Source of the DNA: Catenulispora acidiphila DSM 44928
GTDB taxonomy: Bacteria > Actinomycetota > Actinomycetes > Streptomycetales > Catenulisporaceae
Length of the DNA stretch: 64,000 nucleotides
Assembly: GCF_000024025.1 (NCBI RefSeq)
Contig: NC_013131.1
Location: 5,208,001-5,272,000, forward strand
Reading direction: 5' to 3'
Part shown: piece by piece, positions 1 to 64,000 of the stretch
Layout of the letters: every line of letters begins with the position of its first letter
How positions within the stretch are numbered: the stretch's first letter is position 1
Position numbers and translations under genes: made by a program
Notes under the pieces: model-generated
The model's database searches: none
The model's input: the letters and a program-made list of their open reading frames with translations, nothing else
Told to the model about the DNA's origin: nothing

Positions 1-1
1 C

Positions 2-337
2 AAGACCGACCTCCCGCTGGCGATCGGCGGCATCGACTACGAACTGGCTCCGGCAGCCGGCTCGATCCACCAGCTCGCGACGATGCCCGCGCTCCAGTCC
101 TGCGGTTTGGGCACGACGCTGATGGCCGCCGCCGAGGACCGCATCCGCGGCCGCGGTCTGGTGCGCGCCGAGCTCGGGGTCGAGCAGGAGAATCCGCGGG
201 CGCGGGCGTTGTACGAGCGGCTCGGCTACGTCGTCTTCGACACCCGCCCCGACTCCTGGGACGAGGAGGCTCCGGACGGCACGCTCCGGCGCTACGAAAC
301 CGTGTGCGCGATCATGGCGAAGGATCTGCGGGCCTGA
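2..337 (+). CDS. GNAT N-acetyltransferase, C-terminal part
   Basis: The frame is open from the window edge, so the N-terminus lies outside. The visible 111 residues carry the acetyl-CoA-binding signature of the GNAT fold (QSCGLGTTLMAAAEDR, of the Q/R-x-x-G-x-G/A type) followed by the usual last strands (VEQENPRARALYERLGYVV), in which an asparagine and a tyrosine commonly assist catalysis. The substrate cannot be read from this part. A GNAT gene on the opposite strand follows after a 17-base gap, so the two converge. Family membership is clear; specificity is unknown. Confidence 0.8.
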   Translation, partial: KTDLPLAIGGIDYELAPAAGSIHQLATMPALQSCGLGTTLMAAAEDRIRGRGLVRAELGVEQENPRARALYERLGYVVFDTRPDSWDEEAPDGTLRRYETVCAIMAKDLRA

Positions 338-354
338 GCTGGGCCTAGTCGGGC

Positions 355-846
355 CTAAGTGTCCTGCCGGGCCGCCGCGCCGCCGAACGCGTGCAGCGCG
401 TCGCCGGTCAGCCGCATCGTGGTCCACTCCTCCATCGCGACCGCGCCGAGCGCCTTGTAGAAGCCGATCGACGGCTCGTTCCAGTCCAGCACGCTCCACT
501 CCACGCGGCTGTAGCCGCGCTCGACGGCGATGCGGGCCAGCTCGCGCAGCAGCGCGCTGCCGTAGCCGCCGCCGCGCGCCTCGGGCAGGACGAACAGGTC
601 CTCCAGGTAGATGCCGTGCGTGCCGTTCCAGGTGGAGAAGTTCAGGAAATACAGCGCGAAGCCGACCGGGGTGCCGGCGTCGTCCTCCGCGATCAGGGCG
701 AAGACGGCGGGGTGCTCGGCGAACAGGGCGGCGTGGAACTGCTCCTCGGTGGCCTTGGCCGATTCCGGCTCGCGCTCGTACTCGGCGAGGGCGGCGACCA
801 GGGCGCGGATGGTCGGGACGTCGGCGGGGGCGGCAGCGCGGATCAT
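355..846 (-). CDS. GNAT N-acetyltransferase, diamine-acetyltransferase-like
   Basis: A complete 163-residue GNAT protein. The N-terminus (IRAAAPADVPTIRALVAALA) is the usual first strand and helix. The central YLEDLFVLPEARGGGYGSAL contains the acetyl-CoA loop, and WNEPSIGFYKALGA is the typical C-terminal catalytic segment. The LEDLFVLP wording and overall length resemble the SAT/diamine acetyltransferase branch, which acetylates polyamines or related small amines; that assignment is by resemblance only. The ATG at 846 is the natural start. It converges with the partial GNAT gene upstream and is divergent from the YCII/sigma factor operon. Confidence 0.85.
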   Translation of the reverse strand: MIRAAAPADVPTIRALVAALAEYEREPESAKATEEQFHAALFAEHPAVFALIAEDDAGTPVGFALYFLNFSTWNGTHGIYLEDLFVLPEARGGGYGSALLRELARIAVERGYSRVEWSVLDWNEPSIGFYKALGAVAMEEWTTMRLTGDALHAFGGAAARQDT

Positions 847-951
847 GCCGCAAGCCTAGCGGCGAGGGGGGAGTGGGCCGGCTGTCTGTTTGCGGCCACC
901 TGCTTCGTGTAGAGGGTGAGACCGATTCTCACGGAGCACGAAGGAGACATC

Positions 952-1653
952 ATGGGCCAGATCGTGGTGACCGAGAGCCTGACGCTGGACGGCGTGATGC
1001 AGGCGCCGGCCGGGCCGAAGCAGACCGACGGGAACCCCTTCACCGAGCACCTGCGTAAGGTGCAGAAGTATGTCGTGTCGGCGACGATGGCCGAGTCGCT
1101 GCCGTGGGCGAACTCGACGGTGGTGCGCGCGAAGCGGGACGGCGCCGGTTCCGGTGAGGGTGCCAGTGCCAGTGCCAGTGCCGGTGGTGGCGGCGTCCCG
1201 GCGGCGGTCGCGGCGCTTCGCGACGGCATCGAGCAGGACATCGCGACGAGGCCTGAGGAGATGGCTGCCATGACCCGCTACCTGCTCTCCATCTACCAGC
1301 CCGACGGGCCGCTGCCCTCCGAGGAGCGCCTCGCCGACATCGGCCGCGAGCTGGACGCGCTGAACGCCGAGCTGCGGGAAGCCGGCTCGTGGGTGTTCGA
1401 CGGGGGACTGCATCCGGCGAGTACGGCGACGGTGTTGCGACCCGGTCCGGCTTCGGGTTCTGGTTCGGGCTCCAGTTCCGGCTCCGGCTCCAACGAGGTG
1501 CTGATCACCGACGGACCCTTCGCCGACAGCAAGGAACACCTCGGCGGCATCAAGATCATCGATGCCCCCGACCTGGACGCGGCGCTCGGCTGGGCCGCGA
1601 AGCTGACGCGTGCCGTCGGGCTGCCCGTCGAGGTCCGGCCGTTCCTGGGCTGA
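952..1653 (+). CDS. YCII-domain protein with degenerate RibD/DHFR-like N-terminus, ECF partner
   Basis: The start at 952 is chosen because AAGGAG (941-946) sits five bases upstream. Residues 1-20 ([19 protein letters not shown]) and about 22-50 ([11 protein letters not shown]...PWANSTVV) match two separated pieces of RibD-C/dihydrofolate-reductase-like proteins. The stretch normally between them, which includes the nucleotide-binding LLGRRTY region, is missing, and so is the C-terminal half. After a Ser/Ala/Gly-rich run comes a complete YCII/DGPF domain from about residue 107 ([13 protein letters not shown] ... [20 protein letters not shown]). That domain is itself interrupted by a Gly-Ser repeat. 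ATG 1270, preceded by GAGGAG, could start the YCII part alone. DGPF proteins accompany ECF42 sigma factors, and the sigma gene begins one base after this stop codon. Confidence 0.8.
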
Positions 1654-1654
1654 C

Positions 1655-2914
1655 ATGACCTCGGCTCAGGACATCGAAGCCGTCTTCCGTGCCGAGTACG
1701 GCCGGGCGGTGGCTGTCCTGGTGCGCGCTTTCGGCGACATCGACCTCGCCGAGGAAGCCGTCCAGGACGCCTTCGCCACCGCCTTGCAACGCTGGCCGGC
1801 AGAGGGTCCGCCACCGTCTCCGGCGGGCTGGATCATCACCACGGCCCGCAACCGCGCCATCGACCGTCTTCGCCGTGAAGCGCGCCGCGAGGACCACTAT
1901 GCCCAAGCGGCGCTGCTGCACGCCGCCACCGATCCCGGCGCCGATCGCCACCCCGCCACCGAATCAGAACAGGAGGACCCGGTGCGCGACGACCGCCTCC
2001 GCCTGATCTTCACCTGCTGCCACCCGGCTCTGGCCGCGCCGACCCGCGTCGCCCTGACTCTGCGCCTGCTCGGCGGCCTGACCACCGCCGAGATCGCCCG
2101 CGCGTTCCTGGTCAGCGAGCAGACCATGTCCCAGCGCCTGGTGCGCGCGAAGGGCAAGATCCGCGCCGCGCGCATCCCGTACCGCATCCCCTCAGAGGCC
2201 GAACTGCCGGACCGGCTGCGCGCCGTGCTCGCCGTCGTCTACCTGATCTTCACCGAAGGACACTCGGCCACCTCCGGGGAGAACCTGGTCCGCGCCGACC
2301 TGTGTGCCGAGGCGATCCGCCTGGCGCGCCTGCTGGTCGAGCTGATGCCCGACGAACCCGAGGCCGCCGGTCTGCTCGCGCTGCTCCTGCTCACCGAGGC
2401 ACGCCGCCCGGCCCGCGTCGCCCCCGACGGCGCGCTCATCCTGCTCGGCGACCAGGACCGCGCGCGGTGGGACAGGGCCCTGATCGAGGAGGGGCAAGAC
2501 CTCCTGCGCTCGTGCCTGCGGCGCAACCAACCCGGGCCGTATCAGCTCCAAGCCGCCATCAACGCCGTCCACAGCGACGCGGCTCGCGCCGAGGACACCG
2601 ACTGGCTCCAGATCCTGACTCTCTACGACCGGCTGCTGGCCGTCGAGCCGACCCCCGTCGTCGCCCTCAACCGAGCCGTCGCCCTCGCCGAAGCCCACGG
2701 CATCGCCCCAGCGCTGGACGTCATCGAAGCACTCGCCACGCCCCTGGCCGAATACGGTCCCTACCACGCCGTGCGCGCCGACCTCCTGCGCCGCGCCGGC
2801 CGCCGGAGCGAAGCCGCCGCCGCGTACGAACAAGCCGCGGCGCGCGCCGGGAACGCCAGCGAGCGCGCGTTCCTGCTGGCGCGGCGGAGCGCTCTGACCG
2901 ACTCGCCGGATTGA
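1655..2914 (+). CDS. ECF42-type RNA polymerase sigma factor
   Basis: A 419-residue extracytoplasmic-function sigma factor. Region 2 is at the N-terminus ([20 protein letters not shown] ... [17 protein letters not shown] ... [18 protein letters not shown]). Region 4 follows ([12 protein letters not shown] ... [32 protein letters not shown]), with its helix-turn-helix around [16 protein letters not shown]. The long C-terminal extension includes the [14 protein letters not shown] motif and TPR-like helices. This layout defines ECF42 (SigJ/SigI-like), which lack an anti-sigma factor and pair with DGPF/YCII proteins, as here. ATG 1655 was chosen because it follows the upstream stop at 1651-1653, implying coupled translation. 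Confidence 0.92.
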
Positions 2915-3135
2915 TCACCTGGGGCCGTCGCAAAAGCTTGGCATGACCGGCGACTATGCACCATGATGGCGCTCGGTTACCGCTGACGGGGGAGATCAGC
3001 CGGGGACGCTTCGCGGATGCGGCATAGCGGCGCGAAGGACGGAGTTCGGGGGGTGTGCCGCAGATCTCGCCGGGTTCGGCGGTGCTGCTTGCGGAGTCCT
3101 TCTCGTGTCATCAGTGGGTTCACAGGGGAGAGAAC

Positions 3136-4731
3136 ATGTCCGAAGCCGCACCGGTCCACGGCCGGTCGAAGAACCTCGTCCTGGCGGCGATGATCTTCGC
3201 GGTCGCGATGACCTTCATCGACCAGACCATCGTCTCCATCGCGGTGCCGGAGATCCAGACCAAGCTGGGGCTGTCGGCGACCGGCGTGCAGTGGGCGGTC
3301 AACGCCTATCTGCTGGCGCTGGCCTCGCTGTTCGCGTTCGGCGGCCGGCTGGCCGACACGCTGGGGCACCGCAAGATGGTGACGGTCGGCGTCATCATCT
3401 TCGCCGGCGCCTCCGCGCTGTGCGGCGCCACGCCGAAGGGCTCGCTGGCCGAGGCCTGGCTCATCGCCTTCCGGGCGCTGCAAGGTCTGGGCGGTGCGAT
3501 CATGTTCCCGGCGGCGCTGGCGATCGTCGTGCAGACCTACGAGGTGCGCGAGCGGGGCAAGGCACTGGCCACGTTCTTCGGCATCTCCGGCGCGCTGACC
3601 GCGATCGGCCCGATCATGGGCGGCTTCCTCACGCAGTGGACCTGGCGCGCGATCTTCTGGGTCAATCTGCCGGTCGCGGCGATCGCGATCCTGCTCATCG
3701 CGCTGTCCAAGCCGGTCACCGACTTCCGCCCGGCCAAGATGGACTACCGCGGGCTCGCGCTGATCACCGGCGGCATCGTCCTGGGCGTCTTCGGCTTCCA
3801 GCAGGCTCCGCTGTGGGGCTGGACCAACCCGGCGATCGGCCTCTGCATCGCCGCCGGCCTCATCCTGCTCATCGTCTTCTACCGGGTCCAGCGCCGGACC
3901 TCCTCGCCGCTGATCGACATGGACATCTTCCGCAACCGCACGTTCCTGGTCGAGAACATGGTCCTGGGCGTGGCGATGCTGGTGTTCGTCCCGCTGTTCC
4001 TGTTCTCCAGCGAGTACGCGCAGATCTCCCTGGGCAAGGAGGCCAAGGACGCCGGCGTGTTCCTGCTCTTCTTCTTCATCGGCTTCGCCGTCGCCACCCA
4101 GATCGGCGGCCGCATGCTGGACCGCATCGGCGCCAAGCGCCCGGTCAGCATCGGCTGCGCGGTGGCCGCGGTCGGCTTCTTCCTGTGGGCGCAGAAGGTC
4201 ACCACGCTGGACTTCGGCAAGCAGCAGTGGTTCATCGTCCTGGCCGGCGCCGGCATGGGCCTGATGCTCTCCCCGGCCAGCACCGACGCGGTGAACCAGG
4301 CCGGCCGCTACTCCTACGGCGAGGCCACCGGCATCACCCAGACCATCCGCAACTACGCGGCGAGCCTGGGCCTGGCGGTCCTCGGCACGACGCTGGTGAC
4401 CCGGATGCGCACGAACGTCGCCGACCAGATGGTCGCCGAGCTGCACGTCCCGCGCGCCGTCGCCGATCAGCAGGCGGCGAGCCTGGCACAGATGCAGGGC
4501 GGCAAGTCCTCCGGCGGCTCCTCGGGCGGCGGAACCACCGACCTGTCGCAGATCCCGCACTTCTACCGGCTGGCCTTCGCCCAGTCGACCGAGACGATCT
4601 TCTACATCATGGCCGGGATCATGGCAGTGGCCGCGGTCATCGCCTTCGTCGGTCTCCAGGGCGGCGTCGCCCCGCAGACCGCCGACGAGGCCGAAGTCAC
4701 CGCTCCGGTTCCGACTCCGGGCGCAGCGTAA
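3136..4731 (+). CDS. MFS drug exporter, DHA2 (EmrB/QacA) family
   Basis: A 531-residue polytopic membrane protein starting at ATG 3136 behind AGGGGAGAG. The first helix carries MTFIDQTIVSIAVPEIQ, the DHA2 signature of motif D1, and GGRLADTLGHRKMV is MFS motif A. Motif C is around SGALTAIGPIMGG. About 14 hydrophobic segments fit the 14-TM DHA2 class, proton-driven exporters of drugs or antibiotics. The loop near the C-terminal helices is Gly/Ser-rich (KSSGGSSGGGTT). No regulator is adjacent. Its 3' end overlaps the convergent MFS gene by 35 bases. The substrate cannot be deduced. Confidence 0.92.
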   Translation: MSEAAPVHGRSKNLVLAAMIFAVAMTFIDQTIVSIAVPEIQTKLGLSATGVQWAVNAYLLALASLFAFGGRLADTLGHRKMVTVGVIIFAGASALCGATPKGSLAEAWLIAFRALQGLGGAIMFPAALAIVVQTYEVRERGKALATFFGISGALTAIGPIMGGFLTQWTWRAIFWVNLPVAAIAILLIALSKPVTDFRPAKMDYRGLALITGGIVLGVFGFQQAPLWGWTNPAIGLCIAAGLILLIVFYRVQRRTSSPLIDMDIFRNRTFLVENMVLGVAMLVFVPLFLFSSEYAQISLGKEAKDAGVFLLFFFIGFAVATQIGGRMLDRIGAKRPVSIGCAVAAVGFFLWAQKVTTLDFGKQQWFIVLAGAGMGLMLSPASTDAVNQAGRYSYGEATGITQTIRNYAASLGLAVLGTTLVTRMRTNVADQMVAELHVPRAVADQQAASLAQMQGGKSSGGSSGGGTTDLSQIPHFYRLAFAQSTETIFYIMAGIMAVAAVIAFVGLQGGVAPQTADEAEVTAPVPTPGAA

Positions 4732-6118
4732 AGCTGATCCCCAAGGCGATCGCGGTGACGGCGGCGCCGATCCACGCCGTCACCGTGAAGCCTTCGTCGG
4801 TGGGGAAGACGGCGCCCGCCGGTGTGTGCGCGGCCAAGAGCAGGGCGCTCAGGGTACTGCCGAGCGAGAACCCGATGCTGCGCACCACCTGGTTGACGCC
4901 CATGGCGCTCGCCGTCTCCTGCGCCGGAGTCACCTCCAGGATCACCGCGGGCATCGCCGCGGAGAAGGCGCCGACGCCCAAGCCCAGCAGCGTCATCGAC
5001 ACCAGCGGACCGGCGATGGACCCGCGCGCCACGGCGAACAGCGCGAACGCGCCGATCACCACCGCGGTCGCGGCCGTGACCAGCGCCGGCGCCGACAGAT
5101 ACCTGCGCACCCGCGGGCTCAGGCGGCCCGCCACGAAGCCGACCACCGAGAACGGGACGAGGAACAGGCCCGCGGTGAACGTGCTCAGCCCGAAGCCGTA
5201 GCCGGCGACGCGCGGAGTCTGCACGTACCGGGTGATGCACGACAGCAGCAGATACATTCCGACACCTGCCACCAGCATCGCGGCGTTCGCGCCGGCCACC
5301 GCCCGGTGTCGCAGCAGACGCAGATCGACCAGCGGATTGACCAGGGCGCGTTCCCGCAGCGTCCACGCCACGAGCAGCAGCGCCGCGACGACCCCGCCGA
5401 CCGCCACCGCCAGATGGTCCTGCCACAGACTCGCCTCACCGAGGACGAGCAACAGCACCAGCACCCCGGCGGTGAGCAGCAGACTCGCCGCCGCGTCGGG
5501 CGCGGGAGCGACAGGCTGCTGCGAGGCGGGGAAGAAGCGGAACGCCACCAGGAACGCCACCGCCGACAGTCCCAGCGCGGCCGCATAGGCGAGCCGAATG
5601 CCACCGACATCGGTGAGGTAGCCCGCGAGCGGATACCCGAACCCGACCCCCGCCGTCGAGGCGACCGAGATCATCGCGATCGTCGAGGCGGCCCGCGCCT
5701 TGTCCAGATGCTCGCGCGCCGAGGCCATCATCAGCGGTCCCAGCGCCAGCCCGCACCCCTGCGCCGCCCGCCCCACCAGCAGCGGCCCGAGCGGCAGCGG
5801 CAGCACCGTCAGGACACTGCCGACCACGATGACACCGAGCGTGCCCAGCACGACCGGACGCCGGCGCGCCCCGGACCCGAGCCGCCCGAGCACCGGCGTC
5901 GCCACCGCCCCGGTGAGCAGCGAGACGGTCAGCGTCCACTGCGCCGCCGCGAGCGAGACGTGCAGCGTCGTCGCGACGCTCGTGATCAGCGGCCCGCCGA
6001 CGCTGCCGACCACCGCCATAACCACGCCGATGAGCAGCAGCGCGCGGGGGAGCGGCGTGGCGGCGGCAGCCTGCGGCTCGGCGCGCGTCCTCTGTCCTAT
6101 CGGATCGGCGCCGCTCAC
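4697..6118 (-). CDS. MFS transporter, DHA1-like drug efflux
   Basis: A 473-residue membrane protein. The GTG at 6118 is chosen as start because it overlaps the TetR stop codon (GTGA), implying translational coupling. The N-terminal half shows PRALLLIGVVMAVVGSVGGP, then WTLTVSLLTGAVATPVLGRLGSGARRRPVVL (motif A), and motif C-like glycines at VASTAGVGFGYPLAGYLTD. Hydrophobic segments suggest about 14 helices. The TetR-MFS arrangement and the operator-like repeat upstream of the TetR gene suggest an inducible efflux system. Its 3' end overlaps the convergent DHA2 gene (4697-4731). Confidence 0.9.
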   Translation of the reverse strand: MSGADPIGQRTRAEPQAAAATPLPRALLLIGVVMAVVGSVGGPLITSVATTLHVSLAAAQWTLTVSLLTGAVATPVLGRLGSGARRRPVVLGTLGVIVVGSVLTVLPLPLGPLLVGRAAQGCGLALGPLMMASAREHLDKARAASTIAMISVASTAGVGFGYPLAGYLTDVGGIRLAYAAALGLSAVAFLVAFRFFPASQQPVAPAPDAAASLLLTAGVLVLLLVLGEASLWQDHLAVAVGGVVAALLLVAWTLRERALVNPLVDLRLLRHRAVAGANAAMLVAGVGMYLLLSCITRYVQTPRVAGYGFGLSTFTAGLFLVPFSVVGFVAGRLSPRVRRYLSAPALVTAATAVVIGAFALFAVARGSIAGPLVSMTLLGLGVGAFSAAMPAVILEVTPAQETASAMGVNQVVRSIGFSLGSTLSALLLAAHTPAGAVFPTDEGFTVTAWIGAAVTAIALGISFTLRPESEPER

Positions 6119-6699
6119 TGATTGGTCTCGCTGGTGATGTGCGTGAACAGCCCGGGCTGGATCCGCGTGCGAACCCCCTGAGCCCAGGGCTCCTCCAGCT
6201 CGCGAAGCTCCAACGCCGCCCCGTTGTTGAGCAGCATGCCGAACGCCAGGAACGTCTTGACCGTCACCGGATCCAGCCCGGTGGTATCGGCGACCAGCCG
6301 CCACATGCCCGCGAAGCTCTCCCGCACCGCGTCGCGCACCTCCGGCTCACTCGCCGCCGCAAAGCCCTGCAACTGAAGCAGCAGCGCCGTCCGATCACCG
6401 AGCAGCGCGTCATAGGTGGTACCCATCGCCGACAGCGCATCCAGCCCACGCAGCTCCCCAGCCGCCTCCCGCATAGCGCCGGTGAGCTGTTCGAACGCTG
6501 ATCTCACCACCTGAATGAACAGGGCCCTCTTCGACCCGAACAACCGAAAGACATACGCCTGCGTGATCCCCGCCCGCCGCGCGATCGTCTCGGTGGAAGT
6601 CCCATGCAACCCCCCGAGCGCGAACTCCTGAGCAGCAATCGCCAGAATCTGCGCCCGGCGCTCGTCAGCGGTCATCTTCGGCGGTGAGGAAGGCGTCAT
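6115..6699 (-). CDS. TetR-family repressor of the adjacent MFS gene
   Basis: A 194-residue TetR regulator. The N-terminal helix-turn-helix reads RAQILAIAAQEFALGGLHGTSTETIARRAGITQAYVFRLFGSKRALF, a textbook TetR DNA-binding domain. The rest is an all-helical ligand-binding and dimerisation domain of normal length. It is first in a two-gene operon with the MFS pump (GTGA overlap). An inverted repeat lies just upstream of its ATG (6708-6730), the usual position for autoregulation. The inducer is unknown. A second possible start is the internal Met at residue 9. Confidence 0.92.
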   Translation of the reverse strand: MTPSSPPKMTADERRAQILAIAAQEFALGGLHGTSTETIARRAGITQAYVFRLFGSKRALFIQVVRSAFEQLTGAMREAAGELRGLDALSAMGTTYDALLGDRTALLLQLQGFAAASEPEVRDAVRESFAGMWRLVADTTGLDPVTVKTFLAFGMLLNNGAALELRELEEPWAQGVRTRIQPGLFTHITSETNQ

Positions 6700-6707
6700 G
6701 CAGGCAT

Positions 6708-6730
6708 GTTACTACTCACTAACAAGTAAC
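6708..6730. promoter_or_regulatory. Inverted repeat GTTACT-N11-AGTAAC, probable TetR operator
   Basis: GTTACT (6708-6713) and AGTAAC (6725-6730) form a perfect 6-bp inverted repeat inside an AT-rich patch eight bases upstream of the TetR ATG. Position and half-site style fit autorepression by the TetR protein. It also lies upstream of the divergent lipoprotein gene, which it might influence. This is inferred from symmetry and position only. Confidence 0.5.
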
Positions 6731-6797
6731 TGTGCGGATCTGTACGGTCGTGCGAACCCCGGCACGCGGGCGGAGGATGGACGGAGAAGGTGACGCA

Positions 6798-7505
6798 ATG
6801 CACGCCAAGCTCATCGCACTGATCGTGGTGCTGGGGAGCGCTGCGGGCGGGTGTGCCTCGACGGCCACCGGCTCGGCGGCCCAGCCGAGCGGGTCGCCCT
6901 CGCCGACCTCGACGCAGTCTTCCTCCGCCAAGCCATCGACCCCTTCCACGCCGACAACCCAAGCCACGCCATCGACGCCATCGGCGCCGCCGACCACGAC
7001 GGTCACTGTCACGAAACCGCCGCCGGCTCCGGCCGCCACCGCCACCAGCCCCGCGGCGACACCCGCGCCGACAGCGCAAGACCCGGAGGCCGTGGTCTCG
7101 GCGTTCTACGCGGCGATCAACGCGCAGGACTACGCCACCGCCTGGAAGCTGGGCGGCAGCAACCTCGGCTCCAGCTACAGCGATTTCGCCGCTGGCTTCG
7201 CCGGGACGGCGCACGACTCGCTGACCATCACCGGTGTGCAGGGCAACACGGTCGACGTGCACCTCGAGGCGCTGCAAAGCGATGGTTCGACGAAGGTGTA
7301 CGACGGCTTCTACATCGTCAGCAACGGCGCGATCACCGAGGGGCGGCTGAGCCAGAGCGCCACCACCGTCGCGCCGACCTCGCCCAGTGCGCTGCCGCAG
7401 CGCGGCGAGTTCTGCCCCGACGCGGACGCGGGCCTGACCGCGCAGGATGCCTCCGGCAACACCCTGACCTGCGTCTACGAATCAGGTGCGTTCCACTGGC
7501 ACTGA
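6798..7505 (+). CDS. Putative lipoprotein with Ser/Thr/Pro-rich linker
   Basis: A 235-residue exported protein. The start at ATG 6798 is set by GGAGAAGG (6783-6790) and by the signal peptide that follows (HAKLIALIVVLGSAAGGC), whose cysteine at residue 19 is a plausible lipidation site, although the lipobox (AGGC) is weak. A Ser/Thr/Pro-rich low-complexity linker comes next, then a compact domain beginning DPEAVVSAFYAAINAQDYATAWKLGG, typical of small NTF2-like or DUF4878-like extracytoplasmic domains. Two cysteines near the C-terminus (EFCPDAD, LTCVYE) could form a disulfide. No specific function is recognised. The 3' end overlaps the convergent methyltransferase by 24 bases. Confidence 0.75.
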   Translation: MHAKLIALIVVLGSAAGGCASTATGSAAQPSGSPSPTSTQSSSAKPSTPSTPTTQATPSTPSAPPTTTVTVTKPPPAPAATATSPAATPAPTAQDPEAVVSAFYAAINAQDYATAWKLGGSNLGSSYSDFAAGFAGTAHDSLTITGVQGNTVDVHLEALQSDGSTKVYDGFYIVSNGAITEGRLSQSATTVAPTSPSALPQRGEFCPDADAGLTAQDASGNTLTCVYESGAFHWH

Positions 7506-8144
7506 CGCGCGGCGCTGACCCGCTCGGCGTTCTGCTCCGGGCGCGGTCCACTCGATCATGTAGCGCAGCTGGAGTGTCCGGTGCCAGCGTGCGCCGGGCA
7601 GGGTGTCGAGCGCTGTGCGCTTGGACTGGGCCCAGGATGGGATGTCGTCGAAGTTCATCGGCATGCCGTCCGGGCCTGATTTGCCGCCGTGGGCCAGTCG
7701 TATGGTCTGCACTATCGGCAGCTGGGCGGCGGCGATCAGCCAGTCCACGGCCGATCGGCTCATCGCCAGTCCGGCCACGGCCAGGCGGCCTCCCGGTTCC
7801 AGGAGCGATGCCATGGCCTGGAGCGCGGCTTCGGGGTCGAGGTGGTGCAGGACGGCGACCGAGGTGACGAAGCCGAAGGAGTGGCGGGGGAGGACGCCGT
7901 CGCGGACTGCCGCGAGGAAGTCGGCTTCGACCACCTCGACGTCCAGTTCGGCGGTGCGGCGGCGGGCTTGTTCGGCCATGTCCGCCGATGCGTCCAGGGC
8001 CACGACCCAGTTCGCGCGCGTGGCCAGCTTCTGCGCGAGCAGGCCGTCGCCGCAGCCGACGTCCAGCGCCGAGCGGCAGTTCGGCGGCATCGCGCGCACG
8101 ATGCGCGCGTGGTGCGCGACGTTGTGGTTCCAGTAGTCCGTCAC
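7482..8144 (-). CDS. Class I SAM-dependent methyltransferase
   Basis: A 220-residue methyltransferase with the SAM-binding motif I SALDVGCGDGLL at residues 25-36, an acidic motif II (VVALDASADM), a motif III-like VEVVEADF and LHHLDPEAALQAMASLLEPGGRL after it. It resembles the UbiE/BioC-like small-molecule methyltransferases, but no neighbour suggests a substrate. The N-terminus (TDYWNHNVAHHARIVRAMP) matches the common start of this subgroup. It is convergent with the lipoprotein gene and 35 bases upstream of the Smr gene stop on the same strand. Confidence 0.88.
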   Translation of the reverse strand: MTDYWNHNVAHHARIVRAMPPNCRSALDVGCGDGLLAQKLATRANWVVALDASADMAEQARRRTAELDVEVVEADFLAAVRDGVLPRHSFGFVTSVAVLHHLDPEAALQAMASLLEPGGRLAVAGLAMSRSAVDWLIAAAQLPIVQTIRLAHGGKSGPDGMPMNFDDIPSWAQSKRTALDTLPGARWHRTLQLRYMIEWTAPGAERRAGQRRASVPVERT

Positions 8145-8201
8145 ATCAGGTCAGACGCGGTTCGGCGGCGGGGCGGTTCGGGTCGTCGTGTAACAACACG
8201 G

Positions 8202-8447
8202 TTACCGGAAGTGCACCAGAATCCGGCCGGCGTTGCCCGGGTCCTCCTCGACGCGCGTGTAGAGCCGCTTCAGCTGCCGCTGCTCGAGGAAGGCCAGGAC
8301 CCGGCGCTTCAGTGTCCCCGAGCCGCGGCCGGGGATGATCTCCAGGACGTCGACGCCGGTCGCCGAGCAGCGGAACAAGGCCTGCTGGACCGTGCGGTAG
8401 ATGGCGCGGTCGTCGCGGAAGACGCCGTGCAGGTCGAGGGTCTCCAT
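8202..8447 (-). CDS. Smr (small MutS-related) domain protein
   Basis: A stand-alone 81-residue Smr domain. It begins with LDLHGVFRDDRAIYRTVQQAL and contains VDVLEIIPGRGSGTLKRRVLAFL, the two Smr hallmarks (DLHG and the G-x-G-S-G-x-L loop). Here the second motif is PGRGSG rather than the more common HGKG. Smr domains act as nucleases on DNA or RNA, for example in ribosome rescue. The ATG at 8447 is favoured over the one at 8489 because GGGAGG lies seven bases upstream. Confidence 0.85.
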   Translation of the reverse strand: METLDLHGVFRDDRAIYRTVQQALFRCSATGVDVLEIIPGRGSGTLKRRVLAFLEQRQLKRLYTRVEEDPGNAGRILVHFR

Positions 8448-8776
8448 CGCCGTGGCCTCCCGGGTGGTGGTTGCTCGCGCGGCGTCCATCGTCTCGTACG
8501 GCGGCGGTTGCCGACCAACTTGCCGACCAACTTGCCGACCAACTGTGGCTGAGTCTGAAGCAGAGCCTGAGCCCTCGAACCCTCAAGCTGAGGTTGAGCC
8601 TCAGCCCGGAACCGGCGCCGAAGAACCCTGAAGTCGACCTTGAACCAGGGCCTTGACCTGGGAGTCTTCGGCGCCACCGAGATGATCGGCATTGATGATT
8701 TCGGAAGGTAGCGAGCCAGGTCACGCGGACGGCGCCGTGGGGTTGCCCGCGGCGCCGCGCCTGCGAGCCTGGGCAT
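8448..8776. other. Intergenic spacer with short tandem repeats
   Basis: This is the divergent promoter region for the Smr and DJ-1 genes. It holds three 12-bp tandem copies (8508-8543), then a stretch rich in GAGCC/GAACC half-repeats to about 8660. No convincing coding frame or hairpin terminator is visible. Neither gene has a promoter that could be fixed by eye. Confidence 0.5.
8508..8543. repeat. Three perfect tandem copies of TTGCCGACCAAC
   Basis: The 12-bp unit TTGCCGACCAAC occurs at 8508-8519, 8520-8531 and 8532-8543 without mismatch, in the spacer upstream of the Smr gene. It is a short direct tandem repeat with no spacers, so it is not a CRISPR. It could bind a regulator or be a replication-slippage product. 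Confidence 0.9.
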
Positions 8777-9472
8777 ATGTCCGAACAGCCTCCCGCCGCC
8801 GACCGTCCCCGGGTCCTGTTCATCGTCAGCGCCGCGCACCAGCTGACCATGAAGGACGCCACCCTTCTCACCACCGGCTTCTGGGCCGAGGAACTTCTCG
8901 TGCCGCACCAGGCGTTCACGCAGGCCGGCTTCGACGTCAAGTTCGCCACCCCGGCCGGCCTGGTCCCGCAGCCCGACCCGCGAAGCCTGAACGCCCACGA
9001 CGGCGCCGAGCTGGACCACCTCCCGGACCTGCGCACCCCGCTGGTCCTGGACGACGTCGAACTCGACGGCTACGAAGCCCTCTTCGTCCCCGGCGGCCAC
9101 GCACCCCTCGAGGACCTGGCCACCGACCGCGTCGCCGGGACCCTCATCACCGACGCCCTCACAGCCGGCAAACCAGTCGGCGCAGTCTGCCACGGTCCAG
9201 CCGCCTTCCTCGCCGCCCACCGCCCCGATGGCACCCCCGCCATCGCCGGCTACCGCATCACCGCCTTCACCGACGAAGAGGAACGCCAAGGCGGCCTCGC
9301 GGACAACATGCGCTACCTCCTGGAGGACAAGCTCGTCGAGCTCGGCGCCGACTTCGTCCAAGGCCCGGCGTTCCACGAGCACACCGAGACCGACCGGAAT
9401 CTGCACACCGGGCAGAATCCGCAGTCGTCGGCGCAGATCGCCGCGGACATGCTGGAGGCTTTGGGGCGGTAG
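8777..9472 (+). CDS. DJ-1/PfpI family protein (type 1 glutamine amidotransferase-like)
   Basis: A 231-residue DJ-1/PfpI protein. The nucleophile elbow is GAVCHGPAAF, with Cys138-His139, and an upstream glutamate (TGFWAEE, residues 33-39) is in the usual place. LFVPGGHAPLEDL is the family glycine motif. The best match is the HSP31/YDR533-like branch, whose members act as glyoxalase III or deglycase, or as general stress proteins. ATG 8777 starts the conserved first strand (PRVLFIVSAAHQ). It is monocistronic. Confidence 0.9.
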   Translation: MSEQPPAADRPRVLFIVSAAHQLTMKDATLLTTGFWAEELLVPHQAFTQAGFDVKFATPAGLVPQPDPRSLNAHDGAELDHLPDLRTPLVLDDVELDGYEALFVPGGHAPLEDLATDRVAGTLITDALTAGKPVGAVCHGPAAFLAAHRPDGTPAIAGYRITAFTDEEERQGGLADNMRYLLEDKLVELGADFVQGPAFHEHTETDRNLHTGQNPQSSAQIAADMLEALGR

Positions 9473-9558
9473 CAGAGCACAGAGCGCGGCGACGGAGCCC
9501 GGGTTGCTGCCCCGGGCTCCTTCGCCGTGCTCGTTGTGGTCCTTGTCGTCGTCGGTGC

Positions 9559-10734
9559 TCAGTACCGCAGCGCCGCCGCCACCCCCGCGGCGTCCGCCAG
9601 CGTCCCGTCCGGCACGAACAGGATCTGCGCGCCGCTCTCCACGGCGTTCTCGACCAGCTGCTCGACGATGTCGGTGTCGACGCCGGGCTCCGGCGGCTCG
9701 AAGTCCTCCTTCGGCTGCGGCAGGGTGACCGGTTCGGGGTAGGGGACGGTGGCCAGGTCGCGGCCGTCGCCGCCGATTCTGCCGGCGATCAGCAGGCCCT
9801 CCTCGACGAGGAGGCGCTGGACGCGCTTGTCGGCGGTCGCGGTCCAGACCTCGGCCGGGCCGCCGGCGTACTTGTTCTGGGAGCGGGCGTCCTGCAGCTC
9901 CGTTACGGCTGCGGCGACCTGCTCGGCGCGGTAGGCCTCGACCGCCGGTGCGACGCGCTTGGCCAGGTCGGAAGGGGTGTCCTTGTCCATGCCGGTCAGG
10001 GGCAGGGTGCCGGCGACCACGTCGTGGTGGCCGGTGAGGTCCAGGAACGCCGCGAGGATCTTGTCGCCGCCGATGACGAACAGCGGGAGGCCGTCGTGGG
10101 CCTTCAGGGCGCGGCCGAGGTTCTTGTCGACGGTGCGCAAGTACTGCTTCACGTACTCCTCGTGCGCCTCGTACGGCTGCGCGCGCGGGATGGGCCCGGG
10201 TACCGCGTCCTCCGGCGAGGGGATGGCCGGCGCGTCGGGGAAGCCGTGCTCCTTCACCTCCCGCAGCCGCGACGCCGCGCCCCGGTACAGCCGGCACATC
10301 TCCTGGTCCAGCACCAGCACCAGGTACGGCCACGAACGCTGCTCGGCGGCGGCCAGGTAGCGCGTCAGATACCGGTCGGCGAACTCCACCCGCGGCAGCA
10401 CCTCGGCATCCGTCGGCACCTGCCAGACCTGCGTCGGATTCGCCGCACTGACGTAGACGACCAGCTCACCGGCCGGCACACCCGGATCCACCAGCTCCGC
10501 GACAGCCTCCGGCGACAGCTTCCCATCCCGCAGCGCCAGCCGCACCTCCCGCTCGACCTCGGCATCCTCAGCGAGCTGCCGCTGCGCCTCGGTGCACAAC
10601 CCGCGCAGCAGAATGCGGTCCTTCTCACTGAAGGGCGCCTTCGGATCGACCGGCATGACCATCGTCACCGCCGGATAAGGACGCGGCGAACGCAGCGTGG
10701 CCAGGGTTTCGGGCGTCAGTTCGGAGATGTCCAC
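9559..10734 (-). CDS. Bacterial eRF1-like protein (baeRF family)
   Basis: About 391 residues. The N-terminal part (LRSPRPYPAVTMVMPVDPKAPFSEKDRILLRGLCTEA) and the middle (RSWPYLVLVLDQEMCRLYRG, then LPLFVIGGDKILAAFLDL) follow the layout of bacterial relatives of archaeo-eukaryotic release factors. The C-terminus (GAQILFVPDGTLADAAGVAAALRY) is their L7Ae-like end. Such proteins are proposed to act on stalled ribosomes or tRNA, but most are untested. GTG 10734 (VDISELTPETLATL) was chosen to fit the family start. It has no clear ribosome binding site, so the start is uncertain. Confidence 0.75.
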   Translation of the reverse strand: MDISELTPETLATLRSPRPYPAVTMVMPVDPKAPFSEKDRILLRGLCTEAQRQLAEDAEVEREVRLALRDGKLSPEAVAELVDPGVPAGELVVYVSAANPTQVWQVPTDAEVLPRVEFADRYLTRYLAAAEQRSWPYLVLVLDQEMCRLYRGAASRLREVKEHGFPDAPAIPSPEDAVPGPIPRAQPYEAHEEYVKQYLRTVDKNLGRALKAHDGLPLFVIGGDKILAAFLDLTGHHDVVAGTLPLTGMDKDTPSDLAKRVAPAVEAYRAEQVAAAVTELQDARSQNKYAGGPAEVWTATADKRVQRLLVEEGLLIAGRIGGDGRDLATVPYPEPVTLPQPKEDFEPPEPGVDTDIVEQLVENAVESGAQILFVPDGTLADAAGVAAALRY

Positions 10735-11072
10735 CCCGCCACTGTCGCGCGCGCTGTCGGCGGGGACCTGTCGTTGAATCCATTCGTGTGGCGGGGCGGA
10801 TACCCCGCGGCTTCGGCGAGCGGCTCGGCGAGTGCGGCGACCAGCCTCACAGCCCGGTCGCCGCACACCGCCTATTGTGCAGCGACCGCGGTTCCTGCGG
10901 CGGGTCCGGTACTTTGGCAGCGTCCTCAGAGGAGTTCACGGCGACAGCTGTCTGCCGGTTCGCGGCGCGGGCGCTACCCGGATGGCCCATTCGGGGCGTC
11001 GGATCCGTACCCCGGGAGATGCGATCGGCGAGGATTGCCCTATTGGCGCTCGTATCGGGACAGGGAGCCGCG
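10735..11072. other. Divergent intergenic region, no gene seen
   Basis: This separates the baeRF gene (minus) from the DUF2254 gene (plus). Frames run open through it but lack coding character or a ribosome binding site at any ATG. TTGAAT at 10774 with GATACC at 10799 is a loose promoter-like pair with an over-long spacer. No repeat or hairpin stands out. Confidence 0.4.
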
Positions 11073-12416
11073 TTGACGCACGTCGAGCTGCGGCCCGGCT
11101 GGCGCCGGGAGGCGCTGCGCACCAGCCTGTGGTGGGTGCCGACGCTGGAGGTCGGGGCGGCGTTCCTGCTGTTCTGGGGCGGGTACCTGCTCGACCGCGC
11201 CGCCTACAACGGCACGCTCAAGCTGCCGTCCTGGGTGATCAGCGGCAACGCCGACGCCTCGCGGCAGATCCTGGCGGCGCTCGCCGCGGCGGTCATCACG
11301 GTGATCGGCGTGGTGTTCTCGGTGATCCTGGTCGCCCTGACGCTGGCGGCGAACCAGCTCGGACCGCGGATGCTGCGCAACTTCATGCGCGACCGCGGGA
11401 CGCAGTGGACGCTGGGCACGTTCGTCGGCACGTTCACCTTCGCGATCCTGGTGCTGATCTCGATCGGGCCGGGCAAGCACGGCGACTTCGTCCCGCACGC
11501 CTCGATCAGCGCGGTGCTGTTCCTGGCGCTGGTCGACGTCTTCATCCTGATCTACTTCATCCACCACATCGCGGTGCAGATCCAGCTGCCCTACGTCATC
11601 GCCTCCATCGCCTCCGACGTGGTGAAGGCGATCGAGGGTGAGGCGGCACCGCCTGCGGGCGGACCGAAGCTCGGGCCCACGCCCCAGGAGATCCTGGCGA
11701 CGCTGAAGGACGAGCACGGCGTGGTCACCGCATCGGAGAGCGGATACCTGCAGTACGTCTCGCACTCCAAGCTCGTCCGCATCGCCACCGAGGCGGACGC
11801 GGTGATCCACCTCCTCTACCGCCCCGGCCACTTCATCGTCGCCGGCCGCCTCCTGGCGACAGTCACCCCGCCGGACGCCGCCCCGCACGTCAAGGAGGCG
11901 CTGCGGCGGGCGCACCTGAACGGGCCGTACCGGTCCCTGACGCAGGACATCTCCTTCGGCATCGACCAGCTGGTGGAGATCGCCGTCCGCGCGCTGTCCC
12001 AAGCGGTCAACGACCCCTTCACGGCCCTGACCTGCATCGACTGGATCGGCGACAGCCTGCGCCAGGTGGCACTGCGCTGGCACCCGCAGGTGGTCCACCG
12101 GGACCGCGCGGGCTACGTGCGCCTGATCCGGACCCAGGCCTCCTACGACCGCCTGGTCCGCCGCGGGTTCGAGAAGGTGCGCCAAGCCAGCGGCGGCGTG
12201 CCGTCGGTGATGATCAGGGAGCTGCAAGCGCTGAAGGAGATCATGGCGCAGGCGCCGCGCGTGGAGCAGTACGCGGTGCTGCGCGAGCAGGCGGACATGA
12301 TCAAGACGTCGGCGGAGCAGTCGATCCCGGAGCCGCGGGACCTGGCGGACGTCGTGAGCGTGTACGACGAGCTGGTGGCGCTGCATGAGCGGTTGTTGCG
12401 GGAGACGGGGGATTAG
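11073..12416 (+). CDS. DUF2254 predicted membrane protein
   Basis: About 447 residues with start TTG 11073, supported by GGGAG at 11063-11067. The following REALRTSLWWVPTLEVGAAF is the usual DUF2254 opening. Four hydrophobic helices occupy roughly the first 165 residues (LWWVPTLEVGAAFLLFWGG; ILAALAAAVITVIGVVFSVI; WTLGTFVGTFTFAILVLISI; ISAVLFLALVDVFILIYFI). A large soluble domain follows, with the conserved AVNDPFTALTCIDWIGDSL. No function is established for the family. A longer form using upstream in-frame starts cannot be excluded. Confidence 0.85.
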   Translation: MTHVELRPGWRREALRTSLWWVPTLEVGAAFLLFWGGYLLDRAAYNGTLKLPSWVISGNADASRQILAALAAAVITVIGVVFSVILVALTLAANQLGPRMLRNFMRDRGTQWTLGTFVGTFTFAILVLISIGPGKHGDFVPHASISAVLFLALVDVFILIYFIHHIAVQIQLPYVIASIASDVVKAIEGEAAPPAGGPKLGPTPQEILATLKDEHGVVTASESGYLQYVSHSKLVRIATEADAVIHLLYRPGHFIVAGRLLATVTPPDAAPHVKEALRRAHLNGPYRSLTQDISFGIDQLVEIAVRALSQAVNDPFTALTCIDWIGDSLRQVALRWHPQVVHRDRAGYVRLIRTQASYDRLVRRGFEKVRQASGGVPSVMIRELQALKEIMAQAPRVEQYAVLREQADMIKTSAEQSIPEPRDLADVVSVYDELVALHERLLRETGD

Positions 12417-12423
12417 AGGTGCC

Positions 12424-12466
12424 GCAGCTCCCCAAGCCGGCCGCGTGGCTCGGCTCAGGGAGCTGC
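12424..12466. terminator. Hairpin GCAGCTCCC ... GGGAGCTGC after the DUF2254 gene
   Basis: A perfect 9-bp stem (12424-12432 with 12458-12466) and a 25-base loop, directly after the DUF2254 stop and before the convergent DUF1963 stop. There is no T-run. It could end transcription from either side. Confidence 0.55.
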
Positions 12467-12490
12467 GAAGGCTACCGTCTCTTTCTTGCT

Positions 12491-12527
12491 CGCTCTTACG
12501 CGCTCTTACTCGCCCTTACTCGCTCTG
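12491..12527. repeat. Four 10-bp tandem repeats (CGCTCTTACN) covering a stop codon
   Basis: Imperfect 10-bp units CGCTCTTACG, CGCTCTTACT, CGCCCTTACT and CGCTCTGCCA run from 12491 to 12530. The stop codon of the minus-strand DUF1963 gene (12516-12518) lies inside the array, so slippage here could alter the protein's end. Confidence 0.8.
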
Positions 12528-13403
12528 CCAGGTGAACGTCGCCTTGGCGAAGTCGCGGGCGGCGAGGTCGTCGCGGCGGATGAGCCAGTACAGGCGGCCG
12601 GTGTCGCCCCATTCCATGGCGGCGCGGGCGTCGCTGTCGACCTGCATCAGCATCACCAGCTCCGGGAGGAGGGCTTTGCGGGCGGCCTTGGCGGTGTCGT
12701 CGCCGCCGGGGGCGAGGACGTGGGTGACTTCCTTGGTGACCGAGCCGGCCTTGGGCAGGGCGTAGCCGCCGACGCGGTGGTGCGGGGAGTGGTCGCGGCC
12801 GAAGGTGGTCAGGGCGTCGTAGAAGCCGTCGCCGTCGGCGTCGCCTACCGTCGGGTACTCGGTGTAGTCGTCGTCGGCGGCCGGGTCCTCGCCCTCGCCG
12901 AAGGCTGCGACCAGGGCCGCGTTCTCGTTGTCGGGGGCGGTCGCTATCAACTCGCCGGTGAGCATGACGCGGGGGAAGGCCTCCAGGCCCTCCGGTGCGG
13001 GACGGGAGGCGACGCCTTCGGCGTCTTCGGGCACGTAGATGACGCGTGTGCCGCCTTTGATGCTGTCGGGGTCCAGGTACTGCACCGCGTCCTCGCCGAC
13101 GCCGTTGAAGTAGAAGAAGGACAGCATGCCGGAGTCCGGCACGGGGATGTCCAGTTCCGAGACCGGGATCTCGCCGCAGTCCAGCGCCGCCACGAACGAC
13201 AGCGGACCGTGGCCCTCCCACACCGGCCACTCCACGTCCGCCGGCAGCAGCGGGTCCCCGCCGAGGTAGCCGACCAGCGGCTCACCGTCGTTCTGCAGGC
13301 GCAGGTGGAACCCCGGGCGCAGCAGCTCGATCCACTTCTTGGCGTTCTCCGGGCTGAAGAAACGCCGGCCGGCCTCGGCCAGCGGTGACTCACTGATCTC
13401 CAT
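12516..13403 (-). CDS. DUF1963 (YwqG-like) protein
   Basis: A 295-residue soluble protein of the DUF1963/YwqG family. The signature is GYLGGDPLLPADVEWPVWEGHGPLSFVAALDCGEIP, typical of the family's N-terminal barrel, followed by MLSFFYFNGVG and the C-terminal ELVMLMQVDSDARAAMEWGDTGRLYWLI. Family members have no proven activity. The ATG at 13403 gives the usual length; the ribosome binding site is weak. The coding end runs into a tandem repeat. Confidence 0.85.
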   Translation of the reverse strand: MEISESPLAEAGRRFFSPENAKKWIELLRPGFHLRLQNDGEPLVGYLGGDPLLPADVEWPVWEGHGPLSFVAALDCGEIPVSELDIPVPDSGMLSFFYFNGVGEDAVQYLDPDSIKGGTRVIYVPEDAEGVASRPAPEGLEAFPRVMLTGELIATAPDNENAALVAAFGEGEDPAADDDYTEYPTVGDADGDGFYDALTTFGRDHSPHHRVGGYALPKAGSVTKEVTHVLAPGGDDTAKAARKALLPELVMLMQVDSDARAAMEWGDTGRLYWLIRRDDLAARDFAKATFTWQSE

Positions 13404-13499
13404 GCGCGGAATGCTTTCAGGTGTCCGCGCGCGCGACAACCCGTTGCGGGATGTTCGTGCCGGAAGCCTAAGAGTTCTGTCCTGCGCCACACTCGGCTC

Positions 13500-13844
13500 A
13501 TGACGATCTACCACATCGCCTCGCGAACCGACTGGACTGACGCCCTCACGACAGGCGCGTATCATGTCTCCACTCGAGGTCGCACGGTCGAGCAGGAGGG
13601 GTTCATCCACGCCTCCACGGCGCCTCAAGTCGCCGGCGTCGCGAACGCCTACTACGCCGACGCCGAGGACCTCGTCCTGCTCGTCATCGATCCCGAGCGG
13701 CTGACCGCGCCGCTGAGGTACGACGCGGTCCCCGGCGCCGACGAGCCGTTCCCGCACATCTACGGACCGCTGAACGCCGACGCCGTCACCGGCACCGCCG
13801 AGCTGCGCCGGGATGCCGACGGCCGGTACGTCTTCGAGGGCTGA
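13500..13844 (+). CDS. DUF952 family protein
   Basis: A 114-residue protein whose pattern IYHIASRTDW ... FIHASTAPQVAGVANAYY ... LVLLVIDPERL ... FPHIYGPLNADAV is the DUF952 family from end to end. Family structures resemble ADP-ribosyltransferase folds, but no activity is shown. The ATG at 13500 is the family start. It is divergent from the DUF1963 gene and about 150 bases upstream of the nucleotidyltransferase gene on the same strand. Confidence 0.88.
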   Translation: MTIYHIASRTDWTDALTTGAYHVSTRGRTVEQEGFIHASTAPQVAGVANAYYADAEDLVLLVIDPERLTAPLRYDAVPGADEPFPHIYGPLNADAVTGTAELRRDADGRYVFEG

Positions 13845-13998
13845 TCCGCGTCGCAGTGCCCTGCTCGATGCGGCTGGATCGCGCCATACCCAGTCAGGCA
13901 TCGCATATCGGGTGCGGTGGCACGCACTCTGGGGAATGGGTCGAACAAGGTCGAAAAAGACATCGTCCCCCGTCCCCCTCTTCGGAAGGTGTCACCCC

Positions 13999-15078
13999 GT
14001 GTATTCGATGATCCTGGCCGGCGGCAGCGGAACCCGGCTGTGGCCGCTGTCCCGGGCCGCGAACCCCAAGTTCCTGCACCGTCTCGGCGGAACCGACCAG
14101 ACACTGCTGCAGGCGACCGTGGCCCGGGTGTCCGCGCTGTCGCACCCGGACCAGGTCTACGTCGTGACCGGGGTAGCGCACGCCGCGGCGGTGGCCCGCC
14201 AGCTGCCGCGCGTGCCCGAGGACAACATCCTGGTCGAGCCGGCGCCGCGCGATTCGCTGGCGGCGATAGGGCTGGCCGCCGCGGTGATCGCGCGCCGTGA
14301 TCCGGAAGCTGTGGTCGCCGTGTACTCGGCGGACCATCTGATAGGCAGACAGGAACGCTTCGAGGAACTGATACGCCTGGCCGCCGACGCGGCCGAAACC
14401 GGGGCACTGGTGACCGTCGGGATCCGCCCCACCCGCGCCGAGACCGGCTTCGGCTACCTGCACCGGACCGAGCAGATCGCGCCGGGCGTGCACCGGATCG
14501 CCGAGTTCCGGGAGAAGCCGTCAGCCGACGTCGCTGCCGGGTATCTGGCCTCCGGCGAGTATCTGTGGAACGCGGGCATGTTCGTCTTTCAGGTCCGGGC
14601 GTTCCTGGCCGAGCTGGAGCGGCAGCGTCCGCGGCTGCACGCCGGGATCGCCGCCATCATCGAGGCCTGGGACGGTCCGGACCACGAGATCGTATTCGGC
14701 GCGGTGTGGGACGACTTGGAGAAGATCTCCGTGGATTACGGCGTCATGGAGGGCGCTGCCGCGGCGGGCAAGGTGGTCACGGTCCCGGCCGACTTCCCGT
14801 GGAGCAACATAGGCGATTTCCACTCCCTCGGGGAGTCGCTGGACGGCGACGCCGACGGGAACGTGGTCCTCACCGACGCGGCGGTGCCGACGCTGCGCGG
14901 GGTCGAGGACTCGGTGGTGGTGTCCACGACCGGCCGGGTGGTGGCGGTCGTCGGGCTGCGGGACGTGGTGGTCGTGGACACCGAGGACGCGCTGCTGGTG
15001 TGCCCGCGCGACCGGGCGCACGAGGTGAAGCAGGTGGTGGACGGGCTCAGGGCGGACGGGCACGCGGCGCACGTGTGA
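13999..15078 (+). CDS. manC: Mannose-1-phosphate guanylyltransferase
   Basis: A 359-residue nucleotidyltransferase that makes GDP-mannose from mannose-1-phosphate and GTP for polysaccharide, glycolipid and glycoprotein synthesis. The N-terminus YSMILAGGSGTRLWPLSRAA followed by NPKFL is the GTP-binding signature, and FREKPSADVAAGYLASGEYLWNAGMFVF is the FVEKP motif with the metal-binding region. SVDYGVMEGA and FPWSNIGDF are further family motifs. The C-terminal type II isomerase domain of bifunctional enzymes is absent. GTG 13999 follows GGAAGG at the right distance. Confidence 0.9.
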   Translation: MYSMILAGGSGTRLWPLSRAANPKFLHRLGGTDQTLLQATVARVSALSHPDQVYVVTGVAHAAAVARQLPRVPEDNILVEPAPRDSLAAIGLAAAVIARRDPEAVVAVYSADHLIGRQERFEELIRLAADAAETGALVTVGIRPTRAETGFGYLHRTEQIAPGVHRIAEFREKPSADVAAGYLASGEYLWNAGMFVFQVRAFLAELERQRPRLHAGIAAIIEAWDGPDHEIVFGAVWDDLEKISVDYGVMEGAAAAGKVVTVPADFPWSNIGDFHSLGESLDGDADGNVVLTDAAVPTLRGVEDSVVVSTTGRVVAVVGLRDVVVVDTEDALLVCPRDRAHEVKQVVDGLRADGHAAHV

Positions 15079-15179
15079 CGGGGTTTGTCTGACAGGGCCC
15101 TGATTTTTGACGCAGAGCCCTGAATTTCTAGTCGCCCCCGCTATCGATTCCGACCATCGATCCCTGCTACTGATCCCGC

Positions 15180-15980
15180 TTACACATTCTCGCCGAGGGC
15201 GTACAGATCCTCCGGTACCAGCGTCGCGTTGCGCAGCAGGGCTCGGATCAGGTTGTCGTTCAGCGTGTTGCCGAGCGGTTCGACCATGCCGGGTTCCTTC
15301 ACGATGCCGCGGATCGCGCCCGGGCCGGTTGACAGGCGGGCGCGCAGTTCGGAGATGCGGCGCTCCACGGCCTTGGCCGTCCAGGGGTGGACCGGGTTGG
15401 GCTGGGCCTCGTTCAGGTCGTCGGCGGCCTGCTTCCAGGTGACCGGCGCCGGGTAGGGCTCGCGGCGCAGGTAGCGCTGGCCCAGGGCGATGAGCATCAG
15501 GCGCTCGACCGGGGACAGGTCGGTGACGTCGGAGGTCAGGGTGCGGGCCTGGCCGACGTCGCCGGGGCGGCGGCCGGGCGTGCCGACGATGTGCACCTCC
15601 AGCAGGTGCGTCCGGCGGTTCGGCGTCTCGATGGTCAGCGGCGTGTAGCCGGGCCCGACGGTCACCTCGTGGTGGCGCAGCACCGGTTCGGTGCCGGGCA
15701 TCAGGATCGGGCGGCGGCCCTCGTTGCGCAGCCACCACTCGTCGCCGTCGCAGGTGAAGACCCCCGCGAGCCGGCTGACGAACTCGTCGTCGCCGCCGAT
15801 CACGACGTGCACGTCGGCCTCGGCGCGCCCGAAGTGCAGCGTGAACTTGCGCGGCGGCACCGCGAAGCCGCTGGGCCCGGCCTTGACGAAGATGGTTCCG
15901 GCTGGTGCGGGCGGCACGCCGCCGGCCAGGCTCGGCAGATCCTGCGGCAGGACTTGCGGGATGAAGTCCCGTATTTGCAT
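15180..15980 (-). CDS. FHA-domain-like regulatory protein
   Basis: A 266-residue soluble protein. The first half (FTLHFGRAEADVHVVIGGDDEFVSRLAGVFTCDGDEWWLRNEG ... ILMPGTEP) has the strand pattern and GR/N motifs of a divergent FHA fold, which binds phosphothreonine. The second half is helical (DVTDLSPVERLMLIALGQRYL ... WTAKAVERRISELRARLS), resembling a winged-helix-like module seen in actinomycete FHA proteins. A kinase partner is not adjacent. The start at 15980 is preceded by GAGGAA. A low-complexity Pro/Arg run upstream is unlikely to be coding. Confidence 0.65.
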   Translation of the reverse strand: MQIRDFIPQVLPQDLPSLAGGVPPAPAGTIFVKAGPSGFAVPPRKFTLHFGRAEADVHVVIGGDDEFVSRLAGVFTCDGDEWWLRNEGRRPILMPGTEPVLRHHEVTVGPGYTPLTIETPNRRTHLLEVHIVGTPGRRPGDVGQARTLTSDVTDLSPVERLMLIALGQRYLRREPYPAPVTWKQAADDLNEAQPNPVHPWTAKAVERRISELRARLSTGPGAIRGIVKEPGMVEPLGNTLNDNLIRALLRNATLVPEDLYALGENV

Positions 15981-16123
15981 GCTGGCCCATTTCCTCGGCC
16001 GGCCCGGCGGCGGGTCCGGCGGCGGTCTAAGTGGTGTCCCCAAGGCGTACGCGATGCCCGACGAGCAGCGTACTTCGGATCAGCGGGGAGGGGTCCCGCC
16101 CCCTCGGTGCTCCCATAGTTCCC

Positions 16124-16246
16124 ATGGTGAACACGGATTTCCTCCAGGACGACGACGTCGACAACGAAGCTCCGTACCGGACCTTCGGGCTGGGTCTCAG
16201 GGCCCGGCTGCAAGAGCGAGTAGGCATTCGCCGCGAGCACCTTTGA
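16124..16246 (+). CDS. Possible 40-residue small protein
   Basis: The ATG at 16124 opens a 40-codon frame (MVNTDFLQDDDVDNEAPYRT, then a basic LRARLQERVGIRREHL tail). The third positions look coding-like and the acidic-then-basic layout is not random-looking. There is no ribosome binding site. CATAGT 5-10 bases upstream could be the -10 box of a leaderless message. No family is recognised. Confidence 0.3.
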   Translation: MVNTDFLQDDDVDNEAPYRTFGLGLRARLQERVGIRREHL

Positions 16247-16316
16247 CCGGACTGATCGATCTGATCAAGCGGATCGGATCGGCCGGACAAGGGCTCGAAC
16301 ACGCACACGAGGCTTC

Positions 16317-16960
16317 CGCTGCACCGCCGGCCACGCCGCCGACGGTGCAGCGGAGGGGGTGACTGTCCCACGGCGGGGGCCGCGGGGACAGTCGGCCGGG
16401 ATCGGCCCAGCCAGTGGCCGATACCGGCGCCAGGGCGGGGGAACTGCCTCACCACCGGTCACGGGGCCGGTCGGCGAGGCGGGGCCGGCCGCTCGGCCGG
16501 CGGGGGCCGGGCGGATCGGCCACGGGCGCCGGAGGGGAAGCCGGCACCCGGCAAAGACGGGGGAACGTCCGTCCGACGGTCACGGGGCCGTCCGGCCGGA
16601 CGACGAGGGGGACAGGTCCCGCGGCGGGGGTCCGCGGGCGCCGGGCCGGGATCGGCGACGAGGCCGATCCCGGCGGCCAGGGGGTCGGGCACGGGGGTGC
16701 TTCTCCGACGGTCACGGGGCTGTGCGGCGGGGCGTGGGGGTCGGGTCGGCGGCGGGAGCCGACCCGGAGCAGGACAGGGGTGCTTCGCCGCTCGGCGCGA
16801 TGTCGGTCGGCGGGGCGAGGCGGAACCAGCAGGGTGCTTCACCGCCGGTCACGGGGCCGGTCGGCGGGGCGCAGGGGTCGGGTCGGCCGGGGGTCGGCCT
16901 GAAAGCAGGGCAGCGCGACGCGCCGCCTCTCCGACGGTCACGGGGCCGTGCGGCGGGGCG
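16317..16960. repeat. Array of conserved CGGTCACGGGGCCG blocks and strong hairpins
   Basis: The region from 16247 to 17178 has no convincing gene. It holds a series of long inverted repeats: 16317-16352 (10-bp stem), 16361-16393 (9 bp), 16396-16427 (13 bp, one mismatch), 16484-16501 (7-8 bp), 16645-16674 (12 bp perfect, six-base loop) and 16742-16766 (9 bp). Interspersed are near-identical blocks around CGGTCACGGGGCCG at 16456, 16577, 16709, 16846 and 16935, several led by GGTGCTTC (16696, 16779, 16833). Block spacings of 121, 132, 137 and 89 do not keep one reading frame, arguing against protein coding. It lies upstream of the NlpC/P60 gene. Confidence 0.7.
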
Positions 16961-17178
16961 GTTTCGTCGTGTGCGGCGACGGTTGGGTCGGTGTCTCGGC
17001 GGTGGGGGCGACAGGACTCGAGTTTGGTCACCCTTGGTTCCGTGTTCCGGGCAGGTGGCGGGTCAGGGCGCTGCGCCGTCCGGGGGTGAGCAGGTATGGG
17101 GGGTGGCGGGGGGCGGTAGGACGATCTTCGGATATTCGCAGGAATCTGTCCTGCTCCGGACCGAGGGAAGTGAACGGG

Positions 17179-17988
17179 ATGCAATGTCATAAACCCGGGC
17201 ACCGTGCTCGCGCACGGTGCGTTTCCGCACTGCTGGCAGCCGGTGCGCTGCTGGCCGCCGCCGCCGATCACCTCGGCGGTACCTCGGAGCGTCCTGCGGT
17301 CCATACCGCGGCGCTCGGCATACCCTCGGCGCTGAGCACGGCGTCCATACCGGCGCTGCTGACCGGGGTGCAGGCACCGGCGCCGGTGGCGCGGCGTGTC
17401 CAGCCGGCCAAGACCGTGCGGAAGACGGCCAAGACGACTAAGCCCACCAAGACCATCAAGTCCAGCAAGGCCACCAAGACCGTCAAGACCGTCAAGACCA
17501 GCAAGACCCCCGCCCAGCACAAGAGCGCGTCGAGGCCCGCGTCCAACTCCAAGCCCCGCTCGAACTCGCGCTCGCGCCCCGCGCCGGTCCGCCACACCAA
17601 CTCCTACCTGCTGGCGCACCTGCCCCCGGCGAAGAACAAGAAGGCAGCCGCCGCCGTCCACGAGGCGCTCGCCCTCATCGGCGTCCCCTACCGCTGGGGC
17701 GGCACCACGCGCGCCGGCTTCGACTGCTCGGGCTTCACCCAGCACGTCTGGGGCGTCGCCGGCGTCAAGATCCCGCGTACCGTGCGCGCGCAGGCCAAGG
17801 CCGGCACCCACATCTCGCTGAACAAGGCCGAGCCCGGCGACCTCGTGGTCTTCTATCCGGCGCAGCACCACGTCGGCATCTACGTCGGCAACGGTCTGGT
17901 GATCGACTCGCCGCACACCGGCGCCAAGGTCCGCCCCGATCCGGTGCGCTCCATGCCGGTCTCGGTCGTGGTCCGGGTCAAGGTCTGA
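17179..17988 (+). CDS. NlpC/P60 peptidoglycan hydrolase
   Basis: A 269-residue cell-wall hydrolase. A signal peptide is likely (basic start, then SALLAAGALLAAAADHL). A Lys/Thr/Ser-rich wall-spanning linker follows, built of KTVKT/TKPTK-type repeats (about 75-135). The C-terminal NlpC/P60 domain (about 145-269) contains YRWGGTTRAGFDCSGFTQHVWG with nucleophile Cys183, and HHVGIYVGNG with the catalytic His231. Such endopeptidases cut the stem peptide of peptidoglycan. ATG 17179 has GAGGGAAG upstream. A hairpin array precedes the gene and a strong terminator follows. Confidence 0.9.
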   Translation: MQCHKPGHRARARCVSALLAAGALLAAAADHLGGTSERPAVHTAALGIPSALSTASIPALLTGVQAPAPVARRVQPAKTVRKTAKTTKPTKTIKSSKATKTVKTVKTSKTPAQHKSASRPASNSKPRSNSRSRPAPVRHTNSYLLAHLPPAKNKKAAAAVHEALALIGVPYRWGGTTRAGFDCSGFTQHVWGVAGVKIPRTVRAQAKAGTHISLNKAEPGDLVVFYPAQHHVGIYVGNGLVIDSPHTGAKVRPDPVRSMPVSVVVRVKV

Positions 17989-17995
17989 AAAGCAC

Positions 17996-18039
17996 CTCGC
18001 GCCAGACTCCACACCCTCTCGGGCGGAGTCTGGCGCGAG
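17996..18039. terminator. Bidirectional terminator, 15-bp perfect stem
   Basis: CTCGCGCCAGACTCC (17996-18010) pairs perfectly with GGAGTCTGGCGCGAG (18025-18039) around a 14-base loop. It sits between the convergent NlpC/P60 and encapsulin genes and should end both transcripts. There is no pronounced T-run, as is common in actinomycetes. Confidence 0.85.
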
Positions 18040-18067
18040 CCGTAGATCCAGAGCGGCTACACCGTCG

Positions 18068-18919
18068 TCATCGCGACCGCCTGCCCAGCTTGCCGTCCTT
18101 GGCGCTGGCGTCCTTGCCCATCCCGCTCAGCGGCACCGCGGCCTCGGCGGTGTACGGCAGGAACGTGAACGACTGCGTGAAGTACAGCCGCACCTTCTCC
18201 GCCGTGTGCGACTCGTACCCGATCGACAGGTCCTGTCCCAGCTGCAGCTGGTAGTCGCCGCCGCGGCCGGACAGCAGCACGCCGCCGGTGATCGCCGGCG
18301 CCCAGATCACGTCGCCGTCGATCAGGCGCGCGACGTGCTCGGCGACCGGGTAGCCGTGGTCCACCGCGTCCGAGAGCGCCTGGTAGGCGTCGGCGCCGAG
18401 CACCAGGTGGTAGGGCCCTTCGACGCCGGCCAGCTTCAGCTGCGTGGCCATCCGCGCCACGGTGGTCGGGTAGTCGGCCGGGTCCTCGGGCTGGAGCATC
18501 GCCGCGTTGCTGGCGAAGGGGCGCAGGCCGGTGATGCCGGCGGCCGCGTAGCCGTCGGCGATCGCGCGGTCCTCGGTGAACGCCGCGATCTTCGCCGCGT
18601 CCTTCACCGGCTGCCAGTCGCTGTCCTGGGCGCCGCGCTCCACGTCGTCGATGCCCGTGCGGTCCAGCTCGAAGGGGATGCGCACCTCCACCAGCGGCTG
18701 GGCGCTGCGCAGACGCGCGTGGACGCCGTCGTGCGGAGCGGCGATGGCCGAGGTGTGGCCGTCCCCGACCGCGCCGAGCTCCAAGCCCGCCGGGCCCGCG
18801 ACGTCCACGACGCGCCTGAAGGCCAGGTACCGCAGCACCGTGCGGCGCGCCTCCTCCTCGATCTGCTCCCAAGCGGCGTCGCTGACCGGGGCTAGGTCGC
18901 GGTGCAAGTTGTTCATCAT
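18068..18919 (-). CDS. Family 1 encapsulin shell protein
   Basis: About 283 residues, an HK97-fold shell protein of the linocin M18/CFP29 family. The first residues MNNLHRDLAPVSDAAWEQIEEEARRT are the conserved N-terminal arm and helix. GPAGLELGAVGDGH, GITGLRPFASN, YHLVLGADAYQALSD and EKVRLYFTQSFTFLPYTAEAAVPL are further encapsulin landmarks. It self-assembles into a proteinaceous compartment around the DyP peroxidase encoded just upstream. Its ATG shares a base with that gene's stop (TGATG), and a second ATG at 18916 has better spacing to GGAG. Confidence 0.95.
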   Translation of the reverse strand: MMNNLHRDLAPVSDAAWEQIEEEARRTVLRYLAFRRVVDVAGPAGLELGAVGDGHTSAIAAPHDGVHARLRSAQPLVEVRIPFELDRTGIDDVERGAQDSDWQPVKDAAKIAAFTEDRAIADGYAAAGITGLRPFASNAAMLQPEDPADYPTTVARMATQLKLAGVEGPYHLVLGADAYQALSDAVDHGYPVAEHVARLIDGDVIWAPAITGGVLLSGRGGDYQLQLGQDLSIGYESHTAEKVRLYFTQSFTFLPYTAEAAVPLSGMGKDASAKDGKLGRRSR

Positions 18920-19989
18920 CAGCTCCGTTTCAGGCTTCCGAGGCCCAGGGATCCGTCGGTGGGTCGGGGTCGTGCCGGCGGCGCGGGGTCCGCGGCGGGT
19001 GAATCCGAGGGGGACGCGTCGGGTGCGGGGGAGTCCTCGCCGGGCGCCGGCGGCGGGTCGTCCAGGAAACTCTTGGCCGGCACGAAGAAGAGCCCTCCGG
19101 TGACCGCCGTGGAGAAGTCCAGGATCCGGTCCTGGTTGCCCTCCTCGTCACCGAGGAACATGTTGCGCAACATCTGCTCGGTGACCTCGGGGGTGGCGCA
19201 GTACCCGATGAAATAGGTGCCCGCCTCGCCTTCGCGGAAGGAGCCGAAGGCCATGTTGTGGCGCAGGATGTCCTGTTCCTCGCCGTCCGGGCCGACGACC
19301 GTGTTCAACGCCACATGCGAGGTCTTCGGCTTCACCGCGTCCGGCAGCTCGATGTTGTCGATCTTGGTGCGGCCGATGATCAGCCCCTGCTCCAGATCCG
19401 ACAACGCTCGCCAGGCGGCCATGTCATGGGTGTACTTCTGCACGATCACATAGCTGCCGCCGACGAAGTCCGGATCCCGCTCGGCGTCCACCAGGGCCGC
19501 CTCGACCGCCTCGACGCCCTCGGGGTTCTCCGTGCCGTCCACGAAGCCGAGCAGGTCGCGGTTGTCGTGGTAGCGGAAGCCGTGGACCTCGTCCACGACC
19601 TTCACCGCGCCGCCCAGGCGCCTCAGGACGTGCTCGGCGAAGTCGTAGCACAGGTCCAGCTGCTGGGCGCGCAGGTGCAGCAGGATGTCTCCCGGCGTGG
19701 CCGGCGCCGAGTGCCGGGGACCGTCCAGCGCGACGAACGGATGCAGCTCGGCGGGCCGCGGACCGCCGAACAACCGGTCCCACGCCGCCGAGCCGAACCC
19801 GGTGACGCACGCCAGCCCGCCCTCCGGATACCCGAACCCCACGGCGCGCGCGTACGCGCTCAGGTCGGGGACCACCTCGCGGACCGCGTCCTCGCCGCCG
19901 TCCTCGATGGTCAGCACCAGGAACATCGCCGCCGAGGTCAGAGGGCTGACCACCGGCTGGGCGGCGTCGGCGGGGGAAAGCTTGGGCAT
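18919..19989 (-). CDS. DyP-type heme peroxidase, encapsulin cargo
   Basis: A 356-residue dye-decolourising peroxidase. The GxxDG motif GFVDGTENP is at 148-156, the proximal heme ligand is probably His225 (KTSHVALNT), and the distal Arg243 is in RHNMAFGSF. YFIGYCATPEVTEQMLRNMF is the conserved C-terminal part of the domain. After a Pro/Ala/Ser-rich linker the protein ends in DGSLGLGSLKRS (345-356), the known family 1 encapsulin targeting peptide. ATG 19989 is supported by GAGGAG. The operon and stop-start overlap with the shell gene indicate co-assembly, probably for oxidative stress defence. Confidence 0.96.
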   Translation of the reverse strand: MPKLSPADAAQPVVSPLTSAAMFLVLTIEDGGEDAVREVVPDLSAYARAVGFGYPEGGLACVTGFGSAAWDRLFGGPRPAELHPFVALDGPRHSAPATPGDILLHLRAQQLDLCYDFAEHVLRRLGGAVKVVDEVHGFRYHDNRDLLGFVDGTENPEGVEAVEAALVDAERDPDFVGGSYVIVQKYTHDMAAWRALSDLEQGLIIGRTKIDNIELPDAVKPKTSHVALNTVVGPDGEEQDILRHNMAFGSFREGEAGTYFIGYCATPEVTEQMLRNMFLGDEEGNQDRILDFSTAVTGGLFFVPAKSFLDDPPPAPGEDSPAPDASPSDSPAADPAPPARPRPTDGSLGLGSLKRS

Positions 19990-20097
19990 CGGGCGGATCT
20001 CCTCGCGGCTCGGGCGTCCCAACCCTCCCGACCGTAACAGCCGCCCGATGCCGCCGCCTGTCGGGAGGGGGTCGGCATCAGGAGGCCGAGGCCGACG

Positions 20098-20811
20098 TCA
20101 GTACGTCGCGGTCTGGACGTCGCTCTCCCAATAGGTGACGACCGCCGCGCTGTCGATGTACTGCGACCCCGGCGGCATCGCCACCGACGCCGGCCGGCCC
20201 ACCCCGCCGCCGCCCGCGCTGGGCTGCAACTGCAGCAGCAGCGCCGGGACGTTCTTGCCGTTCGAGCCCGAGCCGTCCGCCGCGCTGGTCATCACGCCCG
20301 CGTACGCCGAGGCGCCCGGGAGCAGCACGATCGCGCTCGCCGGCTTGGTCGCGTCGGCGGCGGGGATCGGCGTCGGCTGCGCCTGGTAGGTGCGCAGCAT
20401 CGGGTACTTGTTCAGATGACACGGCAGCTGCGAGATGTTCTTCGCCTGGATCATTACGTGGTTGATCGGCTCGCGCAGCGGCTCGATCGTCAGTTTCAGC
20501 ATGTCGGTCGAACAGTCGCCCGGTCCGCCGGGACCCGGGGAGGTCGGCTTCGGCGGCAACGAGGAGGACTCGGAGGCGGACGCCGCCGAGGACGTCGCTG
20601 AGGAGGCTGCCGAAGTCGCCGAGGAGGCCGCGGCGGCAGTAGTCGTGCTCGAGCTCGGCGCCGAGGTCGAACTCGAACCCGAACTCGAAGCCGCCTTCGG
20701 CGTGGACGTCGAACTGCCGCACCCGGCGGCCAAGGACACCGCCGCCAGCGAGGCCGCCAGCGCCCCGCCCACCCGTATGCCGATCGGCCGGCTCGCATCA
20801 GAGGTGTTCAT
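20098..20811 (-). CDS. DUF4232-like lipoprotein
   Basis: A 237-residue exported lipoprotein. The signal peptide [18 protein letters not shown] has the lipobox LAAGC, and a long Ser/Thr/Ala-rich spacer follows. The C-terminal domain has [12 protein letters not shown] ... [14 protein letters not shown] with two cysteines and the YP motif seen in DUF4232 proteins, which have no known activity. The ATG at 20811 gives a proper signal peptide start; another lies three codons upstream. It is divergent from bioB. Confidence 0.75.
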
Positions 20812-20930
20812 TTCGAGCAGCATGCCATGGACGGCGGCGCGCGCCGGAACGAACCCCACAACGTTCCGATCACGTCCTTGTGGCAGCCGCCGATGACCCG
20901 CTCGCCGACCGTCGCGCCACGATGAGGACC

Positions 20931-22022
20931 ATGACCCAGTCCTTTGCGCACAGCACCCTCGACGCCCTGCTCTCCGACCTGGTCAGCGCCGCTTTGGACG
21001 GCCGGGCGCCGACCCGCGAGCAGGCCCTCGCGCTGTTGGCGAGCCCTGATGAGGACGTGCTGGACGTCGTCGCCGCGGCCGGGCGCGTGCGGCGGACGTA
21101 CTTCGGGAACCGCGTGAAGCTCAACTACCTGGTGAACATGAAGTCCGGGCTCTGCCCTGAGGACTGCTTCTACTGCTCGCAGCGGCTCGGCAGCGAGGCG
21201 GAGATCCTGAAGTACTCCTGGATCAAGACCGGCGAGGCCGCCGAACTCGCCGCGAAGGCGGTCGGCGCCGGAGCCAAGCGGGTCTGCCTGGTCGCCTCCG
21301 GCCGCGGGCCCTCGGACCGCGACGTCGAGCGTGTCGCCGACACCGTCGCCGCGATCAAGGACGGGACGCCCGACGTCGAGGTCTGCGTCTGCCTCGGTCT
21401 GCTCAAGGACGGCCAGGCCGCGCGGCTGGCCGCCGCCGGCGCCGACGCCTACAGCCACAACCTCAACACCGCCGAGGAGAAGTACGCCGACATCTGCACC
21501 ACGCACACCTTCGCCGACCGCGTCAGCACCCTGCAGGACGCCACCGCCGCCGGGCTGTCCCCGTGTTCCGGCGCCATCTTCGGGATGGGGGAGAGCGACG
21601 AGGACGTGGTCTCCGTCGCCTTCGCGCTGCGCGACCTGGACCCGGATTCGGTGCCGGTCAACTTCCTCATCCCCTTCGAGGGGACCCCGCTCGGCGGGCG
21701 ATGGGATCTGACGCCGGCTCGATGCCTGCGGATCCTGGCGCTGTTCCGGTTCGTGTTCCCGGACGTCGAGGTGCGGCTCGCCGGCGGTCGGGAGATCCAC
21801 CTGCGGACCCAGCAACCGCTCGCGCTGCACCTGGCCAACGCGATCTTCCTCGGCGACTACCTGACCAGCGAGGGGGCGCCGGGCGCCGACGACCTGGCGA
21901 TGATCGCCGACGCCGGGTTCAGCGTCGAGGGGCGCCAGGAGACGACGCTGCCGACGGCGCGCGCCGAGCAGGTGGCTTTGCGGCGGCGCGGGGCTGGGAC
22001 GCAGGTGGCGGCCAACACCTGA
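20931..22022 (+). CDS. bioB: Biotin synthase
   Basis: A 363-residue radical-SAM enzyme that inserts sulfur into dethiobiotin in the last step of biotin synthesis. [18 protein letters not shown] carries the 4Fe-4S-binding CxxxCxx[46 protein letters not shown] and [14 protein letters not shown] are BioB landmarks, the last including cluster-linked regions. ATG 20931 has GAGGA upstream; ATG 20922 is an alternative. Other bio genes are not in the window. Confidence 0.96.
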
Positions 22023-22094
22023 GGGCCTGTGCCAACTCGTCCCCGATCGGGCCGGGGAAGTGGCGCGATCCCGACAGATGCCTACGTTGGAAGT

Positions 22095-22319
22095 ATGGAC
22101 ACCAAATGGGGCATCACCACACTTGTCGTCGGCGCCTACCTGCTGGCGCTGGGCATCGCCGGGATCAACGCCAACTCCGGCGGGGTGGTCGCGGTCTTCG
22201 CCGTGGTGCTGGTGCTCGGGTTCGTTCTCACCGGCTGGTCGGTGGTGCTGCCGTGGGACGGCGGCAAGGCGCGCGCCGCCGCCCACCGCGACGCGCCGGG
22301 ACCGGTGCCAGCGCCCTGA
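22095..22319 (+). CDS. Small two-helix membrane protein
   Basis: A 74-residue protein with two hydrophobic segments (TTLVVGAYLLALGIAGI and VVAVFAVVLVLGFVLTGWSVVL) and a basic, Pro/Ala-rich tail. It resembles short uncharacterised actinomycete membrane proteins; no function is recognised. ATG 22095 lies seven bases after TACGTT, which fits a leaderless message with that as the -10 box. It follows bioB by 72 bases on the same strand. Confidence 0.6.
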   Translation: MDTKWGITTLVVGAYLLALGIAGINANSGGVVAVFAVVLVLGFVLTGWSVVLPWDGGKARAAAHRDAPGPVPAP

Positions 22320-22469
22320 CGCCGGCCCGCGGTGCCCCCGGCGTGTTTGATGTCTGCCACTGACATGTGAGGCGCGGCGGGAGTAGTTTCCCTGGGGGAG
22401 CGTCGGCAGGCAACGAGCCGCCGGCGGGTCCCCCATTACGTTTTGGTGCCCCTCGCGAGGAGATAGACC

Positions 22470-23336
22470 ATGGAACTCGGGCTGCACATCCCCAACTTCA
22501 CCTACCCCGGCGGCCCCGCGACCCTGGCCGACGACCTGACCCGGGTCGCGGTCACCGCCGAGGAGGCCGGCTTCGCCCGCGTGAGCGTCATGGACCACCT
22601 GTTCCAGATCGCCAACGTCGGGCCCGCCGAGTACGACATGCTCGAGGCCTACACCACCCTGGGCTACCTGGCCGCCCGCACCGAGAAGGTCCAGCTCCTG
22701 GCCTGGGTGACCGCGGTGACCTACCGCGAGCCGGGCCTGCTGGCCAAGGCCGTGTCGACCCTCGACGTGCTGTCCAAGGGCCGCGCCTGGCTCGGCATCG
22801 GAGCCGCCTGGAACGGCGAGGAAGCCGCCGGCCTCGGCCTCCTCTTCCCCAGCACCGCCGAACGCTTCGAGCGCCTGGAAGAAGCCCTGCAGATCTGCCA
22901 GCAGATGTGGAGCGAGAGCGACGCACCCTACGAAGGCAAGCACTACAACCTCGCCCGCACCCTGAACTCCCCCCAACCCCTCCGCACACCGCCCATCCTG
23001 ATCGGCGGCGGCGGCGAAAAGAAAACCCTCCGCCTCGTAGCGAAGTACGCCCAAGCCTGCAACCTCTTCGCCAGCCCCGAACTCGAACACAAACTCGACG
23101 TCCTCCGCACCCACTGCGAAAACGAAGGCCGCGACTACGACACCATCGAGAAGACCGTGATGATGCCCCTGAACATCGGCGACAAGGGCGAGAACATCCC
23201 CGCCATCCTGGAGCAGATCCGAGGCTTCGCAGCCCTCGGCGTCGCCGAGGTTCACGGCTCGGTGCCCGACGTGTGGCAGACCGAGCGCCTGGAGCTGATC
23301 GGCCGGGAGCTGATTCCGGCGATGGCGGAGCTGTAG
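22470..23336 (+). CDS. LLM-class F420-dependent oxidoreductase
   Basis: A 288-residue TIM-barrel flavin/F420 oxidoreductase of the luciferase-like monooxygenase superfamily. The opening ELGLHIPNFTYPGG, then VSVMDHLFQI, LGYLAARTEKVQLLAWVTAVTYREP and GRAWLGIGAAWNGEE are characteristic. LRTPPILIGGGGEKKTLRLVAKYA is the cofactor-phosphate loop. F420 use is inferred from the subfamily. GAGGAG upstream of ATG 22470 supports the start. Substrate unknown. Confidence 0.9.
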   Translation: MELGLHIPNFTYPGGPATLADDLTRVAVTAEEAGFARVSVMDHLFQIANVGPAEYDMLEAYTTLGYLAARTEKVQLLAWVTAVTYREPGLLAKAVSTLDVLSKGRAWLGIGAAWNGEEAAGLGLLFPSTAERFERLEEALQICQQMWSESDAPYEGKHYNLARTLNSPQPLRTPPILIGGGGEKKTLRLVAKYAQACNLFASPELEHKLDVLRTHCENEGRDYDTIEKTVMMPLNIGDKGENIPAILEQIRGFAALGVAEVHGSVPDVWQTERLELIGRELIPAMAEL

Positions 23337-23667
23337 GGCTGATTCGGGTGGGGTGAGGTTTCCGGTTCTGCTGGTTCCGGCTCGCGGGTTGGGCTGGCAG
23401 GGCCGGAGCTTTTGGTTGTCTTGGCGCGAGTGTCTCTGGAGTGTGGATAACAGGCCCCAAGCGCTTTTGCTCAACCACCAGAAAGATCTCACGCCTACGG
23501 CACACAGCAAGCGTGAACTGGGTCGGATCCGCGCCGCCTGCGAACTCGGACGTGGCGTCAGACCGGGGTGGCAGTGTGATCGGCATGTCTGCCATCGAAG
23601 CCCTGCGCCGCGAGTACTCCGCCGAGGCCGGTATGTTCCTTGACCTCGCGCGCATCTGTGAGCTGAA
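23337..23667. other. Spacer with direct-repeat copy and ORF remnant
   Basis: After the LLM gene there is a stretch less GC-rich than usual, holding one copy of GATAACAGGCCCCAA (23446-23460) and a perfect DnaA-box sequence TGTGGATAA (23442-23450). From 23585 a short coding-like frame runs into the ArsR gene on the other strand. No terminator for the LLM gene is obvious. Confidence 0.4.
23446..23460. repeat. Left copy of 15-bp direct repeat GATAACAGGCCCCAA
   Basis: An exact 15-bp match to 25728-25742, in the same orientation, 2282 bases away. Between the copies lie the ArsR regulator and its MFS gene. Both copies are in locally AT-richer DNA. Confidence 0.7.
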
Positions 23668-23706
23668 TCAGCTCGCGGCCGGCGTCAAGATCTCCGCTGA
23701 CAACCC
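23585..23706 (+). pseudogene. Possible truncated gene start, antisense to the ArsR 3' end
   Basis: ATG 23585 opens MSAIEALRREYSAEAGMFLD, then LARICELNQLAAGVKISADN, with C/G-rich third positions typical of real genes here. From about 23706 the coding character passes to the minus-strand ArsR gene. It may be the 5' remnant of a gene cut by insertion of the ArsR-MFS pair, or a chance frame. No family was recognised. Confidence 0.3.
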
Positions 23707-24414
23707 CAGTCGCTCGCCGAGCACATCGCGTCCGGCCGGGGTGACGATCACCGCGCGCGTGCTGCCGATGCGCTTGATCCAGCCGTGGGCTAGGGCGTGG
23801 TCGCAGAGTGCTGCGGGGATGGTGCCGGCCAGGTGGGGGCGGCGTTCGGTCCAGTCGAGGCAGGGGCGGAGGGCTGGGCGTCTGCCTGTGGCTGCGACCT
23901 TGATGCCCTGGTCGGAGAGCCATTTCTCGCCTGTCGGAGTCAGGCGGAGGCCTTGTTGCCAGTCTATGAGTGCGTGGTCGGTCATGGCGTTCGTGATGGC
24001 TACGCCGAGGGTGCCGGCTAGGTGGTCATAGCAGGTGCGGGCGTGGGCTAGGGCTCGGCGGCGGGTGTCGGCGGAGAGGGTGCGGGGGGCGGGGGAGGGG
24101 TGGAGGGGGGCGGCTGCGGCGAGGGTTTCGATGAGGTCGGCGATGTGCGGGTTTGCTAGGTGGACGTAGCGGTGGCGGCCTTGGCGCTCTTCGGTGAGGA
24201 GGCCGCCGGCGACCAGGGCGTTCAGGTGCTCGGTGGCTGTCGACAGGGCCACGCCGGCGTGGCGGGCTAGTTCAGTGGGGGTCCAGGCGCGGTTGTCGAG
24301 GAGGGCCAGGCAGAAGGTCGCGCGGGTGGTGTCGGCGAACAGGCGGGCGATCGAGGCCAGGTCGGTGCCCGCATAGAGCGGGATCTCGGCGGCCACCGGA
24401 CGCGTCGCGTTCAT
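23668..24414 (-). CDS. ArsR-type winged-helix regulator
   Basis: A 248-residue regulator. Residues about 14-85 (LASIARLFADTTRATFCLALLDNRAWTPTELARHAGVALSTATEHLNALVAGGLLTEERQGRHRYVHL) form an ArsR winged helix with the recognition helix at STATEHLNAL. The C-terminal region (CYDHLAGTLGVAITNAM ... LRPCLDWTERRPHLAG) matches longer actinomycete ArsR proteins that pair with MFS exporters. Cysteines are present, but a metal site is not evident. ATG 24414 gives the family start. It is divergent from the MFS gene, with an inverted repeat between them. Confidence 0.88.
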   Translation of the reverse strand: MNATRPVAAEIPLYAGTDLASIARLFADTTRATFCLALLDNRAWTPTELARHAGVALSTATEHLNALVAGGLLTEERQGRHRYVHLANPHIADLIETLAAAAPLHPSPAPRTLSADTRRRALAHARTCYDHLAGTLGVAITNAMTDHALIDWQQGLRLTPTGEKWLSDQGIKVAATGRRPALRPCLDWTERRPHLAGTIPAALCDHALAHGWIKRIGSTRAVIVTPAGRDVLGERLGLSAEILTPAAS

Positions 24415-24437
24415 GCGGCGATTATCGCCGGGCGGTA

Positions 24438-24455
24438 CTTCGGCGGCCACCGAAG
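24438..24455. promoter_or_regulatory. Inverted repeat CTTCGG-N6-CCGAAG, probable ArsR operator
   Basis: A perfect 6-bp inverted repeat in the 66-base gap between the divergent ArsR and MFS genes. Both starts lie within 26 bases of it, so binding would block both promoters. Inferred from symmetry and position. Confidence 0.55.
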
Positions 24456-24480
24456 CGTCGTCCGCCTACGGTCGGCGCCC

Positions 24481-25728
24481 ATGACCAGCACGATGAGTCC
24501 CGCACCGCGGCGGCCCGACGACATCCGCAGCACGGCACCCCTGCTGCGCAACCGCCCTTACCAGGCGGTGTCCTGGTCGCAGACCTGCACCGACTTCGCC
24601 GAGCAGTTCCTGATCGTGGCGATCACCTGGGCCGCCGTGCACACCTTCGGCGGCGACCGCCTGGGGTTGGTCCTGGCTGCCTGGGCGGTCCCGCGCGGAT
24701 TGCTCCTGCTGTTCGGCGGCGTCCTGGCCGACCGCAAGGACCGCCGCGCCGTCGGGGTCGCTGTCGGCATGCTGCTCTGCCTGCTGAATCTGTCGGCCTC
24801 CGTTGTTACTGGGCGCGATGAGTTGTGGGCGTGGCTGGCCCTGGCCGTCTGCCTTGGTGTCCTGGACGCGGTCCGGCTGCCCCTCGGCTCCTCGCTGCTG
24901 CCGCTGATCGTCGGCCGTGAGCGCCTGGTGGAGGCGAACCGCTGGGTCAGCCTGCGCGAGTGGGGCGCGATGACAGGCGGACCGGCGCTCGGCGGCGCCC
25001 TGGTCGCACTGCTCGGAACCGGCAGCACGCTGATCACCGCAGCGGTCATGTACGCGCTCAGCAGCATCCTGCTGGCGCAACTCCCATCCCTGCGTCCCGA
25101 CGAGGAGCAGCCCCGCGAACCGGTCCTCGTCGAGCTGTCCCAAGGGCTCGCGATCGTGCTGCGCCATCGCCAGCTGCGAACCCTGCTTCTGGCATTCGCG
25201 CTGGCCAACCTGTTCATTCTGGGTCTGGTCGGGGTGGGCATCCCGCTGTTCGCCAAGGAGGTCCTGAAAGCCGGCCCGCAGGGTCTTGGCGTCCTCGCCG
25301 CGGCCTTCGGTGCCGGCCTCGTGCTCGGCACGCTCCTGTGCCATCGCCTGCCCGACCGCTGGCAGAGGTCTCAGCAGATGATCTTCGCCTTGTTCATGCT
25401 CAGCGACTGTCTGCTGGCCGTGGTGGGACTGGCGCCGAATCTCCTGCTCGCGGCAGCGGCGTATGGCGCCTCCGGACTGGTCGCCGGTCCTCCCGCCACG
25501 TACTACCGCGCGCTCCTGCAGACGCTTCCGCCGGCGGAGTACCTGGGACGCGTCACCAGCATCGCGCGCGCCACCTCCTTCGGGCTGGAACCGGCATCGA
25601 CCGCCGGTGTCGGTGCACTGTCCGCACGCCTGTCGGCGAGGACGTTGTTCGTGGTCGGAGGCTGTGCGGCAGCGGTCGTCGACCTGATCGGCCTCACGCT
25701 CAGCAGGCATCGGAATAGAGAAAATTAG
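24481..25728 (+). CDS. MFS transporter, ArsR-linked
   Basis: A 415-residue MFS protein with about 12 helices. It opens with LLRNRPYQAVSWSQTCTDFAEQFLIVAITW, typical of the DHA3/enterobactin-exporter-like branch, with GGVLADRKDRRAVG as motif A. LVEANRWVSLREWGAMTGGPALGGALVAL covers the fourth and fifth helices. It probably exports a toxic compound under ArsR control. ATG 24481 is the first codon after the operator region. The stop codon's last base begins the right-hand copy of a 15-bp direct repeat. Confidence 0.88.
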   Translation: MTSTMSPAPRRPDDIRSTAPLLRNRPYQAVSWSQTCTDFAEQFLIVAITWAAVHTFGGDRLGLVLAAWAVPRGLLLLFGGVLADRKDRRAVGVAVGMLLCLLNLSASVVTGRDELWAWLALAVCLGVLDAVRLPLGSSLLPLIVGRERLVEANRWVSLREWGAMTGGPALGGALVALLGTGSTLITAAVMYALSSILLAQLPSLRPDEEQPREPVLVELSQGLAIVLRHRQLRTLLLAFALANLFILGLVGVGIPLFAKEVLKAGPQGLGVLAAAFGAGLVLGTLLCHRLPDRWQRSQQMIFALFMLSDCLLAVVGLAPNLLLAAAAYGASGLVAGPPATYYRALLQTLPPAEYLGRVTSIARATSFGLEPASTAGVGALSARLSARTLFVVGGCAAAVVDLIGLTLSRHRNREN

Positions 25729-25742
25729 ATAACAGGCCCCAA
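25728..25742. repeat. Right copy of 15-bp direct repeat GATAACAGGCCCCAA
   Basis: An exact copy of 23446-23460 that begins on the last base of the MFS stop codon. The pair brackets the ArsR-MFS segment. It could be a trace of site-specific or illegitimate insertion, or a shared regulatory or terminator word. Confidence 0.7.
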
Positions 25743-26110
25743 ACTTCTTCTCACATCTGACTCACCACGGCCGTCACCACAACCTTTCAAGGAGCCGCCT
25801 CCGGCGGCACTCCTCTAGGACAACCAACCGCTTTGCGAACTCGGGGGAGTCCGCCCCGAACCGCCGCCCCACGATCACGTCACCCGCCGGCCATCCCCGT
25901 ACCACCTCGCCGCCATGCTCCCGACGCTTGCCTTCGCTGTGATGACGCTGAGTTCGTCTTCTGCCCGGGTACGCTCCCGGCGCGGAGGGCGGCGCCGAGT
26001 GTAATCCCCGGGGCGTCGTCGGAATTCGCGTGATGATCTCTGTTGATATCCTGACATCGGCCAGGCCGCGAACCCCCGCGCGCCGCCCTGCCGACGGCGA
26101 GGATGCCCGA
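25729..26110. other. Intergenic region before the peptide synthetase gene
   Basis: It contains the direct-repeat copy, a hairpin (25791-25813) and about 300 bases without a clear gene. A frame open from 26030 (starting MMISVDILTS) joins the synthetase gene but looks non-coding before 26111. No firm promoter was identified. Confidence 0.4.
25791..25813. terminator. Hairpin GGAGCCGCC-TCC-GGCGGCACTCC
   Basis: GGAG/CTCC and CCGCC/GGCGG arms form a 9-bp stem with a two-base bulge and a three-base loop, 63 bases after the MFS stop. There is no T-run, so efficiency is uncertain. Confidence 0.5.
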
Positions 26111-29100
26111 ATGGATCAGCCGGTGTCCGGTCTGGACGCCCTTGCGGTGTATGACGCGTCGGCGTTGGCACCCGCTCCTCGAACGCTCATCGACATCCTG
26201 CACGCGACCGCGCGTGCGCACCCTGACGCCACCGCGCTGGACGACGGCCGCCGGGCCTTGGACTACTCCGCGCTGCTCGTGGAGGCCTCGGCGATGGCCG
26301 CTCGGCTGGGCCGGGCGGGTGTCGGTGCCGGGGACCGGGTCGGGGTGCGGGTCCCGTCGGGGACCGTCGATCTCTACATCGCGATTCTCGGGGTGCTGAC
26401 AGCCGGCGCCGCGTACGTGCCGGTGGACGCCGACGACCCGGACGAGCGTGCGCAGCTGGTGTTCGGCGAGGCCGGGGTGCGTGCGGTGATCGGCGAAGGT
26501 CTGCGCATCGCGGCCGAGCCGGCCGAGCCGGCCGAGCCGGCCGAGCCGGCCGAGCCGGCCGAGCCGGCCGAGCCGGCCGAGCCGGCCGAGCCGGCCGAGC
26601 CGGCCGAGCCGGTCCAGCCGGTCCAGCCGGCCGAGCGAACCCAGCCGGTCGAACAAGCTGAGCACGCCGCAGCCGCTCCCGCGTCCCGCCGCCCCCCAAC
26701 CCTCACCGACGACGCCTGGATCATCTTCACCTCCGGCTCGACCGGCAAGCCGAAGGGCGTGGCCGTATCGCACCGCAACGCCGCGGCGTTCGTGGACGCC
26801 GAGGCCGGCCTGTTCCTGCGCCAGGCGCCGATCGGCACCACCGACCGCGTGCTGGCAGGGCTCTCGGTGGCCTTCGACGCCTCCTGCGAAGAGATGTGGC
26901 TGGCCTGGCGCAACGGCGCGTGCCTGGTCCCGGCGCCCCGAGCGCTGGTGCGAAGCGGAGTCGATCTGGGTCCGTGGCTGGTGGAGAACGGCATCACCGT
27001 CGTCTCCACAGTTCCGACCCTCGCGTCGCTGTGGCCTGCCGAAGCGCTGACGGACGTCAGGTTGCTGATCTTCGGCGGTGAGGCGTGTCCGCCGGAGCTG
27101 GCTGAGCGTCTGGCCGTGACGGGGCGCGAGGTGTGGAACACCTACGGCCCGACCGAGGCGACGGTCGTGGCGAGCGCCGCGCTGCTGACCGGTGAGAGTC
27201 CGGTCCGTATCGGGCTGCCGTTGGACGGCTGGGAGCTAGTGGTCGTCGACGACTCCGAAGAGCCGGTGCCGATGGGCGGCTCGGGGCAGTTGGTGATCGG
27301 CGGCGTGGGGTTGGCGCGGTATCTGGATCCGGAGAAGGACGCTGAGAAGTACGCGCCGCTGAAGTCGATGGACTGGGATCGGGCGTATCGCAGCGGGGAT
27401 CTGGTGCGGGCCGATGCTGAGGGTCTGGTTTTCCTGGGTCGGGCCGATGAGCAGGTGAAGCTGGGTGGCCGCAGGATCGAGCTGGGCGAAGTCGATGCCG
27501 CGCTCCAGGCGTTGCCGGGGGTGGCGGGCGCGGCTGCCGCGGTGAAGCGGACGGCTGGCGGCGCGGAGATTCTGGTCGGCTATGTGGTTCCGGCCGAGCC
27601 GGGTTTCGATACGGCGGCGGCGCGGGCGGCGTTGGGCGAGAAGTTGCCGGCGGCGTTGGTGCCGAGGATCGCGGTGGTCGAGGAGTTGCCGGTGCGGACG
27701 TCGGGCAAGGTGGATCGCAATGCGTTGCCGTGGCCGTTGCCGGGGGTGGAGGAGCCGGTCGAGGCGGCGGAGTTGACGGTCGCGGAGGATTGGCTGGCTG
27801 AGCCGTGGGCTGCGGTGTTGGGCGAGCGTCCGGTGCGTCCGGAGGTGGATTTCTTCGATTCGGGTGGCAGTTCGTTGGTGGCGGCGCGGTTTGTGTCGAT
27901 TCTGCGGTCGCGGTATCCGACGGTGACGGTGCGGGATGTGTATGACCATCCGACGTTGGGGGAGTTGGCGGCGCGGCTGATGGCGTTGGCTCCGGAGGCG
28001 GTGGGTCTGGTCGCGGAGTCGGTGCCGGATGTGGCGCCGGTGAGCCGGGGTGCGCAGGCGGTGCAGGTGGTGGCGATGCTGCCGTTGGCGACGGTGGGTG
28101 CGCTGCGGTGGCTGACGTTGTTGGCGGCGTTGGGGAATCTGGTGGATGTGCCGTGGGCGCCGCGGGTGTCGTGGTGGTGGGTGGCGGCGGGGTTCGTGGT
28201 GTTCGTCTCTCCGCCGGGCCGGATCGCGGTGGCGGCTTCGGGGGTGCGGTTGTTGGTGCGGGGTGTGCGGCCGGGTGAGTATCCGCGGGGCGGGTCGGTG
28301 CATCTGCGGTTGTGGGCTGCGGAGCAGTTGGCGTGGCGGGTGGGTGTGTTGACGACGGTGACGGGCCCGTGGAACACGGTGTACGCGCGGGCGTTGGGGG
28401 CGCGGCTGGGTCCGGGGGTGGATTTGCATTCGCCGCCGCCGGTGACGGGGATGCTGCGGATGGACGCGGGGTCGTCGGTGGAGCCGGAGGTGGATCTGAC
28501 GGGGTTCTGGGTGGACGGCGGCCGGGTCCGGGTGGGTGAGTTGCGTATCGGTGCGGGGGCGTCGGTGGGTGCGCGGTCGTTGTTGTTGCCGGGGGCGCGG
28601 ATCGGTGAGCGGGCGCGGATCGCGCCGGGTTCGTCGGTGGGCGGTGTGGTTCCGGCTGGTCAGGAGTGGGCGGGGTCGCCGGCGGTGCGTCTTCGGAAGG
28701 CGGAGCGGCCTCCGGGGTTGGCGCGGCGTTCGCGGGTGTGGACGCTGATTTACGGCACGACCGCGGTGGGGTTGGCGTTGTTCCCGTTGGTCGCGGCTAT
28801 TCCCGCGTTGCTGATCGTGGCGGGGTTCGTGCATGACACGGCGACGGTGTGGCAGGGCTTGGGGTGGGCTCTGGTGGGGGTGTTGCCTGCGACGCCGGTG
28901 TTCGTCGTCTGTTACGCGCTGCTGACGCTGGTGTGTGTCCGGGCGTTGAGTGTCGGGATGGTGGCCGGCGATCATCCGCTGCACAGCCGTCGGGCGTGGC
29001 AGACGTGGGCGACGCTGCAGTTGATGGCGATGGCGCGGGTGTGGCTGTATCCGCTGTACGCGAGCATCCTGACGCCGTCGTGGCTGCGTGTTTTGGGCAT

Positions 29101-30124
29101 GCGGGTGGGGCGTGGCGTGGAGATGTCGACGGTGTTGGCGGTTCCGGCGATGACGACGGTGAACGACGGCGCGTTCCTGGCCGACGACACGATGGTCGCG
29201 CCGTATGAGATGGCGGGCGGCTGGCTGCGGGTGGGGCAGGCGCGGATCGGCAAGCGGGTGTTCGTGGGGAACTCCGGGATGGTGGCGCCGGGCCGCAAGC
29301 TGCCGAAGGAGAGTCTGGTCGGGGTGTTGTCGGCGGCTCCGCACAAGGCGAAGCGGGGCAAGTCGTATCTGGGGATGCCGCCGGAGCGGCTGCGCCGTCC
29401 TGGTCAGGATGTCGATGACGCGTTGACGTACAACCCGCCGCGGCGGTTGAAGGCAGCGCGCGCCGCGATCGAGGCGGCGCGGGTGGTGCCGATGATGGTG
29501 ACGGCGGCGGTGGGGTTGTCGGCGGTGGCGGTGGTGACGCAGGTGGCGCGCAGTTGGGGCGTGGCTGCGGGGGTGTTGTTGGGCGGTGTCGTGTTTTTGG
29601 CCGCAGGAGTCGTGGCGGGCGCGGTGGCGGTGGTGGCGAAGTGGGTTTTGGTGGGGCGGATCGGGGTGTCGGATCAGCCGCTGTGGAGTTCGTTCGTGTG
29701 GCGCAACGAGTTGGCGGACAACTTCGTGGAGTTGGTGGCGGCGCCGTGGTTCGCCGAGACGTGGTTGGGCACTGCTGCGTTGAACGTGTGGCATCGGGCA
29801 ATGGGGTCGCGGGTGGGCCGGGGTGTGTGGTGTGAGACGTATTGGTTGCCGGAGGCGGATCTGATCGTGTTGGGGGATGCCTCGACGGTGAACCGGGGGT
29901 GTGTGGTGCAGACCCATCTGTTTCATGATCGGGTGATGAGTATGGATGTGGTGCGGGTGGAGGCGGGTGCGACGTTGGGTCCGCAGGGTGTGATTCTGCC
30001 GGCGGCGCAGATCGGGGCGCAGGCGACGGTGGGTCCGGCGTCGTTGGTGATGCGGGGTGAGTCGGTGCCGGCGCATACGCGGTGGCAGGGCAATCCGATC
30101 GCGCCGTGGCCGGAGCAGGCGTGA
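26111..30124 (+). CDS. Pls/PosA-type nonribosomal peptide synthetase (A-T-membrane C-domains)
   Basis: A 1337-residue single-module synthetase with the layout of epsilon-poly-L-lysine synthetase. The adenylation domain spans about 20-540: A3 FTSGSTGKPKGVAVSH near 206, A4 FDASCEEMWLAW near 256, A5 NTYGPTEATVV near 344, A8 GRADEQVKLGGRRIELGEVD near 444, A10 SGKVDRNALPWP near 531. The carrier domain has FFDSGGSSLVAARF near 580-593. After about residue 650 come paired membrane helices alternating with three left-handed-beta-helix-like domains, the TIGR02353 terminal region. The product is probably a homopolymer of a basic or small amino acid, made at the membrane. GAGG before ATG 26111 supports the start. 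An 11-copy repeat sits inside the A domain. Confidence 0.9.
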   Translation: MDQPVSGLDALAVYDASALAPAPRTLIDILHATARAHPDATALDDGRRALDYSALLVEASAMAARLGRAGVGAGDRVGVRVPSGTVDLYIAILGVLTAGAAYVPVDADDPDERAQLVFGEAGVRAVIGEGLRIAAEPAEPAEPAEPAEPAEPAEPAEPAEPAEPAEPVQPVQPAERTQPVEQAEHAAAAPASRRPPTLTDDAWIIFTSGSTGKPKGVAVSHRNAAAFVDAEAGLFLRQAPIGTTDRVLAGLSVAFDASCEEMWLAWRNGACLVPAPRALVRSGVDLGPWLVENGITVVSTVPTLASLWPAEALTDVRLLIFGGEACPPELAERLAVTGREVWNTYGPTEATVVASAALLTGESPVRIGLPLDGWELVVVDDSEEPVPMGGSGQLVIGGVGLARYLDPEKDAEKYAPLKSMDWDRAYRSGDLVRADAEGLVFLGRADEQVKLGGRRIELGEVDAALQALPGVAGAAAAVKRTAGGAEILVGYVVPAEPGFDTAAARAALGEKLPAALVPRIAVVEELPVRTSGKVDRNALPWPLPGVEEPVEAAELTVAEDWLAEPWAAVLGERPVRPEVDFFDSGGSSLVAARFVSILRSRYPTVTVRDVYDHPTLGELAARLMALAPEAVGLVAESVPDVAPVSRGAQAVQVVAMLPLATVGALRWLTLLAALGNLVDVPWAPRVSWWWVAAGFVVFVSPPGRIAVAASGVRLLVRGVRPGEYPRGGSVHLRLWAAEQLAWRVGVLTTVTGPWNTVYARALGARLGPGVDLHSPPPVTGMLRMDAGSSVEPEVDLTGFWVDGGRVRVGELRIGAGASVGARSLLLPGARIGERARIAPGSSVGGVVPAGQEWAGSPAVRLRKAERPPGLARRSRVWTLIYGTTAVGLALFPLVAAIPALLIVAGFVHDTATVWQGLGWALVGVLPATPVFVVCYALLTLVCVRALSVGMVAGDHPLHSRRAWQTWATLQLMAMARVWLYPLYASILTPSWLRVLGMRVGRGVEMSTVLAVPAMTTVNDGAFLADDTMVAPYEMAGGWLRVGQARIGKRVFVGNSGMVAPGRKLPKESLVGVLSAAPHKAKRGKSYLGMPPERLRRPGQDVDDALTYNPPRRLKAARAAIEAARVVPMMVTAAVGLSAVAVVTQVARSWGVAAGVLLGGVVFLAAGVVAGAVAVVAKWVLVGRIGVSDQPLWSSFVWRNELADNFVELVAAPWFAETWLGTAALNVWHRAMGSRVGRGVWCETYWLPEADLIVLGDASTVNRGCVVQTHLFHDRVMSMDVVRVEAGATLGPQGVILPAAQIGAQATVGPASLVMRGESVPAHTRWQGNPIAPWPEQA
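26513..26611 (+). repeat. Eleven in-frame 9-bp repeats GCCGAGCCG coding Ala-Glu-Pro
   Basis: Eleven perfect units from 26513 to 26611 encode (AEP)11. Degenerate units follow (GTCCAGCCG, then GCCGAGCGA) to about 26640. The insert lies between the A2 and A3 parts of the adenylation domain, just before PPTLTDDAWIIFTSGSTG. The unit keeps frame, so copy-number change would lengthen or shorten the loop without killing the gene. Confidence 0.95.
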
Positions 30125-31503
30125 GCGGGGAGGTGGCGGCCGGCGCGCGCCGTGCGGGTTCGGGTGCGGCATCGGGCGCTGGTGCGGGGTCGGGTTCGTC
30201 GGGTTCGTATTTCCCACGCCGTGGCGATGACGGCTATGTGGTGGAGCACTATGAGCTGACGTTGGACTATCGGGTGGCTTCGAACCGGTTGTCGGCGGTG
30301 GCGGTGGTGCGTCTGTGGGCGACGTCGGCGTTGTCGGTGGTGGTGTTGGATTTCGCCGATCTGCGGGTGGATCGGGTGATTTTGCAGGATGGCCGGCGGC
30401 TGCGGTTCGAGCATCGCAAGGAGAAGTTGCGGGTGGTGCTTCCGGCGGCGGTGGCTGCTGGGGAGCAGGTGGTGTTGGAGGTGGTGTATCGGGGTGCGCC
30501 GCGTCCGACGTCGAGCCGGTATGGGGGGTTGGGTTGGGAGCAGTTGGCGGACGGGGTGTTGGTGGCTTCGCAGCCGACGGGGGCTCCGTCGTGGTTTCCG
30601 TGTAATGACCGGCCGGATCAGAAGGCGACGTTCCGGGTTCAGGTGACGACGGCGTCGCAGTACCGGGTGGTGGCGAACGGCCGGTTGGCGGGGGTGGCGC
30701 ACAGCGGGTCGTCGTCGACGTGGACGTTTGTGCAGGATGTGCCGATGGCGACGTATTTGGCGACGGTGCAGATCGGGCCGTATGCGCGTCTGGAGTTGTC
30801 GGGGGAGGCCGGCGGGGTGCCGTTGGCGCTGGTGGCTCCGGCGCGGCGGTTGGAGGCGGCGCGGGCGGCGTTGGGGTCGCAGGATGCGATGGTGGCGTTG
30901 TTCGGGCGGTTGTTCGGGCCGTATCCGTTTGACGCGTACACGGTGGTGGTGACTGATGACCGTCTTGAGATTCCGGTGGAGGCTCAGGGTGTGTCGCTGT
31001 TCGGCAGCAACCATATGGTCGCCGATTGGGATGGGGAGCGGCTGATCGCGCATGAGTTGGCGCATCAGTGGTTCGGTAATTCTTTGACGTTGGGGGATTG
31101 GCGGGATATCTGGCTGCATGAGGGCTTCGCGTGTTATGCGGAGTGGTTGTGGTCGGAGGGTTCGGGTGGGCGGTCGGCGGATTGGCACGCGCGTTTGTGG
31201 CATGAGCGTTTGGCGCGGTTGCCGCAGGATGTGGTGTTGGCTGATCCGGGTCCTGCGGATCTGTTCGATGACTGGGTGTACAAGCGGGGTGCGTTGACGT
31301 TGCACGCGCTGCGGTTGTCGGTCGGGGATGAGGCGTTTTTCGGGGTGCTGCGGGAGTGGACGCGGCGGTTCCGGCATTCGACGGTGTCGACGGCGGATTT
31401 CACGGGGTTGGTGGCGTCGCGGGTGGAGCGGGACGTGGCCGGGTTGTTCCAGGCGTGGCTGTTCGGGACGGCTTTGCCGGAGTTGCCTAGGGCGCCTCGG
31501 TAG
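30121..31503 (+). CDS. M1-family zinc aminopeptidase coupled to the synthetase
   Basis: A 460-residue M1 metallopeptidase. The GTG at 30121 overlaps the synthetase stop (GTGA). The zinc site is HELAHQWFGNSLTLGDWRDIWLHEGFACYAEW: two histidines and a glutamate from HExxH plus the downstream glutamate. The substrate N-terminus-binding motif GxMEN is replaced by VEAQG (EIPVEAQGVSLFG), as in a common actinomycete subgroup. The usual M1 C-terminal helical domain is missing, which explains the short length. TIGR02353 synthetases are often paired with an M1 peptidase or thioesterase, so a role in product release, trimming or self-protection is plausible. Confidence 0.9.
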   Translation: MSGEVAAGARRAGSGAASGAGAGSGSSGSYFPRRGDDGYVVEHYELTLDYRVASNRLSAVAVVRLWATSALSVVVLDFADLRVDRVILQDGRRLRFEHRKEKLRVVLPAAVAAGEQVVLEVVYRGAPRPTSSRYGGLGWEQLADGVLVASQPTGAPSWFPCNDRPDQKATFRVQVTTASQYRVVANGRLAGVAHSGSSSTWTFVQDVPMATYLATVQIGPYARLELSGEAGGVPLALVAPARRLEAARAALGSQDAMVALFGRLFGPYPFDAYTVVVTDDRLEIPVEAQGVSLFGSNHMVADWDGERLIAHELAHQWFGNSLTLGDWRDIWLHEGFACYAEWLWSEGSGGRSADWHARLWHERLARLPQDVVLADPGPADLFDDWVYKRGALTLHALRLSVGDEAFFGVLREWTRRFRHSTVSTADFTGLVASRVERDVAGLFQAWLFGTALPELPRAPR

Positions 31504-31622
31504 CGGCGCAGGGTGCGGGACTGCGTGCGCGGGGCATCTGCCCGCGCGGAATATTCAACTTTCAACTACCGTTGGAGCCGGGTGACCGTGAACCGGCCCC
31601 GATCCGACCCCTGGAGGCTGCC

Positions 31623-32618
31623 GTGCCTGCTGTGACTGTAGAGAACCCGCTGGCGCTGCCCCGTATCGCCGCTGTCGCGCCGGATGCGACGCCGCGGCCG
31701 GTGCTGGCGGTGGCGACCGCGCCGAGCGGTTTCGAGGGGGAGGGTTTCCCGGTGCACCGGGCGTTCGCCGGGATCCGGTCGGAGTATCTGGATCCGTTCA
31801 TCATGATGGATCAGATGGGCGAGGTGGAGTACGCCGCCGGGGAGCCGAAGGGCACGCCGTGGCATCCGCACCGGGGTTTTGAGACCGTCACGTACATCAT
31901 CGACGGCACGTTCGTGCACCAGGACAGCCATGGCGGCGGCGGTGTCATCACCGACGGCGACACGCAGTGGATGACGGCTGGTTCGGGTCTGCTGCACATC
32001 GAGACTCCGCCGGAGAAGCTGGTGCAGAGCGGCGGGCTGTTCCACGGCATCCAGCTGTGGGTGAACCTGCCGGCGGCGAAGAAGTGGTCGCCGCCGCGCT
32101 ACCAGGACATCCGCAGCGGCCAGGTGGGTCTGGCTTCCTCGCAGGACGGTGGCGCGCTGGTGCGGGTCATCGCCGGCGGTATCGACGGGGTGCAGGGCCC
32201 GGGCAGCACGCACACGCCGATCACGTTGGCGCACCTGTCGATCACGCCGGGCGCCCGGGTGGAGCTGCCGTGGCGCAAGGACTTCAACGCGCTGGTGTAT
32301 GTGCTCAACGGCCGCGGCACGGTCGGTGACCAGAGTCGTCCGGTGAAGTCGGCGCAGGCCGCGGTGCTGGGCGCGGGCGATTCGATCGTGATCGCCGCCG
32401 ATCAGCAGCAGGAGGGGCGCCACCCCACGATGGACGTGATCGTCCTGGGCGGTGAGCCGATCCGGGAGCCGGTGGTGCATTACGGCCCGTTCGTGATGAA
32501 CACCGAGGATGAGATCCGTCAGGCGCTGCTGGACTTCCGTTCCGGGAAGATGGGTGTGGAGCCCACGGAGGCGATCCCGCACATCCAGCCTGGTGACACG
32601 CCGCCTCCGGCGGTCTAG
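31623..32618 (+). CDS. Pirin-family bicupin protein
   Basis: A 331-residue pirin homologue starting at GTG 31623 with GGAGG five bases upstream. The N-terminal cupin has the metal-binding series WHPHRGFETVTYIIDGTFVHQDSHG with histidines, and TAGSGLLHIETP. FHGIQLWVNLP and the second cupin (FNALVYVLNGRGTVG ... HYGPFVMNTEDEIRQAL) complete the family. Pirins may be quercetinase-like dioxygenases or redox-sensitive regulators. An AT-rich patch with CAAC-N4-GTTG lies just upstream (31563-31574). A terminator follows. Confidence 0.92.
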   Translation: MPAVTVENPLALPRIAAVAPDATPRPVLAVATAPSGFEGEGFPVHRAFAGIRSEYLDPFIMMDQMGEVEYAAGEPKGTPWHPHRGFETVTYIIDGTFVHQDSHGGGGVITDGDTQWMTAGSGLLHIETPPEKLVQSGGLFHGIQLWVNLPAAKKWSPPRYQDIRSGQVGLASSQDGGALVRVIAGGIDGVQGPGSTHTPITLAHLSITPGARVELPWRKDFNALVYVLNGRGTVGDQSRPVKSAQAAVLGAGDSIVIAADQQQEGRHPTMDVIVLGGEPIREPVVHYGPFVMNTEDEIRQALLDFRSGKMGVEPTEAIPHIQPGDTPPPAV

Positions 32619-32632
32619 AGCGGCAGGCTTCC

Positions 32633-32671
32633 AGGGCCCGCGGAACCCCCTGAACGGGTTCTGCGGGCCCT
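32633..32671. terminator. Strong hairpin after the pirin gene
   Basis: Arms 32633-32648 and 32656-32671 pair over 16 bp with one G-T mismatch and a seven-base loop, 15 bases after the pirin stop. It is a good intrinsic terminator by stem strength, without a T-run. Confidence 0.8.
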
Positions 32672-32868
32672 CGTTGTGCGGCCGGACAGCATAAAGTCGC
32701 ACCAGTGGCCACAGCAGGGAAACTTCTTCACGTTCGTCTCACCTTCGGTTCAGTAGACTCTCTGCGATTCGCCCCGCCCGCCACCGGCCAGCGCATTCGA
32801 GCGGCTCATGCTGCCCTCACGTACGTGCGGATCACCGAACACTCGTCGACTTCATAGGTGAGGGATCG

Positions 32869-34960
32869 TTGAACCGTCTCGTCCTCATTGGCGCCATGCG
32901 AGCGCGCGTCCGGCAAACCCAGCCGGCGGCGCTGCTGGCCGTTCTGGCCGTGGCGCCGGCGCTGGTGGTCACCGCGTGGCTGATCGCGACGTTCCCGCTG
33001 GTGTGGATGCACCAGTTCCGGCCGTGGACGGCGTGGCCGCTGTCGATCGTGCTGGCGGCCGTGCTGCTGCGCTTCGGACTGCCGCCGGCGATACGGGCCT
33101 CGGCGACGCTGCGGGTGCCGTGGTGGGTGCTGGGCGCGGTGCTCGCCATAGCCGGGGTGTTCATGGTGTTCGCCGGCGCCACCCACAGCGAGCAGGTGAT
33201 CCTGCACCGGGACAACGGCTCTTACGCCGAGATCGGCTACCAGCTGGCGCACAACGGCCGGCTGGACAATCCGGTACCGGCCGGGGCGTTCGGCGGCTCG
33301 GCCGGGGAGATGACCTACGACAGTGCGGCGTTCTACCGCGTCGGCGGGCAGATCGTGCCGCAGTTCATGACCGGGTGGCCCTCGATGGTCGCCGCCGGCT
33401 GGTGGGTCCACGGCTGGACCGGCGAGCTGCTGATGCCGGCGCTGGTCGGCGCCGCCGGGCTGCTGGCGATCGCGGGCCTGGCCGCACGGCTTGCCGGGCC
33501 GCGCTGGGCGCCGCTGGCGGCACTGGTCACCGGACTGGCCTTCCCGGTGTTGAAGAACTCCCAGACCACGTTCTCCGAGATGCCCGCGCTGCTGCTGCTG
33601 GTCGCCGCGGTCTACCTGCTCGGTGACCTGCTGGTCGCCAGCGAAGCCGCCGAGAAGAGCTCCACGCAGCTGCGCACGATGGCCTTCATCGCGGGACTGG
33701 TGCTCGGCGTCGGCGAACTGGTCCGGCTCGACCTGGTCCTGGACCTGGCGCTGCTGATGCCGGTACCGGCGTGGATGTGGGCGCGGCGCCGCCCCGGCGT
33801 GGGCGCCTGGCTGCTCGGCGCCATGTTCGGCCTCGGTCTCGGAGCCCTCGACGCGCGCCTTTTGACCTGGCCGTATGTGCTGGGGAACAAGGATTCGGCG
33901 AAGTTGGCCACCGAAGCGTTCATCGTGTCCTCCATCGTGTCGTTCGCCGTGGCCGCGGTCGTTCGGCGCTGGGGTATGCCGCAGCGGCTGTGGCGCCTGG
34001 TGCCGGCCGCCGCCGCGGGCGTGGCCGGCGTGCTGGGGCTGGCGCTGGTGGTGCGGCCGTATGTGTCGACGGCGCGGTCGAACTCCCCGTCGTCGCAGTA
34101 TCTGGAGTCGCTGCAGCAGCTGGCGGGTCTGTCACCGGATGGGACACGTACCTACGCCGAGCAGAGCCTGCGCTGGGTGTCCTGGTATGTGGGCTGGCCG
34201 CTGCTGGCCGCGGCTCTGGTCGGCGCGGTCGCGCTGACCTGGCGGGTGCTGCGCGGAGATGAGCTGCGCTGGCTGCCGGCGCTGCCGGTGTACATGGTGT
34301 CGGCGGCCATTCAGCTGTGGCGGCCCTCCATCACCCCCGACCACCCTTATGCCGACCGGCGCCTGGTGGTTGTGATCCTGCCGGGCATGGTGCTGCTGGC
34401 GGTGTGGACGGCCGCGGCCGCGACGCGGGCGGTGGCCGGCTGGATGCACGGTCGGCAGAAGAACACCGAGCGCCGCTCGCTGCTGACGCCGGTCGCCACG
34501 GCCACCGTCGCGGCGCTGGTGATCTCGGCGGCGTTCGTGGTACCGGCGGCTGCGGCGAGCGCCCCGGTCGCGACCGACCGGACCGAGTTGGGCGAGGTGG
34601 CGGCGTCGAACGCGGTGTGCCGGACGCTGACGCCGGACCGGGACACCGTGGTGCTGCTGGACGGGATGTGGATGGCCACGATACGGATCCAGTGCCACAC
34701 GCCGGTGGCGATGCTGATCAACGCCGACGAGAACAGCCTGGCGAAGGTCAGCGCGGACATCGCCGCCTCCGGTCGGGTGCCGGTGATCGCCGCCTCCGGG
34801 CAGCAGACGCTCACCAACAACGGCTACGCCGTGACCGACGTGCACTCGGGCCGTGGTCACCTCGACGCGGCAGGACCAGCAGGCGATCGTGCACCGCCCG
34901 ACCAAGACCATTCCTCAGCCCGGCATCGAGTACTGGTACGTGCGGCCGGACGGCAACTAG
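32869..34960 (+). CDS. GT-C-like polytopic membrane protein, frameshifted near the 3' end
   Basis: A large membrane protein with about 10-12 helices, starting at TTG 32869 behind GGTGAGGG. The first extracytoplasmic loop carries ILHRDNGSYAEIGYQLA, with an acidic motif like those of GT-C glycosyltransferases using lipid-linked sugars. PEMP-like helices and a C-terminal extracytoplasmic domain follow. Around 34852 the frame breaks. The given frame runs on with arginine/proline-rich noise to 35313. A +1 shift gives VVTSTRQDQQAIVHRPTKTI, then PQPGIEYWYVRPDGN and a stop at 34958-34960, clearly the natural end. It is either a real frameshift or a one-base sequencing error. Substrate unknown. Confidence 0.7.
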
Positions 34961-35090
34961 GACCGGCCAGACTGCCGCCAGCCGCCAGCATCCGGCCATC
35001 CGGCATCCGGCATCAAGCAAAAAGTCACTCGGCTCCGGTATCCGACCAGCGCGACCAGCGCGCGCCCGGCCGGACACCGGAGCCGGTCTC

Positions 35091-36404
35091 TCACATCCAG
35101 CTGCGGCGCGAGGCCGGCATCCGTGCGGCACCGGATTCTTCCGGTACCACTCCGAGCAGCTGGTGGATGCCGATGCCGCCGTCCTCGAAGCCGAGGGCGG
35201 AGCCGGCCATGTACAGCAGCCACACCCGGGCCCGCCCCACGCCCACCAGCTCCACCGCGCGGTCCCAGTTCTTCTGCAGGTTCTCCACCCACGCGCGCAG
35301 CGTCAGCGCGTAGTGCTCGCGCAGCGCCTCCACGTCCCGCAGTTCGAACCCGGCCTGCTGCATCGCGGCCGCGGTGACGCCGGCGTCCAGCAGTTCCCCG
35401 TCGGGGAAGACGTACCGGCCGATGAAGCTGCGGCTGCTGATCTTCGACCCGCCGGGGCTGGAGATGGCGTGGTTCAGCAGCCGGCCGCCCGGGCCCAACA
35501 GCGCGAACAGCGTGTCGAAGTACTCCGCGGTCCGCTCGGTACCGACGTGTTCGAACATGCCGACTGAGGAGATGGCGTCGAACCGTTCCCCGCTGAGGTC
35601 CCGGTAGTCCTGCAGCCGGATCTCCACCTGGTCGCTGACGCCGGCGGCGGCGACGCGCTCGCGTGCCAGTTCGGCCTGCGCCGCGCTGATGGTGATGCCG
35701 ACGACGCGCGCCCCGTAGTGGGTGGCGGCGTGGATCGCCATGGAGCCCCAGCCGCAGCCGACGTCCAGCAGCCGCATGCCCGGGCCGCGGTCCAGGCCGA
35801 GTTTGCGGCAGATCAGGTCGTGTTTGGCGGCTTGGGCGTCGGCGAGGGCCATGGTGGCGGCCGGTCCTTGGCTTCCGTCGTCTTCGGGGGAGACGAAGCG
35901 GGCGCAGGAGTAGGTCATCGATTCGCCGAGGACCAGCTCGTAGAACTCGTTGCCGACGTCGTAGTGGTGGCTGATGGCCTGCGAATCGCGGCGTTTGCTG
36001 TGCAGCCGTCCCTTGGGGTGTGCTTCCTGCTCCGGCGGGGCGGGTCGTCCGCGCAGGGCGCCCATTTTCGCGGCGGCGCCGAGTGCTTTGAGCGCCGCTT
36101 GGGCGCCGAGGCTGGCGTCGTTCGGCGCGCCCTGTTGCAGGGTGCGCAACACGGTGAAGATGTCGCCGCTGAAGTCCAGGTCCCCGGCTACGAACGCCCG
36201 GACCAGTCCCAGCTCTCCGGGTGCCCACACCATGTGGGCCAGTGCGTCCTTGGAGCGCACGACCACGGCTCCGACGGTGCGGCCGGTTCGGGGCGCCAGT
36301 GAGCTGCCGTCCCAGAATTCGAACCGGACCGGCGGCGGCGCGGTGCCGAGCGCGGCGGTGAGCAGGGGCCTGAATACGGCGGCGACGGTGGTATTAGTAC
36401 CCAT
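35091..36404 (-). CDS. Cyclopropane-fatty-acyl-phospholipid synthase-like methyltransferase
   Basis: A 437-residue CFA/mycolic-acid-cyclopropane-synthase family protein. The N-terminal helical domain includes GDLDFSGDIFTVLRTL. ISHHYDVGNEFYELVLGESMTYSCARF is the bicarbonate/phospholipid-site signature. RLLDVGCGWGSMAIHAATHYGARVVGITIS is the SAM-binding motif. SVGMFEHVG and the C-terminal RAWVENLQKNWDRAVELVG are family features. It would methylenate double bonds in membrane lipids. ATG 36404 is chosen; ATG 36419 is possible. It is convergent with the frameshifted membrane protein. Confidence 0.92.
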   Translation of the reverse strand: MGTNTTVAAVFRPLLTAALGTAPPPVRFEFWDGSSLAPRTGRTVGAVVVRSKDALAHMVWAPGELGLVRAFVAGDLDFSGDIFTVLRTLQQGAPNDASLGAQAALKALGAAAKMGALRGRPAPPEQEAHPKGRLHSKRRDSQAISHHYDVGNEFYELVLGESMTYSCARFVSPEDDGSQGPAATMALADAQAAKHDLICRKLGLDRGPGMRLLDVGCGWGSMAIHAATHYGARVVGITISAAQAELARERVAAAGVSDQVEIRLQDYRDLSGERFDAISSVGMFEHVGTERTAEYFDTLFALLGPGGRLLNHAISSPGGSKISSRSFIGRYVFPDGELLDAGVTAAAMQQAGFELRDVEALREHYALTLRAWVENLQKNWDRAVELVGVGRARVWLLYMAGSALGFEDGGIGIHQLLGVVPEESGAARMPASRRSWM

Positions 36405-36600
36405 ACAACTATCTTGCATCGTAACAAGCGCCGGAGCGCTACAGCCGCGCCACCTTGTGGTCGATCGAGCCACACCCTTGGCCGAATCGCCGGGTGTGAG
36501 GTGGCGCGCGCCGTGGTGCTGTGACGAACCAGACAGCGGTGTAGCGGACCGCCGCGGGGTGTACCAGACAGCCGGGTGGGCGCGCCCCTACCCTGGGCTT

Positions 36601-37233
36601 ATGGGAACCCATGCACGCGCTGAGCGCGCTCACCTCGCCCAAGTGTTGACCGATGCCGGTCCGGATGCCCCGACGTTGTGCCAGGGGTGGACGACGCGGG
36701 ATTTGGCGGCGCATGTGGTGGTGCGGGAGCGGCGGCTGGATGCCGCCGGCGGGATCATGATGAAGGCGTTGGCGCCGCGGCTGGCGCGGGTGCAGGCGGA
36801 GTTCGCGGCGCGTCCGTGGCCGGAGTTGGTGGAGATGGTGGCCGCCGGGCCGTCGAAGCGGTCGCTGTTGGGGGTGGCGGCGGTGGATGAGGCGGCGAAT
36901 GTTGTGGAGTTCTTCGTGCATTGTGAGGATGTGCGGCGGGCCAAGCCGGGGTGGGAGCCGCGGGTGCTGGATCCGGAGTTGGCTGAGGTGTTGTGGAAGC
37001 GGGCTTCGGGGATGGCGAAGCTGGTGGGGCGGCGCGCGCCGGCGGGTTTGGTGTTGCGGCGCCCGGATGGGCAGACGGCGGTGGCGCATAAGGGGGCGCC
37101 GGTGGTGACGGTGACTGCTGATCCGGGGGAGTTGGTGATGTTCATGTCGGGGCGGCAGGGGCATTCGGTGGTGGAGATGGAGGGTCCGGAGCAGGCGGTG
37201 GCGGCGGTCCGCGGCGCGAAGTTCGGGCTGTGA
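36601..37233 (+). CDS. TIGR03085-family putative metal-binding protein
   Basis: A 210-residue protein with the mycothiol-dependent maleylpyruvate isomerase/DinB-like N-terminal fold. HARAERAHLAQVLTDAGPDAPTLCQGWTTRDLAAHVVVRE and NVVEFFVHCEDVRRA supply the conserved histidine and acidic residues of TIGR03085. The function is unknown; relatives act on mycothiol or bind metals. ATG 36601 lies shortly after TACCCT, suggesting a leaderless transcript. The codons favour G endings (GTG, TTG, GCG), unlike most of the window. Its stop overlaps a possible GTG start of the next gene. Confidence 0.85.
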   Translation: MGTHARAERAHLAQVLTDAGPDAPTLCQGWTTRDLAAHVVVRERRLDAAGGIMMKALAPRLARVQAEFAARPWPELVEMVAAGPSKRSLLGVAAVDEAANVVEFFVHCEDVRRAKPGWEPRVLDPELAEVLWKRASGMAKLVGRRAPAGLVLRRPDGQTAVAHKGAPVVTVTADPGELVMFMSGRQGHSVVEMEGPEQAVAAVRGAKFGL

Positions 37234-37250
37234 CCCATAAGCTGTCCGGC

Positions 37251-38036
37251 ATGGTGGTGCGGGTGGCGACGTGGAATGTGAATTCGGTGACGGCGCGGGT
37301 CGAGCGGCTGGTGGGCTGGTTGGACTCGGCGAAGCCGGATGTGGTGTGTCTTCAGGAGTTGAAGACCACCGATGAGGCTTTCCCGGCCGGGCAGTTGGCT
37401 GATGTGGGGTATCAGGCGGCGACGTGGGGGACGGGCCGGTGGAACGGTGTGGCGATTCTGTCGCGGCTGCCGATTGCTGATGTGTGGCGGGGTTGGCCGG
37501 ATCTGCCGGATTTCGACGGGGTCGCCGAACCGCGGGCTTTGACTGCCACCTGTGGTGGTGTGCGGGTGACGTGTGTGTATGTGCCCAATGGCCGGGAGTT
37601 GGGGCATCCGCATTTTGATTACAAGCTGCGCTGGTTGGATTCGTTGACGGCGTCGGTGGCTGAGCCGGCGCGGGGGGAGTTGCCGTATGCGGTGTTGGGG
37701 GATTTCAACATCGCTCCGACCGATGCCGATGTGTGGGACATGTCGTTGTTTGCCGAGTCCACGCATGTGACGCCGGCTGAGCGGGCGAAGTTGGCCGATC
37801 TTGAGGCGCAGGGCCTGGTGGAGGTGCTGCCTCGGGCATTGAAGTACGACAAGCCGTATACGTATTGGGATTATCGGCAGTTGGCGTTCCCGAAGAACAA
37901 CGGCATGCGGATCGATCTGGTGTTCGGCAATGCGGCGTTCGCCGGGGCGGTGCGCGACGCGTATGTGGACCGGGAGGAGCGCAAGGGCAAGGGCGCCTCG
38001 GACCACGCGCCGGTGGTGGTGGATCTCGATGTGTAG
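37251..38036 (+). CDS. xthA: Exodeoxyribonuclease III (AP endonuclease)
   Basis: A 261-residue (from ATG 37251) Mg-dependent nuclease of the exonuclease III family, acting on abasic sites and 3' blocks in base-excision repair. VRVATWNVNSVTARVERL opens the fold. PDVVCLQELKTTDEAFP carries the metal-ligand glutamate, and AVLGDFNIAPTDADVWD, NGMRIDLVFGN and GASDHAPVVVDL the catalytic Asp/Asn/His residues. GTG 37230 overlaps the previous stop (GTGA) and would add seven residues if translation is coupled. It shares the G-ending codon style of its upstream neighbour. Confidence 0.93.
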   Translation: MVVRVATWNVNSVTARVERLVGWLDSAKPDVVCLQELKTTDEAFPAGQLADVGYQAATWGTGRWNGVAILSRLPIADVWRGWPDLPDFDGVAEPRALTATCGGVRVTCVYVPNGRELGHPHFDYKLRWLDSLTASVAEPARGELPYAVLGDFNIAPTDADVWDMSLFAESTHVTPAERAKLADLEAQGLVEVLPRALKYDKPYTYWDYRQLAFPKNNGMRIDLVFGNAAFAGAVRDAYVDREERKGKGASDHAPVVVDLDV

Positions 38037-38260
38037 CGCCCTGTGGTGACGGTGGTGACGACAGCGCTGACGGCCAGCCGCCGGGGCTTCCCGCGGCGGT
38101 GCCTGCCGCGGCGGGTCGCGCGTTCGGCGCAGCTGCGCGCGCCGCGGCGGCCCGGGCCGTGATCCGCTGATCGCACCGATCCGAGCCGAGCCGATCCGAT
38201 CCGACTGAGGCACCGCGCCTGGCGCGCAGTGCCGCCGACCCCCCTTTTGGACACGAGACG

Positions 38261-39448
38261 ATGGTTTGGCTCCGCCGCCCGGACCCCCGGCGCGACATCG
38301 CGGTGTCCGCGGCCGTGGTGCCCGGCGACCCGGAGGCCGGCGGCACGCCGGTGACGGTGACGCCGGCGCATTCGACGTGGACGCAGCGGCTGGTGCCGTA
38401 CCTGTTCATCGCGGTCATCGTCGGCGCGGACCTGGCCACGCCGAAGGAAGTCACCTTCTCCTCGACCCTGTCGGTCGCCCCGGCACTGTCGGCACTGCTG
38501 ACCCGTTCGGTGTTCCAGACGATCTGCACCTCCATCACCGCCATCGGCGTCTCGGCGGTGCTGTACACCTATTCGCTGCACGTCGCCGGCGAGGTGGAGG
38601 TCGCCGCGTGCGGCGCGATCCTGGTGGTGACGGTCGTCAGCGCCGTCAGCCTGGGCCTGGTGGGGCGGCAGTCGCGGATGCTGGCGAACGTGCGCAGCGT
38701 CGCGGAGACCGCGCAGCACGTGGTGCTGCGGGAGGTGCCGCCGGAGCTGACGCAGGTCCGCACCGCGGTGGCCTACCGCGCCGCAGCCGCCGAGGCCCGC
38801 ATCGGCGGCGACCTGTACGAGGCGCTGTCGACGCGCTTCGGCGACCGGCTGCTCATCGGCGACGTACGCGGCAAGGGCCTGCCGGCGGTCGAGGCAGCCG
38901 CCGACGTCCTCGGCGTGTTCCGGGAGGCGGCATACACCGAGGCCGACCTGTCCCGCGTCGCCGACCGCATGCACGCGATGCTGGCCCGCCGCCCAGCCGG
39001 CACCGAGGAGTTCGTCACCGCCGTCCTGCTCTCCGTCCACCCCGAACGCCCCACCGTGGAAGTCGTCAACTGCGGCCACCCCCCACCCCTGCTGATGCGC
39101 GACGGCCACGTCGCCGCCCTAGCGCCAGCCGAACCCGGCCCACCCCTGGGCCTGTTCGACCTGGCCACCCCATCCGGCAGCGCCTCAGCACCGGCCTCAG
39201 CCCGCTTCGCCCCCGGCGACACCCTCCTGCTCTACACCGACGGCACCACCGAAGCCCGCGACCACACCGGCCGCTTCTTCGACCTCCCCGCCTTCCTCAC
39301 CGGCCGCCCCGCAACCAGCCCAGCGGAGCTGACCCGCCAGATCCTCACCGGCCTGGCAGCACACGCCGGCGCGCGCCTGGACGACGACGTGGCGCTGCTG
39401 GTGGTGCGGCGCAAGCCGTATGTGCCGGGGCCGGCGGCGGAGGTTTAG
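38261..39448 (+). CDS. Membrane-anchored SpoIIE/RsbU-type serine phosphatase
   Basis: A 395-residue protein. Residues about 45-130 hold three membrane helices (LVPYLFIAVIVGADLA; VFQTICTSITAIGVSAVLYTY; AACGAILVVTVVSAVSLGLV). The PP2C-type domain follows: IGGDLYEALSTRFGDRLLIGDVRGKGLPAVEAA with metal-binding aspartates, NCGHPPPLLM, and LLLYTDGTTEARDHTGRFF with a further aspartate, then LDDDVALLVVRR. Such phosphatases control anti-anti-sigma factors or stress pathways; a specific partner is not encoded nearby. ATG 38261 lacks a strong ribosome binding site. Confidence 0.9.
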   Translation: MVWLRRPDPRRDIAVSAAVVPGDPEAGGTPVTVTPAHSTWTQRLVPYLFIAVIVGADLATPKEVTFSSTLSVAPALSALLTRSVFQTICTSITAIGVSAVLYTYSLHVAGEVEVAACGAILVVTVVSAVSLGLVGRQSRMLANVRSVAETAQHVVLREVPPELTQVRTAVAYRAAAAEARIGGDLYEALSTRFGDRLLIGDVRGKGLPAVEAAADVLGVFREAAYTEADLSRVADRMHAMLARRPAGTEEFVTAVLLSVHPERPTVEVVNCGHPPPLLMRDGHVAALAPAEPGPPLGLFDLATPSGSASAPASARFAPGDTLLLYTDGTTEARDHTGRFFDLPAFLTGRPATSPAELTRQILTGLAAHAGARLDDDVALLVVRRKPYVPGPAAEV

Positions 39449-39578
39449 GGGTGGTGGCCCGTGGACTGGTGGGCTTCGCCGTCCAGCTGACCGGTCAGCA
39501 TGCCGCGTCGGTGCTGGGCGGTGCGGCGCCTATGTGGCTCGGGCGGGACTGTCGGTGCTCTCGGCGAGGCTGAGGCGC

Positions 39579-40136
39579 ATGACGATCCACATCGCCAGCC
39601 GCCGACGCTCCGCCGCGTCGCTGAGCGCGGAGTTCAGCGGCGCGCGCATCATCGACGTCACGTCCAAAGGCCCGCAGCCCTGGGTACGCATGAGCCCGTT
39701 CTTCCCCCACAGCGGCATCCCGGTGCCGCTGTCCGACGGCGCCGTGTCCCAGTCGGTCGAGGGCATCTGGCAGGCACTGAAGGTGTTCCCCGGCAGCGAC
39801 GTCGACCCGCGCAAGCTCGACGTGGCGTCCATGACCGGCCTGAAGCGCACCGTCCGCAAGCACGGGCCCGTCCTCGGCCACCGCGCAGGCCTGAACGGAC
39901 AGGACCTGCTGCCGTACGAGCAGGCCCGCCGCCGCATCTTCCTACCCGCCTACCGCTGGGTACTGGAGCACAACGTCACCGACCTCATCGCCGAGCTGCG
40001 CGCCGCAGACGGCGACATCGTGCTGCTGGACTACACCGTCAACGGCGACGTCACCGACACCAGCAGCGCCCTGTCACACGCCGCGCTGATCAGGCTGTAT
40101 GTCGAGGACCGCTGGCCGGAAGAGCACACCGCATAG
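39579..40136 (+). CDS. Uncharacterised protein
   Basis: A 185-residue soluble protein that I do not recognise with certainty. It starts TIHIASRRRSAASLSAEFSGARIIDVTSKGPQPWVRMSPFFPH and has a well-conserved-looking middle (SVEGIWQALKVFPGSDVDPRKLD) that recalls uncharacterised actinomycete proteins. There are no membrane segments or signal peptide. ATG 39579 has GAGGCGC upstream. Its end overlaps the convergent GNAT gene by 47 bases. Confidence 0.7.
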   Translation: MTIHIASRRRSAASLSAEFSGARIIDVTSKGPQPWVRMSPFFPHSGIPVPLSDGAVSQSVEGIWQALKVFPGSDVDPRKLDVASMTGLKRTVRKHGPVLGHRAGLNGQDLLPYEQARRRIFLPAYRWVLEHNVTDLIAELRAADGDIVLLDYTVNGDVTDTSSALSHAALIRLYVEDRWPEEHTA

Positions 40137-40635
40137 CCACCCGGGGTCCGAGCGCGTCCAACCCGATCTCGGCCTCGTGGCGGCGCAGTGCTGCCAAGGG
40201 CTCGGGCAGTGCGGCGGGGTCGATGACGGTGAATCCGAGGCGGGCATAGAACGGGGCGTTGAACGGTACGTCGGCGAACGTCGTCAGGGTCAGTGCGCTG
40301 TGGTGGTTCGACACGGCCCAGTCGCAGCACGCTTGTACCAGTGCCGTTCCTAAGCCGCGGCGGACGAACGCAGGATGCACCGATAGCTGCTCTATGTGCG
40401 GGACGGCGCCGACCAGGTCCAGGCGTGCGAATCCCACCGGTGGGCGGCCCGCCACCAATACTGCGGCGGCGTCGGTGAAATCCGGCGTGTGCGGCAGCGG
40501 GAGCGGCTGCGTCTGTGGCAGCGGCCAGATGCCGAACTGTTCGAACACCGCGTCGGCTGCCAGCTCCAGTGCGGCGAGCCCTGCGTAATCCTCGGCGCTG
40601 GCCGGGCGTATGGGGAAGAGGCGCTCGTCGGTCAC
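40090..40635 (-). CDS. GNAT N-acetyltransferase
   Basis: A 181-residue GNAT protein. FPIRPASAEDYAGLAALE is the first strand and helix. HIEQLSVHPAFVRRGLGTALVQACCDWA includes the acetyl-CoA loop RRGLGTAL, and NAPFYARLGFTVIDPAALP is the C-terminal catalytic strand. Small-molecule acetylation is expected; the substrate is unknown. It is convergent with, and overlaps, the uncharacterised gene and lies 101 bases downstream of the MIB operon on the same strand. Confidence 0.88.
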   Translation of the reverse strand: MTDERLFPIRPASAEDYAGLAALELAADAVFEQFGIWPLPQTQPLPLPHTPDFTDAAAVLVAGRPPVGFARLDLVGAVPHIEQLSVHPAFVRRGLGTALVQACCDWAVSNHHSALTLTTFADVPFNAPFYARLGFTVIDPAALPEPLAALRRHEAEIGLDALGPRVAMRCALPASGPRHTA

Positions 40636-40736
40636 AACCCGAGCGTAAGGGCGAGTGCGATGGGTGGTCGGGCGGCGCGCGCCGCCCGACCACCCCCGGT
40701 GAGTCTGGTGAGTCCCTACCGGCAGCTAGGTAGGCG

Positions 40737-41918
40737 CTACTTGTACCGGGAGGAGTTGTCGTGCCACTCCAAGCACCCTCCCATCCATGCGCGTGCGCCG
40801 AGGACGAACCGCTGCAGCTCCGGCGAGGGCACGGCCGCGAGCGCAGCGCGGCTGTGCTCGAAGCCGCGCACCACGTCGTTGTGCAGGGCGACCACCTGCT
40901 CGGTGGCTTCGGCGATGGAGCAGTCGCGTTCGGCGGCTAGGAGGAGGACCAGGTTGCAGTCTGGGTCCTCGCCGGCTTCGCGGGCTGCTGATGCCAGGTC
41001 GTTTACGAGGACTGCTGCTGTGCCGGCTTGGGTCAGGGCGCGGTGGAACAGGGGTTCGGCGAACAGTTCTGGGGGGAGTTCGTAGCCGCCGACGACGTCG
41101 ATGAGGATCATGGAGGTGTAGAAGGAGTCGTGTTGGCGTGCTGCTAGGTAGCGCCAGGCCTGGGGGGTGATGCCGGCGTGGCGCCAGGCGTTGTAGGCGT
41201 TCCAGGACACGTACATCTGGTGTGTGGTGTGCCGTACGCGCATCACTTGTGCTGCTGAGGCGTGGCGGGTGACGTGTGCCAGTGCCGAGCGCAGGGATAC
41301 CAGTACCGGGTCGGAGACGACGGCGTCCTGTAGTGGCGGTGTGAACTCCCCGACCGGGGGTGGGGGGTCCAGTGCTGAGGAGACCAGTGCCAGGCGCTCC
41401 GGTAGTGCTTCGGCGACGGCGCCCAGGTCGGTTTCGTCGGCGTAGTAGTCATCGCTCGCCCACCAGGCGGCGTTCATCTGTGCGGAGACCAGCAGCAGGT
41501 CCGGGTCGTCGCATTCGGGGTGCGCCAGGGTGATCAGCCGGCCGAAGCCGGTCTTGGCGAACTCCTCCAGGTGCCCGGCGTGCAGCCCGATCCGCTCGGC
41601 CCAGGCCACCAGACGTGCGTTCACGTCGGCGGCCAGGGCCTCGTCGAGGCGGGACGGCGCCGGACAGTACAGCGGGGAATGCGACCCGTCGCCCCACGCG
41701 CGCAGCTCGATCGGTGCCGGCGCCAGCCGCTCAGGATGCTGCGGCGGACGCGCCGGGCTCTCCGGACCCGGATCGACATCGGAGCTGTGCCAGTGCTCCG
41801 AACGCGCCTCCGGTGCGGCAGCCTCCCACGGCGGCCGCGCCGGCGGCGGCCCGGTCAGCGCGGCCAAACCCGGCAGCACCGCCGCAGCGCTGCGCCCGGT
41901 GTCGGCGATCAGGGTCAT
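40737..41918 (-). CDS. 2-methylisoborneol synthase, terpene cyclase cargo
   Basis: A 393-residue class I terpene cyclase, last gene of the MIB operon. The metal-binding DDYYADE is at 156-162, the NSE motif NDLASAARE at 306-314, and the C-terminal RY pair at 391-392. HQMYVSWNAYNAWRHAGITPQAWRYLAARQHDSFYTSMILIDVVGGYELP is typical of MIB synthases, which cyclise 2-methyl-geranyl diphosphate to 2-methylisoborneol. Residues 1-80 are Pro/Ala/Ser-rich and disordered-looking, the segment that in family 2B systems directs packaging in the encapsulin. GGAGAG precedes ATG 41918. Confidence 0.93.
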   Translation of the reverse strand: MTLIADTGRSAAAVLPGLAALTGPPPARPPWEAAAPEARSEHWHSSDVDPGPESPARPPQHPERLAPAPIELRAWGDGSHSPLYCPAPSRLDEALAADVNARLVAWAERIGLHAGHLEEFAKTGFGRLITLAHPECDDPDLLLVSAQMNAAWWASDDYYADETDLGAVAEALPERLALVSSALDPPPPVGEFTPPLQDAVVSDPVLVSLRSALAHVTRHASAAQVMRVRHTTHQMYVSWNAYNAWRHAGITPQAWRYLAARQHDSFYTSMILIDVVGGYELPPELFAEPLFHRALTQAGTAAVLVNDLASAAREAGEDPDCNLVLLLAAERDCSIAEATEQVVALHNDVVRGFEHSRAALAAVPSPELQRFVLGARAWMGGCLEWHDNSSRYK

Positions 41919-41978
41919 GGCGTCTCTCCCCGCATTACTTTCGGTGAAGTCCTCACAGATCCGGGACGTCGCGGGCCC

Positions 41979-42827
41979 TCAGACCTTGTCGGCGGCGATC
42001 ATCAGGTAGTGGAAGCTGCCCTCCTTGTACGCGGTCAGGAACGCCTCCTCGATCCCGGTCGTCACGTTCGACTGCTCCCGCAGCTCCCAGTACGGGATCG
42101 TCGCCGCCGTCAGGTCCACCACGCTGATCGGGACCAGGCCGTTTTCGACCATCGCCGCGAAGTACTCCGAGCGCGGATGGATGTCGCAGATGTAGTGCGC
42201 GTTGATCTGGCTCACCGACCGCGACGGCAGCGCCCCGTAGGCGTCGTTGAAGCAGCCGGTGATAGTGACGTACCGCCCGCCCGGCGCCAGGGAGCGCGCG
42301 TGCTCGGCGAACAGCGAGTGCAAGTCCACGTACATCGTCGACTCGTTGTTCCAGATCGCCTGGAACGTGCCGTCGGCGAAGCCGTTGTCCAGCATGTTGC
42401 GCAGGTGGTAGTTCACCTTCCCCGACAGGCCCATCTGCTCGGCGCGGTTGTTGGCGAAGTCGACCTGCTTGCCGGAGATCGACAGCCCGTCGACGCGGCA
42501 GCCGAACCGCAGCGAGGCCATCAGCGACGTGCCGCCGCGGCCGGACCCGGCGTCCAGCAGCCGCTGCTCGGCGGTGACCGGACCGAGCTGGTCCAGCAGG
42601 AACTCGGCCTGCGCCGTCTCCAACCGGTGCATCTCGGCGATGACGCGCGCCTCCCGGTCGTCGGCCGGCGCCTGCAGCACCGACCAGTCGACGTCGCCGA
42701 TGCCGTAGTGGTGGTGGTAGATACCGTCCACCTCGCCTAAGCGGATGTTCACCGGGTTTTTCTCCCGGTCCCAGTAGTCGGCGACAGACTCCTGGTAGCG
42801 GCTGGTGACAGCAGACTGCGAACCCAT
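41979..42827 (-). CDS. Geranyl diphosphate 2-C-methyltransferase
   Basis: A 282-residue SAM methyltransferase that turns geranyl diphosphate into 2-methyl-geranyl diphosphate, the substrate of MIB synthase. VADYWDREKNPVNIRLGEVDGIYHHHYGIGDVDW is the hallmark N-terminus of the family. LLDAGSGRGGTSLMASLRFGC is the SAM site. IWNNESTMYVDLHSLFAEHARSLAPGG and the aromatic C-terminus also agree. It starts at ATG 42827 (AAGGGTGG upstream) and lies 60 bases before the cyclase gene. Confidence 0.95.
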   Translation of the reverse strand: MGSQSAVTSRYQESVADYWDREKNPVNIRLGEVDGIYHHHYGIGDVDWSVLQAPADDREARVIAEMHRLETAQAEFLLDQLGPVTAEQRLLDAGSGRGGTSLMASLRFGCRVDGLSISGKQVDFANNRAEQMGLSGKVNYHLRNMLDNGFADGTFQAIWNNESTMYVDLHSLFAEHARSLAPGGRYVTITGCFNDAYGALPSRSVSQINAHYICDIHPRSEYFAAMVENGLVPISVVDLTAATIPYWELREQSNVTTGIEEAFLTAYKEGSFHYLMIAADKV

Positions 42828-42885
42828 GGCGAAACCACCCTTCGTAGAGGTACTGCGAGGCAAGGCTGCGTCGTAGGAACAGGGA

Positions 42886-42950
42886 CGGATACAGCGGGTC
42901 AAGCAGGTCAAGCCGATAGTGCCGATAGTGCGGATCAAGCGGATACAGCG
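42886..42950. repeat. Short repeats between cyclase-like and methyltransferase genes
   Basis: CGGATACAGCG occurs at both ends (42886-42896, 42940-42950). Between them lie tandem GTCAAGC and GATAGTGCC-type units. The spacer (42828-42966) is within the operon, so the repeats are probably transcribed. Confidence 0.75.
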
Positions 42951-42966
42951 GAGAAGAAAGCTCGTG

Positions 42967-44052
42967 TCAGGGCGCGGGGTGCTCGGCGACGGCGTGTTCG
43001 CAGACCGCGTGCCAGGTGCGGTGTCCGCCGAGCCACGTCCACAGGCCCGCCAGATATCGGCGAGTGGAAGGATCGGCCGAGCCGGCCAGCTGTGTGGCGT
43101 GATGCTGGAACGCCCGCATCGCCTCGTCGTGGACCTGCGCGGCACGCCGCCCCGCAGCGCCTGCGGTAAGACCCTCGGCGCGCGCGATCGCCGCAGTCAG
43201 ACCCGACGGTGCCGGCGAGGCGATGTCGTGCAGCAACGCCGCCGCCAACGCCGCCAGCCGCTGCGCGCGCCGCAGCTCCGGATCGCCTGAGGACGACGGC
43301 GACAACTCGTACCCGTCGACCGCGTCCAGCGCCGCCAACGCCGGGCTGTAGGCGTTGACGTGCCCCAGCGACAGGTACTCCCACGGCGGACGCGGACCGG
43401 AGACGGTAGCCGTAGGCGCCGCCGCAGACAACGCCTCGCATTCGGCCCGCACCCGCGCGACCTGATACGGCGAAGCCGGCAATCCGCCGAGCCCGGCCAT
43501 CGCCGACAGCAGCGCCGGGGCGGCGACACCGGCGAGACCGGCGCGCGCCGGATCGGCCAGGTCCAGGTGGGAAGGCAGGGCGTCATCGGGGACGTCGCAG
43601 CCGTCGTAGATCTGCGCGAGCGCCTCGCCGACAGCACCGGCCGGCGACGCAGCAGCAGCCGAAGCAGCAGCAGCGGGGGAGTCCTGCGGCGCCCCGGAGC
43701 GCTCCGGCGCGCGCCGCAGCAGATCCGCCTCCGAAGCTCCCATCGCCCCAGCGGCCAGCACCCGTCCGACCGCCAGCAGCCGCGCCGCCACCTCCAGGCG
43801 GCCCGCATCGTCGGTGTCCGGATGCGCCAGCACCGCCAGCCGTCCGAGTCCGGCAGCCGGGCCCGGTGCCAGCCCGACGCCGGCGGCCCAGGCGTCGAGG
43901 CGCTGCTGCACCGTCTCGGCCAGGCCTGGGTCGTCGCGTACTGCCGGCGGGCAGTACAGCGCCTCGGTCACGCGTGCCGGCCGTCCGGTCTGCGACAGCC
44001 GTGAGGCCGCCATGCCCAGTCCGGTGTGCGGCACCGCAGCGATCGTGCCCAT
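42967..44052 (-). CDS. Terpene-cyclase-like protein lacking metal-binding motifs
   Basis: A 361-residue protein whose frame follows MIB synthase: ALYCPPAVRDDPGLAETVQQRLDAWAAGVGL and GRLAVLAHPDTDDAGRLEVAARLLAVGRV align with LYCPAP ... LVAWAERIGL and GRLITLAHPECDDPDLLLVSAQM of its operon neighbour. Where the active enzyme has DDYYADE, this one has AAGAMGASE (about 100-108). The NSE triad becomes HDIASPAPS (275-283), and no RY pair ends the protein. Catalysis by the class I mechanism is therefore unlikely. An Ala-rich stretch lies at 126-138. Gene position directly after the shell gene suggests a structural, scaffold or accessory cargo role. Confidence 0.8.
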   Translation of the reverse strand: MGTIAAVPHTGLGMAASRLSQTGRPARVTEALYCPPAVRDDPGLAETVQQRLDAWAAGVGLAPGPAAGLGRLAVLAHPDTDDAGRLEVAARLLAVGRVLAAGAMGASEADLLRRAPERSGAPQDSPAAAASAAAASPAGAVGEALAQIYDGCDVPDDALPSHLDLADPARAGLAGVAAPALLSAMAGLGGLPASPYQVARVRAECEALSAAAPTATVSGPRPPWEYLSLGHVNAYSPALAALDAVDGYELSPSSSGDPELRRAQRLAALAAALLHDIASPAPSGLTAAIARAEGLTAGAAGRRAAQVHDEAMRAFQHHATQLAGSADPSTRRYLAGLWTWLGGHRTWHAVCEHAVAEHPAP

Positions 44053-44102
44053 CAGTCCCCGTCCCCTTCCGCTTCAGCTTCCGCTTGGCCTTCCGGTGTT
44101 CC

Positions 44103-45536
44103 TCAGCCGCGCGGTGCCGCGACGTCGACGTTCTCCAGGATCCCGATGGCGTCGGGCACCAGGACCGCGGTCGAGTAGTACGCGGTGACCAGGTATTTGA
44201 TGATCGCCTTGTCGGTGATCCCCATGAACCGGACGTTCAGGCCCGGTTCGTACTCATCCGGGATGCCGGTCTGCCGCAGCCCGACCACGCCCTGCTGTTC
44301 CCGGCCCAGGCGCATCGCCACGATGGAGGAGGTGTGGCCGTCGGCGACGCCGATCTTGCCGCAGGGGTAGATCGGGACGCCGCGCCACGCCGGGACCGCG
44401 TGTCCGTCGATGAGCACCGGGTCCGGGTACAGGCCGCGTTTGCTGCACTCGCGGCCGAACGCCGCGATCGCCTTGGGGTGTGCCAGGAACATGGTGGTAC
44501 TGCGGCGCATCGCCAACAGGTCGTCCATGTCATCCGGGGTCGGCGGCCCGGACCAGGTGCTGATCCGCTGGTCGTAGTCGGTGTTGTGCAGCAGCCCGAA
44601 CTCCCGGTTGTTCAGCAGCTCCCACTCCTGCCGCTCCCGGATCTCCTCGATCGTCAGCCGCAGCTGCTCTTTGACCTGGTCCATCGGGTCGTTGTAGAGG
44701 TCGGCGACGCGGGAGTGGACCCGCAGGATCGTCTGCGTCAACGACAGCTGATACTCGCGCGGGGACAGCTCGTAGTCCACGTAGGTGCCGGCGAGTTCGA
44801 CCTCTCCTTCGTGTCCGGAGGTGACGTCCACGACCGCTTCGCCTTTGGAGTTCACCGCACGGTCGGTGCGGGCCACGAAGGCGTCGATGTGCTCCCGCAG
44901 GTCGGCGTTGCCCTCGCGGATGCGGGCGAAGTCAGCCATCGGCATCGCCAGCAGCGTGCCGGCGGTGGTGGCCTTCACCGTGGCGCTCCACAGCGGATCG
45001 GCCTGCAGCAGCACCTCATCTCCCAGGTGCGCGCCGTCGGTGAGGACGCCCAGCAGCGTCGGCTCGCCATAGGCGCCGATGGTGCTGCGCTCCACCCGGC
45101 CGTGCGCCAGGATGAACACCTCGTCGACCGGATGCCCGGCCTCGGCGATGACCTCGCCGGGGGCGAAGTCCCGCGGCGTGAACAACCCGGCCAGCTCGGC
45201 CAGCACCGCGTCGTCGGCGAACCCGCGCATCACCGGGATCTCCCGCAGCGTCTCCGGCACGATCCGGATGTCGTCGGCGCCGCTTTGCACCACCGCCACC
45301 CGCCCCCGGCCCACCGCCAGGCTCAGCCGCCGGTTCACCCGGTACGTGCCGCCGGAGACCTCCTCCCACGGCAGGCGCCGCAGCAGCCAGCGGGAGGTGA
45401 TGCCGCGCATCTGCGGCTGCGTCTTGGTGGTGGTGGCCAGATTGCGGGCCGCATCAGTACTCAGGGACAGCGGCGAGTCCGTGGCGGCGGGATCCTCGGG
45501 CGCTTGCTCGGCGGTGCGGTCCGGAGTGATCGTCAT
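44103..45536 (-). CDS. Family 2B encapsulin shell protein with cyclic-nucleotide-binding domain
   Basis: A 477-residue family 2B encapsulin, first gene of the MIB operon. The N-terminal arm (1-60) is disordered-looking. A cyclic-nucleotide-binding-like domain spans about 100-220 ([41 protein letters not shown]). The HK97-type shell follows ([45 protein letters not shown] ... [21 protein letters not shown] ... [28 protein letters not shown] ... [12 protein letters not shown]). It should assemble a compartment around MIB synthase. AGGAGG precedes ATG 45536. Confidence 0.95.
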
Positions 45537-45574
45537 GGCCGGGTCCTCCTAGTCATTGCCCGTGCCGGGGTCCG

Positions 45575-45588
45575 AAAGGGCTCCCTTT
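45575..45588. promoter_or_regulatory. Inverted repeat AAAGGG-CT-CCCTTT upstream of the MIB operon
   Basis: A perfect 14-base inverted repeat 39 bases before the encapsulin ATG, in a locally AT-richer patch. It is a candidate operator or part of the promoter of the shell-cyclase operon. No regulator can be assigned. Confidence 0.45.
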
Positions 45589-45781
45589 TGAACTAAGGCG
45601 AACCAAAGCCGGCCCACCAGTGCGCGACCAGGTGGCGGATCACGCGCGGCAGTGGCGCGCGCCTGCCCGAACGGATGGGTTTGCACGAAAGTCCCGCGGC
45701 GCTGACGTGCGGCGCGCGCGGTGCTGCGGATTCGCCGGTGTTCAGCCAGCCCGGTGCGGACTGTCGGCCGCGGGGTGGGTG

Positions 45782-46312
45782 TCAGCCGCGGCGGTCGGCG
45801 CCGGCCGCGGGGTGGGTGTCGGTGGCGGCGAGTTCCTCGGCGCGCAGCAACATCTTCTTCAGCAGGGCGTTGACGCGGGCCCGCTCCCGCTCGTCCAGGG
45901 CGCCGACGATCTGCCGCTCCACCTCGTCCTGGAAGCGCATGCCCGCCAGCCACTTGGCGTGGCCGGCGTCGGTGAGCTCGACATCGACGCGGCGGCGGTC
46001 GGCGGTGCCGCGGATCCGGCGGACCAGCCCGGCCTGCTCCAGGGCGTCCAGGCGGCCGGTGACGCCGGCGGGGGAGAGCAGCAGCTCGGCGGCCAGCTCC
46101 CCGGGGGTGGCGCGGCGGTCGTCGCGGGCGGCGAGGCGGTGCAGCGTCTGGAACTCGAAGTCCTGCAGACCGATCTGCTCGACCATGCGGCGTTTGCCGT
46201 GCGCGACGTGCTTGGTGAGGTTCTGCATCCGGGTGATGACCGCCTCGACCGTCTCGTCGTACGGCGCTTTGCCGCGCCAGCGGGCCAGGTGACGGTCGAC
46301 AGAGTCCTCCAT
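45782..46312 (-). CDS. MarR-family regulator
   Basis: A 176-residue winged-helix regulator. FEFQTLHRLAARDDRRATPGELAAELLLSPAGVTGRLDALEQAGLVRRIRGTADRRRVDVELTDAGHAKW is the MarR DNA-binding domain with its wing (RGTADRRRVDVELT). Helices at both ends provide dimerisation. It is divergent from an MFS gene, and three palindromic boxes lie in the 100-base gap, so it most likely represses itself and the transporter. ATG 46312 is the natural start. Confidence 0.93.
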   Translation of the reverse strand: MEDSVDRHLARWRGKAPYDETVEAVITRMQNLTKHVAHGKRRMVEQIGLQDFEFQTLHRLAARDDRRATPGELAAELLLSPAGVTGRLDALEQAGLVRRIRGTADRRRVDVELTDAGHAKWLAGMRFQDEVERQIVGALDERERARVNALLKKMLLRAEELAATDTHPAAGADRRG

Positions 46313-46341
46313 GGGGTCAGTATGGAGCGGCACGGCGATGT

Positions 46342-46398
46342 TTCGCCAGCGAAGGTTCGAGCGAGAAGTATTTCGTTGACGAATGATTCGGTGGCGAA
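46342..46398. promoter_or_regulatory. Three TTCG-N4-CGAA boxes between marR and the MFS gene
   Basis: TTCGCCAGCGAA (46342-46353), TTCGTTGACGAA (46372-46383) and TTCGGTGGCGAA (46387-46398) share the palindrome TTCG-N4-CGAA. A larger inverted repeat AGTATTTCG/CGAAATACT (46367-46375, 46395-46403) encloses the last two. They occupy the whole divergent promoter region and are strong MarR operator candidates. Confidence 0.75.
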
Positions 46399-46412
46399 AT
46401 ACTGTGGCGGGT

Positions 46413-47780
46413 ATGACAGCCCCCTCCCCGGAGTCGGATGCAGTCGGCGCGCCGGGCGCGGTCGGTGTGCGCAGACTCATGCTCGGCCGCACCGCCGCCG
46501 CACTGGCCACCTCCCTGATCCCCACCACGCTGACCCTGGCCGTCGTGCACGCCGGCAGCGCCGCCGGAGCCCTCGGCGTGATCCTGGCCTGCGAATTCGT
46601 CCCCATGCTGCTGCTGTTGCCCGTGGCGGGGGTGTTCGCCGACCGGTTCCCGGCGCGCCGCGTCATCCTCGCCGCCGACCTCACCCGCGCCGCCGCCCAA
46701 GCCGGCATCGGCGCCACCCTGCTGGCCGGCGGCGTGAACGTCGCGGCGCTGTCGGCGCTGGCGGCACTGACCGGAGGCGCCGTCGCCTTCGGCACACCGG
46801 CAGTACGGACCCTGGTATCGGCCACGGTCTGCGGACCGCAGCGGCAGCGACTCAACGCACGGCTGTCGGTGTGGCAGCAACTGGCGCAGTTCGCCGGACC
46901 CGGCGTCGCCGGAAGCCTCATGCTCGGCATCGGAGCCGGCTGGTCATCGCTGCTGACCGCGGCGCTGTTCACCGGATCGGCACTGACCCTCGGCGGGCTG
47001 CCCACACCGGCACGCCACAGCGCCACGGTCACGGCCACGGCCACGGCCACAGCACTGGCCACCGACAATGCCGACGCCGACACCTACGCCGATGGCAACA
47101 ACGCCACCGACAGCCGCGACACCGTGCGGCGCGCGCCGTTCCTGCAGGAGCTGCGCGCCGGATGGACCGAAACCCGCCGCCACTCCTGGTTCATCGCCAA
47201 CGTCCTGGGCCACGGCATCTGGAACATGACCGCCGGCCTCCTGCTCACCCTCGGCCCGGTCATCGCCGTCAACCACCTCGGCGGCGGCACCGCCTGGGTC
47301 ATCACCCTGCAATCGGGCACCGCCGGCATGCTCGCCGGCGTCTGGACGGCAGGGCGCCTGCACCTCCAACGCCCCCTGATAGCCGTGGCCCTCGGCGCCT
47401 CCGCCTACGCGCTGCCGCTGGCGGCGCTCGCCGCCACCGCACCCCTGCCGCTGCTGCTGGCCGCCTACACCGCCGGCATGTTCGGCCTGGGCATCCTGGA
47501 TCCGCTGTGGGAGACCACCGTCCAGCAGCGCATTCCTCGGCATGCCCTGGGCCGCGTCGGCTCCTTCGACAGCCTCATCTCCTTCGCCGCCCGCCCCGCC
47601 GGACTGGCGCTCGCCGCCCCGATCGCCACAGCCGTCGGCACAGCGCTGCCGCTGGCGGTCGCGGCGGTACTGGTCGGGGGAGCGAACCTGGCAGTGCTGC
47701 TGCTGCCCGCAGTACGCGAACACCCCAAGGCTGCCCAGGCCGTACCGGCGCCACTGGTCAGCGCCGGAGCCGCAACGTGA
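46413..47780 (+). CDS. MFS transporter, MarR-linked
   Basis: A 455-residue MFS protein with about 12 helices. It starts at ATG 46413 with VRRLMLGRTAAALATSLIPTTLTLAVV, then ILACEFVPMLLLLPVAGVFADRFPARRVILAADLTRA (motif A), similar to DHA3-type exporters. The central cytoplasmic loop contains an in-frame Ala-Thr repeat (VTATATATALAT, about 209-220). Likely an exporter induced when the MarR ligand is present. Its stop overlaps an in-frame GTG that could start the O-methyltransferase gene. Confidence 0.9.
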   Translation: MTAPSPESDAVGAPGAVGVRRLMLGRTAAALATSLIPTTLTLAVVHAGSAAGALGVILACEFVPMLLLLPVAGVFADRFPARRVILAADLTRAAAQAGIGATLLAGGVNVAALSALAALTGGAVAFGTPAVRTLVSATVCGPQRQRLNARLSVWQQLAQFAGPGVAGSLMLGIGAGWSSLLTAALFTGSALTLGGLPTPARHSATVTATATATALATDNADADTYADGNNATDSRDTVRRAPFLQELRAGWTETRRHSWFIANVLGHGIWNMTAGLLLTLGPVIAVNHLGGGTAWVITLQSGTAGMLAGVWTAGRLHLQRPLIAVALGASAYALPLAALAATAPLPLLLAAYTAGMFGLGILDPLWETTVQQRIPRHALGRVGSFDSLISFAARPAGLALAAPIATAVGTALPLAVAAVLVGGANLAVLLLPAVREHPKAAQAVPAPLVSAGAAT

Positions 47781-47842
47781 TCGAGCACGGGTGGCTGCTC
47801 ACGGCGCGGCGGGGCGGCGGCCTTGCGCGTATCGTCACCAGC

Positions 47843-48499
47843 ATGACCCGAGGCTCGATCAACCTGGACGGCGCGCTCCAGGACTACGTCGTGGACCACA
47901 CCACCGCCCTGGATGAGGTGCAAAGAGCTCTGATCGCCCGCACCACCGAGCTGGGCTCGCCGTCCGGGATGCAAATCGGCGCCGAGCAGGCGCAGCTGCT
48001 CACCTTGCTGGTGCGGCTCACCAACGCCAAGCACGCGGTCGAAGTGGGGACGTTCACCGGTTTCTCCGCCATCGCCATCGCACGCGGACTCGCCCCCGGC
48101 GGCAAGCTGCTGTGCTGCGACGTCAGCGAGGAATGGACGAGCATCGGGCGCGCGGCGTGGCAGCAGGCGGGCCTGGCCGACCGGATCGAGCTGCGGCTGG
48201 CGCCGGCCGCCGAAACCCTGGCGGCGCTGCCGGAGCAGGAGTACATCGACTTCGCGTTCATCGACGCCGACAAACCCTCGTACTGGACGTACTACAGCGA
48301 ACTCGTGCCGCGCATGCGCGCCGGGGGAGTGATCGCGGTGGACAACGTGCTGTGGAGCGGACGCGTCGTGCAGGACGAGCCGGAGGAGGAGTCCACCCGG
48401 CTGCTGAAGGAGTTCAACGACAAGGTCGTGCGCGACGAACGCGTCGACGTCGTGATGCTGCCGGTCGGCGACGGCGTTTCTTTGATGTACAAGCGGTAG
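47843..48499 (+). CDS. SAM-dependent O-methyltransferase, caffeoyl-CoA type
   Basis: A 218-residue class III O-methyltransferase. IGAEQAQLLTLLVRLTNAKHAVEVGTFTGFSAIAIARGL is the SAM-binding motif, and YIDFAFIDADKPSYWTYYSELVPRMRAGGVIAVDNVLWSG carries the divalent-metal ligands of the family. It methylates catechol-type hydroxyls; the substrate is unknown. ATG 47843 is taken because the family begins here. TATCGT just upstream could be a -10 box for a leaderless message, while GTG 47777, overlapping the MFS stop, would add 22 residues. Confidence 0.9.
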   Translation: MTRGSINLDGALQDYVVDHTTALDEVQRALIARTTELGSPSGMQIGAEQAQLLTLLVRLTNAKHAVEVGTFTGFSAIAIARGLAPGGKLLCCDVSEEWTSIGRAAWQQAGLADRIELRLAPAAETLAALPEQEYIDFAFIDADKPSYWTYYSELVPRMRAGGVIAVDNVLWSGRVVQDEPEEESTRLLKEFNDKVVRDERVDVVMLPVGDGVSLMYKR

Positions 48500-48828
48500 T
48501 CGCCGAAACGGGTACATCAGGACGCGTAATCAGCATTACACGACATGGCTATGGAGTGGCGGAGAGGGCTTGCGGCGGGTTGAGGAGCATTGTGCTTCAG
48601 ATGCGCCACGCGGCTCGGTGGCGCTGAACGTCAGATCTGCTCTCACAGCAGCCGAAGACGCGCTCCTAAGATCCGTAGATCCGTTGCGCACTGAGCCGCC
48701 AGCCATCAGCCGCACACAAGATCGTGCCCAGCGAACCTGAACCATCGTCGAACACTCGCACACCAGTACCTCAACACCCCGCAACACACCTCGCAAAACC
48801 CCTCCCGACCCCCTCCTGCGATTGCCCG

Positions 48829-48842
48829 ATAATGTACATTAT
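48829..48842. promoter_or_regulatory. Perfect palindrome ATAATGTACATTAT
   Basis: A 14-bp perfect palindrome, almost pure A/T in a GC-rich genome, about 200 bases upstream of the WXG100-like gene. Such sites are typical of dimeric regulators such as GntR or TetR proteins. No regulator gene is adjacent. Confidence 0.55.
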
Positions 48843-48863
48843 GTAAAGTTGCCCATCCCCCAT

Positions 48864-48877
48864 GGGGACCGGTCCCC
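48864..48877. promoter_or_regulatory. Perfect palindrome GGGGACCGGTCCCC
   Basis: A 14-bp perfect palindrome, directly joined to another (CCCCATGGGG, 48857-48866). Without a loop it is more likely a protein-binding site than a terminator. Confidence 0.45.
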
Positions 48878-49037
48878 CCGACCCGCAGTCGCGAACGGTC
48901 ACGTCAAAGGCCTCAGATCAGCCCCTAAACCTCACAGGGCTTCCCAATATCGGCCGAAGACGTGACGCGCCGCATCCAGGTTGGCTACGCTCGTGCCGCG
49001 GTTGACGGGCTTTTCACGGGAGGGACGCGCCACAACC

Positions 49038-49352
49038 ATGGCCAATCACATAGCAATCAACACCGGGACGCTTCGCGACATAGGGACCCAACTGGGCCGG
49101 CTGCGCGATGAGTTCAGCCACTCCACGGACATCACCGGCGCGGCCGCCGGCGAGATGGGCTCCGGGGACGTCGCCGGTGCTCTGAACAACTTCGCCTCGG
49201 ACTGGTCGAAGAAGCGGGACTCGCTGACCCAGAACCTGGACACGCTGTCCACCACGGCCACGCAGTCCGCCGAGCACTGGGACGGCCTGGACGCCGACCT
49301 GGCCAAGTCCCTGATCAACGCCTTCCAGCAGACTCAGGGGGCGAAGAAGTAA
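49038..49352 (+). CDS. WXG100-like small protein
   Basis: A 104-residue, mainly helical protein (NTGTLRDIGTQLGRLRDEF ... VAGALNNFASDWSKKRDSLTQNLDTLSTTATQSAEHWDGLDADLAKSLINAF). Size, the helical hairpin pattern and the gene order resemble ESAT-6/WXG100 partners of type VII secretion; the only W-x-G (WDG) lies near the C-terminus, so the match is loose. ATG 49038 follows GGGAGGGA at a long distance. Its stop overlaps the next start (TAATG), so the two products are probably made together. Confidence 0.6.
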   Translation: MANHIAINTGTLRDIGTQLGRLRDEFSHSTDITGAAAGEMGSGDVAGALNNFASDWSKKRDSLTQNLDTLSTTATQSAEHWDGLDADLAKSLINAFQQTQGAKK

Positions 49353-50899
49353 TGTCGCGCGACTGGACCAGCTTCGACTGGCAGACCGCCTCCGTCACCC
49401 AGGGCGACCTGATCCCCGGAGACCCCTACCAGGTGGCCGCGCTCGGCAAGCGCTTCCGCGACACCGCCGACGCCATCAACAAGCAGGCTGCGAACCTGCG
49501 CAACCTGGTCGACGGCCAGGGCTGGGACGCCGACTCCGGCCGCGCCTTCGCCAAGAAGGTCGGCGATACCGCGGACCTGCTGCAGAAGGCCTTCGGCCGG
49601 TACAACGAGGCCGCCGAAGCCCTGGGCAGCACCGTGCGCCCGTCGGGACCGCACGACGAGGTCTCCTGGCGCTCCGGCACCGAATGGGCCTCCACCCTGG
49701 AGCTGGCGCAGGTGAAGGCTCAGGACGCGCTGAACCGCGGCCGTGCCGCCGACGCCGACTCCCAGTCCGCGGCGCGCCAGCTCAGCACCGCGCAGGGCAA
49801 CGCGCTGCCCAAGCCGGTCGCCGGCGCCCCGGCGACGCCGAACACGCACCCGGACCCCACCAACACCCCCGGTGCCAACGGCCTGACGCCCGCGGAGCAG
49901 AAGGCGCACAACGACAAGGCCGCCGCCGACGCCGTGGTGAACAAGGCCGGCGCCGACATCCAGCACGCCATCGACATCCGCGACAGGGAAGGCAAAGCCG
50001 TCGCCGGCGCCATCAACGACTTCATCAACGGCGACGGCCTGAAGAACCCCACCCACCACTGGTGGGACGTGGACTGGAAGGACCTGGTCGCCGACATCGG
50101 CCACATCGCCGGCGCGATCGCCGGCGTGTGCGGGATCCTGGCGCTGGCGCTGGCCTGGGTGCCGATCCTCGGCGAGGTGCTGGGCGCGATCGCCCTGATC
50201 GCCGGTGCCGTGGCGTTGATCAGCGACACCATCTCCGCCCTGGACGGCAAAGGCAACTGGTTCGACGTCGCCATCGACGTCGTCGGCCTGCTGTCCTGCG
50301 GCGCCGGCCGGATGCTGGGCACCGCGGCGAAGCTGTCCAAGGGTGCTGAGGCGTTCAACGCCGCGCGCGCCGGCGGCAAGGGCATCAGCGAGGCGCTGGA
50401 GCTCTCGGACATGTCCGCCAAGGACGTGCTGGCGCTGAAGAACGGCAACAGCGTGTTCAAGGTCGCGCGCTCGGAGTTCGGCAAGGGTCTGACCACCGGG
50501 CCGTTCAAGGACGTCCTGGGCAAGGTCGGGGACCTGAAGGCCGGGAACCTGAAGTTCGAGGCGCCGAGCCTGACCAGCTTCGGGCCGAACTTCGCCAAGG
50601 AAGCCGGCTGGAAGTTCCACCTCGCCGGCTGGTCCAACAGCACCTTCCCGCTGGGTCTGGGGCTGGCGAACCTGCAGATCCCGGAGAACATGAAGTCCTG
50701 GGAGCCGGGGTTCATGAACGTCAACCTGTTCAAGAGCGACCAGATCCCCAGCTGGGTGCCCGGTGTCGGCGGCGACCACGCGGGCGTGGGCTGGCTGCAC
50801 GCCGGCGACTGGAACGCCACCAACTCCGGCATGGAGAACTACGACGCCCAGCCGCTGCGTCCCATCGCCTCCGCTGTGGGCGCCGACCCGGGCAACTGA
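49352..50899 (+). CDS. Putative type VII-secreted protein
   Basis: A 515-residue protein. Residues about 20-110 form a WXG-like helical hairpin (PYQVAALGKRFRDTADAINKQAANLRNLVDGQGWDADSGRAFAKKVGDTADLLQKAF) with a W-x-x-x-S/G turn. A Pro/Ala/Thr-rich linker follows (about 150-180). Two hydrophobic helices (IAGAIAGVCGILALALAWVP, LGAIALIAGAVALISDTI) are like those in the middle of actinomycete toxin-type type VII substrates. The C-terminal ~200 residues contain no recognised toxin fold. Coupled to the WXG100-like gene by TAATG. Confidence 0.65.
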   Translation: MSRDWTSFDWQTASVTQGDLIPGDPYQVAALGKRFRDTADAINKQAANLRNLVDGQGWDADSGRAFAKKVGDTADLLQKAFGRYNEAAEALGSTVRPSGPHDEVSWRSGTEWASTLELAQVKAQDALNRGRAADADSQSAARQLSTAQGNALPKPVAGAPATPNTHPDPTNTPGANGLTPAEQKAHNDKAAADAVVNKAGADIQHAIDIRDREGKAVAGAINDFINGDGLKNPTHHWWDVDWKDLVADIGHIAGAIAGVCGILALALAWVPILGEVLGAIALIAGAVALISDTISALDGKGNWFDVAIDVVGLLSCGAGRMLGTAAKLSKGAEAFNAARAGGKGISEALELSDMSAKDVLALKNGNSVFKVARSEFGKGLTTGPFKDVLGKVGDLKAGNLKFEAPSLTSFGPNFAKEAGWKFHLAGWSNSTFPLGLGLANLQIPENMKSWEPGFMNVNLFKSDQIPSWVPGVGGDHAGVGWLHAGDWNATNSGMENYDAQPLRPIASAVGADPGN

Positions 50900-50956
50900 G
50901 CCGACAGCGCACCGGCGCGCAGCCGGCGCCTCTCCCCCGCAATTTAGGATCGAGTC

Positions 50957-51439
50957 ATGGATACGCCAGCGCTGCCGCCCGCCGAAGTCCTCCGGGTCTT
51001 GGAGGGCATGTCCTTCTTTCAGAAGCGGGCCTTGAAGAAGGCCGGCTTCAAATGGGACGGCCTGCACCGGCTGGCCGCCGCCACCTACGGCGCCGGTCTG
51101 GTCGAGGCGGTGCTGGCGTGCCACACCGACGTCCTGGGCCGGGAGCCGCGTGCCGATGAGCCTGAGAAGGCGCTGGCCGCGCAGCGGCATCCCGGGGTCA
51201 GCGCCGCCACCGGCTCTGCCGGGACCACGATGGACGTCTCGGCTTCCGGCCGCGGCCGGATGAACATCGACCCGGAGCTGCTGGCGCAGATGGAAGCCGC
51301 GAAGAAAGAGAAGAAGAAAGCAGACAAGGCAGCGAAGGCGGACAAGTCGAACAGATCAGATAGGTCGGGCAGGCCAGATAGGCCAGACAGGTCGGCCAAG
51401 GATCAGCGGCAGCGCCCCGGCGACCGCAAACTCCCGTGA
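50957..51439 (+). CDS. Uncharacterised protein with charged repetitive tail
   Basis: A 160-residue protein. The first half (LPPAEVLRVLEGMSFFQKRALKKAGFKWDGLHRLAAATYGAGLVEAVLACHTDVLG) is compact and helical. The last 55 residues are Lys/Arg/Asp/Ser-rich with DRSGRPDRPDRSAKD-type repeats encoded by short degenerate DNA repeats. It follows the putative type VII substrate by 57 bases on the same strand, so a role in the same module, such as chaperone or immunity, is possible but unsupported by motif. Confidence 0.6.
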   Translation: MDTPALPPAEVLRVLEGMSFFQKRALKKAGFKWDGLHRLAAATYGAGLVEAVLACHTDVLGREPRADEPEKALAAQRHPGVSAATGSAGTTMDVSASGRGRMNIDPELLAQMEAAKKEKKKADKAAKADKSNRSDRSGRPDRPDRSAKDQRQRPGDRKLP

Positions 51440-51446
51440 GCAGCCG

Positions 51447-51476
51447 CTGATCCCGCCGACCCTGATCCCGCCGACC
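51447..51476. repeat. Tandem 15-bp repeat CTGATCCCGCCGACC (x2) with degenerate tail
   Basis: Two perfect copies at 51447-51461 and 51462-51476. Decayed GATCCGC and CCGACTC units continue to about 51545 and fill the spacer. Confidence 0.85.
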
Positions 51477-51644
51477 CCGATCCGCTGATCCGCTTATACC
51501 GCCGACTCTGCCGACTCCAATGACCTTGCCGACTCCGCTGACGAGGGCCTTGACCAGGTCCTGACCGCACCCTCCGATGCGCCGCCGCCGCGCGGTCGCC
51601 GCCGGTCTTCCGTCAGCGCCACCCCCCGAGGAAAAGAGAACCCA

Positions 51645-52265
51645 GTGAGCCAGGACGCTTCGATATCCCTGGAGCAGGGAGCGGAAGCGCCGCCTCCCCG
51701 GGACTACCGCGTCGCCATGCCCGAGAGCTGGGAGCGGATCGTCCTGAACCCCCAGACCTGGGACGCCGCGATCGCGCACATCACCGACAAGCAGTTCAAA
51801 GGCCAGGACAACGTCCCGCACATCAAAGCCCAGCTGCGCGAGAGCCTGCGGCAGCAGGCCGCCCAGGCTTTGGAGAACGGCGGGCTGGAGCTGTACCTGT
51901 CGCTGATGATCGTCGGCGGGCTGCCGCTGCCGGCCTCGCTGGTCGTCACGTTCATCCCGCCGCGCGGCGACACCGCGCCGCCGGCGCTGGAGGACCTGGC
52001 GATGGCCTACGCCGCCGACGGCGACGACGTCGGCATGATCACGCTGCCGACCGGTCCGGCACTGCGCCGCAAATGGCAGGAGCTGCCCGACCCGGGGCGG
52101 CAGATGGGAAACAACCGTCCCGTGTCCCACCTGGACATCCAGTTGGCCGTGCCCAACTCCCACGCCTTCCTGATGCTGTCGTTCTCCACCCCGATGTTCG
52201 AAGTCGCCGAAGCCCTCGACGGCCTGTTCGAGTCGATCGCCTCGACGCTGAGGTGGGTGCGGTGA
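51645..52265 (+). CDS. Uncharacterised protein of the type VII-like module (copy A)
   Basis: A 206-residue soluble protein starting at GTG 51645 behind GAGGAAAAG. The fold looks mixed alpha/beta: DYRVAMPESWERIVLNPQTWDAAI, then LELYLSLMIVGGLPLPASLVVTFIP, ITLPTGPALRRKWQEL and SHAFLMLSFSTPMFEVAEALDGLFESIASTLRW. This strand pattern recurs in the next gene, so the two are probably paralogues that pair. Similar proteins are found near WXG100 genes in actinomycetes, but no function is known. Confidence 0.65.
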   Translation: MSQDASISLEQGAEAPPPRDYRVAMPESWERIVLNPQTWDAAIAHITDKQFKGQDNVPHIKAQLRESLRQQAAQALENGGLELYLSLMIVGGLPLPASLVVTFIPPRGDTAPPALEDLAMAYAADGDDVGMITLPTGPALRRKWQELPDPGRQMGNNRPVSHLDIQLAVPNSHAFLMLSFSTPMFEVAEALDGLFESIASTLRWVR

Positions 52266-52861
52266 ACGCCACAGTGAAGGGCCGCCGCGTCGCCATACCG
52301 CTGCCCAAAGACGGCATCGCACTGCCCGTCGGGCAAAGCGGCGACCTGAAGACCTGGGCCGACTCCATCGCCCACGCCCAACTCGCCGGACAGGCCGGAC
52401 AAGCCGAGATCGACGGCTTCTCCGACATGCTGCTGCAGGCCACCGCCGACTCCGCGCAGCGCGGAGCGACCCTGGCGATCCTGTGGGTGCCCTACGCCCT
52501 GGGCGGTGAAGCCGGCCGGATCGAAGTACGCGACTACGCCACCTCGCCGATGATGCCCGAGCTGCCGGAGCTGTCCGACGTCGTGGACTGGCTCACCTCC
52601 CCGGCCGCCGGCGCCACCGACAAACCCGAGGTCGTCTACGGCGAGCTGCCGCTGGGCCCGGCGGTCCGGCTGAAGTTCCAGGTGCTGTCCGACCCCGACG
52701 GCGAAGCCGACCTGTCGATCCTGAAGAACGCCGTCTACGTGGTGCGGCCGCGCGAATACGACTGCCTGGTCATGTTGAACGTGACCTGGTACGCCGGGGT
52801 GTACACCGACGAGCTGGACGAGCTCGCCGACGCCCTCGCGCAGCGGATCCAGATCCAGTAG
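52262..52861 (+). CDS. Uncharacterised protein of the type VII-like module (copy B)
   Basis: A 199-residue protein whose GTG start (52262) overlaps the upstream stop (GTGA). It repeats the pattern of its neighbour: ATLAILWVPYALGGEAG, VVYGELPLGPAVRLKFQVLSD, then DCLVMLNVTWYAGVYTDELDELADALAQRIQIQ, corresponding to the FSTP...LFESIASTLRW end of copy A. Divergent duplication and heterodimer formation are reasonable inferences. A strong terminator cluster follows, closing the operon. Confidence 0.65.
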   Translation: MNATVKGRRVAIPLPKDGIALPVGQSGDLKTWADSIAHAQLAGQAGQAEIDGFSDMLLQATADSAQRGATLAILWVPYALGGEAGRIEVRDYATSPMMPELPELSDVVDWLTSPAAGATDKPEVVYGELPLGPAVRLKFQVLSDPDGEADLSILKNAVYVVRPREYDCLVMLNVTWYAGVYTDELDELADALAQRIQIQ

Positions 52862-52919
52862 CCGCCGCCCACGACCCTTCCCGGCTCGCAACGACTCGAC
52901 CCAAGACGACACGACACGG

Positions 52920-53021
52920 CTCGGCGCGCCACACCGCGCCGAGTCCGGCGGCCGCGCGTCACCAGCCTCACCCGCGCCACCGCACCGTGCCGCGCCGACC
53001 GTCCCCCGGTCGGCGCGGCAC
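52920..53021. terminator. Two hairpins closing the type VII-like operon
   Basis: CTCGGCGCG/CGCGCCGAG (52920-52928, 52935-52943) forms a 9-bp stem. GTGCCGCGCCGACC/GGTCGGCGCGGCAC (52987-53000, 53008-53021) forms a perfect 14-bp stem with a seven-base loop, followed by GTCTTTCC. The second is the best intrinsic terminator in the window. Confidence 0.85.
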
Positions 53022-53097
53022 ACGTCTTTCCCCGCGCCCCGGTGACTTCCAGCCCGCCGCCGCCCCGGCTGTCCCCGGCATCTGCTTCGATGGGTCA

Positions 53098-54159
53098 GTG
53101 GCCGCGCCGAAACCGTTCACCCCGATCTCCGTCGCCGAAGCGGTCCACCGCTACCGCGACACCCTGCACCTGCGCGTGGCCACCGGGGCGATGTCCCCGG
53201 CCACCCGCGACGCCTACGTGCGGGACCTCACCGAAGCCGCCACCCTGCTGGGCCTGGACAAAGCCCTGGACGACGTCGAAGCCGAAGACGTCGAATACGC
53301 CCTGGTGCGCATCGCCAACGCCCCCGACCGCCGCTACACCCGCACCCGCAAAGCCGGACCCGGCGGCGAACCCGCCCCCGGCCGCGGCCTGCAAGCCCGC
53401 GCCCGCTGGACCGCCGCCGTGCGCGGCCTTTTCGCCTGGGCCGCCGAACAGGGCTACGTCCGCGCCGACCCCATGCCGCACGTCTCCCGCGTCCGCGTCC
53501 CCACCCGAGCCGTCGGCGCGCGCCTGGGCCTGACGGTGGAGCAGGCGCAGGCGCTGCAGGAGACGCCGGCGGTCGCGGCCTCCCGCAGTGAGTTGCGGGC
53601 CGATCAGCGTCTGACGATCCGCGACGAGGTGATCCTGCGGCTGCTGACCGAGACCGGGCCGCGGGTGGCGGAGGTGTGTGCGGCGAACCTGGACGATGTG
53701 CGGCAGCACGAGCTGACCGGGATGCCGGTGCTGCGGATCCGGGCCGGCAAAGGCGGGCGCAGCCGGGATGTGCCGCTGTCGCAGACGCTGGTGAGCATGC
53801 TTGAGCAGTATCAGCAGCATGAGAGGCCCGCTCCCCCGGCCGGCGACGCCGAAGCCGACCGCTCTGATGCGGCGCGCGCCTTGCTGGTGACGATCCGGGG
53901 GCGGCGGATGACCGCTCGCGATGTGCAGCGGATGGTGGAGCGGCGGGTGAAGCAGATGCCCGCGCAGCTGCGGCGGGCGGTGACGCCGCACGGTCTGCGG
54001 CACACCGCGGCCACGGTGTTGCTGCGTCAGGCCGGCGCCGACGTGGGGACCGTCGCCGACATCCTGGGGCACGCCGATGTCGGGACGACCTCGGTGTATC
54101 TGGATCCGTCGGCGACGGCCGCGGCGCAGGCTCTTCAGCGCTCGCCGCTGGCGCAGTAG
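53098..54159 (+). CDS. Tyrosine recombinase (XerC/D-like integrase)
   Basis: A 353-residue site-specific recombinase. The N-terminal SAM-like core-binding domain is at about 8-150 (ISVAEAVHRYRDTLHLRV ... AVRGLFAWAAEQGYVRADPMPHVSR). The catalytic domain has the first arginine Arg189 in LLTETGPRVAEVCAANLDDV, the lysine in GKGGRSRDVPLSQ, HGLRHTAATVLLRQAGAD (H-x-x-R) and LGHADVGTTSVYLDPS with the nucleophilic tyrosine. All catalytic residues are present. GTG 53098 is the likely start. It stands alone, between a terminator and a convergent gene. A true dif-type XerC/D role or a mobile-element role cannot be told apart. Confidence 0.88.
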   Translation: MAAPKPFTPISVAEAVHRYRDTLHLRVATGAMSPATRDAYVRDLTEAATLLGLDKALDDVEAEDVEYALVRIANAPDRRYTRTRKAGPGGEPAPGRGLQARARWTAAVRGLFAWAAEQGYVRADPMPHVSRVRVPTRAVGARLGLTVEQAQALQETPAVAASRSELRADQRLTIRDEVILRLLTETGPRVAEVCAANLDDVRQHELTGMPVLRIRAGKGGRSRDVPLSQTLVSMLEQYQQHERPAPPAGDAEADRSDAARALLVTIRGRRMTARDVQRMVERRVKQMPAQLRRAVTPHGLRHTAATVLLRQAGADVGTVADILGHADVGTTSVYLDPSATAAAQALQRSPLAQ

Positions 54160-54255
54160 GGGATGCGCTGCGTCAGGGTGCGCCGCGAGGGTGTGTGCTG
54201 CCCGCACCGGCGCCGCGCGCGGGTCAGGCGCTTCGGTGATGTCGGGCGGGGGCGG

Positions 54256-55482
54256 CTAGCGGATGGCGGCGCCGGAGATGGTGCGGGCGATGACCAGGCG
54301 CTGGATTTCGGAGGTGCCTTCGAAGATGGTGTAGATCGCCGAGTCGCGGTGCATGCGCTCGACGGGGTATTCGCGGGTGAAGCCGTTGCCGCCGAGGATC
54401 TGGATGGCTTCGGCGGTGACCTTCTTGCAGGTCTCGGAGGCGAACAGTTTCGACATGGAGCCTTCGGCGGAGTCGAAGCTCTTGCCGTTGCGGGCCATCC
54501 AGGCGGCGCGCCACACCAGCAGGCGGGAGGCGTCGACGCCGGTTTTCATGTCGGCGAGTTTGAACGCGACGGCCTGGTTCTCCACGATCGGCTTGCCGAA
54601 CTGCACGCGGGTCTTGGCGTACTCCAGGGAGTACTCGTAGGCGGCGCGGGAGATGCCGACGGCCATGGCGCCGACGGCGGGGCGGGAGGCCTCGAAGGTG
54701 GCCATGGAGGCGTTGCCGCGGCTGGACTTGCCTTCGCGGGCGCGCGCCAGGCGGGCGTCGAGTTTCTCCTTGCCGCCGAGCAGGCACGAGCCGGGGACGC
54801 GGACGTCGTCCAGGACGACTTCGGCGGTGTGGGAGGCGCGGATGCCGTGCTTCTTGAACTTCTGACCCTGGCTCATGCCGGGGGTGTTCGGCGGGATGAT
54901 GAAGGAGGCGTGGCCGCGGCTGCCCAGGTCGGCATCGACGGTGGCGACCACGACGTGGACGTTGGCGATGCCGCCGTTGGTGGCCCAGGTCTTGGTGCCG
55001 TTCAGGACCCATTCGTCCTTGGCCTGGTCGTAGACGGCGCGGGTGCGCATCGCCGCGACGTCGGAGCCGGCGTCGGGCTCGGAGGAGCAGAACGCGCCGA
55101 GTTTGACGTCGTCGGCGGTGCCGAACATCTGCGGGACCCATTCGCCGACCTGCTCCGGGGTGCCGTTGGACACCACCGACACCGCGGCCAGGCCCGTGCC
55201 GGACAGGGCCAGGCCGATGCCGGCGTCGCCCCAGAACATCTCCTCCATGGCGATCGGGATGCCGAGGCCGGATTCGTCGAACCACTGGTTGGCGTAGAAG
55301 TCCAGGGAGTACAGGCCGGCTTTGGCGGCTTCCTGCAGGATCGGCCAGGGCGTCTCCTCCCGCTCGTCCCATTCGGCGGCGGCGGGCCGGATGACGTCGG
55401 CGGCGAATCCGTGGATCCAGTCGCGCAGCTCGATCTGGTCCTCGGTCAGTTCCAGGGAGAACCCGGTCATCGTCTCGTTCAC
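54256..55482 (-). CDS. Acyl-CoA dehydrogenase
   Basis: A 408-residue FAD enzyme of fatty-acyl or amino-acid-derived acyl-CoA breakdown. The sequence has AMEEMFWGDAGIGLALSGTGLAA, GAFCSSEPDAGSDVAAMRTRA and NGTKTWATNGGIANVHVVVA (FAD/substrate motifs). RVQFGKPIVENQAVAFKLADM and EAIQILGGNGFTREYPVERMHRD are late motifs. YTIFEGTSEIQRLVIAR carries the catalytic glutamate. ATG 55482 is taken, with ATG 55470 four codons in. Divergent from the TetR gene, with GGTAAC half-sites between them. Confidence 0.94.
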   Translation of the reverse strand: MNETMTGFSLELTEDQIELRDWIHGFAADVIRPAAAEWDEREETPWPILQEAAKAGLYSLDFYANQWFDESGLGIPIAMEEMFWGDAGIGLALSGTGLAAVSVVSNGTPEQVGEWVPQMFGTADDVKLGAFCSSEPDAGSDVAAMRTRAVYDQAKDEWVLNGTKTWATNGGIANVHVVVATVDADLGSRGHASFIIPPNTPGMSQGQKFKKHGIRASHTAEVVLDDVRVPGSCLLGGKEKLDARLARAREGKSSRGNASMATFEASRPAVGAMAVGISRAAYEYSLEYAKTRVQFGKPIVENQAVAFKLADMKTGVDASRLLVWRAAWMARNGKSFDSAEGSMSKLFASETCKKVTAEAIQILGGNGFTREYPVERMHRDSAIYTIFEGTSEIQRLVIARTISGAAIR

Positions 55483-55564
55483 TGTCCTTCGGGTCTGTTG
55501 AGCGCCGCGCCACTTACGTGGGCACGGTTCGGAGCCGCGGGGCTCGCGCCCGCGCCTACCGACG

Positions 55565-55603
55565 GGTAACCTCGGTCGCCGCTAGTGTGTTACCGGCGGT
55601 AAC
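55565..55603. promoter_or_regulatory. GTTACC-GGC-GGTAAC palindrome plus extra half-site
   Basis: GTTACC (55589-55594) and GGTAAC (55598-55603) form a perfect inverted repeat around GGC, and another GGTAAC lies at 55565-55570. They sit between the divergent acyl-CoA dehydrogenase and TetR genes and are probable TetR operators. Confidence 0.6.
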
Positions 55604-55685
55604 TTCTGTCAAGATGGCGACCATACCCGCGCATACCCGCGAGGCGCACCGGCGGCACACCCGCACGACTTTAGGAAGGGACCTG

Positions 55686-56321
55686 ATGGCGACCGAGGCA
55701 GCCGAATCCCCCACGGCATCGACGCCGCCGGGCCGCCCCGAGCCGCGCCGGCGCGGACCGCGCACCCGCACCGAACTGCTGGACGCCGCCGAGCGCGTGG
55801 TGCTGCGCGACGGCCCGTCGGCGTCGATGAACGCCATCGCCGCCGAGGCCGGCATCACCAAACCGATCCTGTACCGGCACTTCGGGGACAAGGCGGGGCT
55901 GTACGTCGCCCTGGCCGACCGGCACATCGAGACGCTGCTGGAGCTGCTGCGCGAAGCCCTGACGCGCCCGGCGACCCGCCGGGAGCGCACCGTGGCCGCC
56001 ATCGACGCCTGGCTGCGCCTGGTCGAGGGCAACCCGGCGCTGTACCGGTTCCTGGTGCACCGCGGCCAAGCAGAGGAGCCGGAAGTGCGCGACCGCGTCG
56101 CGATGTTCCAACGCCGCCTCGGAGACGCCCTGGCCATAGGGATCGCCGCGGAACTGGGACTGCCCGAGGACCAGTGGCCGCGCGCCCAAGCCTGGGCCCA
56201 CGGCATCGTCGGGATGGTGCAGGCCGCCAGCGACTGGTGGCTCGACGAGCAACCGTTCGGTCGCGAAGATCTCACACGGCATCTGGCGGACCTGATCGAC
56301 GGAGCCTACGCACACACCTAG
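55686..56321 (+). CDS. TetR-family regulator, probable control of acyl-CoA genes
   Basis: A 211-residue TetR protein. After a Pro/Arg-rich lead, the helix-turn-helix reads RTELLDAAERVVLRDGPSASMNAIAAEAGITKPILYRHFGDKAGLYVALA. The helical C-terminal domain (HGIVGMVQAASDWWLDEQPFGREDLTRHLADLIDGA) fits lipid- or CoA-responsive TetR proteins of actinomycetes. ATG 55686 has AGGAAGGG upstream. Palindromic GGTAAC sites between it and the acyl-CoA dehydrogenase suggest repression of both genes. Confidence 0.92.
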   Translation: MATEAAESPTASTPPGRPEPRRRGPRTRTELLDAAERVVLRDGPSASMNAIAAEAGITKPILYRHFGDKAGLYVALADRHIETLLELLREALTRPATRRERTVAAIDAWLRLVEGNPALYRFLVHRGQAEEPEVRDRVAMFQRRLGDALAIGIAAELGLPEDQWPRAQAWAHGIVGMVQAASDWWLDEQPFGREDLTRHLADLIDGAYAHT

Positions 56322-56487
56322 GCCGCGCCGGCGATCACTGCGCGGCGCGGTGACGTTTAGCTGACAGTGTGTGAGAATTCGGCGCTCACCTGCGGAATCG
56401 CCGACGCCGAACCTCAACTGGCGAACAGCTTTTTCAGAAAGTCTTCATAGAACTCAACCCGGCGCGCGCCCAACGCGTCCCATTGGC

Positions 56488-57441
56488 GTGAACGTTACGG
56501 GTCCTGATCCTCAAGATTCCCCCCGCGAGTCCGGGCTTCGGCTCGGCAGCGGTACGTCTCGCCGGCTGCTGTTGGGCGTCGGCGGTGTGATGCTGCTGGG
56601 GGGATGCGCGTCCACCGGCAAACCCGTGGCGGTCCGGCCGGCCGGCGCCACGACCCCGACGGCCGGCGGCAGTCCCAGATCCCGCCCGACCACCGGCGGC
56701 GCGCCCTTTCCCGGACAGAGCCCGGCCAGCCCCGGCACCAGCCCCGCCGGCGGCGACACCTCCACCGCCCCGGGCGACTCGCACAGCAACGGCTCCGCGC
56801 CGCCGGACAGCTCCCCGCCGCCGAGTGCCACCGGACAGGACCCGCCGCCGCCGGCCGGCCACCCGCAGTTCTACGTCCACGAAGGCGACAAAGCCATAGC
56901 CCTGACCATCGACGACGGGCCCAGCAGCAAGTACACCCCGCAGGTGCTGGCGCTGCTGGCGCAGTACAAGATCCCGGCGACGTTCTGCATGATCGGCCAG
57001 AACGCCGCCCAGCACGCCTCCCTCGTGGCCGAGGTCAGTGCCGCCGGCCACCTGGTCGCCAACCACACCTGGACCCACCCGAACCTGGCCAAGATGAGCG
57101 AGGCCCAGGTCACCGCCGAGATCGAGCGCACCAACGACGCCATCACCAAAGGCGGCGCCCGCCAGCCGGTCCTGTTCCGCGCCCCCGGCGGCAACTGGTC
57201 CCCGACCGTGTTCTCGGTCTGCGCCAAACTGGGCCTGCGCGCCCTGGACTGGTCGGTCGACCCCCGCGACTGGTCCCGCCCCGGCACCGACCACATCGTG
57301 CAGACCGTGATGGGCCACACCCACACCGGCTCGATCATCCTGGAACACGACGGCGGCGGCGACCGGTCCCAGACCGTGGCCGCGCTGCAGCGGTTCCTGC
57401 CGCAGCTGCTCGAAGCGGGGTACAAGTTCGTACAGCCCTGA
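56488..57441 (+). CDS. Polysaccharide deacetylase lipoprotein (CE4)
   Basis: About 317 residues from GTG 56488. The export signal TSRRLLLGVGGVMLLGGC joins a twin-arginine-like pair to the lipobox LGGC, suggesting a Tat-exported lipoprotein. A Pro/Ser/Gly/Thr-rich linker of about 95 residues follows. The NodB domain has IALTIDDGPSSKYTPQVLALL (TFDDGP-type motif with catalytic and metal aspartates), NHTWTHPNLAKMSE with both metal histidines, LFRAPGGNW and SIILEHDGGG. It would deacetylate N-acetylglucosamine in the cell wall or chitin-like polymers. The start lacks a clear ribosome binding site. Confidence 0.88.
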   Translation: MNVTGPDPQDSPRESGLRLGSGTSRRLLLGVGGVMLLGGCASTGKPVAVRPAGATTPTAGGSPRSRPTTGGAPFPGQSPASPGTSPAGGDTSTAPGDSHSNGSAPPDSSPPPSATGQDPPPPAGHPQFYVHEGDKAIALTIDDGPSSKYTPQVLALLAQYKIPATFCMIGQNAAQHASLVAEVSAAGHLVANHTWTHPNLAKMSEAQVTAEIERTNDAITKGGARQPVLFRAPGGNWSPTVFSVCAKLGLRALDWSVDPRDWSRPGTDHIVQTVMGHTHTGSIILEHDGGGDRSQTVAALQRFLPQLLEAGYKFVQP

Positions 57442-57533
57442 CGGGACCTAGAGGATCCCTGTGGACTTGCCCGCGCGGGCGCCGGTCACGATCAGGCACG
57501 GCGGCTGCGGTGACGGCTGCGGCGCGCGCCGTC

Positions 57534-58781
57534 TCAGAACCCGAACTCGGCCCGGATCGCCGCGCCGTGCTCGTCCAGCTCCGGCGCTGCCGGCCGCTCC
57601 ACCGGGTCGGGGTAGCCGGCCATCTTCACCACCTGGCCCGGCAGCTCCAGGCCGCCGGCGGTGATCCGCATGCGGCGGGCCTGGGTCTGCACGTCGGTCA
57701 TCGCCTGCCCGATGTCGTTCACCGGCGCGCACGGCACCTTCGCCGCCTCCAGCCGCGCCAGCCAGTTCGCGCAGGTGTCGGCGGCCAGCAGTTCCTCGAT
57801 GACGGCCGTGAGCAGCAGGCGGTTCGCCGAGCGGTTCGCGTTCTGCGCGAACTGCGGGTTCTGCGCCAGCTCCGGGGCGCCGAGCGCGGCGGCGAAGGAC
57901 ACGAACAGCGCGTCGTTGCCGACGCACACCACGATCTGCCCGTCGGCGGCGGCGAAAGCGCCGAACGGCGCGATGTTCGGATGGTGTGAGCCGATACGGT
58001 TCGGCACGGTGCGATCGGCCAGCCACGCCAGGGCGTTGCCTTCCAGGAACGACACCGTCGCGTCGAACATCGCGATGTCGATGTGTGTGCCGCGGCCGTG
58101 GATGCCGCGGCCCACCAGGGCGGCCATCACCGCCCCGAAGGTGTAGACGCCGGCGGACAGGTCCGAGACCGACGCGCCGGACTTCACCGGCGGACCCTCC
58201 GGCTCCCCGGTCACCGACATCAGGCCGCTGCGAGCCTGGATGACCGCGTCGTACGCGGGCTCGCCGGAGCGCGGACCGGTCGCGCCGTACCCGGACACCG
58301 AGGCGTACACCAGCCGCGGGTTGCGGGCCCGCAGCGCCTGCGCGCCGAGCCCGAGGCGGTCCATCACCCCGGGCCGGAAGTTCTCCACCAGCACGTCGGC
58401 GCGCGCCGCGAGCGCGGCGACCTGTTCGGGGTGCTTCTTCAGGTCGACGGCGAGGGACTGCTTGCCGCGGTTGACGCGGGCGAAGTACATGGAGCGGCCG
58501 TCGGCGGCGAACGGGCCGTAGCGGCGGGAGTCGTCGCCGGTCGCCGGATGCTCGACCTTGATCACTCGGGCGCCGAGGTCGGCCATGATCATCGTGGCGA
58601 ACGGTCCGGCCAGCACCCGCGTCAGGTCGATGACGAGCAGTCCGGCCAGCGGCCCGGCCGTGGAAGGATCGTCGGCGGAGGGGGCATCAGTCGGGGCATC
58701 GGTCGGGGCGTCGGAGGCGCCAGGAGCGGAGACGTTCTGCTCGTCGCGGGGATGGTCGGCGTCGGGGTGCACGGCGGTCAT
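57534..58781 (-). CDS. Family III CoA transferase (CaiB/BaiF)
   Basis: A 415-residue class III CoA transferase. LLVIDLTRVLAGPFATMIMADLGARVIKVEHPATGDDSRRYGPF is the CoA-binding N-terminus. VASVSGYGATGP-type residues and EPAYDAVIQARSGLMSVTGEPEG contain the catalytic aspartate (YDAV). APFGAFAAADGQIVVCVGND belongs to the second domain. The first 40 residues hold an APTDAPTDAPS repeat encoded by short tandem DNA units and are probably disordered. It may work with the acyl-CoA dehydrogenase about 2 kb away on the same strand, though other genes lie between. Confidence 0.92.
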   Translation of the reverse strand: MTAVHPDADHPRDEQNVSAPGASDAPTDAPTDAPSADDPSTAGPLAGLLVIDLTRVLAGPFATMIMADLGARVIKVEHPATGDDSRRYGPFAADGRSMYFARVNRGKQSLAVDLKKHPEQVAALAARADVLVENFRPGVMDRLGLGAQALRARNPRLVYASVSGYGATGPRSGEPAYDAVIQARSGLMSVTGEPEGPPVKSGASVSDLSAGVYTFGAVMAALVGRGIHGRGTHIDIAMFDATVSFLEGNALAWLADRTVPNRIGSHHPNIAPFGAFAAADGQIVVCVGNDALFVSFAAALGAPELAQNPQFAQNANRSANRLLLTAVIEELLAADTCANWLARLEAAKVPCAPVNDIGQAMTDVQTQARRMRITAGGLELPGQVVKMAGYPDPVERPAAPELDEHGAAIRAEFGF

Positions 58782-58888
58782 GAATGATCAGCGTGGCATG
58801 CCGGGCGGTGCGCGTCGATATGACACGGCTATCGTGCGCCTCACAGCCTTCGGCAAGGGTTGCCGTACCGGCGGTGCGGCGCCGGACC

Positions 58889-59293
58889 TCACAGCGGTAT
58901 GACGCCGGCGACGATCAGCAGCCCGGCCAGGAACACCCCGCCGGACAGCAGGACGGCCCGGGTGTTCTCCCAGGGTTGGCGCTGGTAGTAGGCCTTGGGC
59001 AGGATCGTGGCGGTGCCGGCCGGATCGGCCGGGTCGTACAGGACCGGGAGGTAGGCGCCGACCCGGACCTTCTCAGCGGCTTTGGACCGCTCCTTGTAGC
59101 CGACCCGGTTGCCGTCGGTGTCGGTGAAGGCGATGATCGCGCGGTCGTCCGTCACGATCTTCTGCACGGTTCCCTCGGCGACCACGCCGTCGGTGACGGC
59201 GGGCAGGTGCGGCTGCGCGCCCTTGGCGCGGATGAGCGTCAGCAAGGCGGTGGTCGCCCCGCCGAGGATGATGAGGACGACCCCCACGAACAT
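58889..59293 (-). CDS. DUF3592-like membrane protein
   Basis: A 134-residue protein with a membrane helix at each end (MFVGVVLIILGGATTALLTL and VLLSGGVFLAGLLIVAGVIP). Between them is a small beta domain (VVAEGTVQKIVTDDRAIIAFTDTDGNRVGYKERSKAAEKVRVGAYLPVLYDPADP), the DUF3592 pattern. Function unknown. ATG 59293 is preferred to ATG 59335 because GGAGAGG lies just before it. A perfect palindrome is found further upstream. Confidence 0.8.
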   Translation of the reverse strand: MFVGVVLIILGGATTALLTLIRAKGAQPHLPAVTDGVVAEGTVQKIVTDDRAIIAFTDTDGNRVGYKERSKAAEKVRVGAYLPVLYDPADPAGTATILPKAYYQRQPWENTRAVLLSGGVFLAGLLIVAGVIPL

Positions 59294-59346
59294 CACATCA
59301 CCTCTCCTGTCGTCCAAGCGTCGCAGCCCGAACATCTCAGGATGTT

Positions 59347-59360
59347 ACATCAGCTGATGT
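59347..59360. promoter_or_regulatory. Perfect palindrome ACATCAGCTGATGT
   Basis: A 14-bp perfect palindrome 54 bases upstream of the DUF3592 start, in AT-richer DNA, with ATGTTACAT overlapping on its left. Probably an operator for the DUF3592 gene, but no regulator is adjacent. Confidence 0.5.
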
Positions 59361-59488
59361 GAATGAGTCAGTGGAAGCGTATTTACACCAGCCGGAATTT
59401 CGGCCCTCTGCGCCTGGCGGTCCGCGACCCTCTCAGCCGCCGACGATCCGCCACCCGATCCGCCACCCGATCCGCCTCCCGGGCCGTC

Positions 59489-60265
59489 TCAGTCCTGCAC
59501 CACCGGCGACCAGGCTGCCGGGTCCCCCGGCGTCCCGCTGAAGTCGTACCGCACCCCGCCGGAAGCCCGCAGCGCCACCAGCGACACCGACGTCGTGCCC
59601 CAGGTCCGCTCGCCGAATTCGCGCCGCACCAGCAGCGCCCGGTCGTCCAGCGGATCCAGCCCGCCGCCCTCCAGCAGCGGCAGCCACGGCTCCCACGCCT
59701 GCCGCGTCGCCACCTTCGGCGCCGGCTGCGGACGCCGCGCGGTCAGCAGCCGCGGCCGGAAGAACCCCAGCCGCGCCGCCATCGCCTCGGTTCCGGGCCC
59801 GTCCGTCGGATCGGTTCCCTCTAGGCCGCTGTTCACCACCACGTGCAGACCCGCCGCCAAATCCTGCCGCTGATGCTGCTCGCCGTCCCAGCTGAGCAGA
59901 AACACCTCACGCACCGTCGCGCAGATCAGATGGAACGGGTCGTAGCGGGTGAAGTCCAACCGTTCCATGTCCTCGCCGGCGCCGGCGGCGGCGAACCGCA
60001 GCGGCAGATCCCCGCGCGAGCGCCGCCCGGCCTCCGGCGCCAGGGGACCGCGGCCGTTGAGCACGCACGCCACGCGGCAGGCGTCCGGATCCACCGCCAG
60101 CCACGTCCCGGAAGCCAGCAGATCCTGCCCGCCGATCAGGCGCGGATACCGCGGCCAGTGCCGGCCCGGCGGGATCCACGGCCGGTCGTGGAACTCATCA
60201 CGCACCCCGGCCAGCACAACCGGGTACTCCGAGGAGGGCTCGACACTCACGATCGCGGTGCACAC
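59489..60265 (-). CDS. NRDE/TANGO2-family protein
   Basis: A 258-residue protein. The N-terminus VCTAIVSVEPSSEYPVVLAGVRDEFHDRPWIPPGRHW matches the TANGO2 family; the family's Asn-Arg-Asp-Glu reads VRDE here. GTWLAVDPDACRVACVLNGRGP and LHVVVNSGLEG-type residues follow the same fold. An N-terminal cysteine suggests Ntn-hydrolase ancestry, and the eukaryotic relative affects lipid or heme handling. GTG 60265 places that cysteine at position 2. The C-terminal region is more variable. Confidence 0.8.
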   Translation of the reverse strand: MCTAIVSVEPSSEYPVVLAGVRDEFHDRPWIPPGRHWPRYPRLIGGQDLLASGTWLAVDPDACRVACVLNGRGPLAPEAGRRSRGDLPLRFAAAGAGEDMERLDFTRYDPFHLICATVREVFLLSWDGEQHQRQDLAAGLHVVVNSGLEGTDPTDGPGTEAMAARLGFFRPRLLTARRPQPAPKVATRQAWEPWLPLLEGGGLDPLDDRALLVRREFGERTWGTTSVSLVALRASGGVRYDFSGTPGDPAAWSPVVQD

Positions 60266-60472
60266 CCCCTTATCACAGCAGCCTGCGCCGACCTGGGCGA
60301 ACCCGGGTCCGCACCGGGCTCGGCCAACTGCGGCGATCACGCTGAGCCACCAGGGTGCAAACGGTGTGTGGTTCGGCGATGTTCGGGGTATCCGCGCTCC
60401 ACAAGACGTCCGCGAAGGCCCGGTGAACCCCCGCCGGAGCTGCGGGGGTGCGAACAAGAAGCGGGAGCCGCG

Positions 60473-60946
60473 ATGACGCAGGAATCCGTGCCCGCGGGCC
60501 GCCGGGCCGACACCGCCGGCGACCGGACGCCGCTGCGCGTCCACACCGTCCCGGAACCGTTGAGCGTGACCCACCCCACCTCCGAGATGATCTCCTGGGC
60601 CGCTGTCGGCCTCGGCTTCTCCCTGATCGCCGGCACCTTCGCCCGCCTGACCATCCCCGCCGAACTCGCCACCGTGCTGCCCGGCGCCGCCCTGGTCTGG
60701 TACGCGCTGCGCCCCACCACCGCGCACTTCCCCGCCCCCGAGCCCTTCGCGCGCCGCAGCACCGTCGCCTGGGCCGCGGTCGCGGTCGCGTTCGGCATCT
60801 GGGAGCTGTACGCCGCCGCCCGAGGCTCCACCCACGCCCACCCGACCCTGTCGATCCTCCTGGGCCCGCTCATCGACCCCCCGCCGGCGCGCGCCGCCGG
60901 CTACGTCGCGTGGCTGCTGGCCGGGGTGTGGGTGGTGCGCCGATGA
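60473..60946 (+). CDS. Small polytopic membrane protein
   Basis: A 157-residue protein with a hydrophilic N-terminus and about four hydrophobic stretches (ISWAAVGLGFSLIAGTFARL; LATVLPGAALVWYAL; STVAWAAVAVAFGIWELYAA; AAGYVAWLLAGVWVV). ATG 60473 has GGGAG upstream. It overlaps the next small membrane gene by ATGA, so the two are co-translated and may form a complex. Function unknown. Confidence 0.75.
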   Translation: MTQESVPAGRRADTAGDRTPLRVHTVPEPLSVTHPTSEMISWAAVGLGFSLIAGTFARLTIPAELATVLPGAALVWYALRPTTAHFPAPEPFARRSTVAWAAVAVAFGIWELYAAARGSTHAHPTLSILLGPLIDPPPARAAGYVAWLLAGVWVVRR

Positions 60947-61146
60947 GCCCGCGCACCATCACCATCGCCGGATACGTCGTCATCGGCATCGCCGCGGTGA
61001 TGGTGGAGCTGGTCGCGCGCCGCCCTTCCAGCGGCATCCCGCGGCTGTCGGAGCTGATCACCAAGGTCATGCACGAGCGGTGGGGGCGCGTCGGGATGCT
61101 TCTGGTGTGGTGGTGGCTGGGGTTCCACTTCCTGTCCCGGTCCTGA
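60943..61146 (+). CDS. Short DUF6186-like membrane protein
   Basis: A 67-residue protein with two helices (TITIAGYVVIGIAAVMVELVA and VGMLLVWWWLGFHFL) separated by a conserved-looking loop (IPRLSELITKVMHERWGR). It resembles the short DUF6186 membrane proteins of actinomycetes; that name is from memory of the pattern and not certain. The ATG overlaps the preceding stop (ATGA). Confidence 0.7.
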   Translation: MSPRTITIAGYVVIGIAAVMVELVARRPSSGIPRLSELITKVMHERWGRVGMLLVWWWLGFHFLSRS

Positions 61147-61214
61147 CCCCGACTCCGACCCGGTTTCGACCCGGTTCCGACTCTGACTTCTCACCCCGCG
61201 CCCTGGAGGCCCTG

Positions 61215-61610
61215 ATGCGGATCCACCTGACCAACGTGTTCGTCGACGACCAGGCCAAGGCCGAGAGCTTCTACACCGGCAAGCTCGGGTTCCTCGTCAA
61301 GGCCGACGTGCCGGTCGGCGCGGACCGCTGGCTGACCGTGGTGTCCCCCGAAGCGCCCGACGGCACGCAGCTGCTGCTGGAGCCCAGCAGCCACGCCGCG
61401 GTGACGCCGTTCAAGGAGGCGCTGGTCGCCGACGGCATCCCGGCGGCCAGTTTCGCCGTCGACGACATCGCCGCCGAGTACGAGCGGCTCAGCGCTCTGG
61501 GTGTGCGGTTCACGCAGGAACCCACCGACATGGGCCCGGTCGTCACCGCGATCCTGGACGACACCTGCGGCAACCTGATCCAGCTGATGCAGATCGCCTA
61601 CGACGGCTAG
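61215..61610 (+). CDS. VOC/glyoxalase-fold protein
   Basis: A 131-residue single VOC module pair: IHLTNVFVDDQAKAESFYTGKLGFLVKADVPVGADRWLTVVSPEAPDGTQLLLEP, then ASFAVDDIAAEYERLSALGVRFTQEPTDMGPVVTAILDDTCGNLIQLMQ. The fold binds divalent metals and includes glyoxalases, dioxygenases and resistance proteins; the specific role is unknown. GGAGG precedes ATG 61215. A terminator follows about 150 bases downstream. Confidence 0.9.
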   Translation: MRIHLTNVFVDDQAKAESFYTGKLGFLVKADVPVGADRWLTVVSPEAPDGTQLLLEPSSHAAVTPFKEALVADGIPAASFAVDDIAAEYERLSALGVRFTQEPTDMGPVVTAILDDTCGNLIQLMQIAYDG

Positions 61611-62023
61611 GCGCGCGCCGTACCAGTTCGCCCGGACACTCGCGGCCACGACCTGATCCGTCTGGATTCCCCTGGTCACATCGGGATTTCCCTGATCACC
61701 GCCGACACCGCCGACACTGCTCGACACCGCCGACATCACCGTTGCCGCGGCCGGAAACGAAAAGCCGGGCGGGCCGTGACCCTGGTCCGAAGGTCGCGGC
61801 CCGCCCGAGTGTCGGTGTCGCTGGGGGAGCTTGTCCAACACGGTCCGGCTCGGTGAGCCGGCACACACATCAGACCGCGCCGAGGGCCTGCCATGCCAGT
61901 GGCCGGCGGGAGGATCAGCCTTCGGGGTGCAAGGAAGTCCTCTCCAGTTCCCCCGCGTGCCAGCCCGAAGTCCCCCCTCGAGCCGCCTCAAGCCGCCTCA
62001 AGCCGCCTCAAGCCCTCTTGGCT
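61611..62023. other. Convergent spacer with terminators and repeats
   Basis: It lies between the VOC gene and the convergent GGDEF-EAL gene. It contains CGACACCGC-type degenerate repeats (61690-61740), a long hairpin (61766-61807) and three tandem AGCCGCCTCA units (61981-62010) leading into a second hairpin. No coding region is apparent. Confidence 0.5.
61766..61807. terminator. Hairpin terminator downstream of the VOC gene
   Basis: CGGGCGGGCCGTGACC (61766-61781) pairs with GGTCGCGGCCCGCCCG (61792-61807) with one mismatch and a ten-base loop: a very stable stem without a T-run. Confidence 0.8.
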
Positions 62024-62031
62024 TCAGGCGG
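62003..62031. terminator. Hairpin at the end of the GGDEF-EAL gene
   Basis: CCGCCTCAAGCC (62003-62014) pairs with GGCTTCAGGCGG (62020-62031) with one mismatch and a five-base loop. The right arm includes the stop codon of the minus-strand gene. The left arm is the last of three tandem AGCCGCCTCA repeats. Confidence 0.7.
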
Positions 62032-63700
62032 CCAGCGGCGCCCCGCGCGCCAGCAGGTCCAGGATTCCGGCGGCCGGCAGCGCCCGGGAGAACAGCCAGC
62101 CCTGCCCGGTGTCGACTCCGAGGCGGCGCACCGTCTCCAGCTGCCCGGCGGTCTCCACACCCTCGGCGGTCACTGTCAGGCCCAGGGCGTGTCCGAGCGC
62201 GGTGACCGTGGCGATGATCTGCTCGTCGGCGCCGCACGGACCCGTCGTACCGGCTGCGCCCGCGGCCGCGCCGACCGCGCCTGCTGAGGCGAGTCCGGCG
62301 ACGAACGTGCCGTCGATCTTCAGGATGTGCACCGGCAGCCGCCGCAGATGCGAGAGGTTCGAATAGCCGGTCCCGAAGTCGTCGACGGCGATCGCCACGC
62401 CCTTGTCGGCCAGCGCCCGCAGCGTCGCCTGCGCCGCGTCGTCGCCGGGCAGCAGCGCCGACTCGGTGATCTCCAGCCGCAGCCGCTGCGGCGCCAGCCC
62501 GGACTCGGCGAGCGCCGAGAGCACGTGCCCCATCAGCCGCGGGTCCCGGCACTGGCGCACCGCGACGTTCACCGACACCGGCGGCGCCGGCTGCCCCGGC
62601 GCGTCCGGCCACGTCGCCGCCGCCTGGCACGCCTCGGACAGGATGCGCCGGCCCAGCTCCACGATCAGCCCGGAGTCCTCGGCCAGCGAGATGAACCGGT
62701 CCGGCGGCACGATCCCGAACCGCGGATGCCGCCAGCGCACCAGCGCCTCCACGCCGGTCACGGCGCCGTCGGACAGCGACACGATCGGCTGGTACTCGCA
62801 GTAGAACTGCCCGGACTCCACCGCCGCCGGCAGGTCCGCCGCCAGCCGGTACCGGGCCACGTCCGCCCCGGCGCGCTCGGCGTCGAACAGCGTCCACCGG
62901 TCCCGGCCCTCGCCCTTGGCCCAGTACAGCGCCAGATCCGCCGCGCGCAGCAGGTCCTCCGGCGCCGAGGCCGCCGCCAGGGCCTCGACCGCGCCGATCG
63001 AGGCGGTGACCGTCAGGTCTCTGCCCTCCACGCGCAGCGGGTCCCGCAGCGCCGCCAGCACCCGCTCGGCGACCCGCTCCACGATGGGACGGCTTGAGGC
63101 CGAGCGGCGCGGCGCCTCAGCACCCTGCGGTGCCGCCGGGTCGCCGGACGTCCCGGAACCTGAGCTTGAGCCAGGGCCAGGGCCAGGGCCGGAGCTGGCA
63201 GCAGTGCCGTTGCTGCCGTTGCTCCCGTTGCCTGTGGCCGCCGCTGCGGCCGTGCCCGCGCCGTGGTCGCCGTAGTCGACCAGCACCGCGAACTCATCAC
63301 CCCCGGTGCGCGCCAGCAGATGCCCGCCGGGCTCCAGCACCGCCCGCAGCCGGGTCGCCACCGCCGCCAGGAACCGGTCCCCGGCGCCGAACCCCAGCAG
63401 GGCGTTGATCTGCCGGAACCCGTCCAGGTCCAGGCTGCACAAACCGATCCGCTGCCCCGGCCGGGCCCGCGGGCCGGTGCGCGCCTCCAGCCACCGGCCC
63501 AGCATCGCCCGGTTCGGCAGCCCCGTGAGCTCGTCCGACCACGGCGCGGAAGAGCGCGGCGCGGCCGCTTCGGCATGCGCCGTGGACGAATTCTGACCGG
63601 ACACCGCGACCACCTCCATCGCGGACCAGGACGTCTGTTTGGCCTGACCCGCATCGCCGCCTGCCTGCACGGCTTCCGAACGACTACCGAGCGCGATCAT
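62024..63700 (-). CDS. GGDEF-EAL cyclic-di-GMP protein
   Basis: About 558 residues from ATG 63700, cytosolic, with no sensor domain recognised in the short N-terminus. The GGDEF domain (about 60-270) has an intact RTGGDEFAVL at about 132-136, but no RxxD inhibitory site directly upstream. A Gly/Ser/Ala-rich insert of about 55 residues splits the domain just after that motif. The EAL domain (about 290-550) has GVEALVRW, SVNVAVRQ, LRLEITESAL, VDDFGTGYSNLSHL, KIDGTFV and AEGVET, so phosphodiesterase residues look complete. It could make or break cyclic-di-GMP, which controls actinomycete development. GTG 63733 or ATG 63619 are alternative starts. Confidence 0.9.
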   Translation of the reverse strand: MIALGSRSEAVQAGGDAGQAKQTSWSAMEVVAVSGQNSSTAHAEAAAPRSSAPWSDELTGLPNRAMLGRWLEARTGPRARPGQRIGLCSLDLDGFRQINALLGFGAGDRFLAAVATRLRAVLEPGGHLLARTGGDEFAVLVDYGDHGAGTAAAAATGNGSNGSNGTAASSGPGPGPGSSSGSGTSGDPAAPQGAEAPRRSASSRPIVERVAERVLAALRDPLRVEGRDLTVTASIGAVEALAAASAPEDLLRAADLALYWAKGEGRDRWTLFDAERAGADVARYRLAADLPAAVESGQFYCEYQPIVSLSDGAVTGVEALVRWRHPRFGIVPPDRFISLAEDSGLIVELGRRILSEACQAAATWPDAPGQPAPPVSVNVAVRQCRDPRLMGHVLSALAESGLAPQRLRLEITESALLPGDDAAQATLRALADKGVAIAVDDFGTGYSNLSHLRRLPVHILKIDGTFVAGLASAGAVGAAAGAAGTTGPCGADEQIIATVTALGHALGLTVTAEGVETAGQLETVRRLGVDTGQGWLFSRALPAAGILDLLARGAPLAA

Positions 63701-63906
63701 AGGACCATCCGGGGGCGCTGTGACGGCGCACACACTCCCGGATCACCTGATCGTGGCCGTACTGTCACACTCCCACCGCACACTTCACGCCCGCGCCGCA
63801 CCCTCGGCGCGCGCCGGTGGCGCCACAGGGCCACCGCGACGCCGGCGCGTCGGCACCGGACGGCCGCCGGGCCGCGCCCGGCGGCCCTCGGGCAGAATCA
63901 AACGCT

Positions 63907-64000
63907 GTGCAGATCATCATTCGCGAAGCCCTTCCGGCCGAGTTGGCCGCCGCCGGCGAGTTGACCGCCGCCGTGTACCGAGACGAGTCCCTGGCCGAGG
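63907..64000 (+). CDS. GNAT acetyltransferase, N-terminal fragment
   Basis: The GTG at 63907 opens MQIIIREALPAELAAAGELT, then AAVYRDESLAE to the window edge. The IIREALPAELAAAGEL opening is typical of the first strand and helix of GNAT enzymes. The catalytic part lies outside the window, so the family call is provisional. It is divergent from the GGDEF-EAL gene. Confidence 0.6.
   Translation, partial: MQIIIREALPAELAAAGELTAAVYRDESLAE

Follow-up and report, generated by a model that had tools for sequence, protein, structure and literature searches.

Why would an operon that encodes an intact MIB synthase also keep, beside its encapsulin shell gene, a second cyclase that has lost its catalytic sites? 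The question arises in Catenulispora acidiphila DSM 44928, in a 64,000-nucleotide stretch of DNA (here called the window) that is part of a single replicon of 10,467,782 bases. Four genes stand in a row on the minus strand, in the order shell, degenerate cyclase, methyltransferase and MIB synthase (Table 1), and the degenerate gene (hereafter the dead cyclase) lies between the shell and methyltransferase genes, where the preliminary description had put it; the shell gene is 50 bp upstream, and the methyltransferase gene and then the MIB synthase gene follow on the other side. The same order was found in all nine Catenulispora entries that hold both a shell and a MIB synthase gene, which represent six distinct places. 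Upstream of the shell gene (window positions 45782-47780), translations judged by eye suggest a MarR-like regulator on the same strand and, beyond it, a divergent MFS-type transporter.

Table 1. Features of the encapsulin operon, in window positions
Feature	Position	Strand	Remarks
Family 2B encapsulin shell protein, cNMP-binding domain	44103..45536	-	NF041163, 717 bits, cut-off 400
Degenerate MIB-synthase-like cyclase, 361 aa, proposed cargo adaptor	42967..44052	-	ATG 44052, stop at 42967
PHTGLGMAASRL, residues 8-19, GPTGLGT-type motif, proposed family 2B cargo-loading tag	43996..44031	-	
AAGAMGASE, residues 100-108, place of lost DDxxxD metal site	43729..43755	-	
LSLGHVNAYSPALAALD, residues 227-243, place of lost sensor arginine (R to G/A)	43324..43374	-	
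HDIASPAPS, residues 275-283, place of lost NSE triad	43204..43230	-	
Geranyl diphosphate 2-C-methyltransferase	41979..42827	-	NF041943, 495.5 bits, cut-off 400
Catalytic MIB synthase, metal motifs intact, without GPTGLGT motif	40737..41918	-	NF041167, 425 bits, cut-off 400
New conserved N-terminal block of MIB synthase, residues 26-53, ARPPW...HWH...DVDPGPE	41760..41843	-	

The MIB synthase of the window is taken to be Caci4612, the name given to the C. acidiphila DSM 44928 enzyme in PMC3072421; the accessible sections of that account have mtf preceding mic at this locus and make no mention of the degenerate gene. They also describe two flanking cnb (shell) genes in nearly all strains, whereas the window operon has one cnb-type shell gene near it. 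Two other family 2B shells are encoded in the same genome, at 1.64 and 6.83 Mb (L057, 1636000-1652000, and L058, 6823000-6840000). These two are sisters in the shell tree, and no ORF in the stretches around them carries a convincing GPTGLGT-type motif.

A conserved cyclase fold without catalytic residues

The claim that the dead cyclase is related to MIB synthase along its whole length proved correct: the two align over residues 32-348, with 29% identity (E 3e-27). Against NF041167, which describes encapsulin cargo terpene cyclases, the dead cyclase scored 182.1 bits, under the cut-off of 400, and the MIB synthase 425 bits. The losses first reported for this sequence (AAGAMGASE for the Asp-rich site, HDIASPAPS for NSE, and the RY pair) are real, and they extend to all 34 orthologues in an alignment of 38 family members minus four, of which three are partial and one (P0038) is out of frame. 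None of the three Asp residues of the DDxx(x)D/E motif is kept in any of the 34; the N of the NSE triad is replaced by H, R or Q and its S and E are deleted throughout, so that of ND only the D stays; and neither R nor Y of the C-terminal pair occurs in any row (0/34). The sensor arginine, R261 in the partner, is G in 30 orthologues and A in the other 4; this change and the deletion of S and E are losses beyond those first listed. In class I terpene cyclases, this arginine, as diphosphate sensor, and the C-terminal RY pair both have roles. A structure prediction, one of the checks that the preliminary description had proposed, indicates that the alpha-helical class I cyclase fold is intact in the dead cyclase (model compared with VIA-align).

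The region of the lost arginine, LSLGHVNAYSPALAALD, has new invariant H, N, A and Y residues (in LGHVNAYSP), and these would suit an enzyme, either a cyclase or one that processes diphosphates, whose active site has moved and is not recognised. Inspection of the 34-row alignment by eye showed no conserved motif elsewhere that resembles DDxx(x)D/E or NSE, so that the relocated, intact metal motif named earlier as grounds for withdrawing the claim was not encountered; according to the accessible text of PMC10563020, both metal motifs are used by class I cyclases. We regard a relocated active site as most improbable.

Pairwise NG86 estimates of dN/dS for the dead cyclase ranged from 0.15 to 0.57 (21 pairs, 7 sequences), with 0.15 for the closest pair, and the values pooled over eight chosen pairs were 0.26 for the dead cyclase, 0.13 for MIB synthase and 0.22 for the shell, all subject to the uncertainty of dS under strong GC bias. 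The dead cyclase is therefore constrained but has evolved faster than its operon mates. The high dN/dS that had been proposed as a sign of decay was absent, selection being purifying, and the gene is not plainly decaying. It might still be a relic, that is, an ancestral cargo cyclase superseded by a newcomer MIB synthase and now in slow decay: it stands at the usual cyclase position, it changes more quickly than the genes beside it, and three of its copies in the databases (P0038, P0160, P0163 (C. yoronensis)) go out of frame part way, through sequence errors or recent decay. However, full-length ORFs are found down to 50% identity, the N-terminal glycines, A and L are invariant in all 34 orthologues, the gene is kept in all 8 operon-bearing genomes of the genus that were searched, and the pooled and closest-pair dN/dS values are low; we therefore consider a relic very unlikely. 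Family-wide loss of catalytic residues combined with continued purifying selection indicates that the dead cyclase is, as judged from its sequence, a conserved pseudoenzyme. These two features, the predicted fold and the retention of the gene with its operon also lend support to the earlier wording "retained, non-catalytic".

The dead cyclase and MIB synthase occur together in 8 of the 10 Catenulispora genomes searched and are both missing from the other 2, one of which is 77% complete; in one genome (G007) the dead cyclase is in pieces across two contig ends. Among the candidates scored in two database searches, the family appeared only in sequences named Catenulispora or nameless, and the other matches were cyclases with an Asp-rich motif wherever the sequence was read. 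The dead-cyclase profile matched 33 of 394 genomes of the class, strongly only in the window's genome (561 bits; the next match scored 184), and a search of PLSDB plasmids gave weak Streptomyces matches only. An NF041167-type match (E up to 1e-30) was obtained in 44 of the 394 genomes, and among the rows listed there was no second adjacent cyclase pair beyond the window's genome; no more than four candidates were scored in each genome, and since the dead cyclase passes at 3e-34, weaker pairs could escape this search. The concern that the gene might be absent from all other loci was borne out in part: none was found in the non-Catenulispora loci examined, but it is kept in Catenulispora loci. 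Preprints aside, the literature searched gave no prior account of the gene, nor of any encapsulin adaptor that is a pseudoenzyme.

Partition of the loading-type motif between the two cyclases

Andreas and Giessen (PMC8346489, accessible sections) described GPTGLGT in the disordered N-terminal domain of most 2-MIBS-like cargo cyclases and proposed, but did not prove, that GPTGLGT-type motifs may be targeting sequences. Such a motif is present at the extreme N-terminus of the dead cyclase; the preliminary description had missed it, as it had missed its absence from MIB synthase. The window form is PHTGLGMAASRL, deeper orthologues are near the consensus (for example GPTGLGTTAAALAE), and none of the 34 orthologues departs from G11, G13, A16 or L19. 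All 35 orthologues with an N-terminus (three partial entries were skipped) matched the pattern P-x(1-4)-G-[LI]-G-[TSAM], versus 0.8% of shuffled N-termini. Residues 1-30 have pLDDT values of 47-61 in the model, as expected of a flexible tail. The dead cyclase thus has the marks of a family 2B cargo, with a shell gene beside it and a GPTGLGT-type motif in a disordered terminal extension, and these sequence features suggest that it is probably an encapsulin cargo itself.

Not one of 12 Catenulispora MIB synthases matched the same pattern (11 have full N-termini and P0050 has a late start), compared with 99 of 107 of their next relatives (P0051-P0159, from the best 120 of 660 matches, with P0080 and P0153 skipped; the N-terminus of P0080 shows PTGLGT and that of P0153 none). 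Five of the eight misses have short N-termini (P0060, P0083, P0129, P0134, P0155), two have changed motifs (GPSGPGT in P0109, GPSGRWT in P0113), and in P0095 the N-terminus had been taken too short, the longer stretch showing GPSGRGT. A missed upstream start that would hide the motif in MIB synthase was ruled out by the upstream reading frames in the window, L046 and L047. In place of the motif, the 11 Catenulispora partners whose N-terminus is complete all share a new block, ARPPW...HW[HQ]...DVDPGPE, which none of 109 relatives has; this indicates that the N-terminus of MIB synthase was replaced and not only lost.

The four roles offered earlier without distinction (scaffold, allosteric partner, second cargo and cap) can now be graded, since a loading-type motif on the dead cyclase and its absence from the catalytic partner favour a cargo or an adaptor. 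Because the tag and catalysis are partitioned in this way, the best single explanation is that the dead cyclase is a cargo adaptor, or escort, for MIB synthase, a reading to which we would give an even chance on present sequence evidence.

The new block may be MIB synthase's own loading signal, and the dead cyclase would then be an independent second cargo, loaded separately and non-catalytic, which might for example fill the lumen, bind monoterpene or substrate, or serve as an element on the pore side. The invariance of the block among the partners is in keeping with this alternative, as is the behaviour of cyclases elsewhere. With V also allowed in the last position, 32 of 45 cyclases from shell-linked loci beyond Catenulispora matched the pattern (L060 doubtfully). 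Of the 13 misses, 7 are short cyclases that form a single clade and come from a different family within the window's order (L086, L122 and L124-L128, with L086 and L122 being one place). This clade shares LPGPP[ND][IL]A near the N-terminus instead of GPTGLGT, possibly a different loading signal, and no dead cyclase was found nearby; motif loss in a shell-linked cyclase therefore does not require an adaptor. Four further misses are GPxGPGT-type variants (L004, L006, L074, L117), and the others are L062 and L068. At the place of LPGPP[ND][IL]A, L123 (= L088) has PPGPPNLV. Around five motif-bearing MIB synthases (L111-L115), no family 2B shell gene was detected among the ORFs searched in 15 kb; their shell may sit elsewhere in the genome. 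Against a second cargo, it leaves unexplained that the catalytic cyclase lost the motif in just the clade where a motif-bearing dead cyclase stands beside it, and we know of no cargo that uses the ARPPW...HW[HQ]...DVDPGPE block. On balance, independent loading of the two proteins seems unlikely to us.

An allosteric or stabilising subunit is also conceivable, in which a heterodimer would raise the activity, specificity or stability of MIB synthase and loading would be secondary. The intact cyclase fold would suit such a role; however, to our knowledge, characterised MIB synthases need no protein partner, the active-site motifs of the catalytic MIB synthase are intact and strongly conserved, and retention of the tag would be left unexplained. 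The inactive rice GGPPS recruiting protein, which in the accessible text of PMC9399743 both relocates GGPPS and raises its efficiency, offers a parallel, and we judge a primarily allosteric role improbable.

Origin of the two cyclases

The term paralogue, used for the dead cyclase at the outset, holds insofar as both proteins belong to the MIBS family; they lie on different branches, however, and do not resemble a pair duplicated in situ. A tree of 57 rows gathers the dead cyclases into a single clade (100/100), whose stem measures 2.29 changes per site. The catalytic partners fall inside another clade (100/100) of 18 rows; its remaining 13 rows belong to other actinobacteria, and every one of them has the motif. 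The motif missing from the partners is therefore best read as a loss. Tandem duplication in situ was disfavoured, as a tree that joins dead and catalytic cyclases in a clade of their own is worse by 38 log-likelihood units (p-AU 0.024, in a sister test run after the tree had been seen). A wider clade of the dead cyclases with the whole partner group was not rejected (p-AU 0.37), and the placement of the dead cyclases comes with a long stem, four rows of unusual letter make-up and a tool warning of other long branches meeting.

The dead cyclase directly follows the shell gene. Outside Catenulispora, 45 loci had both a shell and a cyclase (two of these rows being the same place), and in 41 of them the sole cyclase occupies this position; in the remaining four, cyclase and methyltransferase precede the shell (L120, L121) or the methyltransferase lies between shell and cyclase (L119, L129). 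The position of the dead cyclase fits a history, which we infer, in which a second MIB synthase came in and the cargo cyclase already resident then lost its catalysis. In the shell tree and in the methyltransferase tree (41 rows), the Catenulispora rows fall in one clade whose nearest relatives were not resolved. A single clade uniting the methyltransferase with its counterparts from partner-type loci is rejected (p-AU 2.8e-41), and there is thus no sign that it arrived together with the catalytic cyclase.

A proposed divided cargo and its precedents

In the adaptor reading, the dead cyclase would bind MIB synthase, whether at a cyclase-cyclase interface or by docking the partner's new N-terminal block, and the N-terminal motif of the dead cyclase would then hold both proteins to the inner side of the shell. 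Two tasks that a single polypeptide normally combines, catalysis and targeting, would be divided between enzyme and pseudoenzyme, and the dead cyclase may also tune MIB synthase activity, as the inactive rice recruiting protein does for GGPPS. The fuller form of this proposal is a split-cargo encapsulin in which the loading signal sits on an obligate adaptor pseudoenzyme and the live enzyme has lost its signal and gained a docking block; from the sequences we hold it tentatively, at a little less than an even chance. Motif loss in the L122-type clade, the partner's own block, the faster evolution of the dead cyclase and the three out-of-frame copies all count against an adaptor. Furthermore, the split of tag and catalysis is one event in one genus, so the Catenulispora rows are not independent.

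If the adaptor reading is true, this would be, as far as the published literature searched shows, the first encapsulin cargo loaded via a pseudoenzyme escort. The loading signal of an encapsulin need not then sit on the enzyme, a dead relative serving as dedicated escort, and untagged enzymes could be loaded into family 2B shells in a modular way. The retention of the dead cyclase would be explained, and the operon would offer a natural test of GPTGLGT as a loading tag, since tag and catalysis are on separate proteins.

The dead cyclase is like the 2-MIBS-like cargo cyclases (NF041167; PMC8346489, accessible sections) in its fold, its place beside a family 2B shell and its GPTGLGT-type N-terminal motif. 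It is unlike them in that its catalytic residues are gone, its score is 182 bits against a cut-off of 400, and a second, motif-less catalytic cyclase is present. Bacterial microcompartments have piggyback loading and adaptors such as CcmN, in which a non-catalytic protein with an encapsulation peptide brings in an untagged enzyme. The arrangement proposed here is similar, with the tag on the non-catalytic protein and the enzyme untagged; however, the shell and cargo folds are unrelated to those of the CcmN system, and the adaptor would come from the same family as the cargo enzyme, as a dead member of it.

In terms of function, the nearest precedent is a rice protein, the GGPPS recruiting protein (GRP), which is reportedly a GGPPS homologue. 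GRP is inactive, heterodimerises with GGPPS, relocates it and raises its efficiency, as described in the accessible part of PMC9399743. Like GRP, the dead cyclase is an inactive relative of an isoprenoid enzyme, and it too may bring the active enzyme to a particular cellular location, although partner binding has been reported for GRP and is here a prediction. Unlike the dead cyclase and its protein shell, GRP is a prenyltransferase-type protein acting at a plant plastid membrane. Finally, the two-component shells described in the accessible sections of PMC12407261 are a variation on family 2B that is proposed to widen cargo loading; there it is the shell that is doubled, whereas in Catenulispora it would be the cargo that is split.
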